From Terrabacter sp. Root85 (GTDB lineage Bacteria > Actinomycetota > Actinomycetes > Actinomycetales > Dermatophilaceae), in contig NZ_LMIW01000011.1 in NCBI RefSeq assembly GCF_001429185.1, forward strand, positions 186,001-250,000: a DNA stretch of 64,000 nucleotides. Reading direction: 5' to 3'. Shown in pieces: positions 1 to 64,000 of the stretch. The translations under genes were made by a program, and so were the position numbers. The number at the start of each line of letters is the position of its first letter. The stretch's first letter is position 1. Below the pieces are notes generated by a model. That model did not search any database and was not told where the DNA came from. It saw only the letters and a program-made list of their open reading frames with translations.

Positions 1-446
1 TCGACCGGCCCCGTGGTGTAGCCGGTCGCCGGAAGCGGCGTGACGCGGTCGGTCCGCTCGTTGTAGCGGGCCACGGCGCCGGCCGCGACGTCGGCGTCCT
101 GGGCGACCGCGGCCTCGAGGAGCCGGCGCAGCGAGCCCGCGACGTACGTGTCGTCGCTGTCGACGAAGGCCACCCAGTCCCCGCGGGCCTCGTCGAGGCC
201 GAGGTTGCGCGGCGCCCCCGGGGCGCCGTCGTTGACGCCACGGTGCACGACGCGTACGCGATCGTCCTCGGCGGCCAGCCGGTCGGCGACGGCGCCGGTG
301 TCGTCCGTCGAGCCGTCGTCGACGACGAGGACCTCGACGTCGGGTCCCTCGCACGCGGCGAGGGCCGACCCGACGGCCCGCGGGAGCCGTGCGGCGTCGT
401 TGTGGACGTTGCAGATGACGGTCAGCAGGGGAGCGGCGGAGGGCAC
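1..446 (-). CDS. Glycosyltransferase family 2, N-terminal part (runs off left edge)
   Basis: Transfers a sugar from a nucleotide-activated donor, probably during surface glycan synthesis; substrate unknown. About 148 codons are in the window and no stop is reached. Read from the complement, the protein opens with the first beta strand of a GT-A fold (LLTVICNVHNDAARL), followed by the nucleotide-binding motif VVDDGSTDDT near residue 35 and a metal-binding DSDD near residue 100, all standard for family 2. The start is taken as GTG at 444-446, with GGAAGAG about 7 nt upstream; the reading frame is open further but no better start is seen. It is divergent from the acyltransferase at 640, so the two may share a promoter region. 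The acceptor-specific C-terminal part is outside the window. Confidence 0.8.
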   Translation of the reverse strand, partial: MPSAAPLLTVICNVHNDAARLPRAVGSALAACEGPDVEVLVVDDGSTDDTGAVADRLAAEDDRVRVVHRGVNDGAPGAPRNLGLDEARGDWVAFVDSDDTYVAGSLRRLLEAAVAQDADVAAGAVARYNERTDRVTPLPATGYTTGPV

Positions 447-639
447 GCAGGTTCTCTTCCGGTCGAGGAGGGTCGGCCCATCCTATGGGCCGTTGTCTGA
501 GCGGAGCCTGGGCTCGCGAACGCCCCACGAGCCCGGCGAATCGGTCTCCGGCAGGTTCGTGCGTTAGTTTGTCTGGGTCATTTCGCGGTGGGCAGGGGCA
601 CAGCCCGCACAGGAGTACCAGCAATCCGGAGTAGATCCA

Positions 640-2760
640 TTGGCACTGCCCGACAGACCGAGTGCGGCGATCGTCGGCGACGACAAGGACGTCGTCACCA
701 GCCCCCGAGAGATCCCCGCTCAGGTCGCCCAACCGCGCAGGGACATCCAGGCGCTGCGCGCCGTCGCAGTCGCGCTCGTCGTGGTCTACCACTCCTGGCC
801 GCAGCGGCTCACCGGAGGCTACGTCGGGGTCGACGTCTTCCTCGTGATCTCCGGCTTCCTCATCACGCTCCACCTCCTCGAACGTCCGATCCGTAGCGCC
901 AAAGATCTCTTCTCCTTCTGGTCTCGTCGCATCCGACGGCTCATCCCAGCGGCCACCCTCGTGCTCGTGACGACGCTCGCGGCGAGCATCGTCTGGCTTC
1001 CCCAGACGGTCCATGAGCGGGTGGCGAAGGAGGTCCTCGCCTCGGCGTTCTACGTCGAGAACTGGTTGCTCGCACTGACCTCGACCGACTATCTCGCGAC
1101 CGACCAGCTGCAGTCGCCGACCCAGCACTACTGGTCGCTGTCGGTGGAGGAGCAGTTCTACATCGTCTGGCCAGTGCTCATCGCCCTGGCCCTGCTCGTG
1201 TGCCGTCGCCGCGGGCTCTCGCTCCGCTTCCCACCGCTGCTGGTGATCGGCGTCGTCAGCCTGGCGTCCCTTGCCTTCTCCGCCTGGTTCACCCGAGAGG
1301 ACGCGGGTCAGGCCTACTTCGTCACCACGACCCGGGTGTGGGAGCTCGGGGTCGGGGCGGCGGTCGCTGCGGCGGTGCACGCCGGCCTTCGCGCCCGGGG
1401 CGCCGTCGTCCGCTCCCTGCTCGTCTGGGGAGGCCTCGCCGCCATTCTGTGGTCCGCCATGGCGTTCACCGACGAGACCTCCTTTCCGGGCGTCGCGGCA
1501 CTGGTGCCCACGTTGGGGACTGCGGCGGTCATCGCGGCAAGGTCCGACGACCTCCGAACTGGTCCACGGCGGCTCTGGTCCGGGCGTCACGTCCAGTGGC
1601 TCGGCGACGTCTCGTACTCGGTCTACCTGTGGCACTGGCCCGCCATCGTGATCGCGCCTTTCGTGCTCGACGAGGACGACATGCGGGCGTGGCAAAAGTG
1701 CGTCCTGATCGCCGGTGTGCTGTGCCTGTCGGGCCTGTCGAAACGCTGGGTCGAGGAGCCGTTCCGCTTCGCGCCGAAGCTGACTCAGAGCGTCAGGCGC
1801 TCCTTCGTGCTGCTCGGGGCCTGCCTCGCGCTCTCGGCCGGCCTCGCGGGCCTCGCCCTGTGGCACGGCCAGCGGGTCACTGAGTCTGCCGCGACCGTCG
1901 TCGTCGACCCTTCGGCGAGGTGCGTGGGTGCAGACTTCTTCCGCACCGCTGCCTGCGCCACCCGTGACATGCCATTGCTGACCACGCCGGTCGCAGCTGC
2001 CAAGGACAAACCCGAGGTCTACTCCGACGGCTGCTGGAACGAACGCCCGTTCACCCGACGAAAGGTGTGCGGCTACGGCCCACGCTCGACCCCCGTGCGG
2101 ATCGCCCTGTACGGCAACTCGCACGCGGGTGCCTGGTTTCCCCCGCTGCACACCCTGGCCCGCGAACGCGGATGGCGGATCGACACCTACCTCACCTCCG
2201 AGTGCTACTCGGTAGACGTGCCCATCTCCTTCAACCCGCCCGAGATCGGGGCGAACTGCCAAGCTTGGAACGACTGGACTCGCCAGCGCATCAACTCGGG
2301 GGGCTACGACCTCGTGGTCATGTCGGACCGTACGCTCCAACCACTGGTCGGTGTGCCCGCGAACCGCAAGACGGCCGTGGCGCAGCAGGCCTACCGACGT
2401 GTGCTCGAGGGCTTCGTTCGCCAAGGTCTGCGGGTGCTCGTCATTCGCGACACCCCGGACGCGGGAGGAAATGTGCCGGACTGCGTGGCCCGCTACGCGG
2501 ACGACCTCACGCGGTGCGGAATCGACGTGGACAAGGGCCTCGAACCCGACCCCCTGACCTCAGCAGCACTCCAGGGCGGGTTTCCCGCAGGAGCGGTGAG
2601 CACCCTGGATGCCACCAACCTGCTGTGCCAGACCGGCAGGTGTCCCGCCGTCGTCGGGGGTTTGATCACGTACTTCGATCACGGGCACATGACGACGCAG
2701 TACTCCATGACGCTCTACCCCGAGGTGGCCTCAGCGGTGACCAAGGCATTGCGCCCCTGA
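640..2760 (+). CDS. Acyltransferase 3 / SGNH fusion (OafA/YrhL type) O-acyltransferase
   Basis: Integral membrane O-acetyltransferase (706 aa) that moves acyl groups onto an extracytoplasmic glycan. Residues about 30-370 form the Acyl_transf_3 membrane domain: the first helix carries RDIQALRAVAVALVVVYHSW, which has the family's conserved RxxxALR and H, followed by GGYVGVDVFLVISGFLIT. The C-terminal part is an SGNH hydrolase-like domain, with the serine in GNSHAG (about residue 491) and the Asp/His pair in DHGHMT (about residue 679). The length is usual for this two-domain architecture. Start is TTG at 640 with GGAG about 9 nt upstream; no in-frame ATG or GTG lies before the first helix. Neighbouring glycosyltransferase genes support a role in cell-surface polysaccharide decoration. 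Confidence 0.88.
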   Translation: MALPDRPSAAIVGDDKDVVTSPREIPAQVAQPRRDIQALRAVAVALVVVYHSWPQRLTGGYVGVDVFLVISGFLITLHLLERPIRSAKDLFSFWSRRIRRLIPAATLVLVTTLAASIVWLPQTVHERVAKEVLASAFYVENWLLALTSTDYLATDQLQSPTQHYWSLSVEEQFYIVWPVLIALALLVCRRRGLSLRFPPLLVIGVVSLASLAFSAWFTREDAGQAYFVTTTRVWELGVGAAVAAAVHAGLRARGAVVRSLLVWGGLAAILWSAMAFTDETSFPGVAALVPTLGTAAVIAARSDDLRTGPRRLWSGRHVQWLGDVSYSVYLWHWPAIVIAPFVLDEDDMRAWQKCVLIAGVLCLSGLSKRWVEEPFRFAPKLTQSVRRSFVLLGACLALSAGLAGLALWHGQRVTESAATVVVDPSARCVGADFFRTAACATRDMPLLTTPVAAAKDKPEVYSDGCWNERPFTRRKVCGYGPRSTPVRIALYGNSHAGAWFPPLHTLARERGWRIDTYLTSECYSVDVPISFNPPEIGANCQAWNDWTRQRINSGGYDLVVMSDRTLQPLVGVPANRKTAVAQQAYRRVLEGFVRQGLRVLVIRDTPDAGGNVPDCVARYADDLTRCGIDVDKGLEPDPLTSAALQGGFPAGAVSTLDATNLLCQTGRCPAVVGGLITYFDHGHMTTQYSMTLYPEVASAVTKALRP

Positions 2761-2820
2761 CCTCAGGAGGAACGCCTGAGCGGCGGCCGGCCGACGTACA
2801 CGGTGTGCACGCCGTGGCGA

Positions 2821-4329
2821 CTACTTGACGGTGATCGCCAGGGACGCCGGCAGGTCGTAGAAGAGCTTGTAGCGGGTCTCCCACGGCTCGAAGTCGGGGT
2901 CGGGGGCATGGACCCACCGCCCGCCGTACGGTAGGTGCCGGAGCACGACGCTCGACGCGCCATCAGCCACGGCCGTCCGAGCGGTCGCCTGTCGCGCCGC
3001 CGAGGCTTCGTCGATGCGGTGGTAGATCTCGTAGCGAACGACGAAGGCCGTGACCCCGATGACCGCCGCAGCGGCAACGAGGATGTAGGCCGAGGTTCGA
3101 GCGGGGACGCGGCCCAGGCGTCGCAGGCCGACGCGTGCGAGCACGGCGACCGCCACGAGGAGAAGGACGTACGAGGGAACGAAGCACCTGGGCCCGAGCG
3201 GCTTCACCACCAGGAGCGGCGCGATGAGGAGGACGAAGCCAATGGTGACGAACAGCAGGAGCCGCCGGTCCTCGTGGTCCTCCACGGTGACCACGGCACA
3301 CGCCATCGTCACGAGCACGAGCACCAGGCTGGCGATTCCTCCCGACGTAAGAGCGGAGGCGTCGTGTGGCACCCACCACACGACGAGGACAGCGGCCACG
3401 AGGGCGACCACGCCGATGGCGCCGAAGAAGAGTCGGGCGGCGGCCCCGCTCGCGTGAGTCGCCCGGCGTGCCGCCACCAGGCCCAGCAGACCCAACAGGA
3501 CGACGTTGAGTGCGGTGTTGAGAGCGACGCCGTATGTCCCGATGATCGTGTCGAGCGAGATGAGCATCTGCTCCGTTCGGCTCCCGCCCTGCGACCCGAT
3601 CTTCTGGTAGCCATCCCCGCCTGAGAAGGCGCGACGATACGCGCCGTTCGAGAACATGGCGGCGGCCCCGAGCACCGCGCCCACGAAGAGGCACCACAGG
3701 GACCCCCCGACGCCTCGACGCGTGACGAGCGACCAGAGGACGCACCCGCCCGTGACGGCGACGACGAGGATCGTCACGTGCTCGATGAAGAGCTGGCCGA
3801 CGAAGGCGAGCAGGAAAAGAGCGACACCCCGCAGGACGGGGTGACTGGGGCGGTCGGAGATCCGCGTCAGCGCAGACCGGACGGCCACCATGACGCCCAG
3901 CATTGAAAGCGTCGCGAGCATGTAGTTGCTGAAACCCGAGGTCCAGACGATGCCCTGGCGCCAGACGTCGACAGGGGTCGCGAGCAGGAGCGCATAGACG
4001 AGCACGTATCCGGTGAGCGTCCGGAAACGAGCGAGGTGCAGGACGAGGAAGGCGGCCGCTGCCACCGCCAGGGCCATCGTCACCGCCACCGCGGCACTCG
4101 ACCTCGTGAGGACGAGGACGGCGAGGTTGCCGGCGTAGCGGCCGTTGTAGTCGGCGAAGAAGGTCGACAGCCGGTCGACGCCGATCTGCGAGCCCCAGGC
4201 CCAGTCGTCCCCGCTGTAGGGGAACAGGTCGGCGAGCACGCCGAAGGTCACGACGATGACGGCCAGGACCACGACCTCGAGCCCCCGCGGCAGCCGCTCC
4301 GCCGGCCCGCGCCACACGATCGGGTTCAC
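2821..4329 (-). CDS. Polytopic membrane protein, probable GtrII/DUF6056-like glycosyltransferase
   Basis: 502 aa with about a dozen hydrophobic helices. The short loop after the first helix contains FPYSGDDWAWG and NGRYAGN; acidic pairs at this position are typical of membrane GT-C type transferases, so I infer a lipid-linked sugar transferase resembling DUF6056 or GtrII proteins. It is the last gene of a three-gene operon read right to left: GtrB-like (5815-4763), GtrA (4766-4326) and this one, each overlapping the next by 4 nt (ATGA). In phage and bacterial gtr clusters, GtrB makes undecaprenyl-phosphate-glucose, GtrA flips it and the third, variable protein attaches the sugar. The position matches that third role; exact family and acceptor are uncertain. 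Confidence 0.65.
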   Translation of the reverse strand: MNPIVWRGPAERLPRGLEVVVLAVIVVTFGVLADLFPYSGDDWAWGSQIGVDRLSTFFADYNGRYAGNLAVLVLTRSSAAVAVTMALAVAAAAFLVLHLARFRTLTGYVLVYALLLATPVDVWRQGIVWTSGFSNYMLATLSMLGVMVAVRSALTRISDRPSHPVLRGVALFLLAFVGQLFIEHVTILVVAVTGGCVLWSLVTRRGVGGSLWCLFVGAVLGAAAMFSNGAYRRAFSGGDGYQKIGSQGGSRTEQMLISLDTIIGTYGVALNTALNVVLLGLLGLVAARRATHASGAAARLFFGAIGVVALVAAVLVVWWVPHDASALTSGGIASLVLVLVTMACAVVTVEDHEDRRLLLFVTIGFVLLIAPLLVVKPLGPRCFVPSYVLLLVAVAVLARVGLRRLGRVPARTSAYILVAAAAVIGVTAFVVRYEIYHRIDEASAARQATARTAVADGASSVVLRHLPYGGRWVHAPDPDFEPWETRYKLFYDLPASLAITVK

Positions 4330-4766
4330 CTGGTCGTTCCGACCACGGCGCCGTCCGCCGACGCGTCGACGTCACTGAACGGGTCGCGGTCACGCATGAG
4401 ATGGCTTCCTAGCAGGTACGAGAACGGGATGGCGCAGATCCCTGCGATCAGAGGTGCGAGCCGCACGTTGACGTGAAGCAGCTCGACGAGCCCCACGACC
4501 CCCACCGAGGTGAAGAGGATGTTCGGGAGGTTGGAGAGTGGGAAGAGCAGGTATCTCTTCCACGTCGGCCTGACGTGGTAGGTGAATCGACAGTTCATGA
4601 GGAAGGAGAAACTGATGGAGACGAACCAGCCCACGACGTGGGCGACGAGGTATGGGGCGACCTGGACGATGAGCAGGTAGATGCCGTAGTAGACCCCCGT
4701 GTTGAGCACTCCGACCAGTGCGAACCGCATCAGGGGACGGAAGTGCTCGTCGATCATCGCCCTCAT
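4326..4766 (-). CDS. GtrA family membrane protein (putative polyprenyl-phosphate-sugar flippase)
   Basis: 146 aa, four hydrophobic helices filling almost the whole protein. The first helix region (LMRFALVGVLNTGVYYGIYL) has the conserved F/G/N pattern that identifies GtrA/DPMS family proteins, and NCRFTYH follows helix three as in the family. GtrA proteins are thought to move undecaprenyl-phosphate-linked glucose across the cytoplasmic membrane. The start ATG overlaps the stop of the upstream GtrB-like gene, and its own stop overlaps the next start, indicating translational coupling. The family assignment is secure; the transported lipid sugar is inferred from the neighbours. Confidence 0.88.
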   Translation of the reverse strand: MRAMIDEHFRPLMRFALVGVLNTGVYYGIYLLIVQVAPYLVAHVVGWFVSISFSFLMNCRFTYHVRPTWKRYLLFPLSNLPNILFTSVGVVGLVELLHVNVRLAPLIAGICAIPFSYLLGSHLMRDRDPFSDVDASADGAVVGTTR

Positions 4767-5815
4767 GTCGACGTGTGGCCGGTCTCGGCCAGGTCGACGA
4801 CCTCGGGCTCCTCATCGAGCGACCCGTCGAACGCGTGTGGCGCGATCTGGGGGCTCGCCATGGACCCTTGGCTGTCGTAGGAGAGCAGGAAGATCGGGCG
4901 TCGTTTGGTCTCGTTGAAGATCCGGCCGACGTACTCTCCGATGATCCCGAGCGTCAGCAGCTGGACCCCGCCCATGAGAGAGCTGATCGCGATGGTCGTC
5001 ACGTAACCGGGGGTGTCGACGCCGTTGATGAGGGCCGCCAGGAGAATCCACATCGAGTATGCGACGGTGATGCAGATGACGATCACGCCCATCCAGATGG
5101 CCAGACGGAGCGGTCTGCTGTTGAACGAGAGCACACCTTCGATCGCGTAGTTGAACAGCGATCGCATGGTCCACGTCGACGCGTCCCGTGAGCTCGCGAC
5201 GTCGTCGTACTTGATCTCCATCTGGGAGAAGCCCACCCACGCGAACATGCCCTTGGAGAAGCGGTGCACCTCGCCGAGCTGGAGCAGGGCGTCCACGCAG
5301 CGGCGGCTGATGAGGCGGAAGTCCCCGGCGCCGTCGGTCAGGCGGACCTCCATGAGGCCGTTGACCAGGCGGTAGTAGAGGCGGGACACGCTCTTGCGGA
5401 CGACCTTCTCTTGGCCTCGCGTGCGTCGGGCGACGACTTGGTCCCAGCCCCGACGTCCGTAGTCGAGCATCGCCGGGATGAGCTCCGGCGGATGCTGGAG
5501 GTCGGCGTCCATGATGATGACGAACCGTCCGCGCGCCGCCTGCAACCCGGCGTACATAGCCGCTTCCTTGCCGAAGTTGCGGCTCAGGCCCAACGCTCGC
5601 ACCCGTGGGTCCGAGGTCGCCATCGATCCCGCGAGCAGGCGCGTGTCGTCGCGGCTGCCGTCGTCGACGAGCAGGATCTCCCAGGAGCCGACCCGGTCGG
5701 ACAACTCGTTGACGAGGGCCGAGTAGAGGGCTTCGAGGGTCGCTTCCTCGTTGTAGCAGGGGACCACGATGGACAGTTCCACGGCGCGGTCCGACGACTC
5801 AGTTCTCCCCTCCAC
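4763..5815 (-). CDS. GtrB/DPM1-like polyprenyl-phosphate glycosyltransferase
   Basis: 350 aa. Residues about 12-240 are a GT2 domain: LSIVVPCYNEEATL, the nucleotide-binding LLVDDGSRDDT, and MDADLQHPPE, the metal-binding motif characteristic of polyprenyl-phosphate sugar transferases. It ends with two membrane helices (about 240-310), the arrangement found in GtrB and bactoprenol glucosyl transferases. Expected reaction: UDP-glucose (or another donor) plus undecaprenyl phosphate. It starts at GTG 5815; TAGAGT lies 8 nt upstream at 5824-5829, so the mRNA is probably leaderless. First gene of a gtrB-gtrA-transferase operon, divergent from the GMC oxidoreductase. Confidence 0.88.
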   Translation of the reverse strand: MEGRTESSDRAVELSIVVPCYNEEATLEALYSALVNELSDRVGSWEILLVDDGSRDDTRLLAGSMATSDPRVRALGLSRNFGKEAAMYAGLQAARGRFVIIMDADLQHPPELIPAMLDYGRRGWDQVVARRTRGQEKVVRKSVSRLYYRLVNGLMEVRLTDGAGDFRLISRRCVDALLQLGEVHRFSKGMFAWVGFSQMEIKYDDVASSRDASTWTMRSLFNYAIEGVLSFNSRPLRLAIWMGVIVICITVAYSMWILLAALINGVDTPGYVTTIAISSLMGGVQLLTLGIIGEYVGRIFNETKRRPIFLLSYDSQGSMASPQIAPHAFDGSLDEEPEVVDLAETGHTST

Positions 5816-5823
5816 GGGAGGCC

Positions 5824-5829
5824 ACTCTA
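5824..5829 (-). promoter_or_regulatory. Putative -10 element of the gtr operon
   Basis: TAGAGT on the complement, ending 8 nt before the GTG at 5815. The spacing suits transcription starting at or next to the start codon. No convincing -35 is seen. Confidence 0.5.
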
Positions 5830-5911
5830 CACGCGGCCGACCACGGGCCCGGACACTCGCCGAGCCGTCGCCCGGAACTTACTGTCGGTAGCCTAGGGGT
5901 GTTCGGACCGT

Positions 5912-5917
5912 TAGCCT
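5912..5917 (+). promoter_or_regulatory. Putative -10 element of the GMC oxidoreductase gene
   Basis: TAGCCT, 7 nt before the ATG at 5925. There is no Shine-Dalgarno in this gap, so a leaderless transcript is likely. Confidence 0.5.
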
Positions 5918-5924
5918 GACGTCC

Positions 5925-7598
5925 ATGGAGACCGTCCACGACCACGACGTCGTCGTCATCGGGTCCGGCTTCGGCGGGTCCGTGGCCGCGCTGCGTCTCG
6001 CCGAGAAGGGCTACGGCGTCCACGTCTACGAGGCGGGCCGCCGCTTCGAGGACGACGACTTCGCCCGGACGAGCTGGGACGTGCGCCGCTACCTCTGGGC
6101 ACCGCGCCTCGGCCTCTTCGGGGTCCAGCGCATCCACCGGCTGCCCGACTGCCTCGTCCTCGCGGGCGCCGGCGTCGGTGGTGGGTCGCTCAACTACGCC
6201 AACACCCTCTACGTGCCGCCGGCGCCGTTCTTCCGCGACCGCCAGTGGGGGCACATCACCGACTGGCAGGCCGAGCTCGCGCCGCACTACGCGACGGCCC
6301 AGCGCATGCTCGGGGTGACCGTCAACCCGTGCGACGGCCCGGTCGAGCAGCTGATGCGCGACACGGCGACCGACCTCGGTGTCGGCGAGACGTTCCGCAA
6401 GACGCCGGTCGGCGTCTTCTTCGGCGAGCCGGGCAAACGCGTCCCCGACCCCTACTTCGGCGGTGAGGGCCCGGCCCGCACCGGGTGCACGGAGTGCGGC
6501 AACTGCATGGTCGGGTGCCGCGTCGGTGCCAAGAACACCCTCGTCAAGAACTACCTCGCGCTCGCCGAGCGACGCGGTGTCAGCATCGAGCCGCTGCGCA
6601 CGGTGACCCGGGTGCGGCCGCTCGACCCGGCTGCGCCGGAGCAGGGGTATGCCGTCACGACCGTCCGCAGCGGCTCGTGGGGTCGGCGTCGGGCGGGGGA
6701 GCGCACCGTCACGGCCGGCCAGGTCGTCGTCGCGGCAGGGGCGTGGGGCACGGCCCAGCTGCTCCAGGCCATGAAGGCCGAGCCCGAGGGGCGGGGGCTG
6801 CCGCGCCTGTCGGACACGCTCGGGGAGCTGACCCGCACGAACTCGGAGGCCCTCGGTGGGGCGATGACGGCGCGGGTGCCCGACGGCGTCGACCTGACGC
6901 GAGGCGTGGCGATCACGTCGAGCTTTCACGTCAACGACACGACGCACGTCGAGAACTGCCGCTACGGCAAGGGGTCCAACCTCATGGGAGCGCTCGCCGT
7001 CATGCAGGTCGACGGCGGCGGACGCGTCCCCCGCTGGGTGCGTTTCGCCGGCACCGTCGCGCGCCACCCGTGGGTCTTCGCCCGGTCGCTGTCGAGCCGG
7101 CGCTGGAGCGAGCGCACCGTCATCGCCCTCGTCATGCAGAGCAGCGACAACTCGATCAAGGTGCGCCGCCGGCGCGGCCTCCTCGGGTGGCACCTGACCT
7201 CGACGCAGGGCCACGGCGAACCCAACCCGACCTTCATCCCCGAGGGCAACGAGGCAGTGCGCGCCATGGCGGCGCGGCTCGAGCGCACGACGGGGGAGCG
7301 GGCCTGGCCCGGGTCGTCGGTCGGCGAGGTCCTCGACATCCCGATGACGGCGCACTTCCTCGGTGGGGCGGTCATCTCGGACTCGCCGGAGCGCGGGGTC
7401 GTCGACCCGTACCAGCGGGTGTGGGGCTACCCCGGCCTGCACGTGCTCGACGGATCGGCCGTCTCGGCGAACCTCGGGGTCAACCCGAGCCTGACCATCA
7501 CGGCGCAGGCCGAGCGGGCCGTGTCGCTGTGGCCCCTGCGTGGCGAGGCCGACCGGCGCCCGGCCCAGGGCGAGGCCTACCGACTCGTCGACGCCTGA
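5925..7598 (+). CDS. GMC family oxidoreductase, cholesterol-oxidase (ChoD)-like
   Basis: 557 aa flavoprotein. The N-terminus is an FAD-binding Rossmann fold (VVIGSGFGGSVAALRLAEKG, then an acidic E at the end of strand two), followed by GAGVGGGSLNYAN, typical of GMC enzymes. Around residues 187-205 lies a cysteine-rich stretch, CTECGNCMVGCRVGAKNTL, also seen in mycobacterial ChoD-type proteins. The C-terminus has the expected HFLGGAVISD and SANLGVNPSLTI motifs near the active site. The family would suggest oxidation of a sterol-like or other bulky alcohol, but many ChoD-like proteins are not proven cholesterol oxidases. No secretion signal, so probably cytoplasmic. A single-gene unit, apparently leaderless, followed by a 435-bp spacer. 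Confidence 0.85.
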   Translation: METVHDHDVVVIGSGFGGSVAALRLAEKGYGVHVYEAGRRFEDDDFARTSWDVRRYLWAPRLGLFGVQRIHRLPDCLVLAGAGVGGGSLNYANTLYVPPAPFFRDRQWGHITDWQAELAPHYATAQRMLGVTVNPCDGPVEQLMRDTATDLGVGETFRKTPVGVFFGEPGKRVPDPYFGGEGPARTGCTECGNCMVGCRVGAKNTLVKNYLALAERRGVSIEPLRTVTRVRPLDPAAPEQGYAVTTVRSGSWGRRRAGERTVTAGQVVVAAGAWGTAQLLQAMKAEPEGRGLPRLSDTLGELTRTNSEALGGAMTARVPDGVDLTRGVAITSSFHVNDTTHVENCRYGKGSNLMGALAVMQVDGGGRVPRWVRFAGTVARHPWVFARSLSSRRWSERTVIALVMQSSDNSIKVRRRRGLLGWHLTSTQGHGEPNPTFIPEGNEAVRAMAARLERTTGERAWPGSSVGEVLDIPMTAHFLGGAVISDSPERGVVDPYQRVWGYPGLHVLDGSAVSANLGVNPSLTITAQAERAVSLWPLRGEADRRPAQGEAYRLVDA

Positions 7599-8033
7599 GC
7601 GCGTCCGGGCTGCCGGGCCGCGACCCTGCCGTGCGGTCGACGGTGCCCTGACCCCCGCAGGTGCACACACGACCGGACCACCCCAGCGAGTGCCGCTCCT
7701 GCTCTTCTCGGCCGTCACCGGGAGCCTGTGGTACCGCTGACCGGTCGGGTCGGGGCGCACCCGCCCGGGAGATGAGGGAGGGTGAGGCCGTCACCCCTCA
7801 GAGACGGCCCCACCCGACGGTGCGGGCTAGCAACCGGTCGAGAAACAGCCCGGCACCGCGCTGACAACGACGCAGGCCGAGGGGGGTTACGGCATCTGCC
7901 ATTTATTTGCCGAAGTTGTCGAAACCGCTTCCCGGACGCAGTGACGACGGGGCCATTCGACCTGGTCGTCGAGTGGCCCCGTCGTCACGGGTGCCGCCTG
8001 GTGCGGCCTGGTGCCGGCTCGTCCCAGCGGCCG
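7599..8033. other. Intergenic spacer with two hairpins
   Basis: 435 bp between convergent genes with no credible coding sequence on either strand. It holds an imperfect 13-bp hairpin at 7780-7815 (one mismatch), which may terminate the GMC gene, and a stronger hairpin at 7941-7988 next to the ABC gene. The stretch 7885-7930 is locally AT-richer than its surroundings but shows nothing I can name. Confidence 0.6.
7941..7988 (-). terminator. Terminator hairpin downstream of the ABC exporter operon
   Basis: 21-bp arms beginning GTGACGACGGGGCCA with one mismatch and a 6-nt loop. It sits 46 bp past the stop of the ABC gene, with no U tract, as usual for high-GC actinobacteria. It could act in both directions between the convergent genes. 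Confidence 0.75.
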
Positions 8034-9809
8034 TCAGCGGGCGGGCTGCGGCTCGTCGCGCCACGAGCGCCACAGCGCGGCATACGCCCCGTCGGCCTCG
8101 AGCAGCTCGTCGTGCGAGCCGATCTCGCTGATCCGCCCGTCCTCGACGACGCACACGCGGTCGGCGTCGTGCGCGGTCATGAGCCGGTGCGCGATGGCGA
8201 CCACGGTGCGGCCGTCGACGACCGCGGCGAGCGATCGTTCGAGGTGGCGGGCTGCGCGCGGGTCGAGCAGCGAGGTCGCCTCGTCGAGGACCAGTGTGTG
8301 CGGGTCGGCGAGGACGAGCCGTGCGAGGGCGAGCTGCTGCGCCTGCGGTTCGGTGAGCCGGTGGCCACCGGATCCGACGACGGTGTCGAGCCCGTCGGGC
8401 AGCTCGAGTGCCCAGCTGCGTGCGTCGACCGCGGCGAGGGCCTCGAGCAGCTGCTCGCGGGAGGCCTCGGGGCGGGCGAGACGCAGGTTGTCCTCGAGCG
8501 AGCCGACGAAGACGTGGTGCTCCTGCGTCACGAGCGCGACCTGGCCGCGCAGCTGGGCGAGCTCGAGGTCGACGAGGCGGACGCCGCCGACGTCGACCCG
8601 GCCCTGGCGCGGACCGTCGATGCCGGCCATGAGCCGTCCCAGCGTCGACTTGCCTGCTCCGGAGGGACCGACGATGGCGAGGCGCTCGCCGGGCTGGAGG
8701 TCGAGCGAGACGCCGCGGAGCACGTCACGGCCTGCGCGGTAGGAGTAGTGGACGTCCTCGACCTCGAGGTGGTCGTCCTCCGGCTCCTCTCCGGTCGCGG
8801 CGCGGTCGGCCGGGACGTCGGCGATGCCGATGACGCGGGCGAGCGAGGTCGCACCGACCTGGATCTCGTCGAGCCACGAGATGAGCTCGTCGAGCGGCCC
8901 GGCCATCTGCTGGACGTAGAGGGCCACCGCCGTGACGGTGCCGGCCGTCGCGACGTCGCGGGAGATGAGGTAGCCGCCCCAGAGGAGGGTGACGGCGACG
9001 GGCGCGAAGAAGGCGAACTCGACGGAGGGGAACCACCGCATCCGCAGCTTCAGCGTGTAGAGCTCGGCGTCGTAGCAGTCGTGCAGGGCGTCGTCCATGC
9101 GCTGCCGGCGGCGGCTGCGCAGGCCGAGCGCGTCGACGGTGCGGGCGCCGTCGGCCGACTCGGTGACGACGCCGTTGAGCACGGCGTACGTCGCGCGCTC
9201 GCGCAGGTAGCCATCGGGCGCGTACCGCAGGTAGCGGCGCGTCGAGAGCACGAGGATCGGCACGCCGACGACGATCGCGAGCGCCACCTGCCAGCCGGTG
9301 AGAAAGGCGGCGACGACCGTGATCGCCGTCGTGACGGCGCCGACGAAGATCGACGGGATGCCGAAGCGGATGACGTGCGAGAGGGCCTCGACGTCGTTGG
9401 TCGTGCGCGAGACGAGGTCGCCGGTGCCGGCGCGCTCGACGGTCGACAGGGGGAGCTCGACGACGCGCCCCATGAACTGCTCGCGCAGCTCGGCGAAGAT
9501 CGTCTCGCCCATGACGAACGAGGCGCGCCGGGCGAACCACGTGACGACGGTCTGGACGACGACCGCACCGGCGATCCAGAGGGCGAGCCGGTTGACGACC
9601 TCGAGCGACCGGCCGTGGCTGATCTCGTCGACGAGCAGGCCGATGACGCGGGGCGCCACGAGCGCGGCGCACGCGGCGACGGCATGCAGGCCGATGACCG
9701 TGAGCAGGCTGCCGCGGTGGCGGCGGAGCAGGCCGCGGGTGTGGTCCTTGACCGAGTTCATGTCGGCCACGGGAAGGGTGCGCGTGGACGGCGCTGGTGT
9801 CAGCGACAT
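8034..9809 (-). CDS. ABC exporter half-transporter B (permease-ATPase), intact Walker motifs, degenerate signature
   Basis: 591 aa type IV exporter subunit: six-helix transmembrane domain (about 25-320) followed by a nucleotide-binding domain (about 345-580). Walker A is intact (GPSGAGKST, about 379) as are Walker B (LVLDEATS, about 503) and the H-loop (AIAHR), but the LSGGQ signature is replaced by LTEPQAQQ (about 482). The upstream partner gene overlaps it at TGATG and has the opposite pattern. Together they should form a heterodimeric exporter with one working ATP site. Substrate is unknown; relatives export drugs, lipids or peptides. Second gene of a two-gene operon, ended by the hairpin at 7941-7988. 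Confidence 0.9.
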   Translation of the reverse strand: MSLTPAPSTRTLPVADMNSVKDHTRGLLRRHRGSLLTVIGLHAVAACAALVAPRVIGLLVDEISHGRSLEVVNRLALWIAGAVVVQTVVTWFARRASFVMGETIFAELREQFMGRVVELPLSTVERAGTGDLVSRTTNDVEALSHVIRFGIPSIFVGAVTTAITVVAAFLTGWQVALAIVVGVPILVLSTRRYLRYAPDGYLRERATYAVLNGVVTESADGARTVDALGLRSRRRQRMDDALHDCYDAELYTLKLRMRWFPSVEFAFFAPVAVTLLWGGYLISRDVATAGTVTAVALYVQQMAGPLDELISWLDEIQVGATSLARVIGIADVPADRAATGEEPEDDHLEVEDVHYSYRAGRDVLRGVSLDLQPGERLAIVGPSGAGKSTLGRLMAGIDGPRQGRVDVGGVRLVDLELAQLRGQVALVTQEHHVFVGSLEDNLRLARPEASREQLLEALAAVDARSWALELPDGLDTVVGSGGHRLTEPQAQQLALARLVLADPHTLVLDEATSLLDPRAARHLERSLAAVVDGRTVVAIAHRLMTAHDADRVCVVEDGRISEIGSHDELLEADGAYAALWRSWRDEPQPAR

Positions 9810-11530
9810 CAGTCCTCCTCTCCTCGGACGACGGTGCGTCGGTAGTCGGGTTCGTCGGCCATGAGACGACTGTGGGTGCCGGATGCGGCGACCTTGCCCC
9901 CGCGCAGGAAGACGACGTGGTCGGCCTGGTCGAGGATGAGCGGGCTGGCCGACATGACGACCGTCGTGCGTCCGGCGCGGGCGGCGGTGAGGCGACCGGC
10001 GATGCGGGCCTCGGTGTGGGCGTCGACGGCGCTCGTCGGCTCGACGAGCACGAGGGTGTCGGCCTGGGTGAGGAGGGCGCGGGTCAGGGCGAGCCGCTGG
10101 CGCTGGCCGCCGGAGAAGGCCCGGCCGCGCTCCTCGACCTCGTTGTCGAGGCCGCCGGGCAGCGCCTCGAGCACGTCGTCGCCGCTCGCCACCGACAGGG
10201 CGTCGAGGATCGAGGCGTCGTCGTGGTCACCCCACGGGTCGAGCTCGTCGCGCAGCGTGCCGGTGAAGAGGCGCGGGTCGGTCTCGGACACGACGACCCG
10301 GCGGCGCACCGCGGCCAGCGAGGCGTCGGCGAGGCGAGTGCCGTCGAGCCGAACGTCCGTCTCTCCGACACCGAAGCGGCCGAGTCGGTCGGCGAGGGCC
10401 GCGGACTCCTCCGGGCGCGCGGACACGACGACGGTGAACCGGCCGGGCTCGATGGTGACGCCGCTGCGCGGGTCGTAGAGGCGGGCGGGCCCGGTGGGCA
10501 GCGGCTGGGCGTCCGGTGTCTCGACGTGGTCGGGCTGCACGCGCAGGATCTTCGTCAGCTTGCGGGCACCGATGTGGGCGCGGGTCGCCCGGTCGACCAT
10601 CTCGGTCGCCGTGCGCAGCGGGATGACGAGGAAGGCGGTGTAGCCGTAGAACGCGACGAGCTGGCCGGCGGTGATCTCGCCCGCGATGGCGAAACGCGCC
10701 CCGAGCCACACGACGACGAGGACGAAGAGCCCGGGCAGGAGCACCTGGGCCGCGTCGAGGGCCGCCTGGTAGCCGGCCACCCGATTGCCCACCTGGCGCA
10801 CGGACTGCGACTGGACGGCATACCTGCTCAGGAAGGTGTGCTCGCCGCCGATGCCGCGCAGGACGCGCAGCCCGGCGACGGTGTCGGCGCCGAGCCCGAT
10901 GAGCTTGCCGGACTCCTCGCGCTGGGCGAGCTGGCGCGCCTGGAGCGGGCGGACGATGAAGGTGAGGCAGGCGACGAGCACCGGGACGCCGATGAGGACG
11001 ACGAGGCCGAGCGGCGTCGAGGCGCCGAGCAGGATGAGCGCGACGACGACGTAGGACACGACGGCGCCGGCGAATCGCGCTGACACGTCGTAGAGCCCAC
11101 CGATGCGCATCGCGTCGGAGCTGACCGTGGCGACGACGTCTCCGGTCGGGACCGTGCGCGACAGGGCCTCACCGGTGTCGGCCGCCTTGTGGCCGATGAG
11201 CTGGGCCGAGCGGAAGGCGCCCTGCATCCAGTTGGCGACGGCGTACTTGTGCCGCATGGCGCCGGACAGGGCGCTGATGGTCACGAGACCGACGAGGATG
11301 CCGCACCACAGCAGGAGCGAGCCCGCGTCGCCGCCGATGATGCCCTCGTCGATGGCCTTGCCCATCGCGGCGGGGAAGAGTGCCTGGCTGACGAGCCACA
11401 CGATGCCGAACGCGATGGCGACGACGAGGGTGCGCCACTGGCCCTTGCCGACCCAGCGGAGGTAGGCCGTCGGGCTGGTCAGGTCGGGAGTGCCGGGGTC
11501 GGCGTGGGGCAGCGAGATCACTTGGTTCAT
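9809..11530 (-). CDS. ABC exporter half-transporter A, Walker A lost, signature intact
   Basis: 573 aa from the chosen start. Six transmembrane helices (about 25-310) precede an ATPase domain. Where Walker A should be (about 363) the protein reads VVVSARPEESAALADRL, without the glycines, lysine or Ser/Thr of GxxGxGKS/T. Walker B is LVLVEPTS, its Asp replaced by Val, yet the signature FSGGQRQR (about 470) is perfect. This subunit can therefore supply only the signature half of an ATP site to its partner. ATG 11530 was chosen because the sequence from there (MNQVISLP) resembles family N-termini; alternatives are ATG 11557 and TTG 11599, none with a strong ribosome site. Confidence 0.88.
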   Translation of the reverse strand: MNQVISLPHADPGTPDLTSPTAYLRWVGKGQWRTLVVAIAFGIVWLVSQALFPAAMGKAIDEGIIGGDAGSLLLWCGILVGLVTISALSGAMRHKYAVANWMQGAFRSAQLIGHKAADTGEALSRTVPTGDVVATVSSDAMRIGGLYDVSARFAGAVVSYVVVALILLGASTPLGLVVLIGVPVLVACLTFIVRPLQARQLAQREESGKLIGLGADTVAGLRVLRGIGGEHTFLSRYAVQSQSVRQVGNRVAGYQAALDAAQVLLPGLFVLVVVWLGARFAIAGEITAGQLVAFYGYTAFLVIPLRTATEMVDRATRAHIGARKLTKILRVQPDHVETPDAQPLPTGPARLYDPRSGVTIEPGRFTVVVSARPEESAALADRLGRFGVGETDVRLDGTRLADASLAAVRRRVVVSETDPRLFTGTLRDELDPWGDHDDASILDALSVASGDDVLEALPGGLDNEVEERGRAFSGGQRQRLALTRALLTQADTLVLVEPTSAVDAHTEARIAGRLTAARAGRTTVVMSASPLILDQADHVVFLRGGKVAASGTHSRLMADEPDYRRTVVRGEED

Positions 11531-11648
11531 CGTACGTTCGGCGCGGGCATGCCTCATGCCATTTTTCGTCGGGGCCACGGGCCGACCGTAGAAGTTCAAG
11601 CGTGCTGGAGGTCAACACGAGGGCGTATGCCGTGTGGCCGCCTCGAGG

Positions 11649-12014
11649 TCAGGGCGTGGGGTCCTGACCCGAGCGGTCGAGGGCCTCGGACAGCTCGTCG
11701 ACCTCGAGGGTCTCGGGGTCGACGAGGCGGTTGCGGTAGGCCGCCCGGGCGACGAGGTGTGCGGACACCGGGGAGGTGAAGAACTGCGTCGCGGCGAGCA
11801 GGACGAGCGTCGTGACCGCCGCCCACGTGCGCAGCGTCAGGGCGAGCCCGGCGAGGATGAGGATGAGGCCGAGGGTCTGCGGCTTCGTCGCTGCGTGCAG
11901 GCGGGAGAGGGTGTCGGGGAAGCGGATGAGGCCGACGGCCCCGGCCATGCAGAGGAACGAGCCGAGCAGGAGGCACACGGCTCCGGCGACGTCGAGGGCG
12001 GACGACCACGTCAT
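11649..12014 (-). CDS. mnhG: Na+/H+ antiporter subunit G (MnhG/MrpG)
   Basis: 121 aa with three membrane helices. The segment GAVGLIRFPDTLSRLHAATK, with the RFPD and LHA.TK residues, is the hallmark of MnhG/PhaG proteins. It is a small membrane subunit of the Mrp cation/proton antiporter complex and the last gene of the operon. ATG 12014 was chosen because it overlaps the mnhF stop in an ATGA, like every other junction of the operon; an upstream in-frame start at 12026 would lengthen the overlap. The acidic C-terminal tail (about 85-121) is longer than in short homologues. Confidence 0.92.
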   Translation of the reverse strand: MTWSSALDVAGAVCLLLGSFLCMAGAVGLIRFPDTLSRLHAATKPQTLGLILILAGLALTLRTWAAVTTLVLLAATQFFTSPVSAHLVARAAYRNRLVDPETLEVDELSEALDRSGQDPTP

Positions 12015-12337
12015 GACTGCTCCCACCCCTCGGGCTGCTGTCGTGGCTCCGGGTGGTCGACCTCGACGGCGTCGTGCTCGTCGGAGTCACGGGACATGAA
12101 GCGGGTGACGGCGACGCCGCCGACGAAGCCGACGAGGCCGAGGATCATGAGCAGCGGCAGGTAGGTCGTGGTCCGCTGGCGGGCCGACTCGAGCGCGACA
12201 CCGGCGATGACGATGACGAGGAGGATCTCGGCGGCGACGATGCGGTCGAGGTTGCTCGGGCCACGGAAGAGGCGCACGAGGACGAGCGCGGCCGCGGCGC
12301 CGAGCATGCCGAGCGAGATGCCGAGGACGATGGTCAC
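12011..12337 (-). CDS. mnhF: Na+/H+ antiporter subunit F (MnhF/MrpF)
   Basis: 108 aa, three membrane helices. The stretch LVRLFRGPSNLDRIVAAEIL matches the conserved R-GPS-xDRIVA motif of MnhF. Part of the membrane-embedded Mrp complex. The GTG start at 12337 has GGGGAGGAG about 6 nt upstream and overlaps the mnhE stop (GTGA). The upstream open frame back to 12451 is only an unoccupied extension inside mnhE. The C-terminal 25 residues are hydrophilic and acidic. Confidence 0.92.
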   Translation of the reverse strand: MTIVLGISLGMLGAAAALVLVRLFRGPSNLDRIVAAEILLVIVIAGVALESARQRTTTYLPLLMILGLVGFVGGVAVTRFMSRDSDEHDAVEVDHPEPRQQPEGWEQS

Positions 12338-13026
12338 GGGTGCTCCTCCCCGTCGCGGGGGCGGGTCCCGTCGAGGTCCGGGCCCTCGGTGGCGTCGAGG
12401 TGGTCGCCTGCACCCCGAGGGTCGCTCGCCGAGCCGGTTGCCACCGGCCACGGACCGCCCGCCTCGAGCGCCGCGATCTCCTCACGGGACCCGAGGGCTC
12501 GGACGACGCGCCGCTCGATCGCGAGGACGTGGGCCCGCTGTGCCTCGATGGCGCTTTCGCCCCTGACGTCGAGCAGGTGCAGGTAGAGCACCGACGTCGA
12601 GCGCCGGGCGTCGACGACGACCGAGCCGGGCACGAGGGCCACGAGCTCGGCGGTCAGGGTGAGGTAGAAGTCCGATCGCGAGCGCAGCTGCACCTCGATG
12701 ACGGCGTTGCGCGGGCTCCGGCGGCCGAAGGCGAGTCGCATGACCTGCCACGAGGCGCCGACGAGGTCGACGAGGAAGTGCGCGACGAGCAGGAGCACCC
12801 GGTGCGGTCGCAGCCGCCCCTGGAACTCGATCGAGGGGAGCGGGAACGCATACGTCACGAGCAGGGCGACGAGGACGCCGTTGACGACGTTGCCCCACGT
12901 GACGCGGTCCCACAGCAGGACCCACGCGAGGGCGATCGTCGCGACGGCACGCGGCTGCAGGACCCGCCGCCGACGGCGCGGCGACTCGGGCTCGCGCGGG
13001 GCCGTGGCCATCCGGACGTCGGTCAT
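12334..13026 (-). CDS. mnhE: Na+/H+ antiporter subunit E (MnhE/MrpE)
   Basis: 230 aa. Two membrane helices near residues 28-70 and a following soluble domain with the MnhE pattern LTAELVALVPGSVVVDA and LYLHLLDV. Subunit E of Mrp antiporters is needed for assembly or full activity of the complex. At about 230 aa it is longer than the roughly 160-aa Bacillus protein; the extra part is a hydrophilic C-terminal tail (about 175-230), common in actinobacteria. The ATG at 13026 overlaps the mnhD stop (ATGA). Confidence 0.9.
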   Translation of the reverse strand: MTDVRMATAPREPESPRRRRRVLQPRAVATIALAWVLLWDRVTWGNVVNGVLVALLVTYAFPLPSIEFQGRLRPHRVLLLVAHFLVDLVGASWQVMRLAFGRRSPRNAVIEVQLRSRSDFYLTLTAELVALVPGSVVVDARRSTSVLYLHLLDVRGESAIEAQRAHVLAIERRVVRALGSREEIAALEAGGPWPVATGSASDPRGAGDHLDATEGPDLDGTRPRDGEEHP

Positions 13027-14693
13027 CGGCGGACCTCCACGGGAAGAACGCTCGTGATGTAGGGGTCGCGGCTCATGAGGTCGGTGGCGGCGCGCTGGGT
13101 GTAGGCGAAGAGCGGTCCGGCGACGACGGTGATGAGCAGCCCCACGACCGTCATGGCGGCGGTGGCGCCGAGCATGGTGCGCGGCAGCGCTCGTGAGCCG
13201 GTGTCGACGCGGACGGTGTCGACGCGGACGGTGTCGACGCGGACGGTGTCGACGAGAACGGTGCCGGCGGGGTCGGCGCTCGGCTCGACGTCGAGGGTGC
13301 CGGCCTCGATCGCGGCTGCCGTCTCGGTCGAGCGCGGGGCGTCGGCGAGGGTGCGCCAGAACGCCTGGCTCCAGACCTTGGTCAGGGCGTAGAGGGTGAG
13401 CAGGCTCGTGACGATGCCGCCGACGACGAGCAACCAGGCGAGCGGGGTGCCGAGCTCGATCCCGGCGTTGAGCAGCCCGACCTTGGCGAGGAAGCCCGAG
13501 AGCGGCGGGATCCCCGAGAGGTTCATCGCCGAGACGAAGAAGAGGGTCGCGAGCACGGGGGAGGCCACGGCGAGGCCGCCGAGACGGTCGAGCGACGTCG
13601 TGCCGGCGAGGCGTTCGACGAGGCCGGTGATGAGGAAGAGGGCCGTCTGGATCGTGATGTGGTGCGCGACGTAGAAGATCGCACCGGCGGTGCCCTCGGG
13701 CGTCGCCAGCGCGATGCCGAAGATCATGTAGCCGATGTGGCTGACGAGCGTGAACGACAGGATCCTCTTGAGGCCGGACTGGGACACGGCGCCGAGGATG
13801 CCGATGACCATGGTGAGCAGCGCGGCCCACATGAGCAGTCCCTGCAACGGCGAGTCCGGGAAGAGCAGCGTCTGGGTGCGGATGATCGCGTAGACGCCGA
13901 CCTTCGTCAGCAGGCCGGCGAAGACGGCCGTGACCGGCGCGGGCGCGGTCGGGTAGCTGTCGGGCAGCCACGCCGACATGGGGAAGACGGCGGCCTTGAT
14001 GGCGAATGCCGTGAGCAGCGAGAGCTGGAGCACGAGCGCGACGCCGGGGGCGAGGTCACCGATGCGGATCGCCAGCTGCGCGAGGTTGACGGTGCCGGTC
14101 GCGGCGTACGCGGCGGCGATGGCGACGAGGAAGAGCGCGGAGCTGAGCAGGCTGACGACGACGTACGTCGTGCCCGCGTGGATGCGCGCGGCCGAGCCGC
14201 CGAGGGTGATGAGGACGTAGGAGCTGAAGAGGAGGATCTCGAAGCCGACGAAGAGGTTGAAGAGGTCGCCGGCGAGGAAGGCGTTGGCGACGCCGGCCGA
14301 GAGCACGAGGTAGGTCGGGTGGAAGATCGTGAGCGGGGTCTCGCTCTCGCTCTCGTCGTCGCTGTCGGCTTGGCCCTGCCCGATGGCGAAGACGAGCACG
14401 AGCAGCGTGACGATGCCCGAGACGAGGAGCATGAGGGCGCTGAGGCGGTCTGCGACGAGCGAGATGCCGAGCGGCTCCTGCCACGCGCCGAGCCACAGCA
14501 CCTGCGGGCCGTTGACGTCGGTCTGCCACACGAGGGCGCCGGCGACGGCGACGACGGCGGCGAGCACGGCGATGCTGACGCCCCGCTGCAGGCGTGGGGA
14601 CCGGCGGAAGGCGAGGGTCAGGGCGGCGCCGAGGAGCGGGAGCAGCACGGGCAGCGGCACGAGGTTGGGCACGGCGACGTCGGTGAGGTTCAT
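13023..14693 (-). CDS. mnhD: Na+/H+ antiporter subunit D (MnhD/MrpD)
   Basis: 556 aa, about 14 membrane helices; a homologue of complex I subunits NuoM/NuoN. The proton-antiporter core (about 125-415) has the expected glutamate in LFVGFEILLFSSYVL and lysine in AFAIKAAVFPMSAWLPDSYPTA. It pumps protons or Na+ within the Mrp complex. Before the last helix, residues about 478-497 are four tandem VRVDT pentapeptides encoded by 15-bp repeats at 13201-13260, which I have not seen described for MnhD. ATG 14693 overlaps the mnhC stop; the frame stays open upstream but only as a shadow of mnhC and mnhA. Confidence 0.93.
   Translation of the reverse strand: MNLTDVAVPNLVPLPVLLPLLGAALTLAFRRSPRLQRGVSIAVLAAVVAVAGALVWQTDVNGPQVLWLGAWQEPLGISLVADRLSALMLLVSGIVTLLVLVFAIGQGQADSDDESESETPLTIFHPTYLVLSAGVANAFLAGDLFNLFVGFEILLFSSYVLITLGGSAARIHAGTTYVVVSLLSSALFLVAIAAAYAATGTVNLAQLAIRIGDLAPGVALVLQLSLLTAFAIKAAVFPMSAWLPDSYPTAPAPVTAVFAGLLTKVGVYAIIRTQTLLFPDSPLQGLLMWAALLTMVIGILGAVSQSGLKRILSFTLVSHIGYMIFGIALATPEGTAGAIFYVAHHITIQTALFLITGLVERLAGTTSLDRLGGLAVASPVLATLFFVSAMNLSGIPPLSGFLAKVGLLNAGIELGTPLAWLLVVGGIVTSLLTLYALTKVWSQAFWRTLADAPRSTETAAAIEAGTLDVEPSADPAGTVLVDTVRVDTVRVDTVRVDTGSRALPRTMLGATAAMTVVGLLITVVAGPLFAYTQRAATDLMSRDPYITSVLPVEVRR
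13201..13260. repeat. 15-bp tandem repeat, four units, inside mnhD
   Basis: Four consecutive units of GTGTCGACGCGGACG at 13201, 13216, 13231 and 13246; the last differs at two bases. The period keeps frame and encodes repeated VRVDT in a hydrophilic loop of MnhD. Copy number could vary by slippage without breaking the gene. Confidence 0.95.
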
Positions 14694-15172
14694 CGGCGGG
14701 GGCTCCGGTCGCCGTCCGCGAGCTCGTCGGACGTCGTCGTCGACTCCTCGGACGGGTCGTAGGTCGACGACGTCTGGTCCTCGAGGGCGAGGCGCTGGAT
14801 GCGGGCGTCCTCGGCGTCGTCGGGGACGTCGTCGGTGCCGGAGATCTGCCACAGGCGGTAGGACAGGGCGAGCAGGAAGCCGATGGTCGCGAGGGAGATG
14901 ACGATCGCCGTCAGCACCATGGCCTGTGGCAGCGGGTCGCTGATCGCGGCGGGGTCCTCGCCGACGAACGGTGCACGCCCGGCGCGCCCGCTGATGACGA
15001 GGTAGAGCACGGCGATGCCGTTGCCGATGAGCACCATGCCGAGCAGGACGCGCACGAGGCTGCGGTCGAGCGCGAGTGCCGTGCCGGCGGCGACGAGCCC
15101 GACGGTGACGAGGACGAGCGTGATGTTGGGCTGGAGCGTCGACTCGATGAGTGCGGGAGCGAGCGTCGTCAT
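14690..15172 (-). CDS. mnhC: Na+/H+ antiporter subunit C (MnhC/MrpC)
   Basis: 160 aa, three helices, homologous to NuoK of complex I. Conserved features include the helix-two stretch LLGMVLIGNGIAVLYL and the later DPLPQAMVLTAIVIS, a signature of MnhC. The hydrophilic C-terminal tail of about 45 residues extends beyond the core family. ATG 15172 overlaps the mnhA stop (ATGA), and its own stop overlaps mnhD. Membrane subunit of the Mrp antiporter. Confidence 0.93.
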   Translation of the reverse strand: MTTLAPALIESTLQPNITLVLVTVGLVAAGTALALDRSLVRVLLGMVLIGNGIAVLYLVISGRAGRAPFVGEDPAAISDPLPQAMVLTAIVISLATIGFLLALSYRLWQISGTDDVPDDAEDARIQRLALEDQTSSTYDPSEESTTTSDELADGDRSPRR

Positions 15173-18057
15173 GGGCGGGCCACCTCCGCCTGGCCGGCTG
15201 CGGAGGCATCGGTCTCCTCGGTCTCCGCGGCCTCCTCCTCGGCGATCTGCCGGTCGATGCCGGTGCCGAGGCTGCGGACGATGTCGAGCATCATGCCGAC
15301 GACGATGAGGTAGACGCCGATGTCGAAGACGAGCGACGTCACGAGGTGCACCTCGCCCCACGGCGGGAGCGTGAAGTCGACGGCCGTCGTCTCGAGGATC
15401 GTCCCGCCGAACGCGAGCGGGGCGAGGGCGGAGCCGACCGCGACGAGCAGGCCCAGGCCGACGAGCAGTCCGGCGTCGAACGGCGCGGCCTCGTCGAGCT
15501 CGTAGCGGCCACCCGCGAGGTAGCGCACGACGAGCGCGAGTCCCGCGACGAGCCCTCCCGCGAAACCGCCACCGGGCTGGTTGTGGCCGGCGAAGAGCAG
15601 GAAGAGCGAGGCCGCGAGCATGATGTGGAAGACGAGCCGCGTCACGACCTCGAAGATGACCGAGCGCTTCTCCTTGCGCATCGTCCGGCCGCCGTGCAGC
15701 CACGTGCCCCGGCCGCCGTTGCTCGACGGGAGCGACTTCGACGTCGCGCGTGAGATCCGGGTGTTGCGGGTGCGCACGAAGATGAGGCTCGCGATGCCGG
15801 TCGCGGCGGCCACGAGGACCGACACCTCGCCGAGGGTGTCCCAGGCGCGGATGTCGACGAGCGTGACGTTGACGATGTTCTTGCCGTGGCCGAACGCGTA
15901 GGCCTCCGTGGGGAACCCGGCCGACACGGGCTCGGCGGTGCGGCCCCCGGAGGCGACGAGCGCGATGGCTCCGACGGACGCTCCGACGGCCGCACCGAGC
16001 GCGATGCGCCACGTGCGCGAGGGCGAGTGGGGGTGACGGGTGAACTTCGTCGGCAGGCGGCGCAGCGCGAGGACGAAGACGACGAGCGACACCGTCTCGA
16101 CGAGCATCTGGGTGATCGCGAGGTCGGGAGCCCCGTGGAGGATGAAGAGCAGCGAGACGCCGTAGCCCGTGGCGCCGACGAGCATGACCGCCGTGAGCCG
16201 GCGGCGGGTCACGAGCACGAGCACCGCGGCCGTCACGACGACGACCCCGACAACGGCCTGCCCCGGGTTGTCCCAGAGCCGGACGTCGGGGACCGTGCCG
16301 CGGGTCACCGCCGCGAGACCCGGCAGGGCGACGAAGACGATGAGGATGCCCGCGAGGTAGATCGGGAGCGAGCCGCGCTGGGTCACGGCGGTCGTCTCGA
16401 CGGCCCCGCGGTCGACCCACCGCAGCGTGCGGGCGAAGCCGCGCTCGCCGTCGACGAGCGACGGAACGCCGGACTGCACCCGGGCGACGAGGTCACGCTG
16501 CGCGAAGAGGACGAGCCCGACGGCCACCGACACGAGCGAGAGCATCAGCGGCACCGTGACGCCGTGCCACAGGGCGAGCGACTGCGGCTCGGCCCCGACG
16601 GGGAAGTCCACGGCATACGGGAGCAGCCACGGGGACTCGAGTGGCGACAGGAGGCCGACGAGCAGGCACGCCACGCCGAGCAGCACCGGCGCGAGCACGA
16701 AGCCGGGGTGGGCGGCCTTGACGGGGGTGGGGGCGACGCCGGGCTTGGTGGCGAAGGTGCCCCAGAGGAAGCGCGCCGTGTAGGCGACGGTCAGGGCCGA
16801 CCCGGCGACGACGCCGACGATCGCCAGCCAGCTCCACGGGGCCGGGAGCGGGGCGGAGGTCTGGACGTCCTCCCACAGCGACTCGAGCGCGCTCTCCTTG
16901 GACACGAACCCCGCCAGCGGCACGATCCCGGCCATCGAGAGGCCGGCGAGCGTCGCCGGCACGGCGACCGGGAGCAGCCGACGCCCGACGCCGGACAGCT
17001 CGCGCAGGTCGCGGGTGCCGGCGCACTTGTCGACGACCCCGACGGTGAGGAAGAGCGTCGACTTGAAGAGGGCGTGCGCGATGACGAGGGCCAGCGCCGA
17101 GAGGGCGGACGCCTTGGTGCCGAGACCGGCGATGGCGACGATGAAGCCGAGCTGGCTCACGGTGCCGTAGGCGAGGAGCAGCTTGATGTCGTGCTGGCGC
17201 AGGGCACGCCACCCGCCGACGAGCATCGTGAAGAGGCCGAGGCCCACGGTCAGGGCGTGCCAGGCCGGGGCGCCGGCGAAGGCCGGGGCGAGCAGGGCGA
17301 CGAGGTAGATGCCGGCCTTGACCATCGCGGCTGCGTGAAGGTAGGCGCTGACCGGCGTCGGTGCGGCCATGGCGCCGGGCAGCCAGAAGTGGAAGGGCAC
17401 GAGCGCCGACTTCGACAGGGCGCCGACGAGCAGCAGCACGACGGCGGCCACGGTGAGGGTGTCGAGAGGCGGCGGGTCGGCGATCAGCGCCGAGATCGAG
17501 TAGGTGTGGTGGACCCCGAGGATGATGATGCCGACGAGCATCGCGAGGCCGCCGAACGTCGTGACGATGAGCGCCTGCATCGCCGCGCGCCGGTTGGTCG
17601 AGCTCGCCGGGTTGTGACCGATGAGCAGGTAGGAGAAGACCGTCGTCAGCTCCCAGAAGACGTAGAGGACGAGAAGGTTGTCGGTGAGGACGAGGCCGAG
17701 CATGGCGCCGGCGAAGGCCGTGAACACCGAGGTGAAGCGCCACAGCGTCGGGTCGCGGTCCGTGAAGTACCACGTGCAGTAGAGCAGGACGAGCGCACCG
17801 ACGCCGGTGACGAGAAGGCCGAGCACCCACGAGAGGGTCGTGACCCGGAAGTCGAGATCGATCCCGAGACCGGGGACCCACGAGATTCGTTGTGTCGGAA
17901 GGTTGCCCGCGCGGACGTCGCTGGACACGGAGAGGAGCCAGACGAACGAGACGGCGGGCGCGAGCGCGAGGACGGGGAAGGCCTTCGTGCGCAGGACCTT
18001 GGCGAGCCACGGCGCGAGGGCGGCGGCGAGCAGGTGCAGGAGCAACAGTTGCGCCAC
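15169..18057 (-). CDS. mnhA: Na+/H+ antiporter subunit A fused to subunit B (MnhA-MnhB)
   Basis: 962 aa, first gene of the Mrp operon. Residues about 65-420 form the NuoL-like antiporter domain (VFWELTTVFSYLLIG with the conserved Glu; GALSKSALVPFHFWLPGAMAAPTPVSAYLHAA). A DUF4040-type segment follows near 616-680 (ILHGAPDLAITQMLVETVS). From about residue 792 the chain is a complete MnhB domain (FAGHNQPGGGFAGGLVAG), so separate mnhB is absent; this A-B fusion is usual in actinobacteria. The GTG at 18057 was chosen because GAGGGG lies about 7 nt upstream and the first helix begins at once. The open frame continues to 18879 but without coding character. Complex function: Na+ extrusion and pH homeostasis. 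Confidence 0.93.
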   Translation of the reverse strand: MAQLLLLHLLAAALAPWLAKVLRTKAFPVLALAPAVSFVWLLSVSSDVRAGNLPTQRISWVPGLGIDLDFRVTTLSWVLGLLVTGVGALVLLYCTWYFTDRDPTLWRFTSVFTAFAGAMLGLVLTDNLLVLYVFWELTTVFSYLLIGHNPASSTNRRAAMQALIVTTFGGLAMLVGIIILGVHHTYSISALIADPPPLDTLTVAAVVLLLVGALSKSALVPFHFWLPGAMAAPTPVSAYLHAAAMVKAGIYLVALLAPAFAGAPAWHALTVGLGLFTMLVGGWRALRQHDIKLLLAYGTVSQLGFIVAIAGLGTKASALSALALVIAHALFKSTLFLTVGVVDKCAGTRDLRELSGVGRRLLPVAVPATLAGLSMAGIVPLAGFVSKESALESLWEDVQTSAPLPAPWSWLAIVGVVAGSALTVAYTARFLWGTFATKPGVAPTPVKAAHPGFVLAPVLLGVACLLVGLLSPLESPWLLPYAVDFPVGAEPQSLALWHGVTVPLMLSLVSVAVGLVLFAQRDLVARVQSGVPSLVDGERGFARTLRWVDRGAVETTAVTQRGSLPIYLAGILIVFVALPGLAAVTRGTVPDVRLWDNPGQAVVGVVVVTAAVLVLVTRRRLTAVMLVGATGYGVSLLFILHGAPDLAITQMLVETVSLVVFVLALRRLPTKFTRHPHSPSRTWRIALGAAVGASVGAIALVASGGRTAEPVSAGFPTEAYAFGHGKNIVNVTLVDIRAWDTLGEVSVLVAAATGIASLIFVRTRNTRISRATSKSLPSSNGGRGTWLHGGRTMRKEKRSVIFEVVTRLVFHIMLAASLFLLFAGHNQPGGGFAGGLVAGLALVVRYLAGGRYELDEAAPFDAGLLVGLGLLVAVGSALAPLAFGGTILETTAVDFTLPPWGEVHLVTSLVFDIGVYLIVVGMMLDIVRSLGTGIDRQIAEEEAAETEETDASAAGQAEVARP

Positions 18058-18118
18058 GGCGGCCCCTCGGTCGTCGGGTGTGTCGAGCTCGGTCCAGTTC
18101 TGCGTCGGTCGTGACCCA

Positions 18119-18124
18119 ATCCTA
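18119..18124 (-). promoter_or_regulatory. Putative -10 element of the mnh operon
   Basis: TAGGAT on the complement, about 60 nt before the mnhA GTG and just past the terminator at 18139-18163. A -35 match is not evident. Unlike most promoters here it implies an untranslated leader, consistent with mnhA having a ribosome site. Confidence 0.35.
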
Positions 18125-18138
18125 GGTGCAGCGAAGGA

Positions 18139-18163
18139 CCCCGCCGACCACTGGTCGGCGGGG
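18139..18163 (-). terminator. Terminator hairpin between the lipoprotein gene and mnhA
   Basis: Perfect 12-bp inverted repeat CCCCGCCGACCA and its complement with a 1-nt centre. It lies 134 bp past the lipoprotein stop and just upstream of the mnh promoter, so it should separate the two units. Confidence 0.7.
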
Positions 18164-18296
18164 CCCTCCCCGTCGGCTGCGGATCCGGATCGCTCCGGAC
18201 CGCGTCGCCGGTCGGTCCCGTCGGGACGACCGTTCGTGAGGTCGGTGCGCGTTCGTCGGCGTCTGCGCCCCCTTGTGCCGTCTGGGCGTCGGCGCC

Positions 18297-18968
18297 TCAG
18301 AAGGTGGTGAACGTGTCGCGTGCCAGGAAGAAGCCGTGCCGGCTCGCCTCGTCGATGCACGTCACGCCGAAGCTCTCGCTGAGACAGGCGGTCGTCCCTG
18401 ACGGCGGGGTGCGTGCGCCGTAGCCGAGCTCGGGCTCGCCGCCCGTGCGGATCGTGTCGGAGTTGCACACCGGCAGCGCGCCCTTCGGTCCGAGCTCGAT
18501 GCGGCCGATGTCCGACGGTCCACCGGCCGGGCAGATCGAGGGGAGCGGTGGGTCGATCCGGCCCTTCTCCACCTCGCACGCGGCCAGGCCGGAGTCGGTG
18601 CTGCGGCGGCAGACGATGTTGCCGCTCGGGCTGCGGAAGCGGTCGCTCACGGAGGCCGCGGGGCGGGCGGCGTCCAGGCGCGCCTTGGCCTCGTCGAACG
18701 ACCTGGGTGCGCCGCGCAGCCGGCCGACCGCGAGGGCCGTCGGGACGTCCGTCGACGTCGGCGCGCTGGTCGGCACCTGGGTCGTCGTCGCTGTCGGCGT
18801 GCCGGCCGGCGCCGTGCTCGGCGCGTCGACGGTGACGGTGACCGTGCGTCGCGGCGTCGGGATGTCGGTGGCGCCGCACGAGGCGAGCAGGGACGCCACG
18901 GCGAGGATGGCGGGGACGACGACCGCGACTCCCGGCATACCTGCTCGGCGTCGGCGCAACGAGGACAT
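18297..18968 (-). CDS. Secreted lipoprotein of unknown function (DUF6636-like)
   Basis: 223 aa. A hydrophobic N-terminal segment ends in a lipobox, LLASC, so the mature protein should be a lipid-anchored extracellular protein. A Thr/Pro/Ala-rich linker (about 35-75) precedes a domain with six cysteines in pairs (FRSPSGNIVCRRS, LAACEV, PSICP, LPVCNS, TACLSE, VTCIDE). The SPSGNIxC motif recalls DUF6636 proteins, whose function is unknown. ATG 18968 was chosen so that the signal peptide has a normal short, Arg-rich start; GTG 18986 is possible. Divergent from the SURF1-like gene. Confidence 0.75.
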   Translation of the reverse strand: MSSLRRRRAGMPGVAVVVPAILAVASLLASCGATDIPTPRRTVTVTVDAPSTAPAGTPTATTTQVPTSAPTSTDVPTALAVGRLRGAPRSFDEAKARLDAARPAASVSDRFRSPSGNIVCRRSTDSGLAACEVEKGRIDPPLPSICPAGGPSDIGRIELGPKGALPVCNSDTIRTGGEPELGYGARTPPSGTTACLSESFGVTCIDEASRHGFFLARDTFTTF

Positions 18969-19027
18969 GGCGCAGGAGTCTGGCACGGATGGGCGCCCCG
19001 GGTCAGGTCCGAGCCGGGAAGGTGACC

Positions 19028-19033
19028 TACCCT
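19028..19033 (+). promoter_or_regulatory. Putative -10 element of the SURF1-like gene
   Basis: TACCCT, 6 nt before the GTG at 19040; leaderless spacing. Confidence 0.45.
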
Positions 19034-19039
19034 TGGGGC

Positions 19040-19807
19040 GTGTTCCGGCGCCTGCTCACCCCTCGCTGGGTCGGCATGCTCGCCGCCCTGGCCGTCGTCG
19101 TCGCCGCCTGCGTCCTGCTCGGCCTGTGGCAGCTCGGCGTGGCCCGCGACTCCGGTCGCCAGGACGCCGTGGCCGCAGCGTCGACGCTCGAGCGTGCGCC
19201 CCTCGAGCAGGTGACCGCGCCGCACAGCGACTTCAAGAGCGACTACTCCAACCGTGCCGTCACCGTGACGGGGACGTACGCCGCCGGGCGCAGCCTGCTC
19301 GTCGTCGACCGTCGGCTCGACGGCCGGGTCGGCTCGTGGGTCGTGACGCCGCTCGAGACCGCGGCCGGCACGGTCCCGGTGCTGCGCGGCTTCGTCGACG
19401 GCACGCCGGCGTCCGTGCCGGCGCCCCCGACCGGTGTCGTCACGGTGACGGGCACGCTGGGCCCGGGGGAGTCGCCTCGCGACGGCGCCCCGCTCCCCGC
19501 GCCGCAGGTGCGCTCTGTCGACCTCGCCTCCCTCGTCAACGAGTGGCCCGGCGACCTCTACAACGTCGTCGTGCTGGCCTCGGCGGAGTCCGCCGGGCCC
19601 ACGGTGGGCACCCCGCTCGCGGCCGCCGGTCTGAGCCGCGTCCCGCCGCCCCCGCTCGATGCCCCGCTCAACCTGCGCAACGCGGCCTACGCGGTCCAGT
19701 GGTGGGTCTTCGGGATCTTCGCGATCTGGATGTGGTGGAAGATGTTCCGAGCAGAGCAGCAGGCGGACGAGCCCGTCGCTGCACCGAGAGAAGGCGCGAC
19801 GACGTGA
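19040..19807 (+). CDS. SURF1-family protein
   Basis: 255 aa. Membrane helices at about 10-30 (VGMLAALAVVVAACVLLGLWQL) and 222-240 (AVQWWVFGIFAIWMWWK) flank an extracytoplasmic domain, the classic SURF1 topology; the WQL after helix one and the NAAYAVQWW before helix two are family signatures. SURF1 proteins assist assembly of haem-copper cytochrome oxidase. GTG 19040 was chosen over the upstream open frame (from 18989), because the promoter-like TACCCT falls inside that extension. Its stop overlaps the start of the DUF3817 gene, so these two form an operon upstream of guaA. Confidence 0.85.
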   Translation: MFRRLLTPRWVGMLAALAVVVAACVLLGLWQLGVARDSGRQDAVAAASTLERAPLEQVTAPHSDFKSDYSNRAVTVTGTYAAGRSLLVVDRRLDGRVGSWVVTPLETAAGTVPVLRGFVDGTPASVPAPPTGVVTVTGTLGPGESPRDGAPLPAPQVRSVDLASLVNEWPGDLYNVVVLASAESAGPTVGTPLAAAGLSRVPPPPLDAPLNLRNAAYAVQWWVFGIFAIWMWWKMFRAEQQADEPVAAPREGATT

Positions 19808-20199
19808 GCACGTACCCCCAGACCCTGGCCAAGCCGCAGCAGATCCGGTCGGCGCTGTCGATCTACCGGGTCCTCGCGACCGTCGCCGGCATCGCCCTCT
19901 TCGTGCTCATCCTGGAGATGGTCATGAAGTACGTCTTCAAGCAGACCAACGTCCTCACGGAGTACTGGAGCCCGATCCACGGGATCATCTACTTCGCGTA
20001 TGCCGTGTCGGTCGCCAACCTCGGCCTCAAGGCCGCGTGGGGCCCGGTGCGCATCGTCAAGAACCTCCTCGCCGGCTTCGTTCCGGTGGTCCCGTGGATC
20101 GCCGAGCGGCGCAACACCGTCCAGACCGAGGCGCTGCTCTCGCGCGCCTACGTCGCGGGCGACGGGACGTCGTCGGAGGAGCCCTCACCGGGCCGATAG
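19804..20199 (+). CDS. DUF3817 membrane protein
   Basis: 131 aa with three predicted helices. The pattern of basic N-terminus, SIYRVLATVAGIALFVLILEMVMKY and IHGIIYFAYAV matches DUF3817, a common actinobacterial membrane family of unknown function often found beside guaA. The GTG start at 19804 overlaps the SURF1 stop in a GTGA. Its stop codon TAG (20197-20199) is also the first half of the -10-like TAGTCT serving guaA. No function is claimed. Confidence 0.85.
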   Translation: MSTYPQTLAKPQQIRSALSIYRVLATVAGIALFVLILEMVMKYVFKQTNVLTEYWSPIHGIIYFAYAVSVANLGLKAAWGPVRIVKNLLAGFVPVVPWIAERRNTVQTEALLSRAYVAGDGTSSEEPSPGR

Positions 20200-20202
20200 T
20201 CT
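20197..20202 (+). promoter_or_regulatory. Putative -10 element of guaA
   Basis: TAGTCT, 6 nt before the guaA GTG, overlapping the stop codon of the DUF3817 gene. Suggests a leaderless guaA transcript besides read-through. Confidence 0.45.
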
Positions 20203-20208
20203 TGGCGC

Positions 20209-21807
<1,599 letters not shown>

Positions 21808-22305
21808 CCCGCTGAGACCGGACGACCCGACGAGGGCGGCCCCGACCTGAGGGTCGGAGCCGCCCTCGTCGCATCCCGGACCGTGACCTCGCCCGGCGTC
21901 GCGCGTAGCACTTCCGGGTGTCGCCCGTCGGGATAACCCCAGACCGACGCCCCCCAATTCTCGGGGAGTGTCACCCCCCACCGTGGCGCATGCCCCTCGG
22001 TGTCGACGCTCCCACGATGGACGCAAGTCCTTGAGGGGGGATCGTGATGAGTCGATGTGACGCTCGTCCGGCAACGGGTCGACCGGCGACCGCTCGGCGC
22101 TGTGCTGGCCCGACCGGCTTGACCGTCACCGACGTCCACGGACCCCGCCGGCGCGATGCCGCCGCCACGCGCACCCCGGGCCCGGGAGCCGACACCCGGG
22201 CACCGTGCCGCCCCGACCCGTGGGATCGGTCGCGGAGCCCTGACCAGGGCCGGTCACCCCATGTCAATGCCAGTCAACGCAGCAGGAGATGGATGGAGGA
22301 CGGAG
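21808..22305 (+). other. Long 5' region of the secreted 887-aa protein
   Basis: 498 bp between guaA and the next gene. It starts with the guaA terminator (21828-21871). The rest is GC-rich and contains a possible short upstream frame, ATG 22047 to TAG 22313, preceded by GAGGGGGG. I recognise no riboswitch or known RNA motif. Confidence 0.5.
21828..21871 (+). terminator. guaA terminator hairpin
   Basis: 20-bp arms starting CGACGAGGGCGGC with one mismatch and a 4-nt TGAG loop. Among the strongest hairpins in the window. Confidence 0.85.
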
Positions 22306-24969
22306 ATGTCTAGTCAACTGGGGGGTGCGCTCTCGAAGCGCCACGTCGGCGGACCCGACCCGGGAGGCGGTGTCCGACGGCGCCGACTGCTCTCGGCCGC
22401 GGCCGCCATCGCACTCGCGGCGGGCCTGGCCCCGGTCGCGAGCAACGCCGCGCACGGCGCGGCCACCCCGCTGGTCGCTCCGGCGATCAACCCCGTGGTG
22501 GCCTCGAGCACGCAGTTCGACATCACCGGCTTCCTGCAGTCCGCGACCCTCGACTCGGCGGGCGACCCGCACTCGGGTGGCACGCTGACGCTGAACGGTC
22601 ACGCCGTCGTCGTCCCCAAGGAGACGATCGTCATCCTCCCGGCCAGCGCTCTGACCTGGCAGGAGCTCTTCACCCACGCACCGGCGCCGTACGGCCCGAC
22701 ACAGACCGGCATGGCCCTGGGCGACAGCCCGAAGCCGCTCACGACGTACGAGGTGCACGTCGTCGGCAACCGCGTCATCAACGGCAGCGGTGACCGCTAC
22801 ATCGCCGGCATGGTCGACATCTCGGAGCAGGACCTCAACAACGGGGCCGGCTACGTGAACTACCTCGACTACTCCACCGGCGAGCTGGAGGTCGGTGGCA
22901 CGCCGGGCGTCGCCGGCACCGGCACACGCGTGCGGATCAACGACCCGGCCATCGCCGGGTCGACGACGTCCGGACGCTATGGACGTGCGATGTCGCCGGA
23001 CGACCGCTTCCAGGTCGACCAGGACAACCCGACGATCCTCGCCGAGACCGGCTTCCCGATGTGCATCCCGCGCACCGCGCCGACGACGACGAACGACGAC
23101 GCCGAGTGCCCGCAGACCAACCGGCCCGTCTACACCGGGACCGACACCTCGGGCATCACCCCCCAGCCGGCGCTGCCTGCGGTGGGTGCGGCATACACGA
23201 TGTTCCGGATGGACGCGCCGTCCGACGTCGACGCCAACACGTGCGCCCGCGGCACGTGCGCCGACCCGCGCAAGCAGGCCCCGTTCGAGATCGGTGACTA
23301 CGTGACGTTCGCCGGCAACCTCGTGCAGGACGGTGGCGCCAACGGGGGCCAGTACATCTCCGCCCACACCATCGTGGCCAGCCTGGGCATCTACACCCAG
23401 CCGGGAGTCGACCCCGCCTACGTGTCCGTCGACGTGTCGATCCTCGGCACCGGTGGCCTGACGATCTTCGGTGCCGGTGAGGCAGCCGTGCGCACGAGGT
23501 TCGAGGGTATGACCACCGACGAGAGCCGGATGGTCCGTCTCTACGGCATCGACGTCAACCCGGCCACCGGCGCCACGAGCGACCGCGAGTGGGGCACGAT
23601 CATGCCCGACCCCGGCCCTCCCGGCGGTGCGGTGCGCGGTCGCTGGCGGTTCCGGCCGCCGTGCACCGCGACGGTCCCCACCCAGAAGGCCTGCACGCCA
23701 CCTCCGGCCGGGCAGTTCATCCCGCCCACGCGTGAGGTCCGCGCCGTCGTCGACGGGCTGTCCGAGTTCGTCCCGGGCACCCTGGACGCGAACCCCCGCA
23801 GCCAGGTCCCCGGCACCGCGAGTGCCAAGACCGAAGCCAACGGGATCTACTACGGCCAGTACCACGCCCCGATCGGTGAGTACATCTTCCCGGAGAACGT
23901 CCCCGGCTCCCCGGTGCCGGAGAACAACTTCAACTCGATCCCGTTCCTCGCGTACGGCGGGTACTCGTCGCTCACCGGCGTCCAGGCAGGCGTCCTGAGC
24001 CCGTGGCCGAGCAGCGTGGCGGCACCGGCCGTCGTGTGTGCCGTGCCGACGATCAACGGTGCTCCGTACTCCGTCGCCAACGGTGGGACCATCCCGCTGT
24101 CCGGCAGCGTCACCGCCGGCGCCTCCACCCCGGTCACGCTCCGGTGGACGGCCGGGACCTCGGCCGGAGGCACGAACCTGGGCGGTGCCCTCACCGGTGC
24201 CGGCACCACGACCCCGACGTTCAACGCGACGGGTCTCGCGGCCGGCACCTACCACCTGACGTTCACCGTCTCGAACGCCTGCGGCGTCGCCTCGGCCGCC
24301 ACGACGATCGTCGTCCAGGCCGCGCCGAAGCCGACCATCGCCCCCATCCAGAACCAGACGGTGACGGCGGGCAACCTCGTGACCCTGACGGCCTCGAGCA
24401 GCTCGCTGCCGGCGCCCACCTGGGTGTGGAGCCAGACGTCGGGCCCGGCCAACCCGGCCCTGAGCCAGACGCCATCGGCGGCCACGGCCACGGGCACGTC
24501 GCAGCTGAAGTTCACGCCCACCGTCGCGGGGACGTACACCTTCGGCGTCACGGCGACGAACGCCAACGGGTCCTCGCCGGCCACGTCGGTCGCGGTGACC
24601 GTCACGGCCTCGGTGCCGACGAACGTCACGCTGACCCCGGTCGAGTACCGGACGTCCAAGCAGCGGCTGATCGTGACCGCGACGTCGACGGACACGACGG
24701 TCAGCAGCATGGTGCTCCTGCCGTACCTCACGGAGTCGGGCACGATGTTCGACCCCGCCACCCTGGGTGCTGCGAACCTCACGGTCTCGCTCGTCGCGCC
24801 AGGCTCGTTCACCGTCACGGCCGTCGGGGCACCCGCCCCGGCCTGCAACCTGGGTGGCGTGTACGCCACTCCGTGCGCACAGGCGCCCCTGACGGTGAAG
24901 TCGCTCAACACCGCAGGAGCGGTGATCGGCACCAGCGCCCCGTCGAGGCTCGACAAGATCCGGCAGTAG
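22306..24969 (+). CDS. Large secreted protein with C-terminal Ig/PKD-like domains, function unknown
   Basis: 887 aa. The N-terminus has an Arg-rich stretch (VRRRRLLS) and hydrophobic core ending near ASNAAHGA, a signal peptide possibly of Tat type. Residues about 60-560 form a domain I do not recognise, with short cysteine-containing segments (PMCIPRTAP, DAECPQT, NTCARGTCADP). Residues about 590-790 look like two Ig/PKD-type beta sandwiches (GTYHLTFTVSNACGV; GTYTFGVTATNANGSSPAT). ATG 22306 was chosen because GGAGGA lies 5 nt upstream. It starts a run of three secreted-protein genes. Extracellular adhesion or matrix function is only a guess. Confidence 0.75.
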   Translation: MSSQLGGALSKRHVGGPDPGGGVRRRRLLSAAAAIALAAGLAPVASNAAHGAATPLVAPAINPVVASSTQFDITGFLQSATLDSAGDPHSGGTLTLNGHAVVVPKETIVILPASALTWQELFTHAPAPYGPTQTGMALGDSPKPLTTYEVHVVGNRVINGSGDRYIAGMVDISEQDLNNGAGYVNYLDYSTGELEVGGTPGVAGTGTRVRINDPAIAGSTTSGRYGRAMSPDDRFQVDQDNPTILAETGFPMCIPRTAPTTTNDDAECPQTNRPVYTGTDTSGITPQPALPAVGAAYTMFRMDAPSDVDANTCARGTCADPRKQAPFEIGDYVTFAGNLVQDGGANGGQYISAHTIVASLGIYTQPGVDPAYVSVDVSILGTGGLTIFGAGEAAVRTRFEGMTTDESRMVRLYGIDVNPATGATSDREWGTIMPDPGPPGGAVRGRWRFRPPCTATVPTQKACTPPPAGQFIPPTREVRAVVDGLSEFVPGTLDANPRSQVPGTASAKTEANGIYYGQYHAPIGEYIFPENVPGSPVPENNFNSIPFLAYGGYSSLTGVQAGVLSPWPSSVAAPAVVCAVPTINGAPYSVANGGTIPLSGSVTAGASTPVTLRWTAGTSAGGTNLGGALTGAGTTTPTFNATGLAAGTYHLTFTVSNACGVASAATTIVVQAAPKPTIAPIQNQTVTAGNLVTLTASSSSLPAPTWVWSQTSGPANPALSQTPSAATATGTSQLKFTPTVAGTYTFGVTATNANGSSPATSVAVTVTASVPTNVTLTPVEYRTSKQRLIVTATSTDTTVSSMVLLPYLTESGTMFDPATLGAANLTVSLVAPGSFTVTAVGAPAPACNLGGVYATPCAQAPLTVKSLNTAGAVIGTSAPSRLDKIRQ

Positions 24970-25070
24970 GGCGCCGTCAACGGTGGCTTTCGGGGTCGCA
25001 CCCCCCGACCCCGACAGCTCACCGCAGGTACCGCCGGGGTCGGACCCGCACCTCCGGCCCCGGCGGCGAA

Positions 25071-25114
25071 CCCGGTGGGCCGCCTCCATCTCCCCGGAGA
25101 GGCGGCCCACCGGG
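25071..25114 (+). terminator. Terminator hairpin after the 887-aa secreted protein
   Basis: Perfect 16-bp inverted repeat beginning CCCGGTGGGCCGCCTC with a 12-nt loop. It ends 25 bp before the lipoprotein ATG, so it may also attenuate read-through into that gene. Confidence 0.8.
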
Positions 25115-25139
25115 CACCGTTCACGACGAGGAGGACCCG

Positions 25140-25700
25140 ATGTCACGTCGACCGATGCCCGCTCGGACCCTTCGGTTCGTCGGGGCAGGCGTCGCGGTCC
25201 TGCTCGCGGGTGGAGTCCTCTCGGGGTGTGGGGCCGGGCCCGACGCGCACGGCGCCGCCCCCGCGGCGAGCTCCGCGGCGGGGCTGTCCTCCGTGGCAGG
25301 TCGCGTGGCAGGTCGCGTGGCAGGTCGCGTGGCAGGTCCCGTGGACGCCGGGCCCGCACCGACCACGGCCACTGCCTCGCAGGCCCCGGCCCGGGACGCC
25401 ACGTCCTCGACCCGTGGCGGCCACGTCGACCGGATCGAGGTCGGCAAGTGCTGGACCAATGCGACGAAGAGCCAGGGTGGACAGCTGCTCATCAGCGCGA
25501 GGAGCTCGGACCCGGCCGCGCACCTGCGCGCGTACCGACCTGACGGCTCGCTCATCGGGGACGTCGGCAACGGCGGAGGGCAGCGCTACGGCGGCACCGT
25601 CTTCGCCTACGAGCGCAGCGACCCGGGGTGGGTGACGATCCGTAGCAGCGCCGGCGGCAGCCTCACCGTGCCGACGACGCCGTTCCGCGTCGAGGACTGA
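25140..25700 (+). CDS. Lipoprotein with GRVA repeats, unknown function
   Basis: 186 aa. The signal peptide ends in a lipobox (VLSGC), so the protein should be anchored outside the membrane. A low-complexity Ala/Gly/Ser linker includes four GRVA-like repeats made by a 12-bp tandem repeat at 25293-25340. The C-terminal 95 residues form a small beta-rich domain (HVDRIEVGKCWTNATKSQGG...LTVPTTPFRV) without known motif and with a single cysteine. The ATG at 25140 has GAGGAGG 5-6 nt upstream. Convergent with the small secreted protein at 25783. Confidence 0.75.
   Translation: MSRRPMPARTLRFVGAGVAVLLAGGVLSGCGAGPDAHGAAPAASSAAGLSSVAGRVAGRVAGRVAGPVDAGPAPTTATASQAPARDATSSTRGGHVDRIEVGKCWTNATKSQGGQLLISARSSDPAAHLRAYRPDGSLIGDVGNGGGQRYGGTVFAYERSDPGWVTIRSSAGGSLTVPTTPFRVED
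25293..25340. repeat. 12-bp tandem repeat, four units, in the lipoprotein gene
   Basis: GTGGCAGGTCGC at 25293, 25305 and 25317, with a variant ending CCC at 25329. In frame; encodes VAGR repeats in the linker after the lipobox. Confidence 0.95.
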
Positions 25701-25707
25701 CGGTCAG

Positions 25708-25749
25708 CGACGGCCGGCCCGGTGCGCGGTGGCACCGGGTCGGCCGTCG
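25708..25749. terminator. Bidirectional terminator between convergent secreted-protein genes
   Basis: 18-bp arms starting CGACGGCCGGCCCGGTGC with one mismatch and a 6-nt loop, 7 bp after one stop and 34 bp from the other. Confidence 0.8.
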
Positions 25750-25782
25750 GCCGCGAGGATCGGTTAACGCCAGTGACGGACG

Positions 25783-26262
25783 TCAGAGGCCGGTGGCGGC
25801 GATGTAGCGGGCCGTGCTCCCGTTGGGGTTCACCAGGACCCTCGGCATGTGGCAGTACTTCGGAAGCATGACCATGCCGTCCAATCGGGCGTCACCCTCC
25901 ATGTCCAGGGGTGCGGTCCCGGTCGTGCCGACGACCATGTCGTTGCACACCACGGAGGCGCTGATCGAGGTCACCGTGCCGGTGCCGACGCCAGGGATGA
26001 CGAGGCCCTCGACGCGGACGCGGACTCGGCCGTCCTCACGCACGCGGGCGAAGCCCTCGTCGACGACCCAGGGGCGCGGGGCCGGGGGAACCATCGCGAT
26101 CGTCGGACCGTCGGGCATGCTGCCCATGATGTCAGCGCGCAGGATCGTGTGGCCTGAGCTGCTCGAGTGGCCGTCGCTCGCGGAGGCGGCGGGCGCCACG
26201 AGCGCGGTGATGCCGAGGACGGCACCGGCTGCGAGGGTGGCGGTGCGGGTCGGTCTGTGCAT
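25783..26262 (-). CDS. Small secreted protein, function unknown
   Basis: 159 aa. A signal peptide (about 1-30) ends in APAASAS; the mature part starts with DGHSSSSGH and has two cysteines (SVVCNDM and KYCHMP) that could pair. It is beta-rich, with no recognised domain. ATG 26262 was chosen because AAGGAG lies 7 nt upstream. The very long open frame continuing to 28893 on this strand is an antisense shadow of the fusion gene. Third of three neighbouring genes for exported proteins. Confidence 0.75.
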   Translation of the reverse strand: MHRPTRTATLAAGAVLGITALVAPAASASDGHSSSSGHTILRADIMGSMPDGPTIAMVPPAPRPWVVDEGFARVREDGRVRVRVEGLVIPGVGTGTVTSISASVVCNDMVVGTTGTAPLDMEGDARLDGMVMLPKYCHMPRVLVNPNGSTARYIAATGL

Positions 26263-26414
26263 GTCGTGCTCCTTGTGGTTGAAGTGCCTTGAGTGCTCCC
26301 TTTCTGGACGACGCTCACCCGACGTGATCCGGTTCACTTGCCAGCAGAACTGCCCGGAAGGCGCCGTGTCGGCGCCGGCGGCCGGGGGTGGGCCGGGGGC
26401 GGTCCGCGCCCGTC

Positions 26415-26420
26415 TAGGGT
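26415..26420 (+). promoter_or_regulatory. Putative -10 element of the AsnB-CofE fusion gene
   Basis: TAGGGT, 7 nt before the ATG at 26428; leaderless spacing and no ribosome site. Confidence 0.5.
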
Positions 26421-26427
26421 TGACCCC

Positions 26428-29109
26428 ATGTGCGGAATCGCCGGACACCTGGGTGTCCACGCCGACGAGGCCCAGCTCGACCGACTGCTCGACCGACTGC
26501 TCGCGACGCATCCGGGCCCGGGCGATGCGGCGACCGCACGGGACGGTGACGCCGGCGTCGGGGTGCGGGAAGCGCGCCCGGGCGTGACCACCGAGGACGA
26601 CGGCGGCCACGGCGTCGCGAGGCTCGCGGTGGCCCGCGGTGGACGGTTCACCCTCGCCCTCGACGGCGAGCTCTACAACCGCGCCGAGCTGCGCGCCGAC
26701 CTCGAGACCCTCGGCCACGACTTCGGCGTGGGCAGTGACGCGGAGGTCGTCCTCGCAGCTTTCACCGAGTGGGGCACCGACGGCCTCGACCGACTCGACG
26801 GCGCCTTCGCGCTCGCGGTCTGGGACCGTGACACCCGGCGGATGATGCTGGCGCGAGACCACTTCGGCGTGCGTCCGCTCTACCTCGCCCGGGCCGGAGA
26901 CGGGTGGCTCGTCGCGAGCGAGATCCGCGGCATCCTCGAGAGCGGCCTGCACGAGCGTCGCCCGGACGACCGCACCATCTACCGCTACCTGCGCTTCCGC
27001 GTCCACGACGACGGCCGGTCCACGTTCTTCGCCGGGATCGAGCGCGTCGGCGCGGGCGAGGTCGTCACCCTGGGCGCCGACGTGCCGGGAGGGCTGGAGC
27101 GTCGTCCCTACACGCGGCTCCGCGAGGAGCTGGCCGCGCTCGGGAAGGCACCCCGGGCATACTCCCCGGCGGTCGCCGCCGAGTTCCGCACCCTGCTGAC
27201 GGCCGCCGTACGGCGCCGCGCGACGTCGTCGGGGCGGGTCGGCACGGCCCTCTCCGGTGGCCTCGACTCGGCCGCCATCGCGGCGCTGCTCGACGTCGTC
27301 GAGCACGAGTCCGGTCGCTCGGCCGCCGATGCCGTGCAGGACACGTGGTCCGCCATCTATCCCGGCTCGCGCAACGACGAGGTCGAGCACGTCGACGCCG
27401 TCGTGGCCGCGCTGGACGGGCGGGTGCAGGAGCACCGCATCGAGCCGACGCCGACCGAGTTCAAGCAGGACCTCCGCGACCTCGTGCGCACCCAGGAGGA
27501 GCCGCTCGTCTCGACCGGTGCCTACACGCAGTACCGCGTGCTGCGCGAGGCGTCCGAGAGCGACAGCGTCGTCCTCGACGGTCACGGCGGCGACGAGACC
27601 CTGGCCGGCTTCGGTCCGCACCACCTGATCCACCTGCGCGAGCTGCGTCACCGCAGCGCGGTCAGCGCCGCCTCGGAGCTCGGGCGCTCGCTCGACGTGC
27701 TCTACCGCCGGGGCCGGCCGCTCATCGGCGACCGGCTGCACGGCCGCAAGGACGTGCCGGTGGCCTCGTTGCTCGACGCGGACTTCGCGCGAGCCCACGC
27801 CACCGAGGGCTACGACGTCGAGAAGGCCGACCTGCGGGCCCGTCTCGTCGACGACGTCTTCACCGGTTCGCTGCCGGCCCGACTGCGCTACACCGACAAG
27901 AACGCCCGAGCCTTCGGGGTCGCCGTGCGGATGCCGTTCGTCGACCGCGACCTCGTGCGGTTCGTCTTCGGCCTCGCCGACGACGCCCTCGTCAAGGACG
28001 GCGTCGGCAAGCGCGTGCTCCGCGACGCGATGCGGGGACTGCTGCCGGACTCCGTCGTCGACCGTCGCGACAAGGTCGGCGCGACGACGCCGCAGGGCGA
28101 GTGGTTCATGCGCCTCAAGAACCACGTCTACGGCGAGTTCCTGTCCGAGTCCTTCGCCAACCGGCCCTATTTCGACCAGACGGCGGTGCTGCACGCCTTC
28201 GAGGGCTGGATCAAGGGCACGAACTCGATCGACTCGATGACCGTCTGGCGCATGCTCAACCTCGAGCTCTGGCTCCAGGAGTTCTTCGACGAGCGCGAGC
28301 CGGAGGACCCCGGTCAGGCCGAGCACGTCAAGACCGACTACGAGCCGAACGCCCGCAAGCAGCTCGACCTCGTCACGGGGGACGGCACCGCGGTCCGCCG
28401 CTACCCGTTGCGCACCGAGCTCTACGCCCGCGAGGACGACCTCGAGGCCAAGACGCTCGGCTACGTCGAGCGCTTCTTCTCCGGCCTGCCCGACGCCGGC
28501 CCCGAGCACGCGTCCGCCACGAGCGGCCGGTGGTACTTCTTCATCTCCGAGAAGATCGTCGCCATCACCCAGGGTCGCTCGTACTTCATCTGGGACATCA
28601 AGGTCGGCCGCCCGGCGCGGTTGCTCAGCCGCTACGTCACGCGCACCCCGGCCGGCATCGGCCTCGGCTCGCCCTTCACCATGCAGCTCGCCATCGAGGA
28701 GGCCGGCCTGCCGCGGGTGCTCTTCGCCTCCGCGGGCGGTGCCGTCGGCAAGGTGCTCGGCAAGCGGGGCCTGTTCTACGACCTCGTCGGCGGTGACATC
28801 CGTGCCATCGACGGTCCGACCGAGTACTCCGTCTACCCGGCCAACGTCTCGGCCAAGCTCGGTCCCAAGGACCCCGACGACGTGGCCGCACACCTGTCGG
28901 CGGCCATCCGCGCGCGGGTGCCGGAGGCCTACCGCGACACGTTCGGCGGCACGGTCGTCATGGACGCCAACGACATCGGCCGCAACGTCCTCGGCAAGGA
29001 CGCGCCGGGAGCCAAGGAGCGCTACGAGCTGATGTTCGCCGACAACCCGCTGGGGCAGGGATCCGAGCAGACGCCGATGGCCATCGTCTTCGAGGCGCCC
29101 TCTGCCTGA
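26428..29109 (+). CDS. Asparagine synthetase-like amidotransferase fused to an F420-0:gamma-glutamyl ligase-like (CofE) domain
   Basis: 893 aa. The start MCGIAGHLG exposes Cys2, the nucleophile of class II glutamine amidotransferases (domain about 1-215). The synthetase domain has the ATP PP-loop ALSGGLDSAAIA (about 274) and DGHGGDETLAGF (about 384), as in AsnB. AsnB proteins usually end near 600-650 aa. Here about 240 further residues follow: ISEKIVAITQGR (about 706), GIGLGSPFTMQLAI (about 744), VMDANDIGRNVLG (about 844) and DNPLGQGSEQTPMAIV (about 871). These match the CofE/F420-0:gamma-glutamyl ligase family, enzymes that form amide bonds to glutamate using a nucleotide. Family facts predict ammonia from glutamine, AMP-activated amidation and a second ligase activity. 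Acceptor unknown. ATG 26428 is fixed by Cys2. No neighbour explains it. Confidence 0.88.
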   Translation: MCGIAGHLGVHADEAQLDRLLDRLLATHPGPGDAATARDGDAGVGVREARPGVTTEDDGGHGVARLAVARGGRFTLALDGELYNRAELRADLETLGHDFGVGSDAEVVLAAFTEWGTDGLDRLDGAFALAVWDRDTRRMMLARDHFGVRPLYLARAGDGWLVASEIRGILESGLHERRPDDRTIYRYLRFRVHDDGRSTFFAGIERVGAGEVVTLGADVPGGLERRPYTRLREELAALGKAPRAYSPAVAAEFRTLLTAAVRRRATSSGRVGTALSGGLDSAAIAALLDVVEHESGRSAADAVQDTWSAIYPGSRNDEVEHVDAVVAALDGRVQEHRIEPTPTEFKQDLRDLVRTQEEPLVSTGAYTQYRVLREASESDSVVLDGHGGDETLAGFGPHHLIHLRELRHRSAVSAASELGRSLDVLYRRGRPLIGDRLHGRKDVPVASLLDADFARAHATEGYDVEKADLRARLVDDVFTGSLPARLRYTDKNARAFGVAVRMPFVDRDLVRFVFGLADDALVKDGVGKRVLRDAMRGLLPDSVVDRRDKVGATTPQGEWFMRLKNHVYGEFLSESFANRPYFDQTAVLHAFEGWIKGTNSIDSMTVWRMLNLELWLQEFFDEREPEDPGQAEHVKTDYEPNARKQLDLVTGDGTAVRRYPLRTELYAREDDLEAKTLGYVERFFSGLPDAGPEHASATSGRWYFFISEKIVAITQGRSYFIWDIKVGRPARLLSRYVTRTPAGIGLGSPFTMQLAIEEAGLPRVLFASAGGAVGKVLGKRGLFYDLVGGDIRAIDGPTEYSVYPANVSAKLGPKDPDDVAAHLSAAIRARVPEAYRDTFGGTVVMDANDIGRNVLGKDAPGAKERYELMFADNPLGQGSEQTPMAIVFEAPSA

Positions 29110-29153
29110 AGGCCTTTCGGGCGTATGCCGTCCGGTGGGTCGGGTGCCGGGCG

Positions 29154-30830
29154 TCAGCTCTCGATGAGCGAGTCGCGCACCTGCTTGCGCAGGACCTTGC
29201 CGATCTGCGAGCGGGGCAGCTCGTCGACGACGACGACACGGCGCGGCACCTTGTAGGCGGCGAGGTCCGCCCGGCAGCGGGCGCGCACGTCCTCGACGAC
29301 GAGCTCGACGCCCGGCTCGGTCGTCACGGCCGCCACGACGTCCTCGCTGCCGTCGTGCTTGGGCAGCCCGACGACCGCGGCATCGGTGATGCCGGGGACC
29401 GTTCGGAGCACGGCCTCGACCTCCGACGGCATGACGTTGAAGCCGCCGGTGATGATGATCTCCTTGATGCGGTCGACGACCGAGACGAAGCCGTCGGGGT
29501 CGACGACGACGATGTCACCGGTGCGGAACCAGCCGCCGTCGAGCAGGGCCGCTGCTGTCTCCTCCGGCCGGCCCCAGTAGCCGCCGAAGACCTGCGGCCC
29601 GCGGATGAGCAGCTCGCCGCGCTCTCCGGGCGCGAGGTCCCGGGTCGGGTCCTCAGGGTCGACGACGCGGATGTCGGTGCTCGGGAAGGGCACGCCCACC
29701 GCGCCGGGCCGGCGGTCGCTGCCGATGGGGTTGCCGAGCGCCACGGGCGAGGTCTCGGTGAGGCCGTAGCCCTCCACGAGCAGCCCGCCCGTCACGTCCT
29801 CCCAGAGCTCGAGCGTCTCGCGGGGCAGCGCCATGGCGCCGGAGATCGCGAACCGCGTTGCCGTCAGGTCGGTCCCGCGCTCGCGGGCGGCGGTGGCGAG
29901 GCGCTCGTAGATGGGTGGCACGGCTGGCAGGAACGTCGGTGGGTGCTTCTTCGCGGCGGTGAGCACGAGGTCGACGTCGAACCGGGGGAAGAGCACGAGG
30001 CGAGCCCCCATGCTCATCGCAAAGGTGAGGCACAGGGTGAGCCCGTAGGCGTGGAACATCGGCAGCACAGCATAGACGACCTCCTGACCCGGCGTGAGGC
30101 CGGGCACCCAGGCACGTCCCTGCGCGGCGTTGGCCATGAGGTTGCCGTGGCTGAGCATCGCGCCCTTGGGGACGCCGGTCGTGCCGCTCGTGTACTGGAT
30201 CGCGGCGAGGTCGTCCACGGTCGGCCCGGGGGTCGACGGGGCGAGCGGGCCGTGCCTCACGACGTCGGACCACGCAGTCGTGCCCGGAGCCCGCCCCGTG
30301 AGCTGCGCGCGCAGCGCCCGGGCCCGGGCGACCGGCAGCCGCAGGGCGAGGCGCTTCGTCCAGGGCATCGACGCGGTGATGTCGACGGCGACGACGTGCT
30401 CGACACCGGGGAGTGCGGTGATCGTGGTGGCCATCCGGTCCCACGCGATGGCGACGGTCGCACCGTGGTCACCGAACTGGTGGGCCATCTCGGTCGGGGT
30501 GTAGAGCGGGTTGTGCTCGACGACGACGGCTCCGAGCCGGAGCACGGCGTAGAACGCGACGATGTGCTCGGGGCAGTTCGGCAGGACGAGCGCCACCCGG
30601 TCGCCCGGACGGACGCCGAGCCGGCGCAGGCCCTCGGCCGCCACGTCGACCTGGCGCCCGAGCTCGGAGTAGGACAGCTCGGCGCCGAAGAACTCGAGCG
30701 CCGGACGGTCGCCGTAGGTGGTCACGGCTCCGGTCAGCAGGTCGACGAGTGAGGAGTCAGGTGGCTCGATCTCGGCCGGAACACCCTTGGCGTAGTGGGC
30801 GACCCACGTGTGCTCCAGTCCCGCCGTCAT
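29154..30830 (-). CDS. Long-chain fatty-acid-CoA ligase (AMP-forming)
   Basis: 558 aa. AMP-binding enzyme of the acyl-adenylate family: P-loop-like YTSGTTGVPKGAMLSH (about 205), the VEGYGLTETSPVA motif (about 350), GGWFRTGDI (about 445), the hinge DRIKEIIITGGFNVMPSEVE, and the catalytic lysine in RSQIGKVLRKQVR near the C-terminus. Activates fatty acids to acyl-CoA in the cytoplasm. ATG 30830 was chosen because GGAGG lies 5-6 nt upstream; the frame remains open to 30923 without coding support. Convergent with the AsnB-CofE fusion, 44 bp apart. Confidence 0.92.
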   Translation of the reverse strand: MTAGLEHTWVAHYAKGVPAEIEPPDSSLVDLLTGAVTTYGDRPALEFFGAELSYSELGRQVDVAAEGLRRLGVRPGDRVALVLPNCPEHIVAFYAVLRLGAVVVEHNPLYTPTEMAHQFGDHGATVAIAWDRMATTITALPGVEHVVAVDITASMPWTKRLALRLPVARARALRAQLTGRAPGTTAWSDVVRHGPLAPSTPGPTVDDLAAIQYTSGTTGVPKGAMLSHGNLMANAAQGRAWVPGLTPGQEVVYAVLPMFHAYGLTLCLTFAMSMGARLVLFPRFDVDLVLTAAKKHPPTFLPAVPPIYERLATAARERGTDLTATRFAISGAMALPRETLELWEDVTGGLLVEGYGLTETSPVALGNPIGSDRRPGAVGVPFPSTDIRVVDPEDPTRDLAPGERGELLIRGPQVFGGYWGRPEETAAALLDGGWFRTGDIVVVDPDGFVSVVDRIKEIIITGGFNVMPSEVEAVLRTVPGITDAAVVGLPKHDGSEDVVAAVTTEPGVELVVEDVRARCRADLAAYKVPRRVVVVDELPRSQIGKVLRKQVRDSLIES

Positions 30831-30962
30831 CCGAGCCTCCGCTCCGGTGGTGCTGCCGCGCAGTGCGGCACGACCAGTATGGCGTGGGCGGCGGGACCGC
30901 ACGGACGGGCCCGTCCCGGGCACACGGCATACGCCGTCGGCAGAGTCGCGGAGCCCACCCGG

Positions 30963-33290
30963 TCAGCGGGGTGCACGGTGCCGACCGCCCCGTCGGGCGG
31001 GTGCGGTGACGAGAGGGCCTGCTGGGACGAGCGCGAAGGCGCCCTCCTCCTCCTGGCTGTTGTGGAGGCGGCAGACGGCGTAGAGGCCGTAGAGCAGCCG
31101 CCTCAGCTCGGTGACGTCCTCGGGGGTGACGGAGCCGGGCTCGATCCCGTCGAGCAGGCGGCGCAGCCGCGACACCTGGTGCTCGATCTCCGCGTGCGTC
31201 CGCCGCATGGTCGTCGTGGCCGAGCCGCCGAGAGCCCGGGCCACGAGGGGCATGAGCTCTGCCTCGTCGTCCCGCTCGTGGGGGAGCAGCTCGGCCTCGA
31301 GCCGGTCGAGGAGCGCGCGCACGGGAGCGAGGTCGCAGGCGTGGGTGTGCAGGCCGTCGGCGACGGCCCGGACCTGCTCGACGGCGGCGATGGCGACGTC
31401 GTGACCCTCGCGCAGGCGACGCGCCGTGGCGACGTCCTCGGCGGACATGGGGACGCTGTGCAGCGGGGTCGGGAGCAGGGCCCGCAGGGCGATGCCGATC
31501 GCGAGGACGTCGATGCCCTCCTGGAGCACCGCGCCCGCCGCCGGCGGCAGCAGGCCGGCCGCTGCGGCGACCATGGCCACGAGCGAGAGACCCATCCCGA
31601 CCACGACGGCCTCCAATGCGACCCGGCGGGACCGGCGCGCGATGAGGATGGCGTCGGCGACGGCGTCGACCCGGTCGACCGTCAGCACGACGTCAGCAGC
31701 CTCCGACGACGCCGTCGCGCCACGGGCGGCGAGGGCGACCCCGACCCCGGCGGCCGCGAGGGCGGGCGCGTCGTTGACGCCGTCCCCGACCATGATGGTG
31801 CGCGCGCTGGCCGACTCGTCGCGGATGGCCGCGAGCTTGTCGGCGGGGTCGCGGTCGGCGAGGACGGCGTCGACGCCGACGATCCGGCCGACCGTCTCGG
31901 CGATGTCGGCACGGTCGCCGGTGAGCAGGACGGTCCGGCGGATCCCGACCTCGCGCAGGGCCGAGACCATCCTGGGCGCATCCGCCCGCACCGGGTCCTC
32001 GAGCAGGAACGCGCCGGCCGGGGCGCCGTCGACGGCGACGAAGACCGTGAGGCACCCGTCGAGCGCGGCCCGGCGGCGCACCTGACGCAGCCACGCCGGA
32101 TCGTCACCGACGATCCACCGGGCCTTGCCGAGACGGACCACCGTCGTGCCGACCCGACCCTCGAGGCCGTAGCCGTGCACCTCGTGGACGGCCGTCGGGA
32201 GCACGAGGTCGAGGCCGCGGGTCCGAGCCGCCCCGACGAGGGCGCTCGCGAGCGGGTGGGGCGAAACCTGGTCGAGCGAGGCCGCGAGGCGCAGCACCTC
32301 CGCGGCGGGAGGGGCGCCCGGAGCGACGACGACGGCCGTGAGCCCGGGCCGACCGTGGGTGAGGGTGCCGGTCTTGTCGAAGAGCACGACCTCACCGGCC
32401 GCGAGGGCCTCCAGGGCCGCGCCGCCCTTGACGACGACGCCGATCCGCGAGGCCCGGGACAGGCCCGACATGATCGCCACCGGAGCGGCGAGCAGCAACG
32501 GGCACGGGGTTGCCACGACGAGCACCGCCACGGCCCGCAGCGGGGACCCGGCCAGGGCCCAGGCGGCGCCGGCCAGCGCGAGCGTCAGCGGGACGAAGAG
32601 CACCGCGAAACGGTCGGCCGTCCGGACGAAGGGGGCCGAGGTCGCCTGCGCCTGCTCGACGAGTCGCACGACGTTCGCGTAGGTCGACTCGGAGGCCGAC
32701 GAGGTGGCCACGACGTCGACCGGAGGGCCGGCGTTGACGACCCCGCTGCGCACGTCGTCCCCGTTCGGGCGCTCGACGGGCATCGGCTCACCCGTGAGCG
32801 CCGACTCGTCGAACGTGCCGGCCGCGAGCAGCCGGCCGTCGACCGGCACGACCTCGCCCGTCCCGACAACGAGCACGTCACTTGGTGAAACCTCCTCCAC
32901 CGGAATGCGGTCCACGCGGGTACCCGTGCGCCGCCGGGCCGTCCGCGGCGTGCGCTCGACGAGCAGGCGCAGCTCCCGGTCGGCCCGCGCCGCGGCCCGG
33001 GCCTCGAGCAGGCGACCGCTCGCGAGCATCAGGGTGACCATGGCGCCCGCGAAGTCCTCACCGACCCAGAGCGCACCCGCCAGGGCCAGGACGGCGATGA
33101 CGTCGACCGTGGCGCGGCGCTCGGCGACCGACCGCACCGTCCAGAGGACCGAGAGCGCGAGTCCGAGCACGGTGGTCGCCACCCAGAGGGCGCGGGACAG
33201 CTCGTCCCTCCCCGACAGGGCGGCGAGCGCGCCGCGGCCAGCAAGGCGGCCGACGCGACGAAGAAGACCGCCGGGGAGCGGCCGCGCCAC
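30963..33290 (-). CDS. P1B-type heavy-metal ATPase with C-terminal hemerythrin-like domain
   Basis: 775 aa. The ATPase has the actuator motif LTGEPMPVE, membrane metal-site motif VATPCPLLLAAP (about 258), phosphorylation site FDKTGTLTHG (about 305), the HP of SPHPLASAL and the hinge MVGDGVNDAPAL (about 498). No N-terminal CxxC metal-binding domain. After the last helix pair, residues about 615-765 look like a hemerythrin four-helix bundle: LLPHERDDEAELMP, RRTHAEIEHQ and RLHNSQEEEGAF give the expected His/Glu iron ligands. Such tails are known for P1B-5-type pumps linked to nickel or iron, so efflux of Ni2+/Fe2+ is a reasonable inference. GTG 33290 has GGAGG 9 nt upstream; the upstream open frame is repeat DNA. 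Confidence 0.85.
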   Translation of the reverse strand: MARPLPGGLLRRVGRLAGRGALAALSGRDELSRALWVATTVLGLALSVLWTVRSVAERRATVDVIAVLALAGALWVGEDFAGAMVTLMLASGRLLEARAAARADRELRLLVERTPRTARRRTGTRVDRIPVEEVSPSDVLVVGTGEVVPVDGRLLAAGTFDESALTGEPMPVERPNGDDVRSGVVNAGPPVDVVATSSASESTYANVVRLVEQAQATSAPFVRTADRFAVLFVPLTLALAGAAWALAGSPLRAVAVLVVATPCPLLLAAPVAIMSGLSRASRIGVVVKGGAALEALAAGEVVLFDKTGTLTHGRPGLTAVVVAPGAPPAAEVLRLAASLDQVSPHPLASALVGAARTRGLDLVLPTAVHEVHGYGLEGRVGTTVVRLGKARWIVGDDPAWLRQVRRRAALDGCLTVFVAVDGAPAGAFLLEDPVRADAPRMVSALREVGIRRTVLLTGDRADIAETVGRIVGVDAVLADRDPADKLAAIRDESASARTIMVGDGVNDAPALAAAGVGVALAARGATASSEAADVVLTVDRVDAVADAILIARRSRRVALEAVVVGMGLSLVAMVAAAAGLLPPAAGAVLQEGIDVLAIGIALRALLPTPLHSVPMSAEDVATARRLREGHDVAIAAVEQVRAVADGLHTHACDLAPVRALLDRLEAELLPHERDDEAELMPLVARALGGSATTTMRRTHAEIEHQVSRLRRLLDGIEPGSVTPEDVTELRRLLYGLYAVCRLHNSQEEEGAFALVPAGPLVTAPARRGGRHRAPR

Positions 33291-33364
33291 CAGGTCACAC
33301 CTCCATGATCCGCCGCCCGCAACCGCACAGACCGCGTACGGGACAGGCGTCACACCGTCGACAG

Positions 33365-33460
33365 GCCACGTTCTGCGGGTGCGCTCGCGTCGAGGGGCCA
33401 CGTTCTGCGGGTGCGCCCGCGTCGAGGGGCCACGTTCTGCGGGTGCGGCCGCGTCGAGAG
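33365..33460. repeat. 32-bp tandem repeat, three units, upstream of the metal ATPase
   Basis: Three head-to-tail units starting GCCACGTTCTGCGGGTGCG at 33365, 33397 and 33429, plus a 6-bp start of a fourth at 33461. Differences are confined to one or two positions per unit. It lies in the 182-bp gap between the PIG-L gene and the ATPase gene. The unit contains a 15-mer that recurs at 61586. Confidence 0.95.
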
Positions 33461-33472
33461 GCCACGAACGGG

Positions 33473-34300
33473 TCAGGCGAGCCCGTCGAAGACGTCACGG
33501 CGGATCGGATCGTCGGGGCGCGCAGAGCGGTCGACGAACCACTCGCGGCCGAAGACGAGGTCATAGAGAGGGCGGGGGATCCGCAGGAAGGCAGCCAGGG
33601 TGCGGTCGGCGCCGCCGTCGGCACTGGCTTGCGAGGCGTGGGCACGCATCGAGGCACGCTTGGCCGCGATGTGCCGGCGCACGCTGATCCGGTGGGTGAT
33701 CTCGCTGCGCGCCGAGAAGGCGCGGTCGAAGCTCGACCGGTCGAACTCAGGCGGGAAGCGGTAGACCTTCGCCGCGAGGTCGATGGCGCGGCAGATCGTG
33801 TCGCGCGGGACCGTCGCCTCGAGCACCTTCGGGGTGCCTGCGAGCTCGGCGGCGCGCGTGCCGACGACGTGGACCTGCTTGTGGTCCGGGTGTCCGTAGC
33901 CGCCGTTGGGCTCGTAGTGGAGCAGGACGTCGACGCGCTCCTCGCGGAGGATCGCGGCGAGGCGCTGGGCCGCCTCCTCGACGTCGGCGCGGACGAAGCG
34001 CGTCGCGCCCGGCGGGTCGGGCGCCACCTCGGGGCCGAGGCCGCTGTCGGCGTAGCCGAGGTGCTCGACGCGGGCGACGCCGAGGGCCTGGGCGCTCGCG
34101 CGCAGCTCGTCCATCCGGGTGGCGGCGAGCGTCCCGTCTCCGGTGAAGTCGGTGGAGGCCAGGCCGAGCTCGCCGTCCGTCGCGACGACGACGACGACCC
34201 GGTGGCCTTCCGCGGCGGCGCGCGCCATCGTCCCCGAGGTCAGCAGGGCCTCGTCGTCGGGGTGCGCGTGGAAGGCGAGGAGCGTGTGCGGCACAGTCAC
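33473..34300 (-). CDS. PIG-L family deacetylase (MshB/Mca-like)
   Basis: 275 aa, cytoplasmic zinc hydrolase. The N-terminal LLAFHAHPDDEALLTSG gives the HPDD zinc/catalytic motif (about 12-16), and HPDHKQVH (about 137) provides the third ligand. In actinobacteria this family includes MshB (mycothiol GlcNAc-inositol deacetylase), Mca (mycothiol-conjugate amidase) and LmbE-like enzymes on other amino-sugar substrates; the sequence seen here does not decide among them. GTG 34300 starts just before the first strand. Divergent from the GT4 gene with only 29 bp between starts. Confidence 0.88.
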   Translation of the reverse strand: MTVPHTLLAFHAHPDDEALLTSGTMARAAAEGHRVVVVVATDGELGLASTDFTGDGTLAATRMDELRASAQALGVARVEHLGYADSGLGPEVAPDPPGATRFVRADVEEAAQRLAAILREERVDVLLHYEPNGGYGHPDHKQVHVVGTRAAELAGTPKVLEATVPRDTICRAIDLAAKVYRFPPEFDRSSFDRAFSARSEITHRISVRRHIAAKRASMRAHASQASADGGADRTLAAFLRIPRPLYDLVFGREWFVDRSARPDDPIRRDVFDGLA

Positions 34301-34329
34301 CCATCTTGGCCCATGGCACAGTGTCTTCC

Positions 34330-35454
34330 GTGAAGGTGGCGCTCCTGTCCGACTGTTACCTGCCCCGACTGGGCGGGATCGAGGTCCAGACGCACGACCT
34401 CGCGCAGCACCTGCAGGCGGCCGGCCACGAGGTCGAGGTCTTCACGGCCACCCGCGGCGCGGAGGCTGAGATGCACGGCGCCGTCACGGTCGTCGACGGT
34501 GTGCCGGTGCACCGGCTCGCGGCCCGGATGCCGTGGGAGCTGCCGATCAACCCGTTCGCCCCGGCCGAGCTGCGCCGGCGGCTCGTGGCCGGGGGTTTCG
34601 ACGTGGCCCACGTGCAGACCGGTGTCGTCTCGCCCTTCGCGTGGGACTGCACCCGGGTCACCGTGGGCCTGGGACTGCCGACCGCGATGACGTGGCACTG
34701 CATGCTCGCCGGGATGGCGCCGGTCTTCGACGCGGCCCGCTTCGTGCGGCGATGGGCCGCGCGGGGGGTCGCGATGTCGGCCGTGTCCGACGTGGCCGCC
34801 GAGCCGCTGCGTCGGCTCGTCGGACCGGAGGCGACGGTGGGAGTGCTGCCGAACGGCATCGACGTGGCGCGCTGGGCCGTCGGTCCCGTCACGCGCGAGC
34901 CGGGCCCGCTGCGTCTCGTGACCGCGATGCGCCTCGCAGCCCGCAAGCGTCCCGCGGCGCTCGTCGAGCTCGTCGCGGAGGCCGAGCGGGTGGCCGGTCC
35001 GGGCTCGGTGTCGCTGACGGTGCTGGGGGAGGGGCCCGACCGGCGCAAGGTCGAGGCCCTCGTGCGAGACCGTGGGCTCGACTGGGTGTCGCTGCCGGGG
35101 CGCGTGTCGCGCGACGAGCTGCGCGAGAGGTATGCCGCCGCGGACGTCTACCTGTCGCCGGCCCGTCTCGAGTCGTTCGGGATCGCAGCCCTCGAGGCGC
35201 GGACGGTGGGCCTGCCGGTCATCGGGCGATCCGGTTCCGGGGTGGGCGAGTTCGTCACCGACGGGGTGAACGGCCTCGTCGTGTCGAGTGACTCGGAGAT
35301 GTCTGGTGCGATCGCCCGACTGGCCGAGGACGTCGGCGAGGTCGACCGCCTGCGACGGTGGAACGTCGCGCACCCGCCCGAGCAGGAGTGGACGCGCGTC
35401 GCCGCGCTCGCCGTGTCGGAGTACGAGCGGGCCGTCGGGCTGGTGCGGCGATGA
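34330..35454 (+). CDS. Glycosyltransferase family 4 (GT-B)
   Basis: 374 aa. It opens VKVALLSDCYLPRLGGIEVQTHDLAQHLQ, the standard GT4 N-terminal domain with the glycine-rich loop. The C-terminal Rossmann domain has PNGIDVARW and PARLESFGIAALEARTVGLPVIG, containing the E-x7-E donor-binding motif. Donor is probably a nucleotide or GDP sugar; acceptor unknown. GTG 34330 was preferred to ATG 34306 because homologues start directly with this strand. The stop overlaps the Nudix start (ATGA), so the two are co-translated. Confidence 0.88.
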   Translation: MKVALLSDCYLPRLGGIEVQTHDLAQHLQAAGHEVEVFTATRGAEAEMHGAVTVVDGVPVHRLAARMPWELPINPFAPAELRRRLVAGGFDVAHVQTGVVSPFAWDCTRVTVGLGLPTAMTWHCMLAGMAPVFDAARFVRRWAARGVAMSAVSDVAAEPLRRLVGPEATVGVLPNGIDVARWAVGPVTREPGPLRLVTAMRLAARKRPAALVELVAEAERVAGPGSVSLTVLGEGPDRRKVEALVRDRGLDWVSLPGRVSRDELRERYAAADVYLSPARLESFGIAALEARTVGLPVIGRSGSGVGEFVTDGVNGLVVSSDSEMSGAIARLAEDVGEVDRLRRWNVAHPPEQEWTRVAALAVSEYERAVGLVRR

Positions 35455-36161
35455 GGACCAACGTGCCGGGCGGCCTTCGCGTCGTCGGGGTCCGGGGCGA
35501 CGGCACGCGCGTGGCCGAGGCGCGCCTGGGCCACGGCGAGCACCCCGACGTCGTGCTCGGCGCGGCCGGCTGGCTCGTCGAGGACCCGGTCTTCGCGACG
35601 GTGGTGGACGACGGGGCGCTCGAGATCGGCTACCGCGTGCGCGAGCTGGACGGCATACGCCCTCGGGCCGAGGCGGTGCGCCGGGACGCAGGGGTCGGCG
35701 ACGACGAGGTGGGCGAGCCCTACCAGCGGGTCGCGGCGTACGCCGTCGTGACGAGCGGACGCGGCCTGCTGCTGACGCAGTTCAACGCCCAGACCCACGT
35801 GTCGGGGGACTGGGGGCTGCCCGGCGGTGGCCTCGACGACGGGGAGTCGCCCGTCGAGGGGGTCCACCGTGAGGTGTGGGAGGAGACGGGGCAGCGCATC
35901 GAGCTCGGCGCGCTGCTCACGGTCCAGTCGCAGCACTGGGTGGGGCGCGCGCCGTCGGGTGTGCTCGAGGACTTCCACGCGGTCCGGATCGTCTACGCCG
36001 CAACGTGTCCCGAGCCCACGGACATCGTCATCCACGACCTCGGCGGCACGACGTCCGACGCACGATGGGTGCCGTACGACCGGGTCGGCGACTACCGCCT
36101 GACGTCCTCGTGGCAGCGGCTGGCCGCCCTGCACGGGCTGGCGGGTGAGCCGGGGTCCTAG
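35451..36161 (+). CDS. Nudix hydrolase with unusual N-terminal extension
   Basis: 236 aa. The Nudix box sits at about 122-144: G-GLDDG-E-SPVEGVH-REVWEETG, matching Gx5Ex7REUxEExGU, so a magnesium-dependent pyrophosphohydrolase is expected. About 95 residues precede the Nudix fold and are not a domain I recognise. Coupled to the GT4 gene by ATGA overlap, which might link it to nucleotide-sugar metabolism, but the substrate cannot be told from sequence. Confidence 0.88.
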   Translation: MRTNVPGGLRVVGVRGDGTRVAEARLGHGEHPDVVLGAAGWLVEDPVFATVVDDGALEIGYRVRELDGIRPRAEAVRRDAGVGDDEVGEPYQRVAAYAVVTSGRGLLLTQFNAQTHVSGDWGLPGGGLDDGESPVEGVHREVWEETGQRIELGALLTVQSQHWVGRAPSGVLEDFHAVRIVYAATCPEPTDIVIHDLGGTTSDARWVPYDRVGDYRLTSSWQRLAALHGLAGEPGS

Positions 36162-36199
36162 CCGGGGAGGGGCCGGCTCGCGCGACGTACGACGCTCCG

Positions 36200-36205
36200 T
36201 AGGAT
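36200..36205 (+). promoter_or_regulatory. Putative -10 element of the 117-aa membrane protein gene
   Basis: TAGGAT, 7 nt before the ATG at 36213. It overlaps the alternative ATG at 36204, which argues against that start. Confidence 0.5.
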
Positions 36206-36212
36206 GTCGGCC

Positions 36213-36566
36213 ATGGACCTCGTCTACAACCTCCTCGTCGCCCTCCACCTGCTCGGCATGGCCGCGGTCGTCGGAGGCTGGATCGCCGTCCGCAGCGGCC
36301 GCACCGTCATCGCCCCGATCGTCTGGGGCGCCCGCGCACAGCTCGTCACCGGCCTCGCGCTCGTCGGCATCGCCTCGGCGATCAAGGACGACGACCACAC
36401 GGTCAACAACACGAAGATCGCCGTCAAGCTCGTCATCGCCCTCGTCGTGCTCGTCGCCGCCGAGATCGGCGCCGCCCGCGGCCGCAAGGGCCAGGACACC
36501 GGCAACCTGCTCGACATCGCGGGTGGCGCTGCGGTCGCCAACGTGCTCGTCGCCGCCCTCTGGTGA
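36213..36566 (+). CDS. Small four-helix membrane protein, unknown function
   Basis: 117 aa, nearly all hydrophobic, with about four helices: NLLVALHLLGMAAVVGGWIAV, APIVWGARAQLVTGLALVG, KIAVKLVIALVVLVAAEIG and a short last one. A conserved-looking HLLGM and KLVIAL are reminiscent of small actinobacterial integral proteins, but no function is known. ATG 36213 chosen because the earlier ATG lies in the -10 element. Followed 30 bp later by another small membrane protein gene in the same direction. Confidence 0.75.
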   Translation: MDLVYNLLVALHLLGMAAVVGGWIAVRSGRTVIAPIVWGARAQLVTGLALVGIASAIKDDDHTVNNTKIAVKLVIALVVLVAAEIGAARGRKGQDTGNLLDIAGGAAVANVLVAALW

Positions 36567-36596
36567 CCAGGGCTCCGCACCCGGAGGGTTGCTGAG

Positions 36597-36812
36597 ATGC
36601 GTTGGAGCGCAGGCGTTCTCGCTGGTCTGCTCATCGGCCTGGTCTGGCTGACGGTGGGCCTCGTGCTGGTGGTCGTCGGGCGCCGACGCGCCCGCGCGTC
36701 CCGGGCCGAGGGCGCCGGCAACATGGCCGTGATCGGCTGGTTCCTGCTCGCCGTCGGTGGCTTGACGTGGTTCGCCACCCTGCTGCTGGCCGTCGTGCCC
36801 GGTGGCGCCTGA
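36597..36812 (+). CDS. 71-aa two-helix membrane protein, unknown function
   Basis: Two hydrophobic helices (about 5-27 and 43-66) separated by a basic loop RRRARASRAEG. GGAGGG lies 8 nt upstream of the ATG, which supports translation. Probably co-transcribed with the preceding 117-aa membrane protein. No recognised family. Confidence 0.6.
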   Translation: MRWSAGVLAGLLIGLVWLTVGLVLVVVGRRRARASRAEGAGNMAVIGWFLLAVGGLTWFATLLLAVVPGGA

Positions 36813-36836
36813 GCGCCCGCACGGGCTCGCGGCCTC

Positions 36837-38504
36837 CTAGCCCACGGTGAAACGTGCGCCGAGCGCGATGACCGGTGGCACGTCGTCCGAGGTGAGGAAG
36901 TGCGACACCCGGCGCACGACGCCGGTCTCGACGTTCCACGCCATGATCCACGTCCCGCTGGGAGCGTCCGACACGTAGACGAGGTCGCCGTGCACGGTCC
37001 AGCCCAACACGGAGCAGCAGTCCGCCGCCCGCGCCTGCTCCTCGCCGAAGACGAGCATGCGGTCGCGGCCGAGGCTGTTCGTCGCGACGATGACCTGTCG
37101 AGGCCTCACGGCCTCCACGTCGCTTGGACCGCCTGCGGCGAGTCTGAACGCGGATGCGAACTGCCTTGCGTCGGAGACGGTCTCGCCCGCCGGCGTGATC
37201 CTCGGCCAGCCGACGGTTTGCGGGCGCGTGCCCACGTCGGGGGCGTGCTCGTCGAGGACGGTGCGGCCGCCCTCGACCCGGAACTCACGCGCGCCCGGCC
37301 GTCGCGGCGGCTCTGGCCCGGCCCGGCTCGGCGCGACGCCGGGCGACCACAGCCCCACGGCCGAGCCGGCCAGCAGGTGGTTGCCCCGCCAGGCCGCCCA
37401 CTCGAGGGTGCGGGACGGGACGGCCACGGTGTGCACCTGGCGGGTGCCCACGTCGAAGACGACGACCTTGCCGGGCTGGGCGAAGGCGAGCGCCGTCTTG
37501 TCGCCCGAGAAGGCCCAGATGCCGAGCGGCGGGTGGATCTGCCCTGAGGCAGTGCGGACGTCCGTCAGCACGACGGTGTCGAGGGTGAGCAGCTCGCCGT
37601 CGCCGTAGAGGAGCACGGGCACCCAGCGCCCGGGTGTGCGCCGCTCGAGGTAGACCGCGTCGCCGAAGGCGCCCAGGCCGGTGGGTCGCGGTCCGCTGGC
37701 CAGGTGATGCTGCCGCCCGGGGTCGATGACGGCGGGCATCCCCACGTCGAGGACCGGCTGGTCGGCCTCAGCGCCGGCCGTCGGGGCGACGACGTATCTC
37801 AGACCGCCGGAGGTGGTGTGCCAGACGGCCTGCTGGAGCAGTGGCACCCGCGTGAGACTGACGGGCGACGGTGCCGAGGCAGCGGTGATGACGGGGTCTC
37901 GGCCGGCCAGGGTGGCGCCCCCGATGACGAGCGCGGCCGCGGCGACGGCTGTGGCGGCACGGCGCCGCGTCGTCGTCCGGTGCAGCAGCGCGTCGTGCCA
38001 GGCGCGCTCTGCCAGGTCGACCTCGCGGACACCGGCGACCGCGGCCTCCAGGGCCGCGGTGACCTCGTCGTCCGTCAGCGGACGGTGTGCCCCCGACGCG
38101 AGAGCCGCGCGCGCCCGACGCTCGGCCCGGCGCACCCTCTCGGGCGAGCATCCGAGGACCTCCGCGGTGTCGTCCACCGACCGGCCCTCGTACCAGCGCA
38201 GCACGAGAACGGCCCGTTCGCGCGGCGTGAGGTGACGCAGGGGCGGCGGCAGCTCGCTCGGGATGCGGTCGGCGTGCACGTCGCCCTCGGCCGCGGCCAC
38301 GGCTGAGTGCTGCACGCGCGTCCGGACGTACGCGTCGGGGTCGCCCTGACGGATGTGGTGCCAGTGCAGGGCGAGGCTCGTGAGGGCCGAGAGGACGAGG
38401 CGCTCGGCCCGCTTCGGGTCGCCGCTGACGAGGAAGGTGGCGCGGAGCAGTCGCAGCTGCCGTGCTCGTGCCCAGGCGGCGAAGTCGGCGTCGGTCTCGC
38501 GCAT
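36837..38504 (-). CDS. ECF sigma factor fused to a transmembrane helix and extracytoplasmic beta-propeller-like domain
   Basis: 555 aa. Residues about 8-165 are a SigE-like ECF sigma factor: region 2 around LLRATFLVSGDPKRAERLV...YVRTRVQ, and a helix-turn-helix region 4, LTPRERAVLVLRWYEGRSVDDTAEVLGCSPERVRRAERRA in register with sigma-4 domains. A single hydrophobic helix follows at about 183-203 after a basic TTRRR. The remaining 350 residues are beta-rich, with repeated strands such as GIWAFSGDKTALAFAQPGKVVVFDV, suggesting a WD40/PQQ-like propeller outside the cell. No separate anti-sigma gene is nearby. I infer a membrane-tethered sigma factor that senses something outside, possibly released by proteolysis. 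GGAGGAGGAGG precedes the ATG. Confidence 0.78.
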   Translation of the reverse strand: MRETDADFAAWARARQLRLLRATFLVSGDPKRAERLVLSALTSLALHWHHIRQGDPDAYVRTRVQHSAVAAAEGDVHADRIPSELPPPLRHLTPRERAVLVLRWYEGRSVDDTAEVLGCSPERVRRAERRARAALASGAHRPLTDDEVTAALEAAVAGVREVDLAERAWHDALLHRTTTRRRAATAVAAAALVIGGATLAGRDPVITAASAPSPVSLTRVPLLQQAVWHTTSGGLRYVVAPTAGAEADQPVLDVGMPAVIDPGRQHHLASGPRPTGLGAFGDAVYLERRTPGRWVPVLLYGDGELLTLDTVVLTDVRTASGQIHPPLGIWAFSGDKTALAFAQPGKVVVFDVGTRQVHTVAVPSRTLEWAAWRGNHLLAGSAVGLWSPGVAPSRAGPEPPRRPGAREFRVEGGRTVLDEHAPDVGTRPQTVGWPRITPAGETVSDARQFASAFRLAAGGPSDVEAVRPRQVIVATNSLGRDRMLVFGEEQARAADCCSVLGWTVHGDLVYVSDAPSGTWIMAWNVETGVVRRVSHFLTSDDVPPVIALGARFTVG

Positions 38505-38605
38505 ACGTCCTCCTCCTCCAAGGATGGACGCACGGCGACTCCCGCGACAGGGGCCGCCCGCTGAGGCGGTGCCTCGAACCGCGGTCAGCCGCCCGCCGCG
38601 GGGTG

Positions 38606-40177
38606 TCAGCGGCGCTCGTGGACCAGCTCGCCCCCGACCCGGGTCTGCAGCACCACGGTGTCACGGATGTCGGCGGGCGAGGACTCCTCGAGCGCCCACA
38701 GGTCGCGGTCGACGGCGACGAGGTCGGCGAGCTGGCCCGGCATGAGGCGGCCCACGTCGGTGCGACCGACCGACTCGTGGGCGGCGACCGTGAAGGCGTG
38801 CACGGCCTCGGTCAGGGTGACCCGCTCCTCGGGGCGCCAGCCGCCGAGCGGCTGTCCGTCGGCCCGTTGCCTGGTGACGGCGGCGTGCAGGCCGTAGAAC
38901 GGGTTCGGGTCCTCGACCGGCGCGTCCGATCCGAACGCCACGCGCACCCCGGCGTCGAGGAAGCTGCGCCACGCGTACGACGCGAGCCGCCGCGGGCCGA
39001 TGATCTCGTCGGCGAGCTCGAGGTCGGCCGTGCAGTGGCTGGGCTGCATCGAGGCCACGACGTCGAGCGCCCGGAAGCGCGGGATGTCGACGGGCAGCAC
39101 GTGCTGGGCGTGCTCGATGCGCAGGAGCCGCTCCAGCCCTTCGGCCCGCACGGCCTCGAAGGTGCTGAGGACGAGTCGGTTGGCCTCGTCGCCGATGGCG
39201 TGCGTGACGACGTCGAGGCCGGCCCGGGCGGCGGTCAACGTGCGCTCCAGCAGCAGCTCGTAGGGCATCGCGGCGATGCCGCAGCCCTCGTGGCCGATGA
39301 ACGGTTCGGTCATGTGGGCCGTGTGCGATCCGAGTGCGCCGTCGCTGAAGAACTTGACCGGCCCGACGCGGAAGACGTCGTCACCCTGGCCCGAGCGTCG
39401 CCCCTCGGCGATCGCGAGCTCGAGGTCGGGGTCGCGCGTGCACTTCGTGACCCGCAGCCGCAGGGCGTCGTCCGCGTGCAGCTCGGCGTAGGCGGCGCGG
39501 GCGTCCTCGCCGTCGATGTCGGTGATGCTCGTGAGGCCGACGGAGAGCAGCCAGTCCTGGCACCGCTCGAGCCACGGCCGCAGCGGCGACTCCTCGTGCG
39601 GGATGACGGCGAGCAGCTCCTGCGCGGACTCGCGCAGGATCCCGGTGGGCTCGCCCGACGCGTCGCGCACGATCTCGCCGCCGACCGGGTCGGGGGTGTC
39701 GCGCGTGATGCCGGCCCGTTGCAGCGCAAGGGAGTTGGCCCAGATCGTGTGGCCGTCGACGCTCGACAGCGCGGCCACGCGGTCGCCCGAGACCGTGTCG
39801 AGTGCGTGCCGGTCGGGCTGCTCGGGGACGGCCCAGCGGTTGTGGTTCCAGCGACCGCTGTGCAGCACCTCGCCCTCGGGCAGCGTCTCGGCGTGCGCCC
39901 GCACGAGCTCGAGCGTCTCCTCGAGCGACCGGGCCTCGCGCAGGTCGACGGACGACAGGTCGCGCGCGAGCCACTCGGTGTGGATGTGGGCGTCGTGCAG
40001 ACCGGGCATGACGAGTGCCCCCGGGAGGTCGACCGTGTCGGTGCCCGCACCGGCCGCCTCGACGGCGTCGCCGCCGACCGCGACGACACGGCCGTCCTCG
40101 ACGAGCAGCGCCGTCGTCCAGGGGACACCGGCGTCGCCGGTCCAGATGCGGTCGTGCCGGAAGAGCGTGCGGCTCAT
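38606..40177 (-). CDS. Amidohydrolase family 3 (YtcJ-like) metal-dependent hydrolase
   Basis: 523 aa, TIM-barrel amidohydrolase. It has MPGLHDAHIHTEWLARDL with the HxH metal motif (about 63-65), several later histidines (VDGHTIWANS, THAIGDEANR, EHAQHV) and AFGSDAPVEDPNPF with the catalytic Asp. Family 3 members hydrolyse N-formyl or amide bonds of varied small molecules, so the substrate is open. ATG 40177 overlaps the stop of the upstream quinone reductase gene in an ATGA; these genes are therefore coupled. Confidence 0.9.
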   Translation of the reverse strand: MSRTLFRHDRIWTGDAGVPWTTALLVEDGRVVAVGGDAVEAAGAGTDTVDLPGALVMPGLHDAHIHTEWLARDLSSVDLREARSLEETLELVRAHAETLPEGEVLHSGRWNHNRWAVPEQPDRHALDTVSGDRVAALSSVDGHTIWANSLALQRAGITRDTPDPVGGEIVRDASGEPTGILRESAQELLAVIPHEESPLRPWLERCQDWLLSVGLTSITDIDGEDARAAYAELHADDALRLRVTKCTRDPDLELAIAEGRRSGQGDDVFRVGPVKFFSDGALGSHTAHMTEPFIGHEGCGIAAMPYELLLERTLTAARAGLDVVTHAIGDEANRLVLSTFEAVRAEGLERLLRIEHAQHVLPVDIPRFRALDVVASMQPSHCTADLELADEIIGPRRLASYAWRSFLDAGVRVAFGSDAPVEDPNPFYGLHAAVTRQRADGQPLGGWRPEERVTLTEAVHAFTVAAHESVGRTDVGRLMPGQLADLVAVDRDLWALEESSPADIRDTVVLQTRVGGELVHERR

Positions 40178-41157
40178 GCGGTGGGCACCAGGATGAGCTT
40201 GCCCGTCGTGCGTCGACCCTCGAGGGCCTCGTAGGCCGCAGCCGCTTCGGTCATCGGGTAGCGCCCGCCGATGTCGATCTTCAGCGAGCCGTCGGCCACC
40301 GCGCCGAGCACCTCACCGGCCCGCCACTCGTACTCCTCGCGCTCGGCGACGTAGTGCGCCAGCGTCGGACGCGTCAGGAAGAGGGACCCGCCGCTGTTGA
40401 GGCGCTGGATGTCGAAGGGGGGCACCTGCCCGCTCGCCCCACCGAAGAGGACCATCGTCCCGCGCGGGCGCAGCGAGGCGAGCGACGCGTCGAAGGTCGA
40501 CTTCCCGACACCGTCGTAGGCCACGTCGACCCCGCGTTCGGCAGCCGCGCGCACCGCGGCGGCCAGGTCGTCGACGGTCGAGTAGTTGATGAGGTGCTGG
40601 GCGCCGAGCGCCTCGGCGATCTCGAGCTTCTCGTCGGATCCTGCCGTCGCGACCACGGTGCCGCCGCGGGCCGTCACCATCTGCACGAGGAGCTGCCCGA
40701 CCCCACCGGCTGCGGCGTGCACGAGGGCGACGGTGCCGGGCCCGACGGCATACGTGCTCGTGACGAGGTAGTGGGCCGTGAGTCCTTGGAGCATGGTGGC
40801 GGCCGCGACCTCGAGGTCGACGCCGTCGGGGACGGGGACGAGGAGGTGGGCGGGCTTGTTGACGAGCGTGGACTCGCTTCCGGACGACTGGCACCAGGCC
40901 ACCCGGTCACCGACGGCGAGGTCGGTCACGCCCGCGCCGACCGCGGTCACGGTGCCGGCGCCCTCCTCGCCGAGGACGAAGGGGGTGCGCACGGGGTAGA
41001 CGCCCTCGCGCTTGTAGACGTCGATGAAGTTGACACCCGCGGCGGCCACGTCGACCTGGACCTCGCCGTCGACGGGGTCGGGGATCTCGTGGTCGCGGAC
41101 CTGCAGGACGCTGCGGTCGCCGGGCTCGGAGACGAAGACGCTGGTCGCTCGGTTCAT
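40174..41157 (-). CDS. NADPH:quinone oxidoreductase (zinc-independent MDR, Qor-like)
   Basis: 327 aa. Medium-chain dehydrogenase/reductase without structural zinc cysteines. The N-terminal GroES-like domain has GVNFIDVYKREGVYP and PFVLGEEGAG; the NADPH-binding fold has VHAAAGGVGQLLVQMV. These motifs match quinone reductase/QOR1. ATG 41157 lies 7 nt after TAGGGT, whose first three bases are the stop codon of the wax-ester-synthase-like gene, so a leaderless internal promoter is possible. Third gene of a GNAT, WS/DGAT, Qor, amidohydrolase run. Confidence 0.9.
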   Translation of the reverse strand: MNRATSVFVSEPGDRSVLQVRDHEIPDPVDGEVQVDVAAAGVNFIDVYKREGVYPVRTPFVLGEEGAGTVTAVGAGVTDLAVGDRVAWCQSSGSESTLVNKPAHLLVPVPDGVDLEVAAATMLQGLTAHYLVTSTYAVGPGTVALVHAAAGGVGQLLVQMVTARGGTVVATAGSDEKLEIAEALGAQHLINYSTVDDLAAAVRAAAERGVDVAYDGVGKSTFDASLASLRPRGTMVLFGGASGQVPPFDIQRLNSGGSLFLTRPTLAHYVAEREEYEWRAGEVLGAVADGSLKIDIGGRYPMTEAAAAYEALEGRRTTGKLILVPTA

Positions 41158-41164
41158 GCTCGCC

Positions 41165-41170
41165 ACCCTA
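41165..41170 (-). promoter_or_regulatory. Putative internal -10 element before the quinone reductase gene
   Basis: TAGGGT on the complement, 7 nt before ATG 41157, sharing its TAG with the stop codon of the upstream gene. Confidence 0.4.
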
Positions 41171-42640
41171 CGACCGCGGCCGCCTCCTCCTCGGGCCGGT
41201 GGGCCCCGCGGACCCGGCCTCGCCGATGCGCACGAGCTGGGCCAGCTCGTCCTCGAGTGCCGCGAGGAGCGACTCGGGGTCGGGGACGACGGACTCGTCG
41301 GCCATGATCCCGATGCGGACGGCGTCGGCATACGTGACGATGCAGAAGCCGAGCGTGTGCCGCCCCGACCCGGGCACCCAGCCGAGCACGCCCGTCACGG
41401 GGACGCCGCCGAGGTAGCGGACCTCCCGCGGGCCGGCGACGTTCGTCGTCACGCCGATCGCCTTGTCCGCGAAGAAGTCCACGACCCGGCGCTCCAGCTC
41501 TGCCGGGAAGCGGCCGATGACGGAGATGAGCGCGAAGGTGAGCGCTGCCTCGGGCGACGCCTTGAGCCAGTCCATCCGCGCCTTCGACAGGGCGAGGCGC
41601 CCGAGGGGCGTGGCGTCGCGACTCGGGAAGCGCAGGAAGACGAGCGCGAAGCGGTTGCCGAGCTCGCGCGGGAGCGGCTCGTCGAGCGGTCGGACGTTGA
41701 CCGGCACCATCGTCACGAGGTCGACCGGCTCGCGGCCACGCTCGTCCTGGTAGGTGTGCAGGGCGCCGGCGACGGCGCTCAGCAGCACGTCGTTGAGCGT
41801 CGCGCCGACGAGCCGCCCGGCCTGCTTGAGCCCGGGAAGGGGCAGCGGCTCGGTCCACACGAGGCGCTTGCGGTGCCCGGGGACGCCGCCGACGACACTC
41901 CTGGGGTTCGTCGTCAGGAGCAGGTCGGAAACGACCTGTCCGGTACGGAGGGTGAGCCCGGCGGCATCCGTCACGGCAGCGCGGGCGCCCTTGGAGCGCA
42001 GGCGATCCCAACCCGAGCGCGTGGTCGCCCGGGCGAGCCGGAGACCGGACGCGACGATGCCCTCGCCGGTGCCGCCCTCGCCGCCGGACGGGGCAGCGAG
42101 CGGCAGGGTCGCGAGGTCGGTCGTCGCCGGGGGACCGACGAGGTCGCCGGGCCGTCCGTCGGCGTCCTCCGTGAGGCCGAGCAGCACCCGGGTCAGGGCG
42201 ATGCCGTCGGCGAGCGCGTGGTGGATGCGGAAGACGAGGGCGGCGCCGGCTCCGTGGCCGTCGACGAGGTGGACCTCCCAGAGCGGGCGCGTGCGGTCGA
42301 AGGGCCGCGGGAGGTGCTCCTCGACGTAGGCCTGCAGCTCGGCGTCCGCCTCGGCCGCGGTCCCCTCGCCGGAGAGCGTCACCCGCGTCACGTGCCGGGC
42401 CAGGTCGAAGTCCGGGTCGTCCTCCCAGCGGTGCCCGGACAGCCCCTGGGGTCGCCTCGCACGCTGGCTGAAGACGGGGTACGGCTCGATGATCCGCTCG
42501 CGGACCACGTCGAGCACGCGGTCCCAGTCGGGCACCGACTCGAGGAGGACGACCGAGACGATGACCATGAGGTTGGTCGGCCGGTCCATGTTGAGCCAGA
42601 GGACGTCGGCCGACCCCATCCGACGCGGCGGGCGCGGCAC
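41168..42640 (-). CDS. Wax ester synthase/diacylglycerol acyltransferase (WS/DGAT)
   Basis: 490 aa. Catalytic motif FRIHHALADGIAL (HHxxxDG, about 140) and the family's N-terminal RMGSADVLWLNMDRPTNLM and ...TNVAGPREVRYLGGVPV near the C-terminus. Makes wax esters or triacylglycerol from acyl-CoA at the membrane face; common in actinobacteria that store neutral lipid. GTG 42640 follows directly after the GNAT stop; ATG 42619 is an alternative but would remove the start of the conserved N-terminus. Confidence 0.92.
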   Translation of the reverse strand: MPRPPRRMGSADVLWLNMDRPTNLMVIVSVVLLESVPDWDRVLDVVRERIIEPYPVFSQRARRPQGLSGHRWEDDPDFDLARHVTRVTLSGEGTAAEADAELQAYVEEHLPRPFDRTRPLWEVHLVDGHGAGAALVFRIHHALADGIALTRVLLGLTEDADGRPGDLVGPPATTDLATLPLAAPSGGEGGTGEGIVASGLRLARATTRSGWDRLRSKGARAAVTDAAGLTLRTGQVVSDLLLTTNPRSVVGGVPGHRKRLVWTEPLPLPGLKQAGRLVGATLNDVLLSAVAGALHTYQDERGREPVDLVTMVPVNVRPLDEPLPRELGNRFALVFLRFPSRDATPLGRLALSKARMDWLKASPEAALTFALISVIGRFPAELERRVVDFFADKAIGVTTNVAGPREVRYLGGVPVTGVLGWVPGSGRHTLGFCIVTYADAVRIGIMADESVVPDPESLLAALEDELAQLVRIGEAGSAGPTGPRRRRPRS

Positions 42641-43129
42641 CTACGGGCCCGCCAGTCGCGTCAGCGCGTCGCCGTCGAGGCGGAAGGTCGTCCAGTCGTC
42701 GAGCGAGCGGGCGCCGTGGGAGCGGTAGAAGTCGATGGAGGGGGTGTTCCAGTCGAGCACCGACCACTCGAGTCGCGTCCAGCCGCGCTCGACGCAGATG
42801 GCGGCGAGCCGGGCGAGCAGGGCCGTGCCGAGGCCGTGGCCGCGCTGCTCGGGGTCGACGAAGAGGTCCTCGAGCCAGATCCCGGCCCGGCCGGTCCACG
42901 TCGAGAAGCTCCGGAACCAGATCGCCATGGCGACGACCGTGCCCTCCCGCACCCCCACGAGGGCGTATGCCGTGGGGTCGCCCTGCGCGGGAAAGAGGGC
43001 CTCGCGGAACTGCTCGGGTGTCGCCGTCGCGGAGTCGGGCTCCTTCTCGTAGGCCGCGAGCCCCTGGACGAGGCGGATGAGGTCGGGGACGTCGTCGGCC
43101 GAGGCCTCACGGATCTGGAAGTCGCTCAC
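42641..43129 (-). CDS. GNAT family N-acetyltransferase
   Basis: 162 aa. The acetyl-CoA-binding signature DPEQRGHGLGTALLARLA (about 90-107) and the preceding GIWLEDLFV strand match GNAT proteins, with nearest likeness to diamine/thialysine N-acetyltransferase-type members (YxSHGARSLDDWTTFRLDG). GTG 43129 was chosen because an AGGA site is just upstream and the fold starts there; the upstream open frame to 43237 overlaps the pcrA promoter. First gene of the four-gene run toward 38606. Confidence 0.85.
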   Translation of the reverse strand: MSDFQIREASADDVPDLIRLVQGLAAYEKEPDSATATPEQFREALFPAQGDPTAYALVGVREGTVVAMAIWFRSFSTWTGRAGIWLEDLFVDPEQRGHGLGTALLARLAAICVERGWTRLEWSVLDWNTPSIDFYRSHGARSLDDWTTFRLDGDALTRLAGP

Positions 43130-43193
43130 GCCGCCATCCTCTCCCGACGCGCGTGGCTGTGCGTCGTGGTCGGGCGCTGTGGGTGGTTCGACG

Positions 43194-43199
43194 TAGGCT
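43194..43199 (+). promoter_or_regulatory. Putative -10 element of the pcrA-like gene
   Basis: TAGGCT, 9 nt before the ATG at 43209. Confidence 0.45.
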
Positions 43200-43208
43200 T
43201 GGTCGATC

Positions 43209-45698
43209 ATGAGCACGCTCTTCGACGACCTCCCCATCCCCGGTTTCGAGCACGGTCAGGGCGCGCCCTCCGGCGGGTCCGGGCGCCCCGGGCGTGGCGC
43301 GGACGTCACCGAGCAGGGCGTCCCCACGTGGGCCGAGGCCGCCGCCCGCGGCGGCGTCGAGACCGCCCCCCAGGGGCGTGCCGACCTCGACCCGACGGTG
43401 CTGCTCGCGGGCCTCAACCCGCAGCAGCGCGAGGCCGTCGTCCACGAGGGCACGCCGCTGCTCATCGTCGCGGGCGCCGGCTCGGGCAAGACCCGTGTGC
43501 TCACCCACCGCATCGCGTGGCTGCTCGGCGAGCGTGGCGCCCAGCCGGGGCAGATCCTCGCCATCACCTTCACCAACAAGGCCGCGGCCGAGATGCGCGA
43601 GCGGGTCGCCGCGCTCGTCGGCCCGCGTGCCCGTGCCATGTGGGTCATGACCTTCCACTCGGCCTGCGTGCGCATCCTGCGCCGCGAGGCCGCCAAGGTC
43701 GGGATGAAGTCGACCTTCTCGATCTACGACGCCGCCGACAGCCAGCGCCTCATGAGCCTCGTGCTGCGCGACCTCGACCTCGACCCGAAGCGCTACCCGC
43801 CGCGCGGCTTCTCGGCGCAGGTCAGCAACCTCAAGAACGACCTCATCGACGAGGAGACCTACGCCTCCCAGGTCACCGAGGGCAACCACTACGAGCGCAC
43901 CGTCTCCGACGCCTACACCCAGTACCAACGCCGGCTGCGCCAGGCCAACGCCCTCGACTTCGACGACATCATCATGATGACCGTCAACGTGCTCCAGGCC
44001 TTCCCCGACGTCGCCGAGTACTACCGCCGCCGCTTCCGTCACGTGCTCGTCGACGAGTACCAGGACACCAATCAGGCGCAGTACCAGCTCATCAAGGAGC
44101 TCGTCGGCGAGGTCAAGGGCCCCGAGGGCGCGTATGCGGTGCCGCCCGCCGAGCTGTGCGTCGTCGGCGACTCCGACCAGTCGATCTACGCCTTCCGCGG
44201 CGCGACGATCCGCAACATCCTCGAGTTCGAGAACGACTACCCCGACGCCCGCACCATCCTGCTCGAGCAGAACTACCGCTCGACCCAGCGCATCCTGCGG
44301 GCCGCCAACTCCGTCATCGCGCGCAACGAGGGGCGCCGCGCCAAGAACCTCTGGACCGACTCCGGCGACGGCGCGATGATCACCGGCTACGTCGGTGACA
44401 ACGAGCACGACGAGGCCGCCTTCGTGGCCAAGGAGATCGACGACCTCGCCGACCAGGGCGTCAAGCCCGGCGACGTCGCCGTCTTCTACCGCACCAACGC
44501 GCAGAGCCGCGCCATCGAGGAGGTGCTCGTGCGGGTCGGCCTGCCCTACAAGGTGGTCGGCGGCACGCGCTTCTACGAGCGACGCGAGGTCAAGGACGCC
44601 CTGGCCTACCTCCGGGTCGTCTCCAACCCCACCGACACCGTCAACCTGCGCCGAATCCTCAACACCCCCAAGCGTGGCATCGGTGACCGTGCCGAGGCGT
44701 GCGTCGCCGCCCTCGCCGAGCGCGAGCGCATCCCGTTCGTCGCGGCGCTCGGGCGGGCCGAGGACGCGCCGGGCATCGCGACGCGCTCGGTCGCGGCGAT
44801 CCAGGGCTTCACGGCGCTGCTCGAGAAGCTCCGCACCTCCTACGAGGCCGACGACAGCATCGCGGCCCTGCTCGAGATGACACTCGAGGAGAGCGGCTAC
44901 CTCGCCGAGCTGCGCGCGAGCCACGACCCACAGGACGAGACCCGCGTCGAGAACCTCGCCGAGCTCGTCGCCGTCGCGCAGGAGTACGACGACCGCCGTG
45001 CCACCGAGCTCGAGGAGTCGGGTGGCGAGCTGCAGCCCGGTGTCGAGCCCGAGGACGTCGGTCCCGCAGGCGCGCTCGAGGAGTTCCTCGAGCAGGTCTC
45101 GCTCGTCGCCGACGCCGACGAGATCCCCGACGAGCCGGAGGCCAAGGCGCAGGGCGTCGTCACGCTCATGACGCTGCACACCGCCAAGGGCCTCGAGTTC
45201 CCCGTCGTCTTCCTCACCGGGATGGAGGACGGCACGTTCCCGCACATGCGCGCGCTCGGCGACCCCAAGGAGCTCGAGGAGGAGCGCCGACTCGCCTACG
45301 TCGGCATCACGCGCGCCCGTGAGCGGCTCTACCTCTCGCGCGCGGCCGTCCGGTCCGCCTGGGGTGCGCCGCAGTACAACCCGCCGTCGCGCTTCCTCGA
45401 CGAGATCCCGGGTGACCTGCTCGACTGGCAGCGCCTGGGCCCGTCGTTCAGCGGGGCGCGCGGCTCCGACCGTCCGGCCGTGGCGACGCTCGCGGCCCGG
45501 CCGGGCGTCCGCAGCGCCGGCAAGCGTCCGGTCATCGCGCTCCAGTCGGGCGACCGGGTCAGCCACGACTCCTTCGGCCTCGGCACCGTCGTGCGCGTCG
45601 AGGGCGACGGCGACAAGTCGATGGCGCACGTCGACTTCGGCGCCGACACCGGCACGAAGCGCCTGCTCCTGCGCTACGCCCCGCTCGTCAAGCTCTGA
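43209..45698 (+). CDS. pcrA: UvrD/PcrA-type superfamily 1A DNA helicase
   Basis: 829 aa ATP-dependent 3'-5' helicase for repair and replication restart. Motif Q/I: LNPQQREAVVHEG then GAGSGKTRVLTHR (about 90); motif II VDEYQDTN (about 281); motif III GDSDQSIYAFRGA; motif IV EQNYRST; motif V LMTLHTAKGLEFPVVFLTG; motif VI RRLAYVGITRAR. The C-terminal 50 residues (GDRVSHDSFGLGTVV...VDFG) are the Tudor-like module of PcrA that binds RNA polymerase. A roughly 70-residue disordered N-terminal extension starting STLFDDLPIPGF is typical of actinobacteria. Probably leaderless. Confidence 0.96.
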   Translation: MSTLFDDLPIPGFEHGQGAPSGGSGRPGRGADVTEQGVPTWAEAAARGGVETAPQGRADLDPTVLLAGLNPQQREAVVHEGTPLLIVAGAGSGKTRVLTHRIAWLLGERGAQPGQILAITFTNKAAAEMRERVAALVGPRARAMWVMTFHSACVRILRREAAKVGMKSTFSIYDAADSQRLMSLVLRDLDLDPKRYPPRGFSAQVSNLKNDLIDEETYASQVTEGNHYERTVSDAYTQYQRRLRQANALDFDDIIMMTVNVLQAFPDVAEYYRRRFRHVLVDEYQDTNQAQYQLIKELVGEVKGPEGAYAVPPAELCVVGDSDQSIYAFRGATIRNILEFENDYPDARTILLEQNYRSTQRILRAANSVIARNEGRRAKNLWTDSGDGAMITGYVGDNEHDEAAFVAKEIDDLADQGVKPGDVAVFYRTNAQSRAIEEVLVRVGLPYKVVGGTRFYERREVKDALAYLRVVSNPTDTVNLRRILNTPKRGIGDRAEACVAALAERERIPFVAALGRAEDAPGIATRSVAAIQGFTALLEKLRTSYEADDSIAALLEMTLEESGYLAELRASHDPQDETRVENLAELVAVAQEYDDRRATELEESGGELQPGVEPEDVGPAGALEEFLEQVSLVADADEIPDEPEAKAQGVVTLMTLHTAKGLEFPVVFLTGMEDGTFPHMRALGDPKELEEERRLAYVGITRARERLYLSRAAVRSAWGAPQYNPPSRFLDEIPGDLLDWQRLGPSFSGARGSDRPAVATLAARPGVRSAGKRPVIALQSGDRVSHDSFGLGTVVRVEGDGDKSMAHVDFGADTGTKRLLLRYAPLVKL

Positions 45699-45703
45699 AC
45701 CGC

Positions 45704-45722
45704 GGTCCGGGGCAGCCGGACC
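45704..45722 (+). terminator. Weak hairpin after pcrA
   Basis: GGTCCGG and its complement, 7-bp perfect arms with a 5-nt loop, 6 bp past the stop. Confidence 0.5.
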
Positions 45723-45793
45723 TGTCGTCACAGCCGATGGCGTATGCCGTGTGGCGCAGACCCGGCGTCAGCCGGGCTCCGTTGTGGCACAAC

Positions 45794-45842
45794 GGCATAC
45801 GGCATACGGCATACGGCGTACGGCATACGGCATGCGGCAGGC
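45794..45842. repeat. Heptanucleotide tandem array of GGCATAC
   Basis: Seven consecutive 7-bp units: GGCATAC at 45794, 45801, 45808 and 45822, with one-base variants at 45815 (GGCGTAC) and 45829 (GGCATGC) and GGCAGGC at 45836. A complementary copy (GTATGCC) lies about 55 bp to the left at 45738. Non-coding, between the pcrA and M23 peptidase genes. Confidence 0.97.
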
Positions 45843-45879
45843 GACTGGAGGTCGCGGCCCGGACGGGGCGGCGAACGCG

Positions 45880-45912
45880 ACGAGGCCCGTCCCGGAAGGG
45901 GACGGGCCTCGT
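45880..45912 (-). terminator. Terminator of the M23 peptidase gene
   Basis: Perfect 14-bp inverted repeat starting ACGAGGCCCGTCCC with a 5-nt loop, 18 bp past the stop. Confidence 0.85.
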
Positions 45913-45930
45913 GTCACTGAAGGGCCTCGG

Positions 45931-46767
45931 TCAGAGGTACACGCCGTGCTTGGCGAGCCAGGTGCGAGGTGCGACGGCAGAACCGTCGTCGGGGTGGATC
46001 TCGAGGTGCACGTGCGGGCCGGTCGAGTTGCCGGTGCTGCCGCTGTAGGCGACGCGCTGGCCGGGGGAGACCTCGTCGCCGACGGAGACCAGCAGGCGGC
46101 TGTTGTGGGCCATCCATGAGACGGTGCCGTCCCAGTAGCGGATCTTGACCATGTTGCCGTAGCCCTCGGTGGACCAGCCGGCGAAGACGACGGTGCCGCT
46201 CGAGAGGGCCCGGACCGTGCTGCCCGTCGGGCACGCGAGGTCCTGGGCGGGGTGCATCTTGCCCCAGCGGAAGCCGAAGCCGGAGGTGAGGGTGTAGCCG
46301 GCGACGGGGGAGACCCAGCGGTGGGCCATCGCGATCGCACGCTCGCGGGCTGCGGCCTTGACCTTGGCGGCGGCGTCGGCCTTCGCCTTCTCCGCGGCGG
46401 CCTTGGCGGCCGCGGCCCTGTCTGCAGCGGTCTGGGCGTCCGTGGCGGTCTGCGCGGCAGTGGCCGTGGCACTGACGATGAGCGTCTTGGCGTCGCGGGC
46501 CAGGTCACGCGAGGAGCGGGCGCCGGACCGGCTCGCGGCAGCAGCGGCGACGACGTCGGGGTCCGCGGTGAGACCGAGACCTGCGACCGAGTTGGAGACG
46601 TTCTTCATGGCAGCCGCTTCGGGGCTCAGCTCGCTCGCACCGGCGTCGCGGATGACGAGGCCACCGGCGACGGTCGAGGAGAGCAGAGCGACGGGGACGA
46701 CGAACTGTCGACCCCGCGAAGGCTTGGCTGCCGGCCTGTGCCGGCCGGAGTAACTGGTTTTGGGCAC
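45931..46767 (-). CDS. Secreted M23 (LytM) peptidoglycan endopeptidase
   Basis: 278 aa. A basic N-terminus and hydrophobic helix (FVVPVALLSSTVAGGLVI) act as signal or anchor. Residues about 95-145 are an Ala/Lys-rich coiled coil, then the M23 domain from about 150: SGFGFRWGKMHPAQDLACPTG supplies the HxxxD zinc ligands (about 170) and GPHVHLEI the HxH (about 251). All zinc ligands are present, so it should be active against peptidoglycan cross-bridges outside the membrane. GTG 46767 starts 37 nt after a recognisable promoter (-35 TTGGAT, -10 TAGGCT) with an AAC-rich direct repeat between them. Confidence 0.9.
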   Translation of the reverse strand: MPKTSYSGRHRPAAKPSRGRQFVVPVALLSSTVAGGLVIRDAGASELSPEAAAMKNVSNSVAGLGLTADPDVVAAAAASRSGARSSRDLARDAKTLIVSATATAAQTATDAQTAADRAAAAKAAAEKAKADAAAKVKAAARERAIAMAHRWVSPVAGYTLTSGFGFRWGKMHPAQDLACPTGSTVRALSSGTVVFAGWSTEGYGNMVKIRYWDGTVSWMAHNSRLLVSVGDEVSPGQRVAYSGSTGNSTGPHVHLEIHPDDGSAVAPRTWLAKHGVYL

Positions 46768-46804
46768 GAAAGAGATACCTATCGGTCACAGATTGCGAGC
46801 CGCC

Positions 46805-46832
46805 AGCCTAACGTGACCATTTCGTTATCCAA
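46805..46832 (-). promoter_or_regulatory. Promoter of the M23 peptidase gene with possible MtrA-like box
   Basis: On the complement: -35 TTGGAT (46827-46832), 16-bp spacer, -10 TAGGCT (46805-46810). The spacer region reads GATAACGAAATGGTCACG, two related hexamers 6 bp apart. MtrA, which controls cell-wall hydrolases in actinobacteria, binds spaced GTAAC-like repeats, so MtrA control is possible but unproven. Confidence 0.5.
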
Positions 46833-46978
46833 AATCACGCCACGTTTCTGGACGTCCCGGCGTCGCGGTGGAGGGACGCGACTGCGCATGACACTAGGGC
46901 ATGCCGGGGCCCCGGTGCGGGATGTACACAGGAGGATCTGCACGAATTCGCAGCCTCTCGTGACAGGGGTCGACCTGG

Positions 46979-47971
46979 TCAGCGCGCGGGCACCACACGA
47001 CCCGCGGTGCCACCCCGGCGGGTCGTCGACGTGCTGGTGCGCCGGCTCCCGAGGGAGCTGACCCCGGGGGTGACGGTCGCTCCCGAGGTGTCGAGGTGGG
47101 CGAGGGCCGTGGAGATCCCGTGCACGACGCTGCTCGTGATCGGCAGGCTCATGTGGCCGACGCCGTGCAGGGCGATGTTGTGAACCGTGAGGTCGTCGTG
47201 GTGCAGGGCGGCGTTGCGCTGGGGCACGACGACCTGGTCGAGGTCGGACCAGTAGACGAGGAACCGGGTCTGGCACTCCTTGACCGGGGCGGCGAGCTCG
47301 TCCATGAGGGCGCTACCCGGGCGCAGCTGACGGGTCAGCCCGTTGTTCCACGTGTAGGCGAGGTAGCTGCCCTGGTGCGGGGTGCCGAGGGTGACGAGCG
47401 TGTGCACGTGCTGGTCGCCGCCGAGCCGGGTCACGTAGTAGCGCGCGATGAGCCCGCCCATCGAGTGGCCGATGACGTGGATCCGCTCGTAGCCGGTCTC
47501 CTCGACGATGCGCTCGACCTCGGCGCCCAGGGCAGCGGCCGCAGCACGGACGTCGCCGGTGAAGATGGAGTAGTTGATCGTCTCGATGCGCCCGAAGCCG
47601 CGACGCACGAGGCCGCGCCGCAGGACGGTGAAGATCGAGCGGTTGTCGACCATGCCGTGCACGAGGAGGATCGGCGTCTCGGCGGCCTCGACGTTCTGGA
47701 TCGCGAGTCCCCGCTGGCTCGGTGGCAGGTGACCGAGACGGTAGCCCTGCCGCCGGTCGCTGGCGCGCGAGCCGAGCAGCCCGAGCGGGTAGAGCCCGAG
47801 GTGCAGCCCCATCCACGTCGCCTCGAGAGCCGCGCCCGCGATCCCGGTGGGGGTCAGGAGCGCACCGGCGAGCTCCCCGACGGTCGCCACGAAGCCCCGA
47901 GGGCCCGCTGCGCCACCCTTCGGGGTGCCGGCCTGTCGCGGCGTCATCGCCGCCCGTGCTGCCACTGCCAC
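46979..47971 (-). CDS. Alpha/beta-hydrolase lipase/esterase
   Basis: 330 aa. [12 protein letters not shown] is the oxyanion-hole strand, [15 protein letters not shown] the nucleophile elbow with Ser in GHSMGG (about 169), DLDQVVVP holds the likely catalytic Asp and HGVGHMSLP the His. It resembles class-2/PGAP1-like triacylglycerol lipases. A weak hydrophobic segment (about 30-65) precedes the catalytic domain but no clear signal peptide, so location is unclear. GTG 47971 lies 6 nt after TACGTT, favouring this start and a leaderless mRNA. The last 40 residues are a low-complexity Ser/Thr/Arg tail. Confidence 0.85.
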
Positions 47972-47977
47972 GTCCCG

Positions 47978-47983
47978 AACGTA
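47978..47983 (-). promoter_or_regulatory. Putative -10 element of the lipase gene
   Basis: TACGTT on the complement, 6 nt before GTG 47971. Confidence 0.4.
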
Positions 47984-48037
47984 CCCCGACCGGTGGGCGA
48001 TGCATCACTATTGCGCGTCGCGTCTCGCGGGGCTGGC

Positions 48038-48043
48038 TAGAGT
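48038..48043 (+). promoter_or_regulatory. Putative -10 element of the B12-binding mutase subunit gene
   Basis: TAGAGT, 7 nt before ATG 48051; leaderless spacing. Confidence 0.5.
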
Positions 48044-48050
48044 GCCCGGC

Positions 48051-48521
48051 ATGAGCGAGTCCCTGGGCGCCGACGCCGTGACCGACGACGAGACCGCGAG
48101 CGCGACCGGAGCGGATGCGGCGTCGACCGACGTCATCCGCGTGGTCGTGGCCAAGCCGGGTCTGGACGGGCACGACCGGGGCGCCAAGGTCGTGGCCCGG
48201 GCGCTGCGCGACGCCGGCATGGAGGTCATCTACACCGGCCTGCACCAGACCCCCGAGCAGATCGTCGAGGCGGCCATCCAGGAGGACGCCGACGTCGTCG
48301 GGCTCTCCGTCCTCTCGGGCGCGCACATGACCCTCTTCGCGCGCGTCGTCGAGCTCCTCGCCGAGCGCGACGCGAGCGACATCGTCGTCTTCGGCGGCGG
48401 CATCATCCCCGCGGACGACATCTCCGAGCTCGAGAAGCTCGGGGTGGCCAAGGTGTTCACGCCGGGCGCGACGACGATGGAGATCGTCGGCTGGGTCCGC
48501 GACCACGTCCACGCCGCCTGA
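48051..48521 (+). CDS. Cobalamin-binding small subunit of an acyl-CoA mutase (IcmB-like)
   Basis: 156 aa. After a 28-residue acidic leader, the protein is a complete B12-binding domain: [21 protein letters not shown] contains the base-off DxHxxG motif whose His (about 41) replaces the cobalt ligand; GLSVLSGAH and FGGGIIP are the other cofactor contacts. It is very like the small subunit of isobutyryl-CoA mutase and the C-terminal domain of methylmalonyl-CoA mutase. No large catalytic subunit lies in the window, so its partner must be encoded elsewhere. Confidence 0.9.
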
Positions 48522-48577
48522 CCAGCCCTGACGAGCCCCGACCAGCCCCCGCCAGGTCACCCTCGCCCGCCCACGTA

Positions 48578-48604
48578 TCGCGCGCTCCACACCTGAGCGC
48601 GCGA
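48578..48604. repeat. Palindrome copy 1 (TCGCGCGCTC, 7-nt loop, GAGCGCGCGA)
   Basis: Perfect 10-bp arms around CACACCT. Located 56 bp past the IcmB-like stop and followed by AAAC. One of three copies with the same arm sequence and loop length around the DUF559 gene. Confidence 0.92.
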
Positions 48605-48628
48605 AACCAGCGCGGAGCGCGGGAGGTT

Positions 48629-48660
48629 CTGGGCGCGCGGTGCGTACTTCGCGCGCCCAG
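48629..48660. repeat. Related palindrome CTGGGCGCGCG with 10-nt loop
   Basis: Perfect 11-bp arms. Arms share GCGCGC with the neighbouring palindrome family but differ in flanks and loop. Could also serve as the terminator of the mutase-subunit gene. Confidence 0.85.
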
Positions 48661-48766
48661 GCCGCGCCGGACCCGGCTGTCCACACCCTTCGCGCACCGA
48701 GCCGCACCGTCCACAGCTGCGCGGCCGGACCGGCGCGCCACCATCCATGGCCGAGATCCTGCTCGG

Positions 48767-49720
48767 GTGAACCTCGAGCTCATTGCCAGACACGGAGTCT
48801 TCAGCGCGCGAGACGCCCTGCGCGCCGGTGTCGACGGGCGGGCGCTGGCCCTGCTGTGCCATCGCTACGTCTGCACGAGGCTGACCCACGGGTGGTATGC
48901 CGTGGGCGTCCCCGCGGACGAGCGTGACCGTCACCGGCTCTGTACCATCGCGCTCTCCCGAGCCTATGAAGGAGCGGCCGTGGTCAGTCACTCCTCGGCA
49001 CTCGTCCTGCTCGGGCTGCCACTGCACGGCGTGGACCTCGGCGTCGTGCACCTGACCCGCGTCCGGCCGCTCGACGCCGAGGCGCCCCAGCCCTGGAGCG
49101 GGCAGTCCCGCCGTCGCCCCGGGCTCCTGCTCCACCGCGAGCAGGAGGGAGTCGCTTGGGTCGGCGCGCCATCCACGGGTGGCCACACTCACCCGGCCCC
49201 GCTCGCTCCGGTCGGGCACGCCGCCGTCGGCGCCGGACTCGTAGGCGAGCCGACGGCAGCCCTCGTGGCCGCCGACGCCGCTCTCGCTCGAGGGCTGTTG
49301 ACAGCCGAGTCGTTGCCCGTGGCCATCGCCGACTTCGAGGGCCACCGCGGCGTGGGTCCGGTGCGTGCCGCGCTCCGGTGTGCGGACGGCCGGCACGAGT
49401 CCCCGGGCGAGTCGCTGACGGCATACGTCCTGCGCGGGCTCGGCCACGACGTCGAGCCGCAGTTCGAGGTCGTGGCGGAGGGCAGGACCTACCGCGCCGA
49501 CTTCCGCATCACGGGCACCCGCGTCCTCGTCGAGTTCGACGGCAGGGTGAAGTACGCCTCGGGTGACGGCGCGGTCCTCTTCGACGAGAAGCGTCGTGAG
49601 GACGCGCTGCGCCGCTGCGGTTGGGTGGTCGTCCGGCTCACGTGGTCCGAACTCGCCAGACCGGAGATGGTCCACGGCCGCGTGCTCGAGGCCCTCCGCC
49701 TGGCCGCTCTCGCCGCTTGA
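48767..49720 (+). CDS. DUF559-type protein with AbiEi-like N-terminal helix-turn-helix
   Basis: 317 aa. The N-terminal 60 residues (LIARHGVFSARDALRAGVDGRALALLCHRYVCTRLTHGWYAV) resemble the winged-helix AbiEi-antitoxin-like domain common in actinobacteria. The C-terminal 90 residues look like a DUF559/Vsr-type PD-(D/E)xK nuclease fold: YRADFRITGTRVLVEFDGRVKY, then EKRREDALRRCGWVVVRLTWSEL. The E-F-D and following K could be catalytic. Such genes are multi-copy in this bacterial group and have no settled function; toxin-antitoxin activity is not shown. GTG 48767. Palindromes of one family lie on both sides. Confidence 0.75.
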   Translation: MNLELIARHGVFSARDALRAGVDGRALALLCHRYVCTRLTHGWYAVGVPADERDRHRLCTIALSRAYEGAAVVSHSSALVLLGLPLHGVDLGVVHLTRVRPLDAEAPQPWSGQSRRRPGLLLHREQEGVAWVGAPSTGGHTHPAPLAPVGHAAVGAGLVGEPTAALVAADAALARGLLTAESLPVAIADFEGHRGVGPVRAALRCADGRHESPGESLTAYVLRGLGHDVEPQFEVVAEGRTYRADFRITGTRVLVEFDGRVKYASGDGAVLFDEKRREDALRRCGWVVVRLTWSELARPEMVHGRVLEALRLAALAA

Positions 49721-49779
49721 GACCGCACACCGCCGGCGCCGCCACCAGCACGCAGAGCTCGGCCCCGGGCATACGCCCG

Positions 49780-49810
49780 GATCGCGCGCTCCTGGCGTGA
49801 GCGCGCGATC
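49780..49810. repeat. Palindrome copy 2
   Basis: Arms GATCGCGCGCTC and GAGCGCGCGATC, perfect over 12 bp, loop CTGGCGT (7 nt). Same core as copies 1 and 3. Confidence 0.92.
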
Positions 49811-49851
49811 CGGTGAAGGGGCGCGCGAAAGGACCCGCGCACCTGCGTGTC

Positions 49852-49878
49852 TCGCGCGCTCGTGCGCTGAGCGCGCGA
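49852..49878. repeat. Palindrome copy 3
   Basis: Arms TCGCGCGCTC and GAGCGCGCGA, loop GTGCGCT (7 nt), followed by AAAC as in copy 1. Confidence 0.92.
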
Positions 49879-49963
49879 AACGGAGGCCGGGGCGGGGTGG
49901 GATGCCGGTGTGATCTTCGTCCGGTCGGGCGCACCCGATGGGGTCGCCACACGTCACAGCCAC

Positions 49964-49969
49964 TAGAGT
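49964..49969 (+). promoter_or_regulatory. Putative -10 element of sucCD
   Basis: TAGAGT in CACTAGAGTCCGAGG. It matches the -10 type used elsewhere in the window, but here with a leader of about 130 nt. Confidence 0.45.
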
Positions 49970-50105
49970 CCGAGGGACAGCCTGATTCGGTTGCGCCTCG
50001 GCGCAGGGCCCGTCCGAGCGCGAGAGCGTGAGCACGTGGGCCCCGGGACGCCGCAGCGACGCGATCGACGACGATTCGAATCGACGACGAGGACGGACCC
50101 CACCC

Positions 50106-51293
50106 GTGGATCTCTTCGAGTACCAAGCCCGCGACATGTTCGAGAAGCACGGGGTGCCCGTGCTGGCCGGCGCCATCGCCACCACCCCTGAGCAGGCCCG
50201 AGCGGCCGCTGAGCAGATCGGACCGAAGTCGGGCGGTGTCACCGTCGTCAAGGCGCAGGTGAAGACCGGCGGCCGCGGCAAGGCCGGTGGCGTCAAGGTC
50301 ACGAAGAGCCCCGACGAGGCGCAGGCCGCTGCCGAGGCCATCCTCGGGATGGACATCAAGGGCCACACCGTGGGCACCGTGATGATCGCCCAGGGCGCCC
50401 GCATCGCGGAGGAGTACTACTTCTCGGTGCTGCTCGACCGTGCCAACCGCACCTACCTCGCCATGTGCTCCAAGGAGGGCGGCATGGAGATCGAGCAGCT
50501 CGCCGTCGAGCGCCCCGAGGCCCTGGCTCGCGTCGCCGTCGACCCCAACACGGGCATCGACGCCGCGAAGGCGCAGGAGATCGTCGACGCCGCCGGCTTC
50601 GACGAGGGCGACAAGGCCGCCATCGCCGACGTCATCCAGAAGCTGTGGACCGTCTACCGCGAGGAGGACGCCACGCTCGTCGAGGTCAACCCCCTCGTCA
50701 AGACCGAGGACGGCCAGATCGTCGCCCTCGACGGCAAGGTGACGCTCGACGAGAACGCCGGCTTCCGCCACGCCGACCACGAGGCGCTCGAGGACACCGC
50801 CCACGCGGACCCGCTCGAGGCAGCGGCCAAGGAGAAGGACCTCAACTACGTCAAGCTCGACGGCTCCGTGGGCATCATCGGCAACGGCGCGGGGCTCGTC
50901 ATGAGCACCCTCGACGTCGTCGCCTACGCCGGTGAGGAGTTCGGCGGCCAGAAGCCGGCCAACTTCCTCGACATCGGTGGCGGCGCCAGCGCCGAGGTCA
51001 TGGCCAACGGCCTGCACATCATCCTCTCGGACCCCCAGGTCAAGAGCGTCTTCGTCAACGTCTTCGGCGGCATCACCTCCTGCGACGCCGTGGCCAACGG
51101 CATCGTCGGTGCGCTCGACGCGCTCGGTGACGAGGAGGACCGCCCGCTCGTCGTGCGCCTCGACGGCAACAACGTCGAGGAGGGTCGCCGCATCCTCCAG
51201 GAGCGCAACCACCCGCTCGTGACGATCGAGCCGACGATGGACGGCGCCGCGCGCCGCGCCGCAGAGCTCGCCTCCCGGCCCGCCGCCAACTGA
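50106..51293 (+). CDS. sucC: Succinyl-CoA synthetase (ADP-forming) beta subunit
   Basis: 395 aa, TCA-cycle enzyme interconverting succinyl-CoA and succinate with ATP. The start [19 protein letters not shown] and the ATP-grasp stretch [19 protein letters not shown] are diagnostic; [21 protein letters not shown] gives the magnesium site and [12 protein letters not shown]-type sequence (here [14 protein letters not shown]) the CoA-domain loop. Normal length. GTG 50106 was chosen as the family start; the frame is open upstream to 50028 without support. sucD follows 32 bp downstream. Confidence 0.97.
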
Positions 51294-51325
51294 CCCCCTC
51301 GCCACAGAAGAGAGAACGAGCGAAC

Positions 51326-52219
51326 ATGGCCATCTTCCTCAACGCCGACTCGAAGGTCATCGTCCAGGGCATGACCGGGTCCGAGGGCATGAAGCACACC
51401 CAGCGCATGCTCAAGTCCGGCACCGACATCGTCGGCGGCGTCAACCCCCGCAAGGCCGGCACGACGGTCGACTTCGAGGGCGGCGTCTCCGTCCCCGTCT
51501 ACGGCACGGTCAAGGAGGCCATCGAGGCCACCGGCGCCAACGTGTCCGTGATCTTCGTGCCCGCGCAGTTCACCAAGGCCGCGGCCGTCGAGGCGATCGA
51601 GGCCGAGATCCCCCTCGCCGTCGTCATCACCGAGGGCGTCGCGGTCAAGGACACGGCGGAGTTCTACAACTACGCCAAGGACAAGGGCACGACGCGCATC
51701 GTCGGCCCGAACTGCCCCGGCCTCATCACCCCGGGCGTCAGCAACGCCGGCATCATCCCGGCCGACATCTCCGGCACCGGCCGCATCGGCCTCGTCTCGA
51801 AGTCGGGCACGCTGACCTACCAGATGATGTACGAGCTGCGTGACTTCGGCTTCAGCTCGGCCGTCGGCATCGGTGGCGACCCGATCATCGGCACGACGCA
51901 CATCGACTGCCTCGAGGCGTTCCAGAACGACCCCGACACCGACGCGATCGTCATGATCGGCGAGATCGGTGGCGACGCCGAGGAGCGTGCGGCCGCCTAC
52001 ATCAAGGAGCACGTCACGAAGCCGGTCGTCGGCTACGTCGCCGGCTTCACCGCCCCGGAGGGCAAGACGATGGGCCACGCCGGCGCCATCGTCTCGGGCT
52101 CCTCGGGCACCGCGCAGGCCAAGAAGGAGGCCCTCGAGGCCGCGGGCGTCAAGGTCGGCAAGACGCCGTCCGAGACGGCCGACCTCATGCGCGAGATCAT
52201 GAAGGACCTCGCGAAGTAG
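51326..52219 (+). CDS. sucD: Succinyl-CoA synthetase alpha subunit
   Basis: 297 aa. CoA-binding Rossmann fold at the N-terminus ([20 protein letters not shown], then GGVNPRKAG), [11 protein letters not shown] in the middle, and the phosphohistidine in [12 protein letters not shown] (about 251). Pairs with SucC in the matrix of the TCA cycle. A GAGAGAACGAG ribosome site is upstream of the ATG. A hairpin terminator follows at 52240. Confidence 0.97.
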
Positions 52220-52239
52220 CCTGCGCCAGCAGCGTTTCC

Positions 52240-52273
52240 GAGCGGGCGGTCACCTCCGGGTGGCCGCCCGCTC
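52240..52273 (+). terminator. sucCD terminator hairpin
   Basis: 15-bp arms GAGCGGGCGGTCACC with one wobble pair and a 4-nt loop, 20 bp past the stop. Confidence 0.85.
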
Positions 52274-52364
52274 TGCTGTCTCCCGAGGGCGTATGCCGTG
52301 TCGCCGGCCCGTCGCCCACGGCGCCCGGGCGCGTGGCCGGCGGGACGGCATACGCGATCGGTGA

Positions 52365-53066
52365 TCAGCAGGCCATCAGGCCGATGACGAAGCCGCGGGC
52401 CCGCAGCCTCGGGATGAGCAGGTCGAGGGCGGCCACCGTCTGCGACCGGTCACCGCCTCCGTCGTGCAGGAGGATCCGCGAGCCGCCCCGGACGCTCGCG
52501 AGCACGCGGCTCACGATCGTCGTGGTGCCGGGGCGGGACCAGTCGCGCGGGTCGACGGTCCAGAGGATCTGGCGCTGGCCGCGGTTCGCGATGATCGTCG
52601 CGATGCGCGAGCTCGTCGCCCCGTAGGGCGGTCGCACGCAGCGTGGCCGGTAGCCGAGGGCCGACTCCATCCGGTTCAGCTGCGACGTGACGGCGGACGT
52701 CGACAACGTCGTGAGGTCGGGGTGGCTCCACGTGTGGTTGCCGATGAGGTTGCCGTTGCTGCGCAGGCTGCGGGTGATCGACGGGTACCACGAGACGTTC
52801 TGGCCGAGCTCGAAGAAGACGGCGTGCACGCCGTACTTCCGCAGGACGGCGAGGACCTTCGGGGTGTAGGTGGAGCTGGGACCGTCGTCGAAGGTGAGGT
52901 AGACGGTGCCCGCGTAGGCGACAGGCACGGAGGCGACCTCGAGCGGCGCGGTGGCGACGACGGAGGCGCGCGGGGTCGGGGCCCGGGCGGTCGGGCCGAC
53001 GGCGGCCACGATGAGGGCGAGCACTGCCAGCAGGGGTGCCAGCAGGTGGAGGGTTCTGCTGTTCAT
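52365..53066 (-). CDS. Secreted polysaccharide deacetylase (NodB homology)
   Basis: 233 aa. A signal peptide or anchor covers about residues 1-30. The NodB domain has motif 1 TFDDGP (58-63), motif 2 HTWSHPDL (about 111), motif 3 RPPYGA (about 145), motif 4 around WTVDPRDWSRPG and motif 5 LLHDGGGDRSQT. All metal and catalytic residues are present. It should remove N-acetyl groups from peptidoglycan or another amino-sugar polymer outside the membrane. Divergent from the DUF6350 gene. Confidence 0.92.
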   Translation of the reverse strand: MNSRTLHLLAPLLAVLALIVAAVGPTARAPTPRASVVATAPLEVASVPVAYAGTVYLTFDDGPSSTYTPKVLAVLRKYGVHAVFFELGQNVSWYPSITRSLRSNGNLIGNHTWSHPDLTTLSTSAVTSQLNRMESALGYRPRCVRPPYGATSSRIATIIANRGQRQILWTVDPRDWSRPGTTTIVSRVLASVRGGSRILLHDGGGDRSQTVAALDLLIPRLRARGFVIGLMAC

Positions 53067-53250
53067 GATGGGTCATCCCCTTCACCTCCATCGTCCGCCC
53101 GCCGGGCCGGCCGCGCGGGGCTTCGGGGCTGATCCGTGCCTCACATCCGGCCGCTCTCGGGCCCCATCGGCGTGGGCGCTCGCTCCGTGGCGGGGATCTT
53201 GTGACCATGGGAGCGACCACGCACGAGCCCGCAGGACCCGCAGCGCAGGA

Positions 53251-54567
53251 GTGAGACCACTGGCCCCGCCGAGCACGACCACGACGTCGACGACCACGTC
53301 GGCGACCTCGTCGACCAGCCCCTCGACGGCGATGCCGGCTGCCCTGCGCGCCGGCGCCCTCGCCGCCGTCGGCACGTGGTCGGTCGTCGTCCTGCCCGCG
53401 CTCATCGGCTGGGTGGCTGCGCCCGAGAGCTCGGTCGGGTGGTTCTCGGCGGTCTCGGTCGCCAGCGCCCTCTGGTTCCTCGGCCACGGACAGTCCGTCG
53501 GTGCCGGCTCCGTGGCGATCTCCATGACGCCGCTGCTGCTCCTGCTCGTCTTCGTCCTCATCGCCTACCGCTTCGCCCGTCGTCTCGCGGCGACGGAACG
53601 GCTGCGCGTCGGTGCGACTGACTGGAGCCGCGTCGCGCAGTGGGGCGTCGTGCCCGGCTTCGTCATCGGCTACGGCCTCGTGTCGGCGGTCTTCGCGCTC
53701 TTCACCCTCGGGGGCCCGGCGACGCCCGGTGTCGCCGCGGTCGTGGGGTCGCTGCTCGTGCCGCTCGCAGCGCTCGGCTTCGTCTTGCTCCGGCCCGACG
53801 ACGAGAGCGCGCCGGCGTTCGTGCGCACGTGGTTCCGGCGCGGCCCGACGTGGCTGCCGACGGTGTGGCGCACCGGCTGGCGCGGGGCGGGCGTGCTGCT
53901 CGCCCTCGGGTTCGTCGTCGTCGTCGTGAGACTCGTCGTGTCGTGGTCGACCGTCGCCGACATCCAGGACCAGTACGGCGCCAACCTCGGGGCGATCGCC
54001 ATCATCGCGCTCGCCCAGGTCGCCCTCCTCGGCAACGCGGCCACGTGGGCCCTCTCGTTCCTCGCGGGCCCGGGCTTCCAGGTCGCCCTCGGTTCGACGA
54101 TCTCCGCCGGAGCCGCCCAGCCCGGGCTGCTGCCGCTCGTGCCCGTGCTCGGTGCGCTGCCGCAGGCCAGCGACTACCCGGCGACGATGTATGCCGTCGT
54201 GCTGGCTCCGGTGCTCGTCGGCGTGTGGCTCGGTCGTCGGGTCGACGCCGAGCTCGAGTTCTTCGGCAACGTGCGGGCCCGGTTGTCGGCCACGGCCGTG
54301 GCGGCGCTCGTCGCGGTCGTGGTCGTCGTCGCCCTGACCGCTCTCGGCAACGGTGCGGTCGGCGTCGACCGGCTCTCGGCCGTCGGGGCCCACCTCTGGT
54401 CGTTCGCTGCGGCCCTGACGGCCGAGGTCGTCGGGGGGGCGCTGCTCTTCACGGGCGTGCTCGTGCTCCGTGACCGTCGCGCCGAGCAGCGCGAGCGCGA
54501 GCACCAGTCGGGGGTCGCGACGCAGGCCGATGCGGACGCGGAGACCTCAGCCCCCGAGGCGGACTGA
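53251..54567 (+). CDS. DUF6350 multi-spanning membrane protein (PerM-like)
   Basis: 438 aa from GTG 53251, with a Thr/Ser-rich N-terminal stretch and about ten membrane helices. The sequence GWVAAPESSVGWFSAVSVASALWFLGHGQSVGAG is characteristic of DUF6350 proteins, which lie between sucCD and purN in many actinobacteria and include cell-division protein PerM relatives. Function is not established. The start is uncertain: ATG 53332 (MPAALRAG) is also plausible. A 13-bp tandem repeat containing TGA follows its stop. Confidence 0.75.
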   Translation: MRPLAPPSTTTTSTTTSATSSTSPSTAMPAALRAGALAAVGTWSVVVLPALIGWVAAPESSVGWFSAVSVASALWFLGHGQSVGAGSVAISMTPLLLLLVFVLIAYRFARRLAATERLRVGATDWSRVAQWGVVPGFVIGYGLVSAVFALFTLGGPATPGVAAVVGSLLVPLAALGFVLLRPDDESAPAFVRTWFRRGPTWLPTVWRTGWRGAGVLLALGFVVVVVRLVVSWSTVADIQDQYGANLGAIAIIALAQVALLGNAATWALSFLAGPGFQVALGSTISAGAAQPGLLPLVPVLGALPQASDYPATMYAVVLAPVLVGVWLGRRVDAELEFFGNVRARLSATAVAALVAVVVVVALTALGNGAVGVDRLSAVGAHLWSFAAALTAEVVGGALLFTGVLVLRDRRAEQREREHQSGVATQADADAETSAPEAD

Positions 54568-54605
54568 CGGGGACTGACGACGGGGACTGACGACGGGGAC
54601 TGACG
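54566..54605. repeat. 13-bp tandem repeat across the end of the DUF6350 gene
   Basis: Units of GGGGACTGACGAC-like sequence, about three copies; the first overlaps the gene's own TGA, so GACTGACG is repeated four times. Confidence 0.85.
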
Positions 54606-54624
54606 CGGGACGGTCGGGGTGGCC

Positions 54625-55017
54625 TCAGCGGGCGACGAGGCCGATCATCCCGGCGTCCTTCAGCGGCGCGCAGTCGCCCTCGGCGATGCTCGTCTGCGCC
54701 CCGGCGACGCACTCCTCGTAGGCGTGGACCGAGTCGTAGAAGACGACCTGGAGCGCCAGGGACGACAGCAGCATGCCGGAGATCACGAGGGTCACGACGG
54801 GCCAGATCTTCTCCTTGCCGCCGCGCGTCGACAGGAAGCGGAGCAGGCGCACGGTCAGCACGATCGCGAGCACGAGCGGCAGCACGGCGACGAAGCGCTT
54901 CGGCAGCGGGAGGTACATCGCCACGAGGCCGAGCAGCACGAGGAGCGCGATGGGCAGGGTGCGCTTCGCCTTCTCACGGGCGAACGCGATCTCCTGCTCC
55001 TGCTGCGGCTCAGTCAT
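54625..55017 (-). CDS. Small membrane protein, unknown function
   Basis: 130 aa. A charged N-terminal segment (TEPQQEQEIAFAREKAKRT) precedes three hydrophobic helices (about 20-40, 43-60, 72-95) and a C-terminal extracytoplasmic tail with two cysteines (YEECVAG and EGDCAPL). ATG 55017 has GAGG about 10 nt upstream; ATG 55026 is equally in frame. The open frame to 55209 has no support. No family recognised. Convergent with the DUF6350 gene. Confidence 0.65.
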   Translation of the reverse strand: MTEPQQEQEIAFAREKAKRTLPIALLVLLGLVAMYLPLPKRFVAVLPLVLAIVLTVRLLRFLSTRGGKEKIWPVVTLVISGMLLSSLALQVVFYDSVHAYEECVAGAQTSIAEGDCAPLKDAGMIGLVAR

Positions 55018-55214
55018 GTGGTCCATCCTCGCCCATCGCGAGCGGGCGCAGGAGGCCGGGAGCCGTCCAGACTGGCACTGCCCCGGCGCCCGAGCGCGCA
55101 CACCCCCTCTCCCATCCGCTGGCATTGCCCCATCTGACGATTCGTCGATGGAACAGTGGGCGGCCTGCCATGCTGAGTCGGCGGGGGTGCACTCGGCAGA
55201 GGAGCCCAACCGTG

Positions 55215-58200
55215 ATGAGCCGATTCTCGCGAATGGTGGCCGTATTCGGCCTCGTGACCGCCTCAGCCCTCACGGTCGCCACGGTGACGCCCTCACATTC
55301 CGCCGCGGCCGCCGAACCACCGGCCCCACCACCGATCATCAAGCTCTTCGACCTGGTGCAGGATCCGGTCTTGCACATTCCGCTGCCCCAGCCGTATTCG
55401 GCTGAGACCCAGGCGGCGCTCACGGCCTTCGAGACGAAGGCGGTCGCCGAGGTGCTCCAGAACAAGTCGCTCCCACCGAGCGACGAGCTGAGCGTCCGGG
55501 CGCTCGCCCGCGACGACATCCGCACCCAGCTCTGGGCCGACCTCGGGGTGATCATGCTCAAGCCGGCGGCGAGCAGAACGGCGACGGAGGGACTCGTCCA
55601 CGCGTGGTTCTCCGCCAAGGTGCGACGCACGCAGATCGGCGCTGCGAAGGCTGCCGTGGGTGAGTACGTCAAGTGGTCAGGACTCACCGAGAGCACGTAC
55701 ACGAAGACCGACACCTATGCCCCCCAGCCGCGGAACGGGTCCGACGGCTACTGCAACTACCACCCGCCGGGCCGGTACGACACCACGGCCGAGTACAACG
55801 GACGAGGGACGACGATCTGCACCGAGTCAGGGCTCACGATCTTCAGCTTCCTCGTCTTCTCCCCACCCCGGCCGACCTATGACCAGTTCGTGAAGTACGG
55901 GCAGTACCTCCAGCTGGAGGCGCTGTCACAGGGAGTGACGAACGCGTGGAACCCACTGACGTACAACGACTTCACGATTCACGCAGGGCAGGTGTCCGCA
56001 CTCGTGGGGATGGGTGTCTCGTTGGCCGCCAGTGGGGCGGCGATCCCCATCGCGCGGGCGTTGGCCGTCCCCCTGGGTGCGGACAACCTCTTCGTGACCA
56101 AGCTCTTCCCGTTCGCGGCCCGAGCGAAGTTCATCGCCAGCCCCGCCCTGCAGGGGGCCGAGGCCACGATCAAGATCGCGGAGGCTGCCGCCGCTGACGC
56201 GCAGGCGCTGCGCTCGTTCACGGCGCTCAAGGCCGCGAACTCCCTCAAGGCCGGGGCCCTGACCGCCATCGCCGACGCGGAGGCAGCGGCTCGCGCTGCA
56301 CGAGCGGCTGCGTTGGCCGAGGCCCGGTTGACGGCCGGGATCGAGGTCTTCGGTGCCGTCACGTCAGTGGTGGGCGCCATCGTCGACATCGTCGTCACCA
56401 CCACCATTGCATCGATCCAGATCAACAGTGACCTGGAGGCGCCGAAGAAGCTGGCCGAGCTGCTCACCAAGGCGCAGGGGACCCCCGATCTGACTGCACT
56501 GATGAAGCAGGCCGAGGCCTATCCGGGACTCATGGCCACCTTCCTCAACGAGACCTTCCCCGAGCCCGAGTGGGGCTGCACCGGTTTCATCCAGGTCGGC
56601 GTCGAGCTGCATGAGTGCGCGAACGCGCCTGCCAGCGGAAGTGATGGCAACGCTCCTGCGTGGACCGAGGCGGAGCCGCAGTTCCTCAACGGTGTCGAGT
56701 CCGGTGGAGCCATCACGAGCTGGAGCCAAGCACCGCGAATCTCGGTGGACCTGCCCGACGACGAGGGATCGCTCTGGGTCCGACCGCATGGAGAGGGCTG
56801 GTGGATCCTGCAGCAGGTCCTTCCCGACGGCACGGTGACGCCGGAGTGGCAGTCGACGTGGTTCCCGTTCCGAGGGCCCGGCGGTGAGACCTACATCGCC
56901 GAGCGCACCCAGAACGCGACGGGCAAGTACTTGTTCAACATCGCCCCGGTCGGCGCCACGGCGCTGGACAGCTCGTGCTACCCCGGAGGCGGCGCCATCG
57001 CGCCGAGCGGGATGGCATGGATGTCGTGCCTCCGGGACGACATCACGTACGTCGACGGTCAGGGGCGCACCGCGAACGTGCTCGAAATGGTCCACGGCAC
57101 GCCGCCGGACCCCGCCGTCCCACCGGCGTCACCACAGATCAGGCTCGATGGACCGTGGGAGGCGACTCGAGGAGTTCCGGTCACCTACACCGCATCGGTG
57201 CTCGACGACTCCGGCACGCCGTTGACATACGAGTGGCTCTACTCGTGCCCGACCGCCGCCAACGGTTTCTGCATCGTCCCTGGCTCGTCGACACTCGTCC
57301 TGGCGTTCGAGCAGAGCGGGTCAGGTCACGTCGGTGTCAAGGTCACCAACGGTGCTGGTGGTTTCGCCTCGGTCACGCGCTCGTTCACGGTGTCCGAACC
57401 GACCAACACGATCGGCTTCGAGACGCCCGCCGACATGCAGTTCACGCGGAGCAGCATCTACGGCCGACCCTACGAGACCCAGGGCGTCCGTGCCTCGGCG
57501 ACGTCTCAGCTGCCCGTCACGCTCTCCGTCGACCCCGCCTCGCAGAGCGTGTGCCGGCTCGACTCGGGCACCGTCACCGCCACCGGAGTGGGCACGTGCA
57601 GCATCACGGCCTCGCAGGCGGGGGACGGTGTCTTCCCGGCGGCGACCCCGGTCAGCAGGGCGTTCCAGGTCAGGCCGAGCGCGTTCCTCATCACCGTGAG
57701 CGACGGACCACTGCAGTACTCGGACCTGGCGCCTTCGCTGTCACCATTCATCCCTGAGCCCCTCGCCCTCGACGGGATCACCGGCACGCTCTCCGGATGC
57801 GAGCGGCTCATCGGTCTCGTCTCTGCGACCGGGGAGGTCACGGCGGAGCCGGGCAGCTACCCGCTGAACGGCTGCGGCGGCTACTCGAGCGACCACTACG
57901 TCCTGGGCTACAGCGGGGCCACCACCGTCACCCCGGAGGACGCCACACTGACCAGCACCACCCGAGCGGTGACCGCGCCCGGGCTCGCCGTCATGACGGC
58001 CACGTTGGGTCAGGTGGACGACGGCCACCCGGGCGACATCACCCGGGCCCGGGTGGACTTCCAGCTCTTCCGCTCTGCCAACCAGACGGACAGGCCGGAC
58101 TTCCAGGTGGTCAACCAGGCAGTGAACGCGGACGGGCTGGTGGCACGGACCCTCGAGGGTCTCCCGGCCGACACGTACCGTCTCGTCATCCGCACCTCGC

Positions 58201-59096
58201 CGAACGCGGTGTTCGCGGCGACCGCCTCCGAGCAGAGCCTGGTCGTCGAGGCGGCCGTGGCGCCCTCCATGGGTCTCGTCCCGGCGAACACCACGGTGAC
58301 CGCCGGCGAGTCGGTGACCTTCGCCTCGAGCGCGACGGGCAACCCGGCCCCGACCGCGCAGTGGTACCACGTCACGGCGGGACCGACCTTCACGGCGATC
58401 CCCGATGCCACCAGCCCGAGCCTCACGCTGCCGGCAGTGACGTACGCCCAGAACGGTGAGCAGTACGTCGTCAGGTACACCAACGCCACGGGGACGGCGA
58501 ACTCGGGCATCGTCACGCTGACGGTCCTTCCTGCTGCGCCACGTGTCGTGACCTCACCCAGCAGCACCAACGGTCTCGCTGGAGGCACGGCGACCTTCAT
58601 GGCTGCGGCTTCCGGCGACCCCCAACCGAGCGTGCAGTGGTCGAGCTCGGGCGACGGGGGCGTGACGTGGACGCAGATCGCCGGCGCCACGACCGCCCAG
58701 CTGACTCTCACCGACCTCCGGTCCTCCCAGTCCGGGACGCGGTACCGGGCCGAGTTCACCAACGTCGGCGGCTCCGCCGTGACCGGTGTGGCCGTGCTCA
58801 CCGTGCGCACACTGGCGCCGGGCGTCACGTCGGAGCCACAGGACGTCACCGTGAGGTCCGGCGCGACCGCGACGTTCACGGCCGCGGCGGGCGGGGCACC
58901 AGCACCCACTGTGACGTGGCAGAGGTCGAGGGACCGCGGCCGCACGTGGGTGCCGATCGCGGGCGCTCACTCCACGCGGCTCGTCGTCACCGGCGTCACG
59001 CCCACTGTCACGGGAACCCGGTACCGCGCCGTGTTCACCAACGAGGCAGGTGTCGCCAACAGCCGGGCGGCCACGCTCACGGTGCGACCCCGGTGA
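55215..59096 (+). CDS. Large secreted protein with three C-terminal Ig-like domains
   Basis: 1293 aa. Signal peptide at about 1-37 (VAVFGLVTASALTVATVTPSHSAAAAE). The N-terminal half is unfamiliar: two hydrophobic stretches, VSALVGMGVSLAASGAAIP (about 259) and VFGAVTSVVGAIVDIVV (about 378), are separated by an Ala-rich amphipathic helix (about 340-372). A PKD-like domain lies near 645-730. The last 280 residues are three Ig-like repeats (about 1015-1100, 1105-1200, 1203-1293) with TVTAGESVTF and GTRYRAEFTN strands. ATG 55215 has GGAG about 10 nt upstream. The gene lacks the GGCATAC heptamer common elsewhere. Adhesin, toxin and matrix protein are all possible. Confidence 0.75.
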   Translation: MSRFSRMVAVFGLVTASALTVATVTPSHSAAAAEPPAPPPIIKLFDLVQDPVLHIPLPQPYSAETQAALTAFETKAVAEVLQNKSLPPSDELSVRALARDDIRTQLWADLGVIMLKPAASRTATEGLVHAWFSAKVRRTQIGAAKAAVGEYVKWSGLTESTYTKTDTYAPQPRNGSDGYCNYHPPGRYDTTAEYNGRGTTICTESGLTIFSFLVFSPPRPTYDQFVKYGQYLQLEALSQGVTNAWNPLTYNDFTIHAGQVSALVGMGVSLAASGAAIPIARALAVPLGADNLFVTKLFPFAARAKFIASPALQGAEATIKIAEAAAADAQALRSFTALKAANSLKAGALTAIADAEAAARAARAAALAEARLTAGIEVFGAVTSVVGAIVDIVVTTTIASIQINSDLEAPKKLAELLTKAQGTPDLTALMKQAEAYPGLMATFLNETFPEPEWGCTGFIQVGVELHECANAPASGSDGNAPAWTEAEPQFLNGVESGGAITSWSQAPRISVDLPDDEGSLWVRPHGEGWWILQQVLPDGTVTPEWQSTWFPFRGPGGETYIAERTQNATGKYLFNIAPVGATALDSSCYPGGGAIAPSGMAWMSCLRDDITYVDGQGRTANVLEMVHGTPPDPAVPPASPQIRLDGPWEATRGVPVTYTASVLDDSGTPLTYEWLYSCPTAANGFCIVPGSSTLVLAFEQSGSGHVGVKVTNGAGGFASVTRSFTVSEPTNTIGFETPADMQFTRSSIYGRPYETQGVRASATSQLPVTLSVDPASQSVCRLDSGTVTATGVGTCSITASQAGDGVFPAATPVSRAFQVRPSAFLITVSDGPLQYSDLAPSLSPFIPEPLALDGITGTLSGCERLIGLVSATGEVTAEPGSYPLNGCGGYSSDHYVLGYSGATTVTPEDATLTSTTRAVTAPGLAVMTATLGQVDDGHPGDITRARVDFQLFRSANQTDRPDFQVVNQAVNADGLVARTLEGLPADTYRLVIRTSPNAVFAATASEQSLVVEAAVAPSMGLVPANTTVTAGESVTFASSATGNPAPTAQWYHVTAGPTFTAIPDATSPSLTLPAVTYAQNGEQYVVRYTNATGTANSGIVTLTVLPAAPRVVTSPSSTNGLAGGTATFMAAASGDPQPSVQWSSSGDGGVTWTQIAGATTAQLTLTDLRSSQSGTRYRAEFTNVGGSAVTGVAVLTVRTLAPGVTSEPQDVTVRSGATATFTAAAGGAPAPTVTWQRSRDRGRTWVPIAGAHSTRLVVTGVTPTVTGTRYRAVFTNEAGVANSRAATLTVRPR

Positions 59097-59120
59097 CGGG
59101 CTCGGCCCCCGAAGGGCCCC

Positions 59121-59126
59121 TAGACT
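59121..59126 (+). promoter_or_regulatory. Putative -10 element of purN
   Basis: TAGACT, 6 nt before ATG 59133. Confidence 0.5.
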
Positions 59127-59132
59127 CGCGCC

Positions 59133-59789
59133 ATGACGAACGCCGCTGCCCGCGCATCGACACGGACTGACGGTGGTGGCGCTGGTGACCCGGTGCCGGT
59201 CGTCGTCCTCGTCTCCGGCTCCGGCACCCTGCTCCAGGCGCTCGTCGACGCCTCGGCCGACCCGGACTACGGCGTGCGGATCGCCGCGGTGGGGGCCGAT
59301 CGCCCGTGCACGGGGCTCGAGCGGGCTGAACGGGCCGGCATACCGACGTTCGTCGTGCGGCCCGCCGACTTCGAGGACCGAGCCGCCTGGGACGGCGCCC
59401 TCGCCGAGCAGGTCGCCGCGGCCGGACCGCGTTTCGTCGTGACGGCAGGCTTCATGCGGATCCTCGGACGGGCGACCCTCGGGGCGCAGCCCGTCATCAA
59501 CACCCACCCCGCCCTGTTGCCGAGCTTCCCCGGCGCCCACGGCGTGCGCGACGCCCTCGCCTACGGCGTCAAGGTGACCGGCACGACGTGCCACGTCGTC
59601 GACGCCGGCGTCGACACCGGTCCGATCATCGAGCAGCGGGTCGTGGTGGTCGAGGACGACGACACGGAGGAGAGCCTGCACGAGCGGATCAAGGTCCAGG
59701 AGCGAGACCTGCTCGTCGACGTCGTGAGCCGACTGGCGCGTGAGGGCTTCGCCGTCGAAGGACGACGAGTTCGGATCGGGCGGCACTGA
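59133..59789 (+). CDS. purN: Phosphoribosylglycinamide formyltransferase
   Basis: 218 aa. Third step of IMP synthesis: GAR to FGAR with 10-formyl-tetrahydrofolate. Motifs include [16 protein letters not shown] (phosphate loop), [21 protein letters not shown] with the catalytic Asn-His (about 121-124), and [20 protein letters not shown] with the catalytic Asp. The usual GSGTNLQ is GSGTLLQ here. About 15 extra N-terminal residues. Apparently leaderless. purH follows after the riboswitch. Confidence 0.95.
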
Positions 59790-59793
59790 CCGC

Positions 59794-59799
59794 TACGCT
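59794..59799 (+). promoter_or_regulatory. Putative -10 element of purH
   Basis: TACGCT, placing transcription start near 59805, right at the 5' edge of the ZTP aptamer. This supports purH having its own promoter rather than depending only on purN. Confidence 0.45.
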
Positions 59800-59802
59800 G
59801 GT

Positions 59803-59876
59803 CGCACACGACTGGCGCGGGTGGGACACCACCGGGGAGTGACGTCGGGAGCATCGACCGCCTGGGTGCCTCGCGA
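59803..59876 (+). ncRNA. ZTP (pfl) riboswitch controlling purH
   Basis: The purH leader has the conserved parts of the pfl/ZTP aptamer in order: ACGACTGGCGC near 59808, a GTGGG/CCACC helix around 59820-59832, CGGGGAGTGACGTCGGGAG, then the hallmark CCGCCTGGGTGCC near 59858-59870. ZTP riboswitches sense Z nucleotides, which accumulate when 10-formyl-tetrahydrofolate is short, and commonly sit upstream of purH. About 70 nt of expression platform follow before the purH ATG, with AGGAG near 59932. Confidence 0.88.
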
Positions 59877-59946
59877 GAACGGATGCTTTTCGGTCAGACC
59901 GACCGGATACGCCGCGACCGATGTCACCGAACCAGGAGTGCACCCC

Positions 59947-61581
59947 ATGACTGCTGCCCCGTCCGCCGCGCCGTCCACCGACACCGACGGCCGCCGCCCG
60001 ATCCAGCGGGCCCTCGTCTCCGTCTACGACAAGTCCGGTCTCGACGAGCTGGCCCGGGCCCTCGACGCTGCCGGGGTCGCCATCGTCTCGACCGGCTCGA
60101 CGGCGAAGACCATCGCCGCCGCGGGGGTGCCCGTGACGCAGGTCGAGGAGCTGACCGGCTTCCCCGAGTGCCTCGACGGCCGGGTCAAGACGCTGCACCC
60201 CAAGGTGCACGCCGGCATCCTGGCCGACACGCGCAACCCGGACCACGTCCAGCAGCTCGCCGACCTCGGCGTCGAGGCCTTCGACCTCGTCGTCGTCAAC
60301 CTCTACCCGTTCCGCGAGACCGTCGCGTCGGGTGCGAGCGAGGACGAGTGCGTCGAGCAGATCGACATCGGCGGTCCGTCGATGGTGCGCGCCTCGGCCA
60401 AGAACCACGCGAGCGTCGCCATCGTGACGAGCCCGGCGGCATACGCCCACGTGACGCAGGCCCTCGGGGCCGGCGGCTTCACGCTGACCGAGCGTCGCCG
60501 CCTCGCGGCCGAGGCCTTCGTCCACACGGCGAGCTACGACAACGCCGTCGCGAACTGGATGGGCAACGTCGTCGCCGACACGAGCGACGGCACCGGCTTC
60601 CCGGCCTGGACGGGTACGACGTTCGACCGCTCGGCAGCGCTCCGCTACGGCGAGAACCCCCACCAGAGCGCCGCGCTCTACCGCCACTGGCGCCCGGGCG
60701 TGGCCAGCGCGGAGCAGCTGCACGGCAAGGAGATGTCCTACAACAACTACGTCGACACCGACGCCGCCGTGCGGGCCGCGCACGACCACGGCGACCAGCC
60801 GACCGTCGCGATCATCAAGCACGCCAACCCGTGCGGCATCGCCGTCGGCGGCAGCATCGAGGAGGCCTACGAGCGGGCCCACGCGACCGACCCGGTGAGC
60901 GCCTACGGCGGCATCATCGCGGCGAACCGCACCGTCACCGCTGCGATGGCGGCTGCTGCGAAGCCGGTCTTCACCGAGGTGATCATCGCGCCCGACTACG
61001 AGCCCGAGGCCCTCGAGATCCTCACGGCCAAGAAGAACCTCCGCGTCCTGCGGCTGCCCGCCGGCATGGCGCAGGCGGCCGACCCGATCGAGACGCGTGC
61101 CATCAGCGGCGGCCTGCTCGTGCAGACCGTCGACAAGGTCGACGCCGTCGTGCGCGGTGAGGGCGACGCGGTGACCGGCGGCGACGACGCCGCGAACTGG
61201 CGGCTCGTGTCCGGCGACGCCGCGGACGACGCGACGATCGCCGACCTGCAGTTCGCCTGGCGCGCGATCCGCGCCGTCAAGTCCAACGCGATCCTGCTCG
61301 CCAAGGACGGCGCGGCGGTCGGCGTCGGGATGGGTCAGGTCAACCGGGTCGACTCGTGCTACCTCGCCGTGCGCCGCGCGGGGGAGGAGCGGGCCCGTGG
61401 CTCCGTCGCCGCGTCCGACGCGTTCTTCCCGTTCGCCGACGGACTGCAGATCCTGCTCGACGCCGGCGTCCGCGCGGTCGTGGCCCCCGGCGGCTCGATC
61501 CGCGACGAGGAGATCATCGAGGCCGCGAAGGCGGCCGGCGTGACGATGTACTTCACGGGGACGCGCCACTTCGCCCACTGA
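59947..61581 (+). CDS. purH: Bifunctional AICAR transformylase/IMP cyclohydrolase
   Basis: 544 aa, last two steps of IMP synthesis. The N-terminal MGS-like domain ([48 protein letters not shown]) is the cyclohydrolase. The C-terminal AICAR transformylase domain has [27 protein letters not shown] with the Lys-His pair, and [11 protein letters not shown]. Normal length plus about 15 flexible N-terminal residues. ATG 59947 has AGGAG 9-10 nt upstream. Controlled by the ZTP riboswitch; uses the same folate cofactor as PurN. Confidence 0.97.
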
Positions 61582-61585
61582 CACC

Positions 61586-61691
61586 GTCGAGGGGCCACGT
61601 CCGGCCCCTCTGGGAACGTCGAAAGGCCAGTTCTCCTCACGGGGAACTGGCCTTTCGACTGCGCCCACCGGGCCATCCGTGGCCTCTCGAC
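61586..61691. repeat. Nested inverted repeat between purH and the ring-opening hydrolase gene
   Basis: Outer arms: GTCGAGGGGCCACG at 61586 and CGTGGCCTCTCGAC at 61678-61691 (one mismatch). Inner arms form the hairpin at 61618-61659. The outer left arm shares a 15-mer with the 32-bp repeats at 33365-33460. Confidence 0.85.
61618..61659. terminator. Strong bidirectional terminator of purH and the hydrolase operon
   Basis: Arms GTCGAAAGGCCAGTTCTCC and complement, 19 pairs including one G-T, with a 4-nt TCAC loop. It lies between convergent genes, 36 bp after purH. Confidence 0.88.
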
Positions 61692-61707
61692 GGTGGTGGC
61701 GGCGCGT

Positions 61708-61745
61708 CAGCGGTTCAGCGGTTCAGCGGTTCAGCGGGTCCAGCG
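61708..61745. repeat. 8-bp tandem repeat across the stop codon of the ring-opening hydrolase gene
   Basis: CAGCGGTT repeated three times from 61708, then CAGCGGGT and CCAGCGG. On the coding strand it repeats CGCTGAAC, duplicating the TGA stop. Confidence 0.9.
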
Positions 61746-62876
61746 GTAGCCGGTGGGCTCGCCCTCGCCGAGGTCGACGATCGCGGCGACGGGGCCGCCG
61801 CCGTCAGGGCCCTGGTGGGCAGCCGACACGGACACGAAGACGGCCGGGTCACCGGTCACCGAGGCGGTGACGCCGCCGACGGCCGACTTGATCTGGCGGT
61901 GCCAGTGCACGTCGGAGTCGTCGAGCATCGCGTTGCGTCGACCGTGCACGGTGCCGTCCTGGCTCACCTCGCACTTGAGGAAGACGTTGACGAGCCGGCC
62001 CTGGATGTCGCTGCTGTGCGGGCGCTCGGGCAGGTCGAGCCCGGCGTCCTTGATCGCGCCCCACACACCGTCGGCGTCGAGCGCGTCCTGCATCACCGAG
62101 TGGCCGATGCGGTAGCGGCCACCGATGCCCTTGGTGTTGCCGACGACGACGACCTGCGCCTGGTCGAGCTCCACGCCCGAGCTGCACGAGGCGACGGACG
62201 AGAAGAGCGAGCGGTCGTGCATGATGTCGGCGTCGGTCGGCATCTCGATCTCACCGAGGGCGACGGCGATGCCGAGGCCGGTCGTGCCGTTGGAGAGGTC
62301 CATCGACTCGTGCGTGTGCTCGGTCCAGACCTGGTGCCCGCGCGACTTCGCGTCGCGGATCGTGTGGATCGTCAGCAGCGGTGTCTTGGTCTGGACGTAG
62401 TGCACGTCCGCCGGGTCGGTGATGCCGGCGCGCTCCATGGCGACCTTCACGGCGTCGGCGACCTTCTCGACCATCGCGACGTAGCCGATCTCCTCGGGCT
62501 TGATCGGCTCGCTCATCGCGAAGCCGACGGTCAGCCGGGGCTCGTCGGACTGCTCGGCCCGGTCGGCCGGGACGGTGGCAAAGATCGTCGCGTGCGGGCT
62601 GATGATGCCGTCCGTGCCACCGGACCAGACGATCGGGACTTGCTTGACCTGGTCGGCCGGAGCGCCCTTCTCGACGAGGACCTCGCGGAAGGCGCGGTCG
62701 GCGATGATCCGCGTGTAGTCGTTGACGCCGCCGTTGCCCTCGGTCTTGCCGATGATGGCGATGACGCGGCTCGCCTCCATGACACCGTCGTCGATGAGCG
62801 TGGCGAGCTCCGACGCGTCGGCGACCGAGTGGATGGGGACCTTGCGCACCTCAATGGCTTCGGGCACGTGAATCAC
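61731..62876 (-). CDS. Ring-opening amidohydrolase (cyanuric acid hydrolase/barbiturase family)
   Basis: 381 aa, cytoplasmic. The family consists of three similar domains, each bearing a conserved Ser/Lys set; here the Ser motifs are [17 protein letters not shown] (about 85), [18 protein letters not shown] (about 230) and [19 protein letters not shown] (about 352), as in AtzD/TrzD and barbiturase. These enzymes open the ring of cyanuric acid or barbituric acid; sequence alone does not say which. GTG 62876 overlaps the carbamate kinase stop (GTGA), so the two are coupled. An internal GTG at 62867 is also possible. Confidence 0.9.
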
Positions 62877-63820
62877 CTTTCTCTTTCAGGGTTTTCGATG
62901 ACGGTGCCGACGTGGCCGTCGACGGCGGCGGCGAGCTGGTCGAGGGCCGTGATGATCGATCGCGACCCGCCCGACCGGACGAAGCGCAGGGCGGCCTCGA
63001 CCTTGGGGCCCATCGAGCCGGACGCGAAGTGGCCGGCGGCGGCATACGCCTCCATCTGCTCGAGCGTGACGTGCTCGATGTCGTGGGCCTCGGGGGTGCC
63101 CCAGCCGGCGACGGCGTGCGCGACGTCGGTGGCGATGACGAGGACGTCGGCGTCGACGGCGCGCGCGAGCAGCGCCGCCGTGAGGTCCTTGTCGATGACG
63201 GCCTCGACGCCGTGGACGCTGCCGTCGTCGGCGCGGACGACGGGGATGCCACCGCCGCCGGCCGTGACGACGACGTAACCGGCGGCGAGGAGCGTGTGCA
63301 GCGTGTGCGTCTCGAGGACCTCGACGGGCTGGGGCGAGGCGACGACGCGGCGCCAGCCCTTCTCGCCGCGGTCCTCCCAGCGCTCGCCGTGGTCGATGAG
63401 CGTCTGCGCCTGCTCGCGCGGGAGGAAACGTCCGATCGGCTTCGTCGGGTGCGTGAAGCCGGGGTCGTCGGCGTCGACGAGCGTGCGGGTGATGATCGCA
63501 GCGACGCGACGCTCGAGGCCACGGGCGGCGAAGGCGGCCTCGAGGGTGTCGAGCAGCGTGAAGCCGATGGTCCCCTGCGTCTGCGCGCCGCACCAGTCGA
63601 GCGGCACCGGCGGCACGACGCTCGCGGCGAGCTCGTTCTTGACGAGGAGGTTGCCCACCTGTGGCCCGTTGCCGTGGGTGATGACGACCTCGTGCCCGGC
63701 GGCGACGAGCTCGGCGAGGTGGTGGCTCGCGGTGGCGATGGCCTCGCGCTGGGCCTGGGGAGCCGCGCTGCCGTCGGGCCCGGTCATGGCGTTGCCGCCC
63801 AGCGCCACGAGCACCCTCAC
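62873..63820 (-). CDS. arcC: Carbamate kinase
   Basis: 315 aa. Amino-acid-kinase fold: [12 protein letters not shown] at the N-terminus, [43 protein letters not shown] and the late [14 protein letters not shown], all typical of carbamate kinase. In the catabolic direction it makes ATP from carbamoyl phosphate. Coupling to a ring-opening amidohydrolase, not to arginine deiminase genes, suggests carbamoyl phosphate arises from pyrimidine, purine or triazine breakdown. GTG 63820 was chosen for GAGGA 6 nt upstream and the conserved start; the frame is open to 63988. Upstream genes of the operon, if any, are beyond the right edge. Confidence 0.93.
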
Positions 63821-63846
63821 GGCGCGTCCTCGGTCGTCATGGCGTG

Positions 63847-63852
63847 AGCCTA
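63847..63852 (-). promoter_or_regulatory. Putative -10 element of the carbamate kinase operon
   Basis: TAGGCT on the complement, 6 nt before an ATG at 63840 that opens a 7-codon frame whose TGA overlaps the arcC GTG. Confidence 0.45.
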
Positions 63853-63871
63853 GGGAGCGCGGCCGAGCGGG

Positions 63872-63897
63872 CGCGTTGTCACCTCCTGCCCAACGCG
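63872..63897. promoter_or_regulatory. Candidate operator dyad upstream of arcC
   Basis: Perfect 7-bp inverted repeat CGCGTTG, 12-bp spacer, CAACGCG, centred about 35 bp upstream of the -10 element. Position suits a transcription factor; which one is unknown. Confidence 0.4.
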
Positions 63898-64000
63898 ACC
63901 CCCGACATTGGCAGATGTATGCCGTCGGGTGCAGCGCGCGAAAGTGCCGAGCCGGCGGGTGGGCGCCGTCACGAACCACGCCCGGCATACCGGTCGGGCG

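Follow-up and report, generated by a model that had tools for sequence, protein, structure and literature searches.

What does a protein do in which an asparagine-synthetase-like (AsnB) half is joined in one chain to a CofE-like domain, and which of the two halves matters for its function? The question is raised by a gene of Terrabacter sp. Root85 that lies in a 64,000 nucleotide stretch of DNA (the whole of which is called the window here), and that a preliminary description took to be a fusion of AsnB with a gamma-glutamyl ligase domain of the CofE type. The host genome (G000) is 4.87 Mb, the gene is on its contig C11, and the nearest named relatives of the host are Terrabacter and Terracoccus. 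The answer to which we give an even chance is that this is a two-module protein whose C-terminal CofE-fold domain (the "tail") is the most constrained part, that the tail is a ligase, and that the AsnB half has turned into a scaffold or regulator in some lineages.

Layout of the fusion gene and its surroundings

The gene is one uninterrupted frame of 893 amino acids plus a stop codon, with the N-terminus MCGI, and has the following features.

26428..29109, + strand: whole fusion gene, 893 amino acids (frame, Pfam and TIGR01536)
26431..26997, + strand: class II glutaminase domain (GATase_7/GATase_6), residues 2–190, the end set by us (Pfam, alignment)
26431-26433, + strand: codon of the Cys nucleophile, kept (alignment of fused proteins)
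26662-26664, + strand: codon of Asp79, in the presumed oxyanion motif NGE, here DGE (alignment)
27181..28278, + strand: Asn_synthase (PP-loop) domain, residues 252–617 (Pfam)
27253-27270, + strand: SGGLDS, kept (alignment)
27577-27597, + strand: GEGSDE-type loop, here DGHGGDE, with His386 (alignment)
28279..28335, + strand: linker, residues 618–636, model confidence below 50 at residues 625–632 (full-length AF2 model)
28336..29106, + strand: CofE-fold domain, residues 637–893, 91/91 conserved columns kept (fold and alignment)
28546..28566, + strand: SEKIVAI motif, opposite SSKIASK of the host FbiB (alignment)
28645..28683, + strand: TPAGIGLGSPFTM, a stretch without FbiB counterpart (alignment)
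28804..28818, + strand: AIDGP, with Asp795 opposite the Asp of AGVD in FbiB (invariant in 64/64)
28864..28878, + strand: PKDPD, common to CofE and FbiB as PxDPD (alignment)
28957..28983, + strand: VMDANDIGR, opposite VLSDTAGR of FbiB (alignment)
29041..29058, + strand: DNPLGQ, the C-terminal signature, with the domain end shortly after (alignment)

The GATase_7 (107 bits) and Asn_synthase (187 bits) Pfam domains are found far above their cut-offs, and the full-length AF2 model (pLDDT 86.1, pTM 0.74) has two folded modules and a low-confidence linker. Terrabacter-type orthologues in loci L024, L026 and L028 are 94, 91 and 86% identical to the protein.

The single frame is thus as first described, but the amidotransferase and PP-loop motifs, all of which were said to be there, are not all canonical. 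The alignment has the Cys, SDAE, SGGLDS and the lysine of KRVLRD kept, but the usual NGExYN reads DGELYN, the GEGSDE of E. coli AsnB corresponds to DGHGGDE, and the position of E. coli Glu348, occupied by Gln in most intact relatives, is His. We take NGE to be the oxyanion motif and the Glu348-type residue to be important for the carboxylate site. The window copy retains 37/61 conserved columns in GATase and 101/135 in Asn_synthase (columns defined below), and dN/dS values in three Terrabacter-type pairs are 0.19–0.21 for GATase, 0.11–0.15 for Asn_synthase and 0.06–0.10 for the tail. By these sequence measures the AsnB half in this clade is altered yet constrained, with no free decay, and the window copy looks like an intermediate in which the Cys and PP-loop are kept and the glutaminase and carboxylate-site motifs are altered.

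The neighbourhood is uninformative as a guide to the substrate, with no consistent pathway. The scanned flanks of the window gene hold guaA and the gene for a PKD-domain protein upstream and an AMP-binding enzyme gene downstream on the other strand, and, as the preliminary description had it, no F420 biosynthesis gene is present among the ten flanking genes scanned. Homologous flanks are found only in loci of Intrasporangiaceae and in the loosely placed actinobacterial MAGs L035 and L039, apart from one 35% match in L078; the neighbour table for fused loci is partial, the gene picker having missed the fusion gene in many of them. Two nearby frames are noted for their own sake. That at 22156-24969 (+ strand) encodes a protein of 937 amino acids whose C-terminal third holds two PKD-type domains and which is matched only in L024 among 63 loci. 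The 812 amino acid frame at 30963-33401 (- strand) joins a P-type ATPase (E1-E2_ATPase and HAD) to a hemerythrin HHE domain on its C-terminal side, a pairing that is unusual to us.

A second AsnB–CofE-like fusion, with canonical AsnB motifs, lies on contig C8 of the host at ~685.4–688.3 kb (L003, L093). Its tail carries a frameshift, for which a sequencing error may be to blame, as it is seen in a single assembly, and the related genomes G003 and G008 (L094, L095) have whole copies. A PAP2-type gene (L093–L095) or a polysaccharide deacetylase gene (L098) is found just downstream of this paralogue, and in L094, L095 and L098 the downstream gene overlaps the paralogue end by 4 bases. These neighbours, PAP2-type in three of six loci (one by Pfam, two by similarity) and deacetylase in one of six, are suggestive only as a pointer for the paralogue.

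The C-terminal domain and where it occurs

The four tail motifs named at the outset (SEKIVAI, GLGSPFTM, DANDIGRNVLG and DNPLGQG) are all present. The match to the CofE family PF01996 that the preliminary description had staked its case on failed: the tail alone (the last ~240 residues) scores 14.4 bits, below the cut-off of 25. Despite this score, its relatives and its predicted fold place the tail with CofE. A match to PF01996 at E ≤ 10 is obtained for all 25 tails compared, the best of them at 2.1e-14, and the stand-alone clostridial relatives L074 (49.1 bits) and L083 (43.0 bits) are over the cut-off. In Foldseek, the AF2 model built for the tail (pLDDT 79.8) has matches at E ≤ 1e-3 to CofE structures only, with a structural alignment that stops at CofE residue 222, the tail ending earlier than CofE. 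An hhalign comparison of the tail profile with the host FbiB gave no significant match.

The AxxD and xxGR anchors of CofE align with the tail, SSKIASKA of FbiB becomes SEKIVAIT with the loss of one Lys, and SDTAGR becomes ANDIGR, so that the Asp-Thr of SDT stands opposite Asn-Asp. Because CofE residues are replaced and the domain ends early, the chemistry of the tail may differ or be lost. In CofE, GTP and two metal ions activate a carboxylate to which glutamate is coupled (PMC10861534, excerpt), and from the modelled fold and the shared anchors it is most likely that the tail performs a related carboxylate-amine ligation.

Among 63 loci in genome contigs, the tail stands behind a long frame in 52 (L051 and L068, whose AsnB half is cut by the contig start, are counted here), is a stand-alone gene in ten (one from an uncultured bacterium, the other nine in MAG records of Clostridia type), and in one (L081) is on a sequence too short to show which form it has. 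Since 52 of the 63 carry it behind a long open frame, the AsnB–CofE fusion is real and no assembly artefact. The matches listed from the open-licence literature, as far as their titles and abstract openings go, include no description of such a fusion. With the host included in each count, the tail is present in 28/98 relatives (E ≤ 0.001), 37/297 genomes of the order (E ≤ 1e-30) and 24/396 genomes of the phylum (E ≤ 1e-10). The 37 genomes of the order have 27 frames of at least 809 amino acids, nine short frames (all in one family) and one of 496. The possibility that the tail is a standard extension of long actinobacterial AsnB proteins thus holds in part: it is regular within one clade (27/297 genomes) but not a feature of AsnB generally. 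The order to which the genome of L083 belongs has the tail in 66/197 genomes (E ≤ 1e-20), in frames mostly of 231–308 amino acids, with some longer, up to 436.

The search for further fusions and unfused neighbours that had been proposed yielded both fused orthologues and a split pair, the latter in the actinobacterial locus L158, where a 666 amino acid AsnB gene is directly followed by a stand-alone CofE-like gene. By BLAST with the window AsnB, no AsnB is adjacent in the other stand-alone tail loci examined. In L169 (5684-7093) and L170 (5162-6535) the CofE-like domain follows TPR repeats in one protein. We note that a stand-alone tail gene overlaps the gene for a principal-type sigma factor by 4 bases (L159:4863-6916, L160:6426-8380), and that L159 also has, further downstream, a gene for alanine racemase. 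The clostridial tails were examined in 50 loci, in 42 of which the tail gene was found (the ORF picker missed eight), and glmS is directly upstream in four of the 42 (L072, L073, L083 and L085). A link to the cell wall through glmS was not borne out, as 40 further stretches (tail gene shown in 32) added no case. Other genes beside clostridial tails, recognised by eye, we take to be alaS and HIT.

AsnB halves that have decayed in related proteins

Motifs were scored in an alignment of the fused proteins, and the PP-loop was counted as lost when it did not fit SGG[LIV]D[SA]. Eight of the 58 fused proteins scored for both motifs have lost the Cys nucleophile as well as the PP-loop motif: L044 (Janibacter), L046 and L047 (Microlunatus), L050 (Helcobacillus), L052 (Dermabacter), and L056, L063 and L067 (Brachybacterium). 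The slightest PP-loop change among these is in L067 (LGGLDT). L079 has lost only the Cys and L034 only the PP-loop motif, and the Humibacillus PP-loop reads SGGIDA. Overall, the Cys is kept in 49 and lost in nine of 58 rows, the PP-loop kept in 50 and lost in nine of 59, and NGE kept in 39 and lost in 20 of 59. On a tree built from the tail only, the fewest changes that account for these patterns are six, six and seven, respectively, and five for the double loss; losses are far likelier than regains, although the counts do not fix the direction of change. That tree groups L056 with L063 (100/96), L046 with L047 (100/100) and L050 with L052 (100/95), and places L067 apart within Brachybacterium. 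The tree was made without the stand-alone rows L077, L081 and L164–L171 and, in its final form, without the long branch L163; the motif counts on it leave out L051 and L068 (cut by the contig start) and PAR_L093 (frameshifted tail), and that for the Cys also L038.

The decay reaches well beyond the two motifs and stops at the tail, which is nearly invariant. Columns count as conserved here if they reach 95% conservation or more across 34 intact rows, a set picked by its AsnB motifs; 12 window-type or partly altered rows are in neither group, and L038, L084 and L172–L174 are not in the column counts. The eight double-loss proteins keep 16–41 of 61 such columns in GATase and 39–83 of 135 in Asn_synthase, but 89–91 of 91 in the tail, or 26–67% in the AsnB domains against 98–100% in the tail, which makes the tail the constrained part of these eight. 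Likewise, Janibacter L044 and Knoellia L043 are 91% identical in the tail and 61% in Asn_synthase, and L056 and L053 81% and 32%, against 86% and 90% for the intact Brachybacterium control L055 and L053.

The dN/dS values (NG86) are 0.14 in the tail and 0.34 in the degenerate Asn_synthase domain for L046/L047, and 0.05 and 0.23 for L050/L052, where dS is 1.4–1.8 and near saturation. The values of 0.34 and 0.23 indicate that the dead half continues to be maintained as a protein. Asn_synthase is strongly constrained in all four intact pairs, and in two of the four more tightly than the tail (L064/L065, Asn_synthase 0.018 and tail 0.267; PAR_L094/L095, 0.107 and 0.270).

At E ≤ 1e-10, Asn_synthase has no further match in seven of the eight double-loss genomes: the degenerate fusion is the only match in G106, G110, G111 and G112, and G107, G108 and G109 have no match at all. 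G102, the remaining one, has an unfused 667 amino acid AsnB and a further partial AsnB. The degenerate half can therefore not simply be regarded as a redundant copy beside an intact AsnB, and an "asparagine synthase" label would be misleading, as PF00733 finds in these seven genomes either this gene only or nothing. With both motifs lost and the tail intact, amidation by the N-terminal half cannot be needed for the role of the tail in those eight proteins.

Readings of the fusion and known systems

The tail is a new CofE-fold subfamily, and the AsnB half has been lost as an enzyme in several relatives. In the reading given an even chance above, the tail would be a ligase that depends on metal and nucleotide and couples glutamate or another amino acid to an acceptor carboxylate, the acceptor being probably other than F420 and the tail probably no substitute for FolC. 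Originally, the N-terminal half would have been a functional glutamine amidotransferase that partnered the tail, perhaps encoded next to it at first and fused to it later, and in some lineages may now be a scaffold or regulator only; a point to be set against this is that most fused rows (49/58) keep the Cys. We give a little less than an even chance to the broader statement that a CofE-fold subfamily of Actinomycetota and Clostridia, with neither an F420 nor a FolC role, makes an amide conjugate, and that one actinobacterial clade fused to it an AsnB which, though still attached, later turned into a pseudoenzyme on some five separate branches; if true, a fused enzyme would have been made into a scaffold in parallel. 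The results point to an enzyme, probably one that forms amides, in many genomes of Gram-positive bacteria, some of them without CofD. The fused family also offers naturally occurring stages between an active-looking enzyme and a pseudoenzyme; these show which of the halves matters and can guide the search for the substrate.

Since some CofE residues are replaced, the tail might instead be a sensor, that is, a pseudo-ligase that uses the CofE fold to sense a nucleotide or metabolite and regulates or anchors its partners (AsnB, TPR proteins). The partial match to the CofE motifs, the early domain end and the variety of fusion partners (AsnB and TPR repeats) would suit this, but the very high conservation, which includes polar motif residues, the common occurrence of the tail as a stand-alone gene and its retention where the fused partner is dead make it a doubtful, if possible, alternative to a ligase.

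Rather unlikely in our view is a bifunctional enzyme, in which the two halves share one substrate that is glutamylated by the tail and amidated by the AsnB half. Such sequential action, suggested in the preliminary description, fits the fusion itself, the adjoining pair in L158, the 34 rows with both halves intact and the constraint on both halves in the four intact pairs. It does not stand as the function of the family, given the eight proteins with both AsnB motifs lost and the tail unchanged, seven of them in genomes without another Asn_synthase match, and the tail genes that, L158 excepted, have no adjoining AsnB in the loci examined; in the window copy and intact relatives it may still apply.

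A folate role, with the tail a dihydrofolate or folylpolyglutamate synthase of the FolC2 type, has a precedent in the COG1478 proteins of Chlamydia and L. reuteri (PMC1971073, PMC5061717, excerpts), and clostridial relatives of the tail weakly match TIGR04132 (20–22 bits, cut-off 350). However, FolC is above cut-off in 17/17 tail-bearing genomes tested, which argues against the tail as a FolC substitute, and no folate gene is found among the subset of neighbour proteins scanned with Pfam. As L. reuteri carries both FolC and FolC2 (PMC5061717, excerpt), FolC in a genome leaves room for a folate role, which we consider quite improbable.

That the protein is an ordinary asparagine synthetase whose C-terminal extension is inert would agree with TIGR01536 (NCBIfam), which it passes by about two bits (269.4, cut-off 267.1), but this is very improbable in view of the residue at the Glu348 position, of the occurrence of the extension as a separate gene, and of its conservation where the AsnB half is dead. 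Hardly credible at all is a tail that is an F420-0:gamma-glutamyl ligase or has F420 side activity, since, the CofE fold and the FbiB and CofD matches on host contig C8 notwithstanding, CofD is above cut-off in only 6/17 tail-bearing genomes tested (host included; 11/17 are without), PF01996 scores in the same search are 116.7 bits for the host FbiB and 10.7 for the window tail, and the alignment ends before Arg234, which in CofE touches the F420 ring (PMC10861534, excerpt). The FbiB and CofD of the host mean that the tail is not its missing CofE, and the CofD count together with this separate FbiB rules out F420 as the general role of the tail.

The AsnB-type amidotransferases (TIGR01536; mDAP-amidating AsnB/LtsA) have in common with the fusion the GATase/Asn_synthase order, Cys1 and the PP-loop, but the fusion adds a CofE-fold domain and has Gln or His at the E. 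coli Glu348 position, and some of its members lose the catalytic motifs. The AsnB label alone gives no substrate, as the Listeria AsnB, annotated as asparagine synthase, is an mDAP amidotransferase; an extra loop and a clade placement are described for the LtsA-type mDAP-amidating AsnB (PMC8554201, excerpt). The FolC2 proteins of Chlamydia and Lactobacillus are likewise a non-F420 use of the CofE family (PMC1971073, PMC5061717, excerpts), but chlamydial FolC2 replaces FolC and sits among folate genes (PMC1971073, excerpt), whereas all 17 tail-bearing genomes tested have FolC, and the partner of the tail is AsnB or variable. From CofE and the FbiB N-terminal domain (PF01996, COG1478; PDB 2PHN, 7ULD) the window tail differs in its score under the Pfam cut-off, in its TPxGIGLG stretch and DNPLGQ...TP ending, and in its presence in genomes without CofD above cut-off. 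FbiB is likewise a CofE domain joined to another enzyme, a nitroreductase (PMC8498797, excerpt), but the partner, order and subfamily all differ from those of the window fusion.
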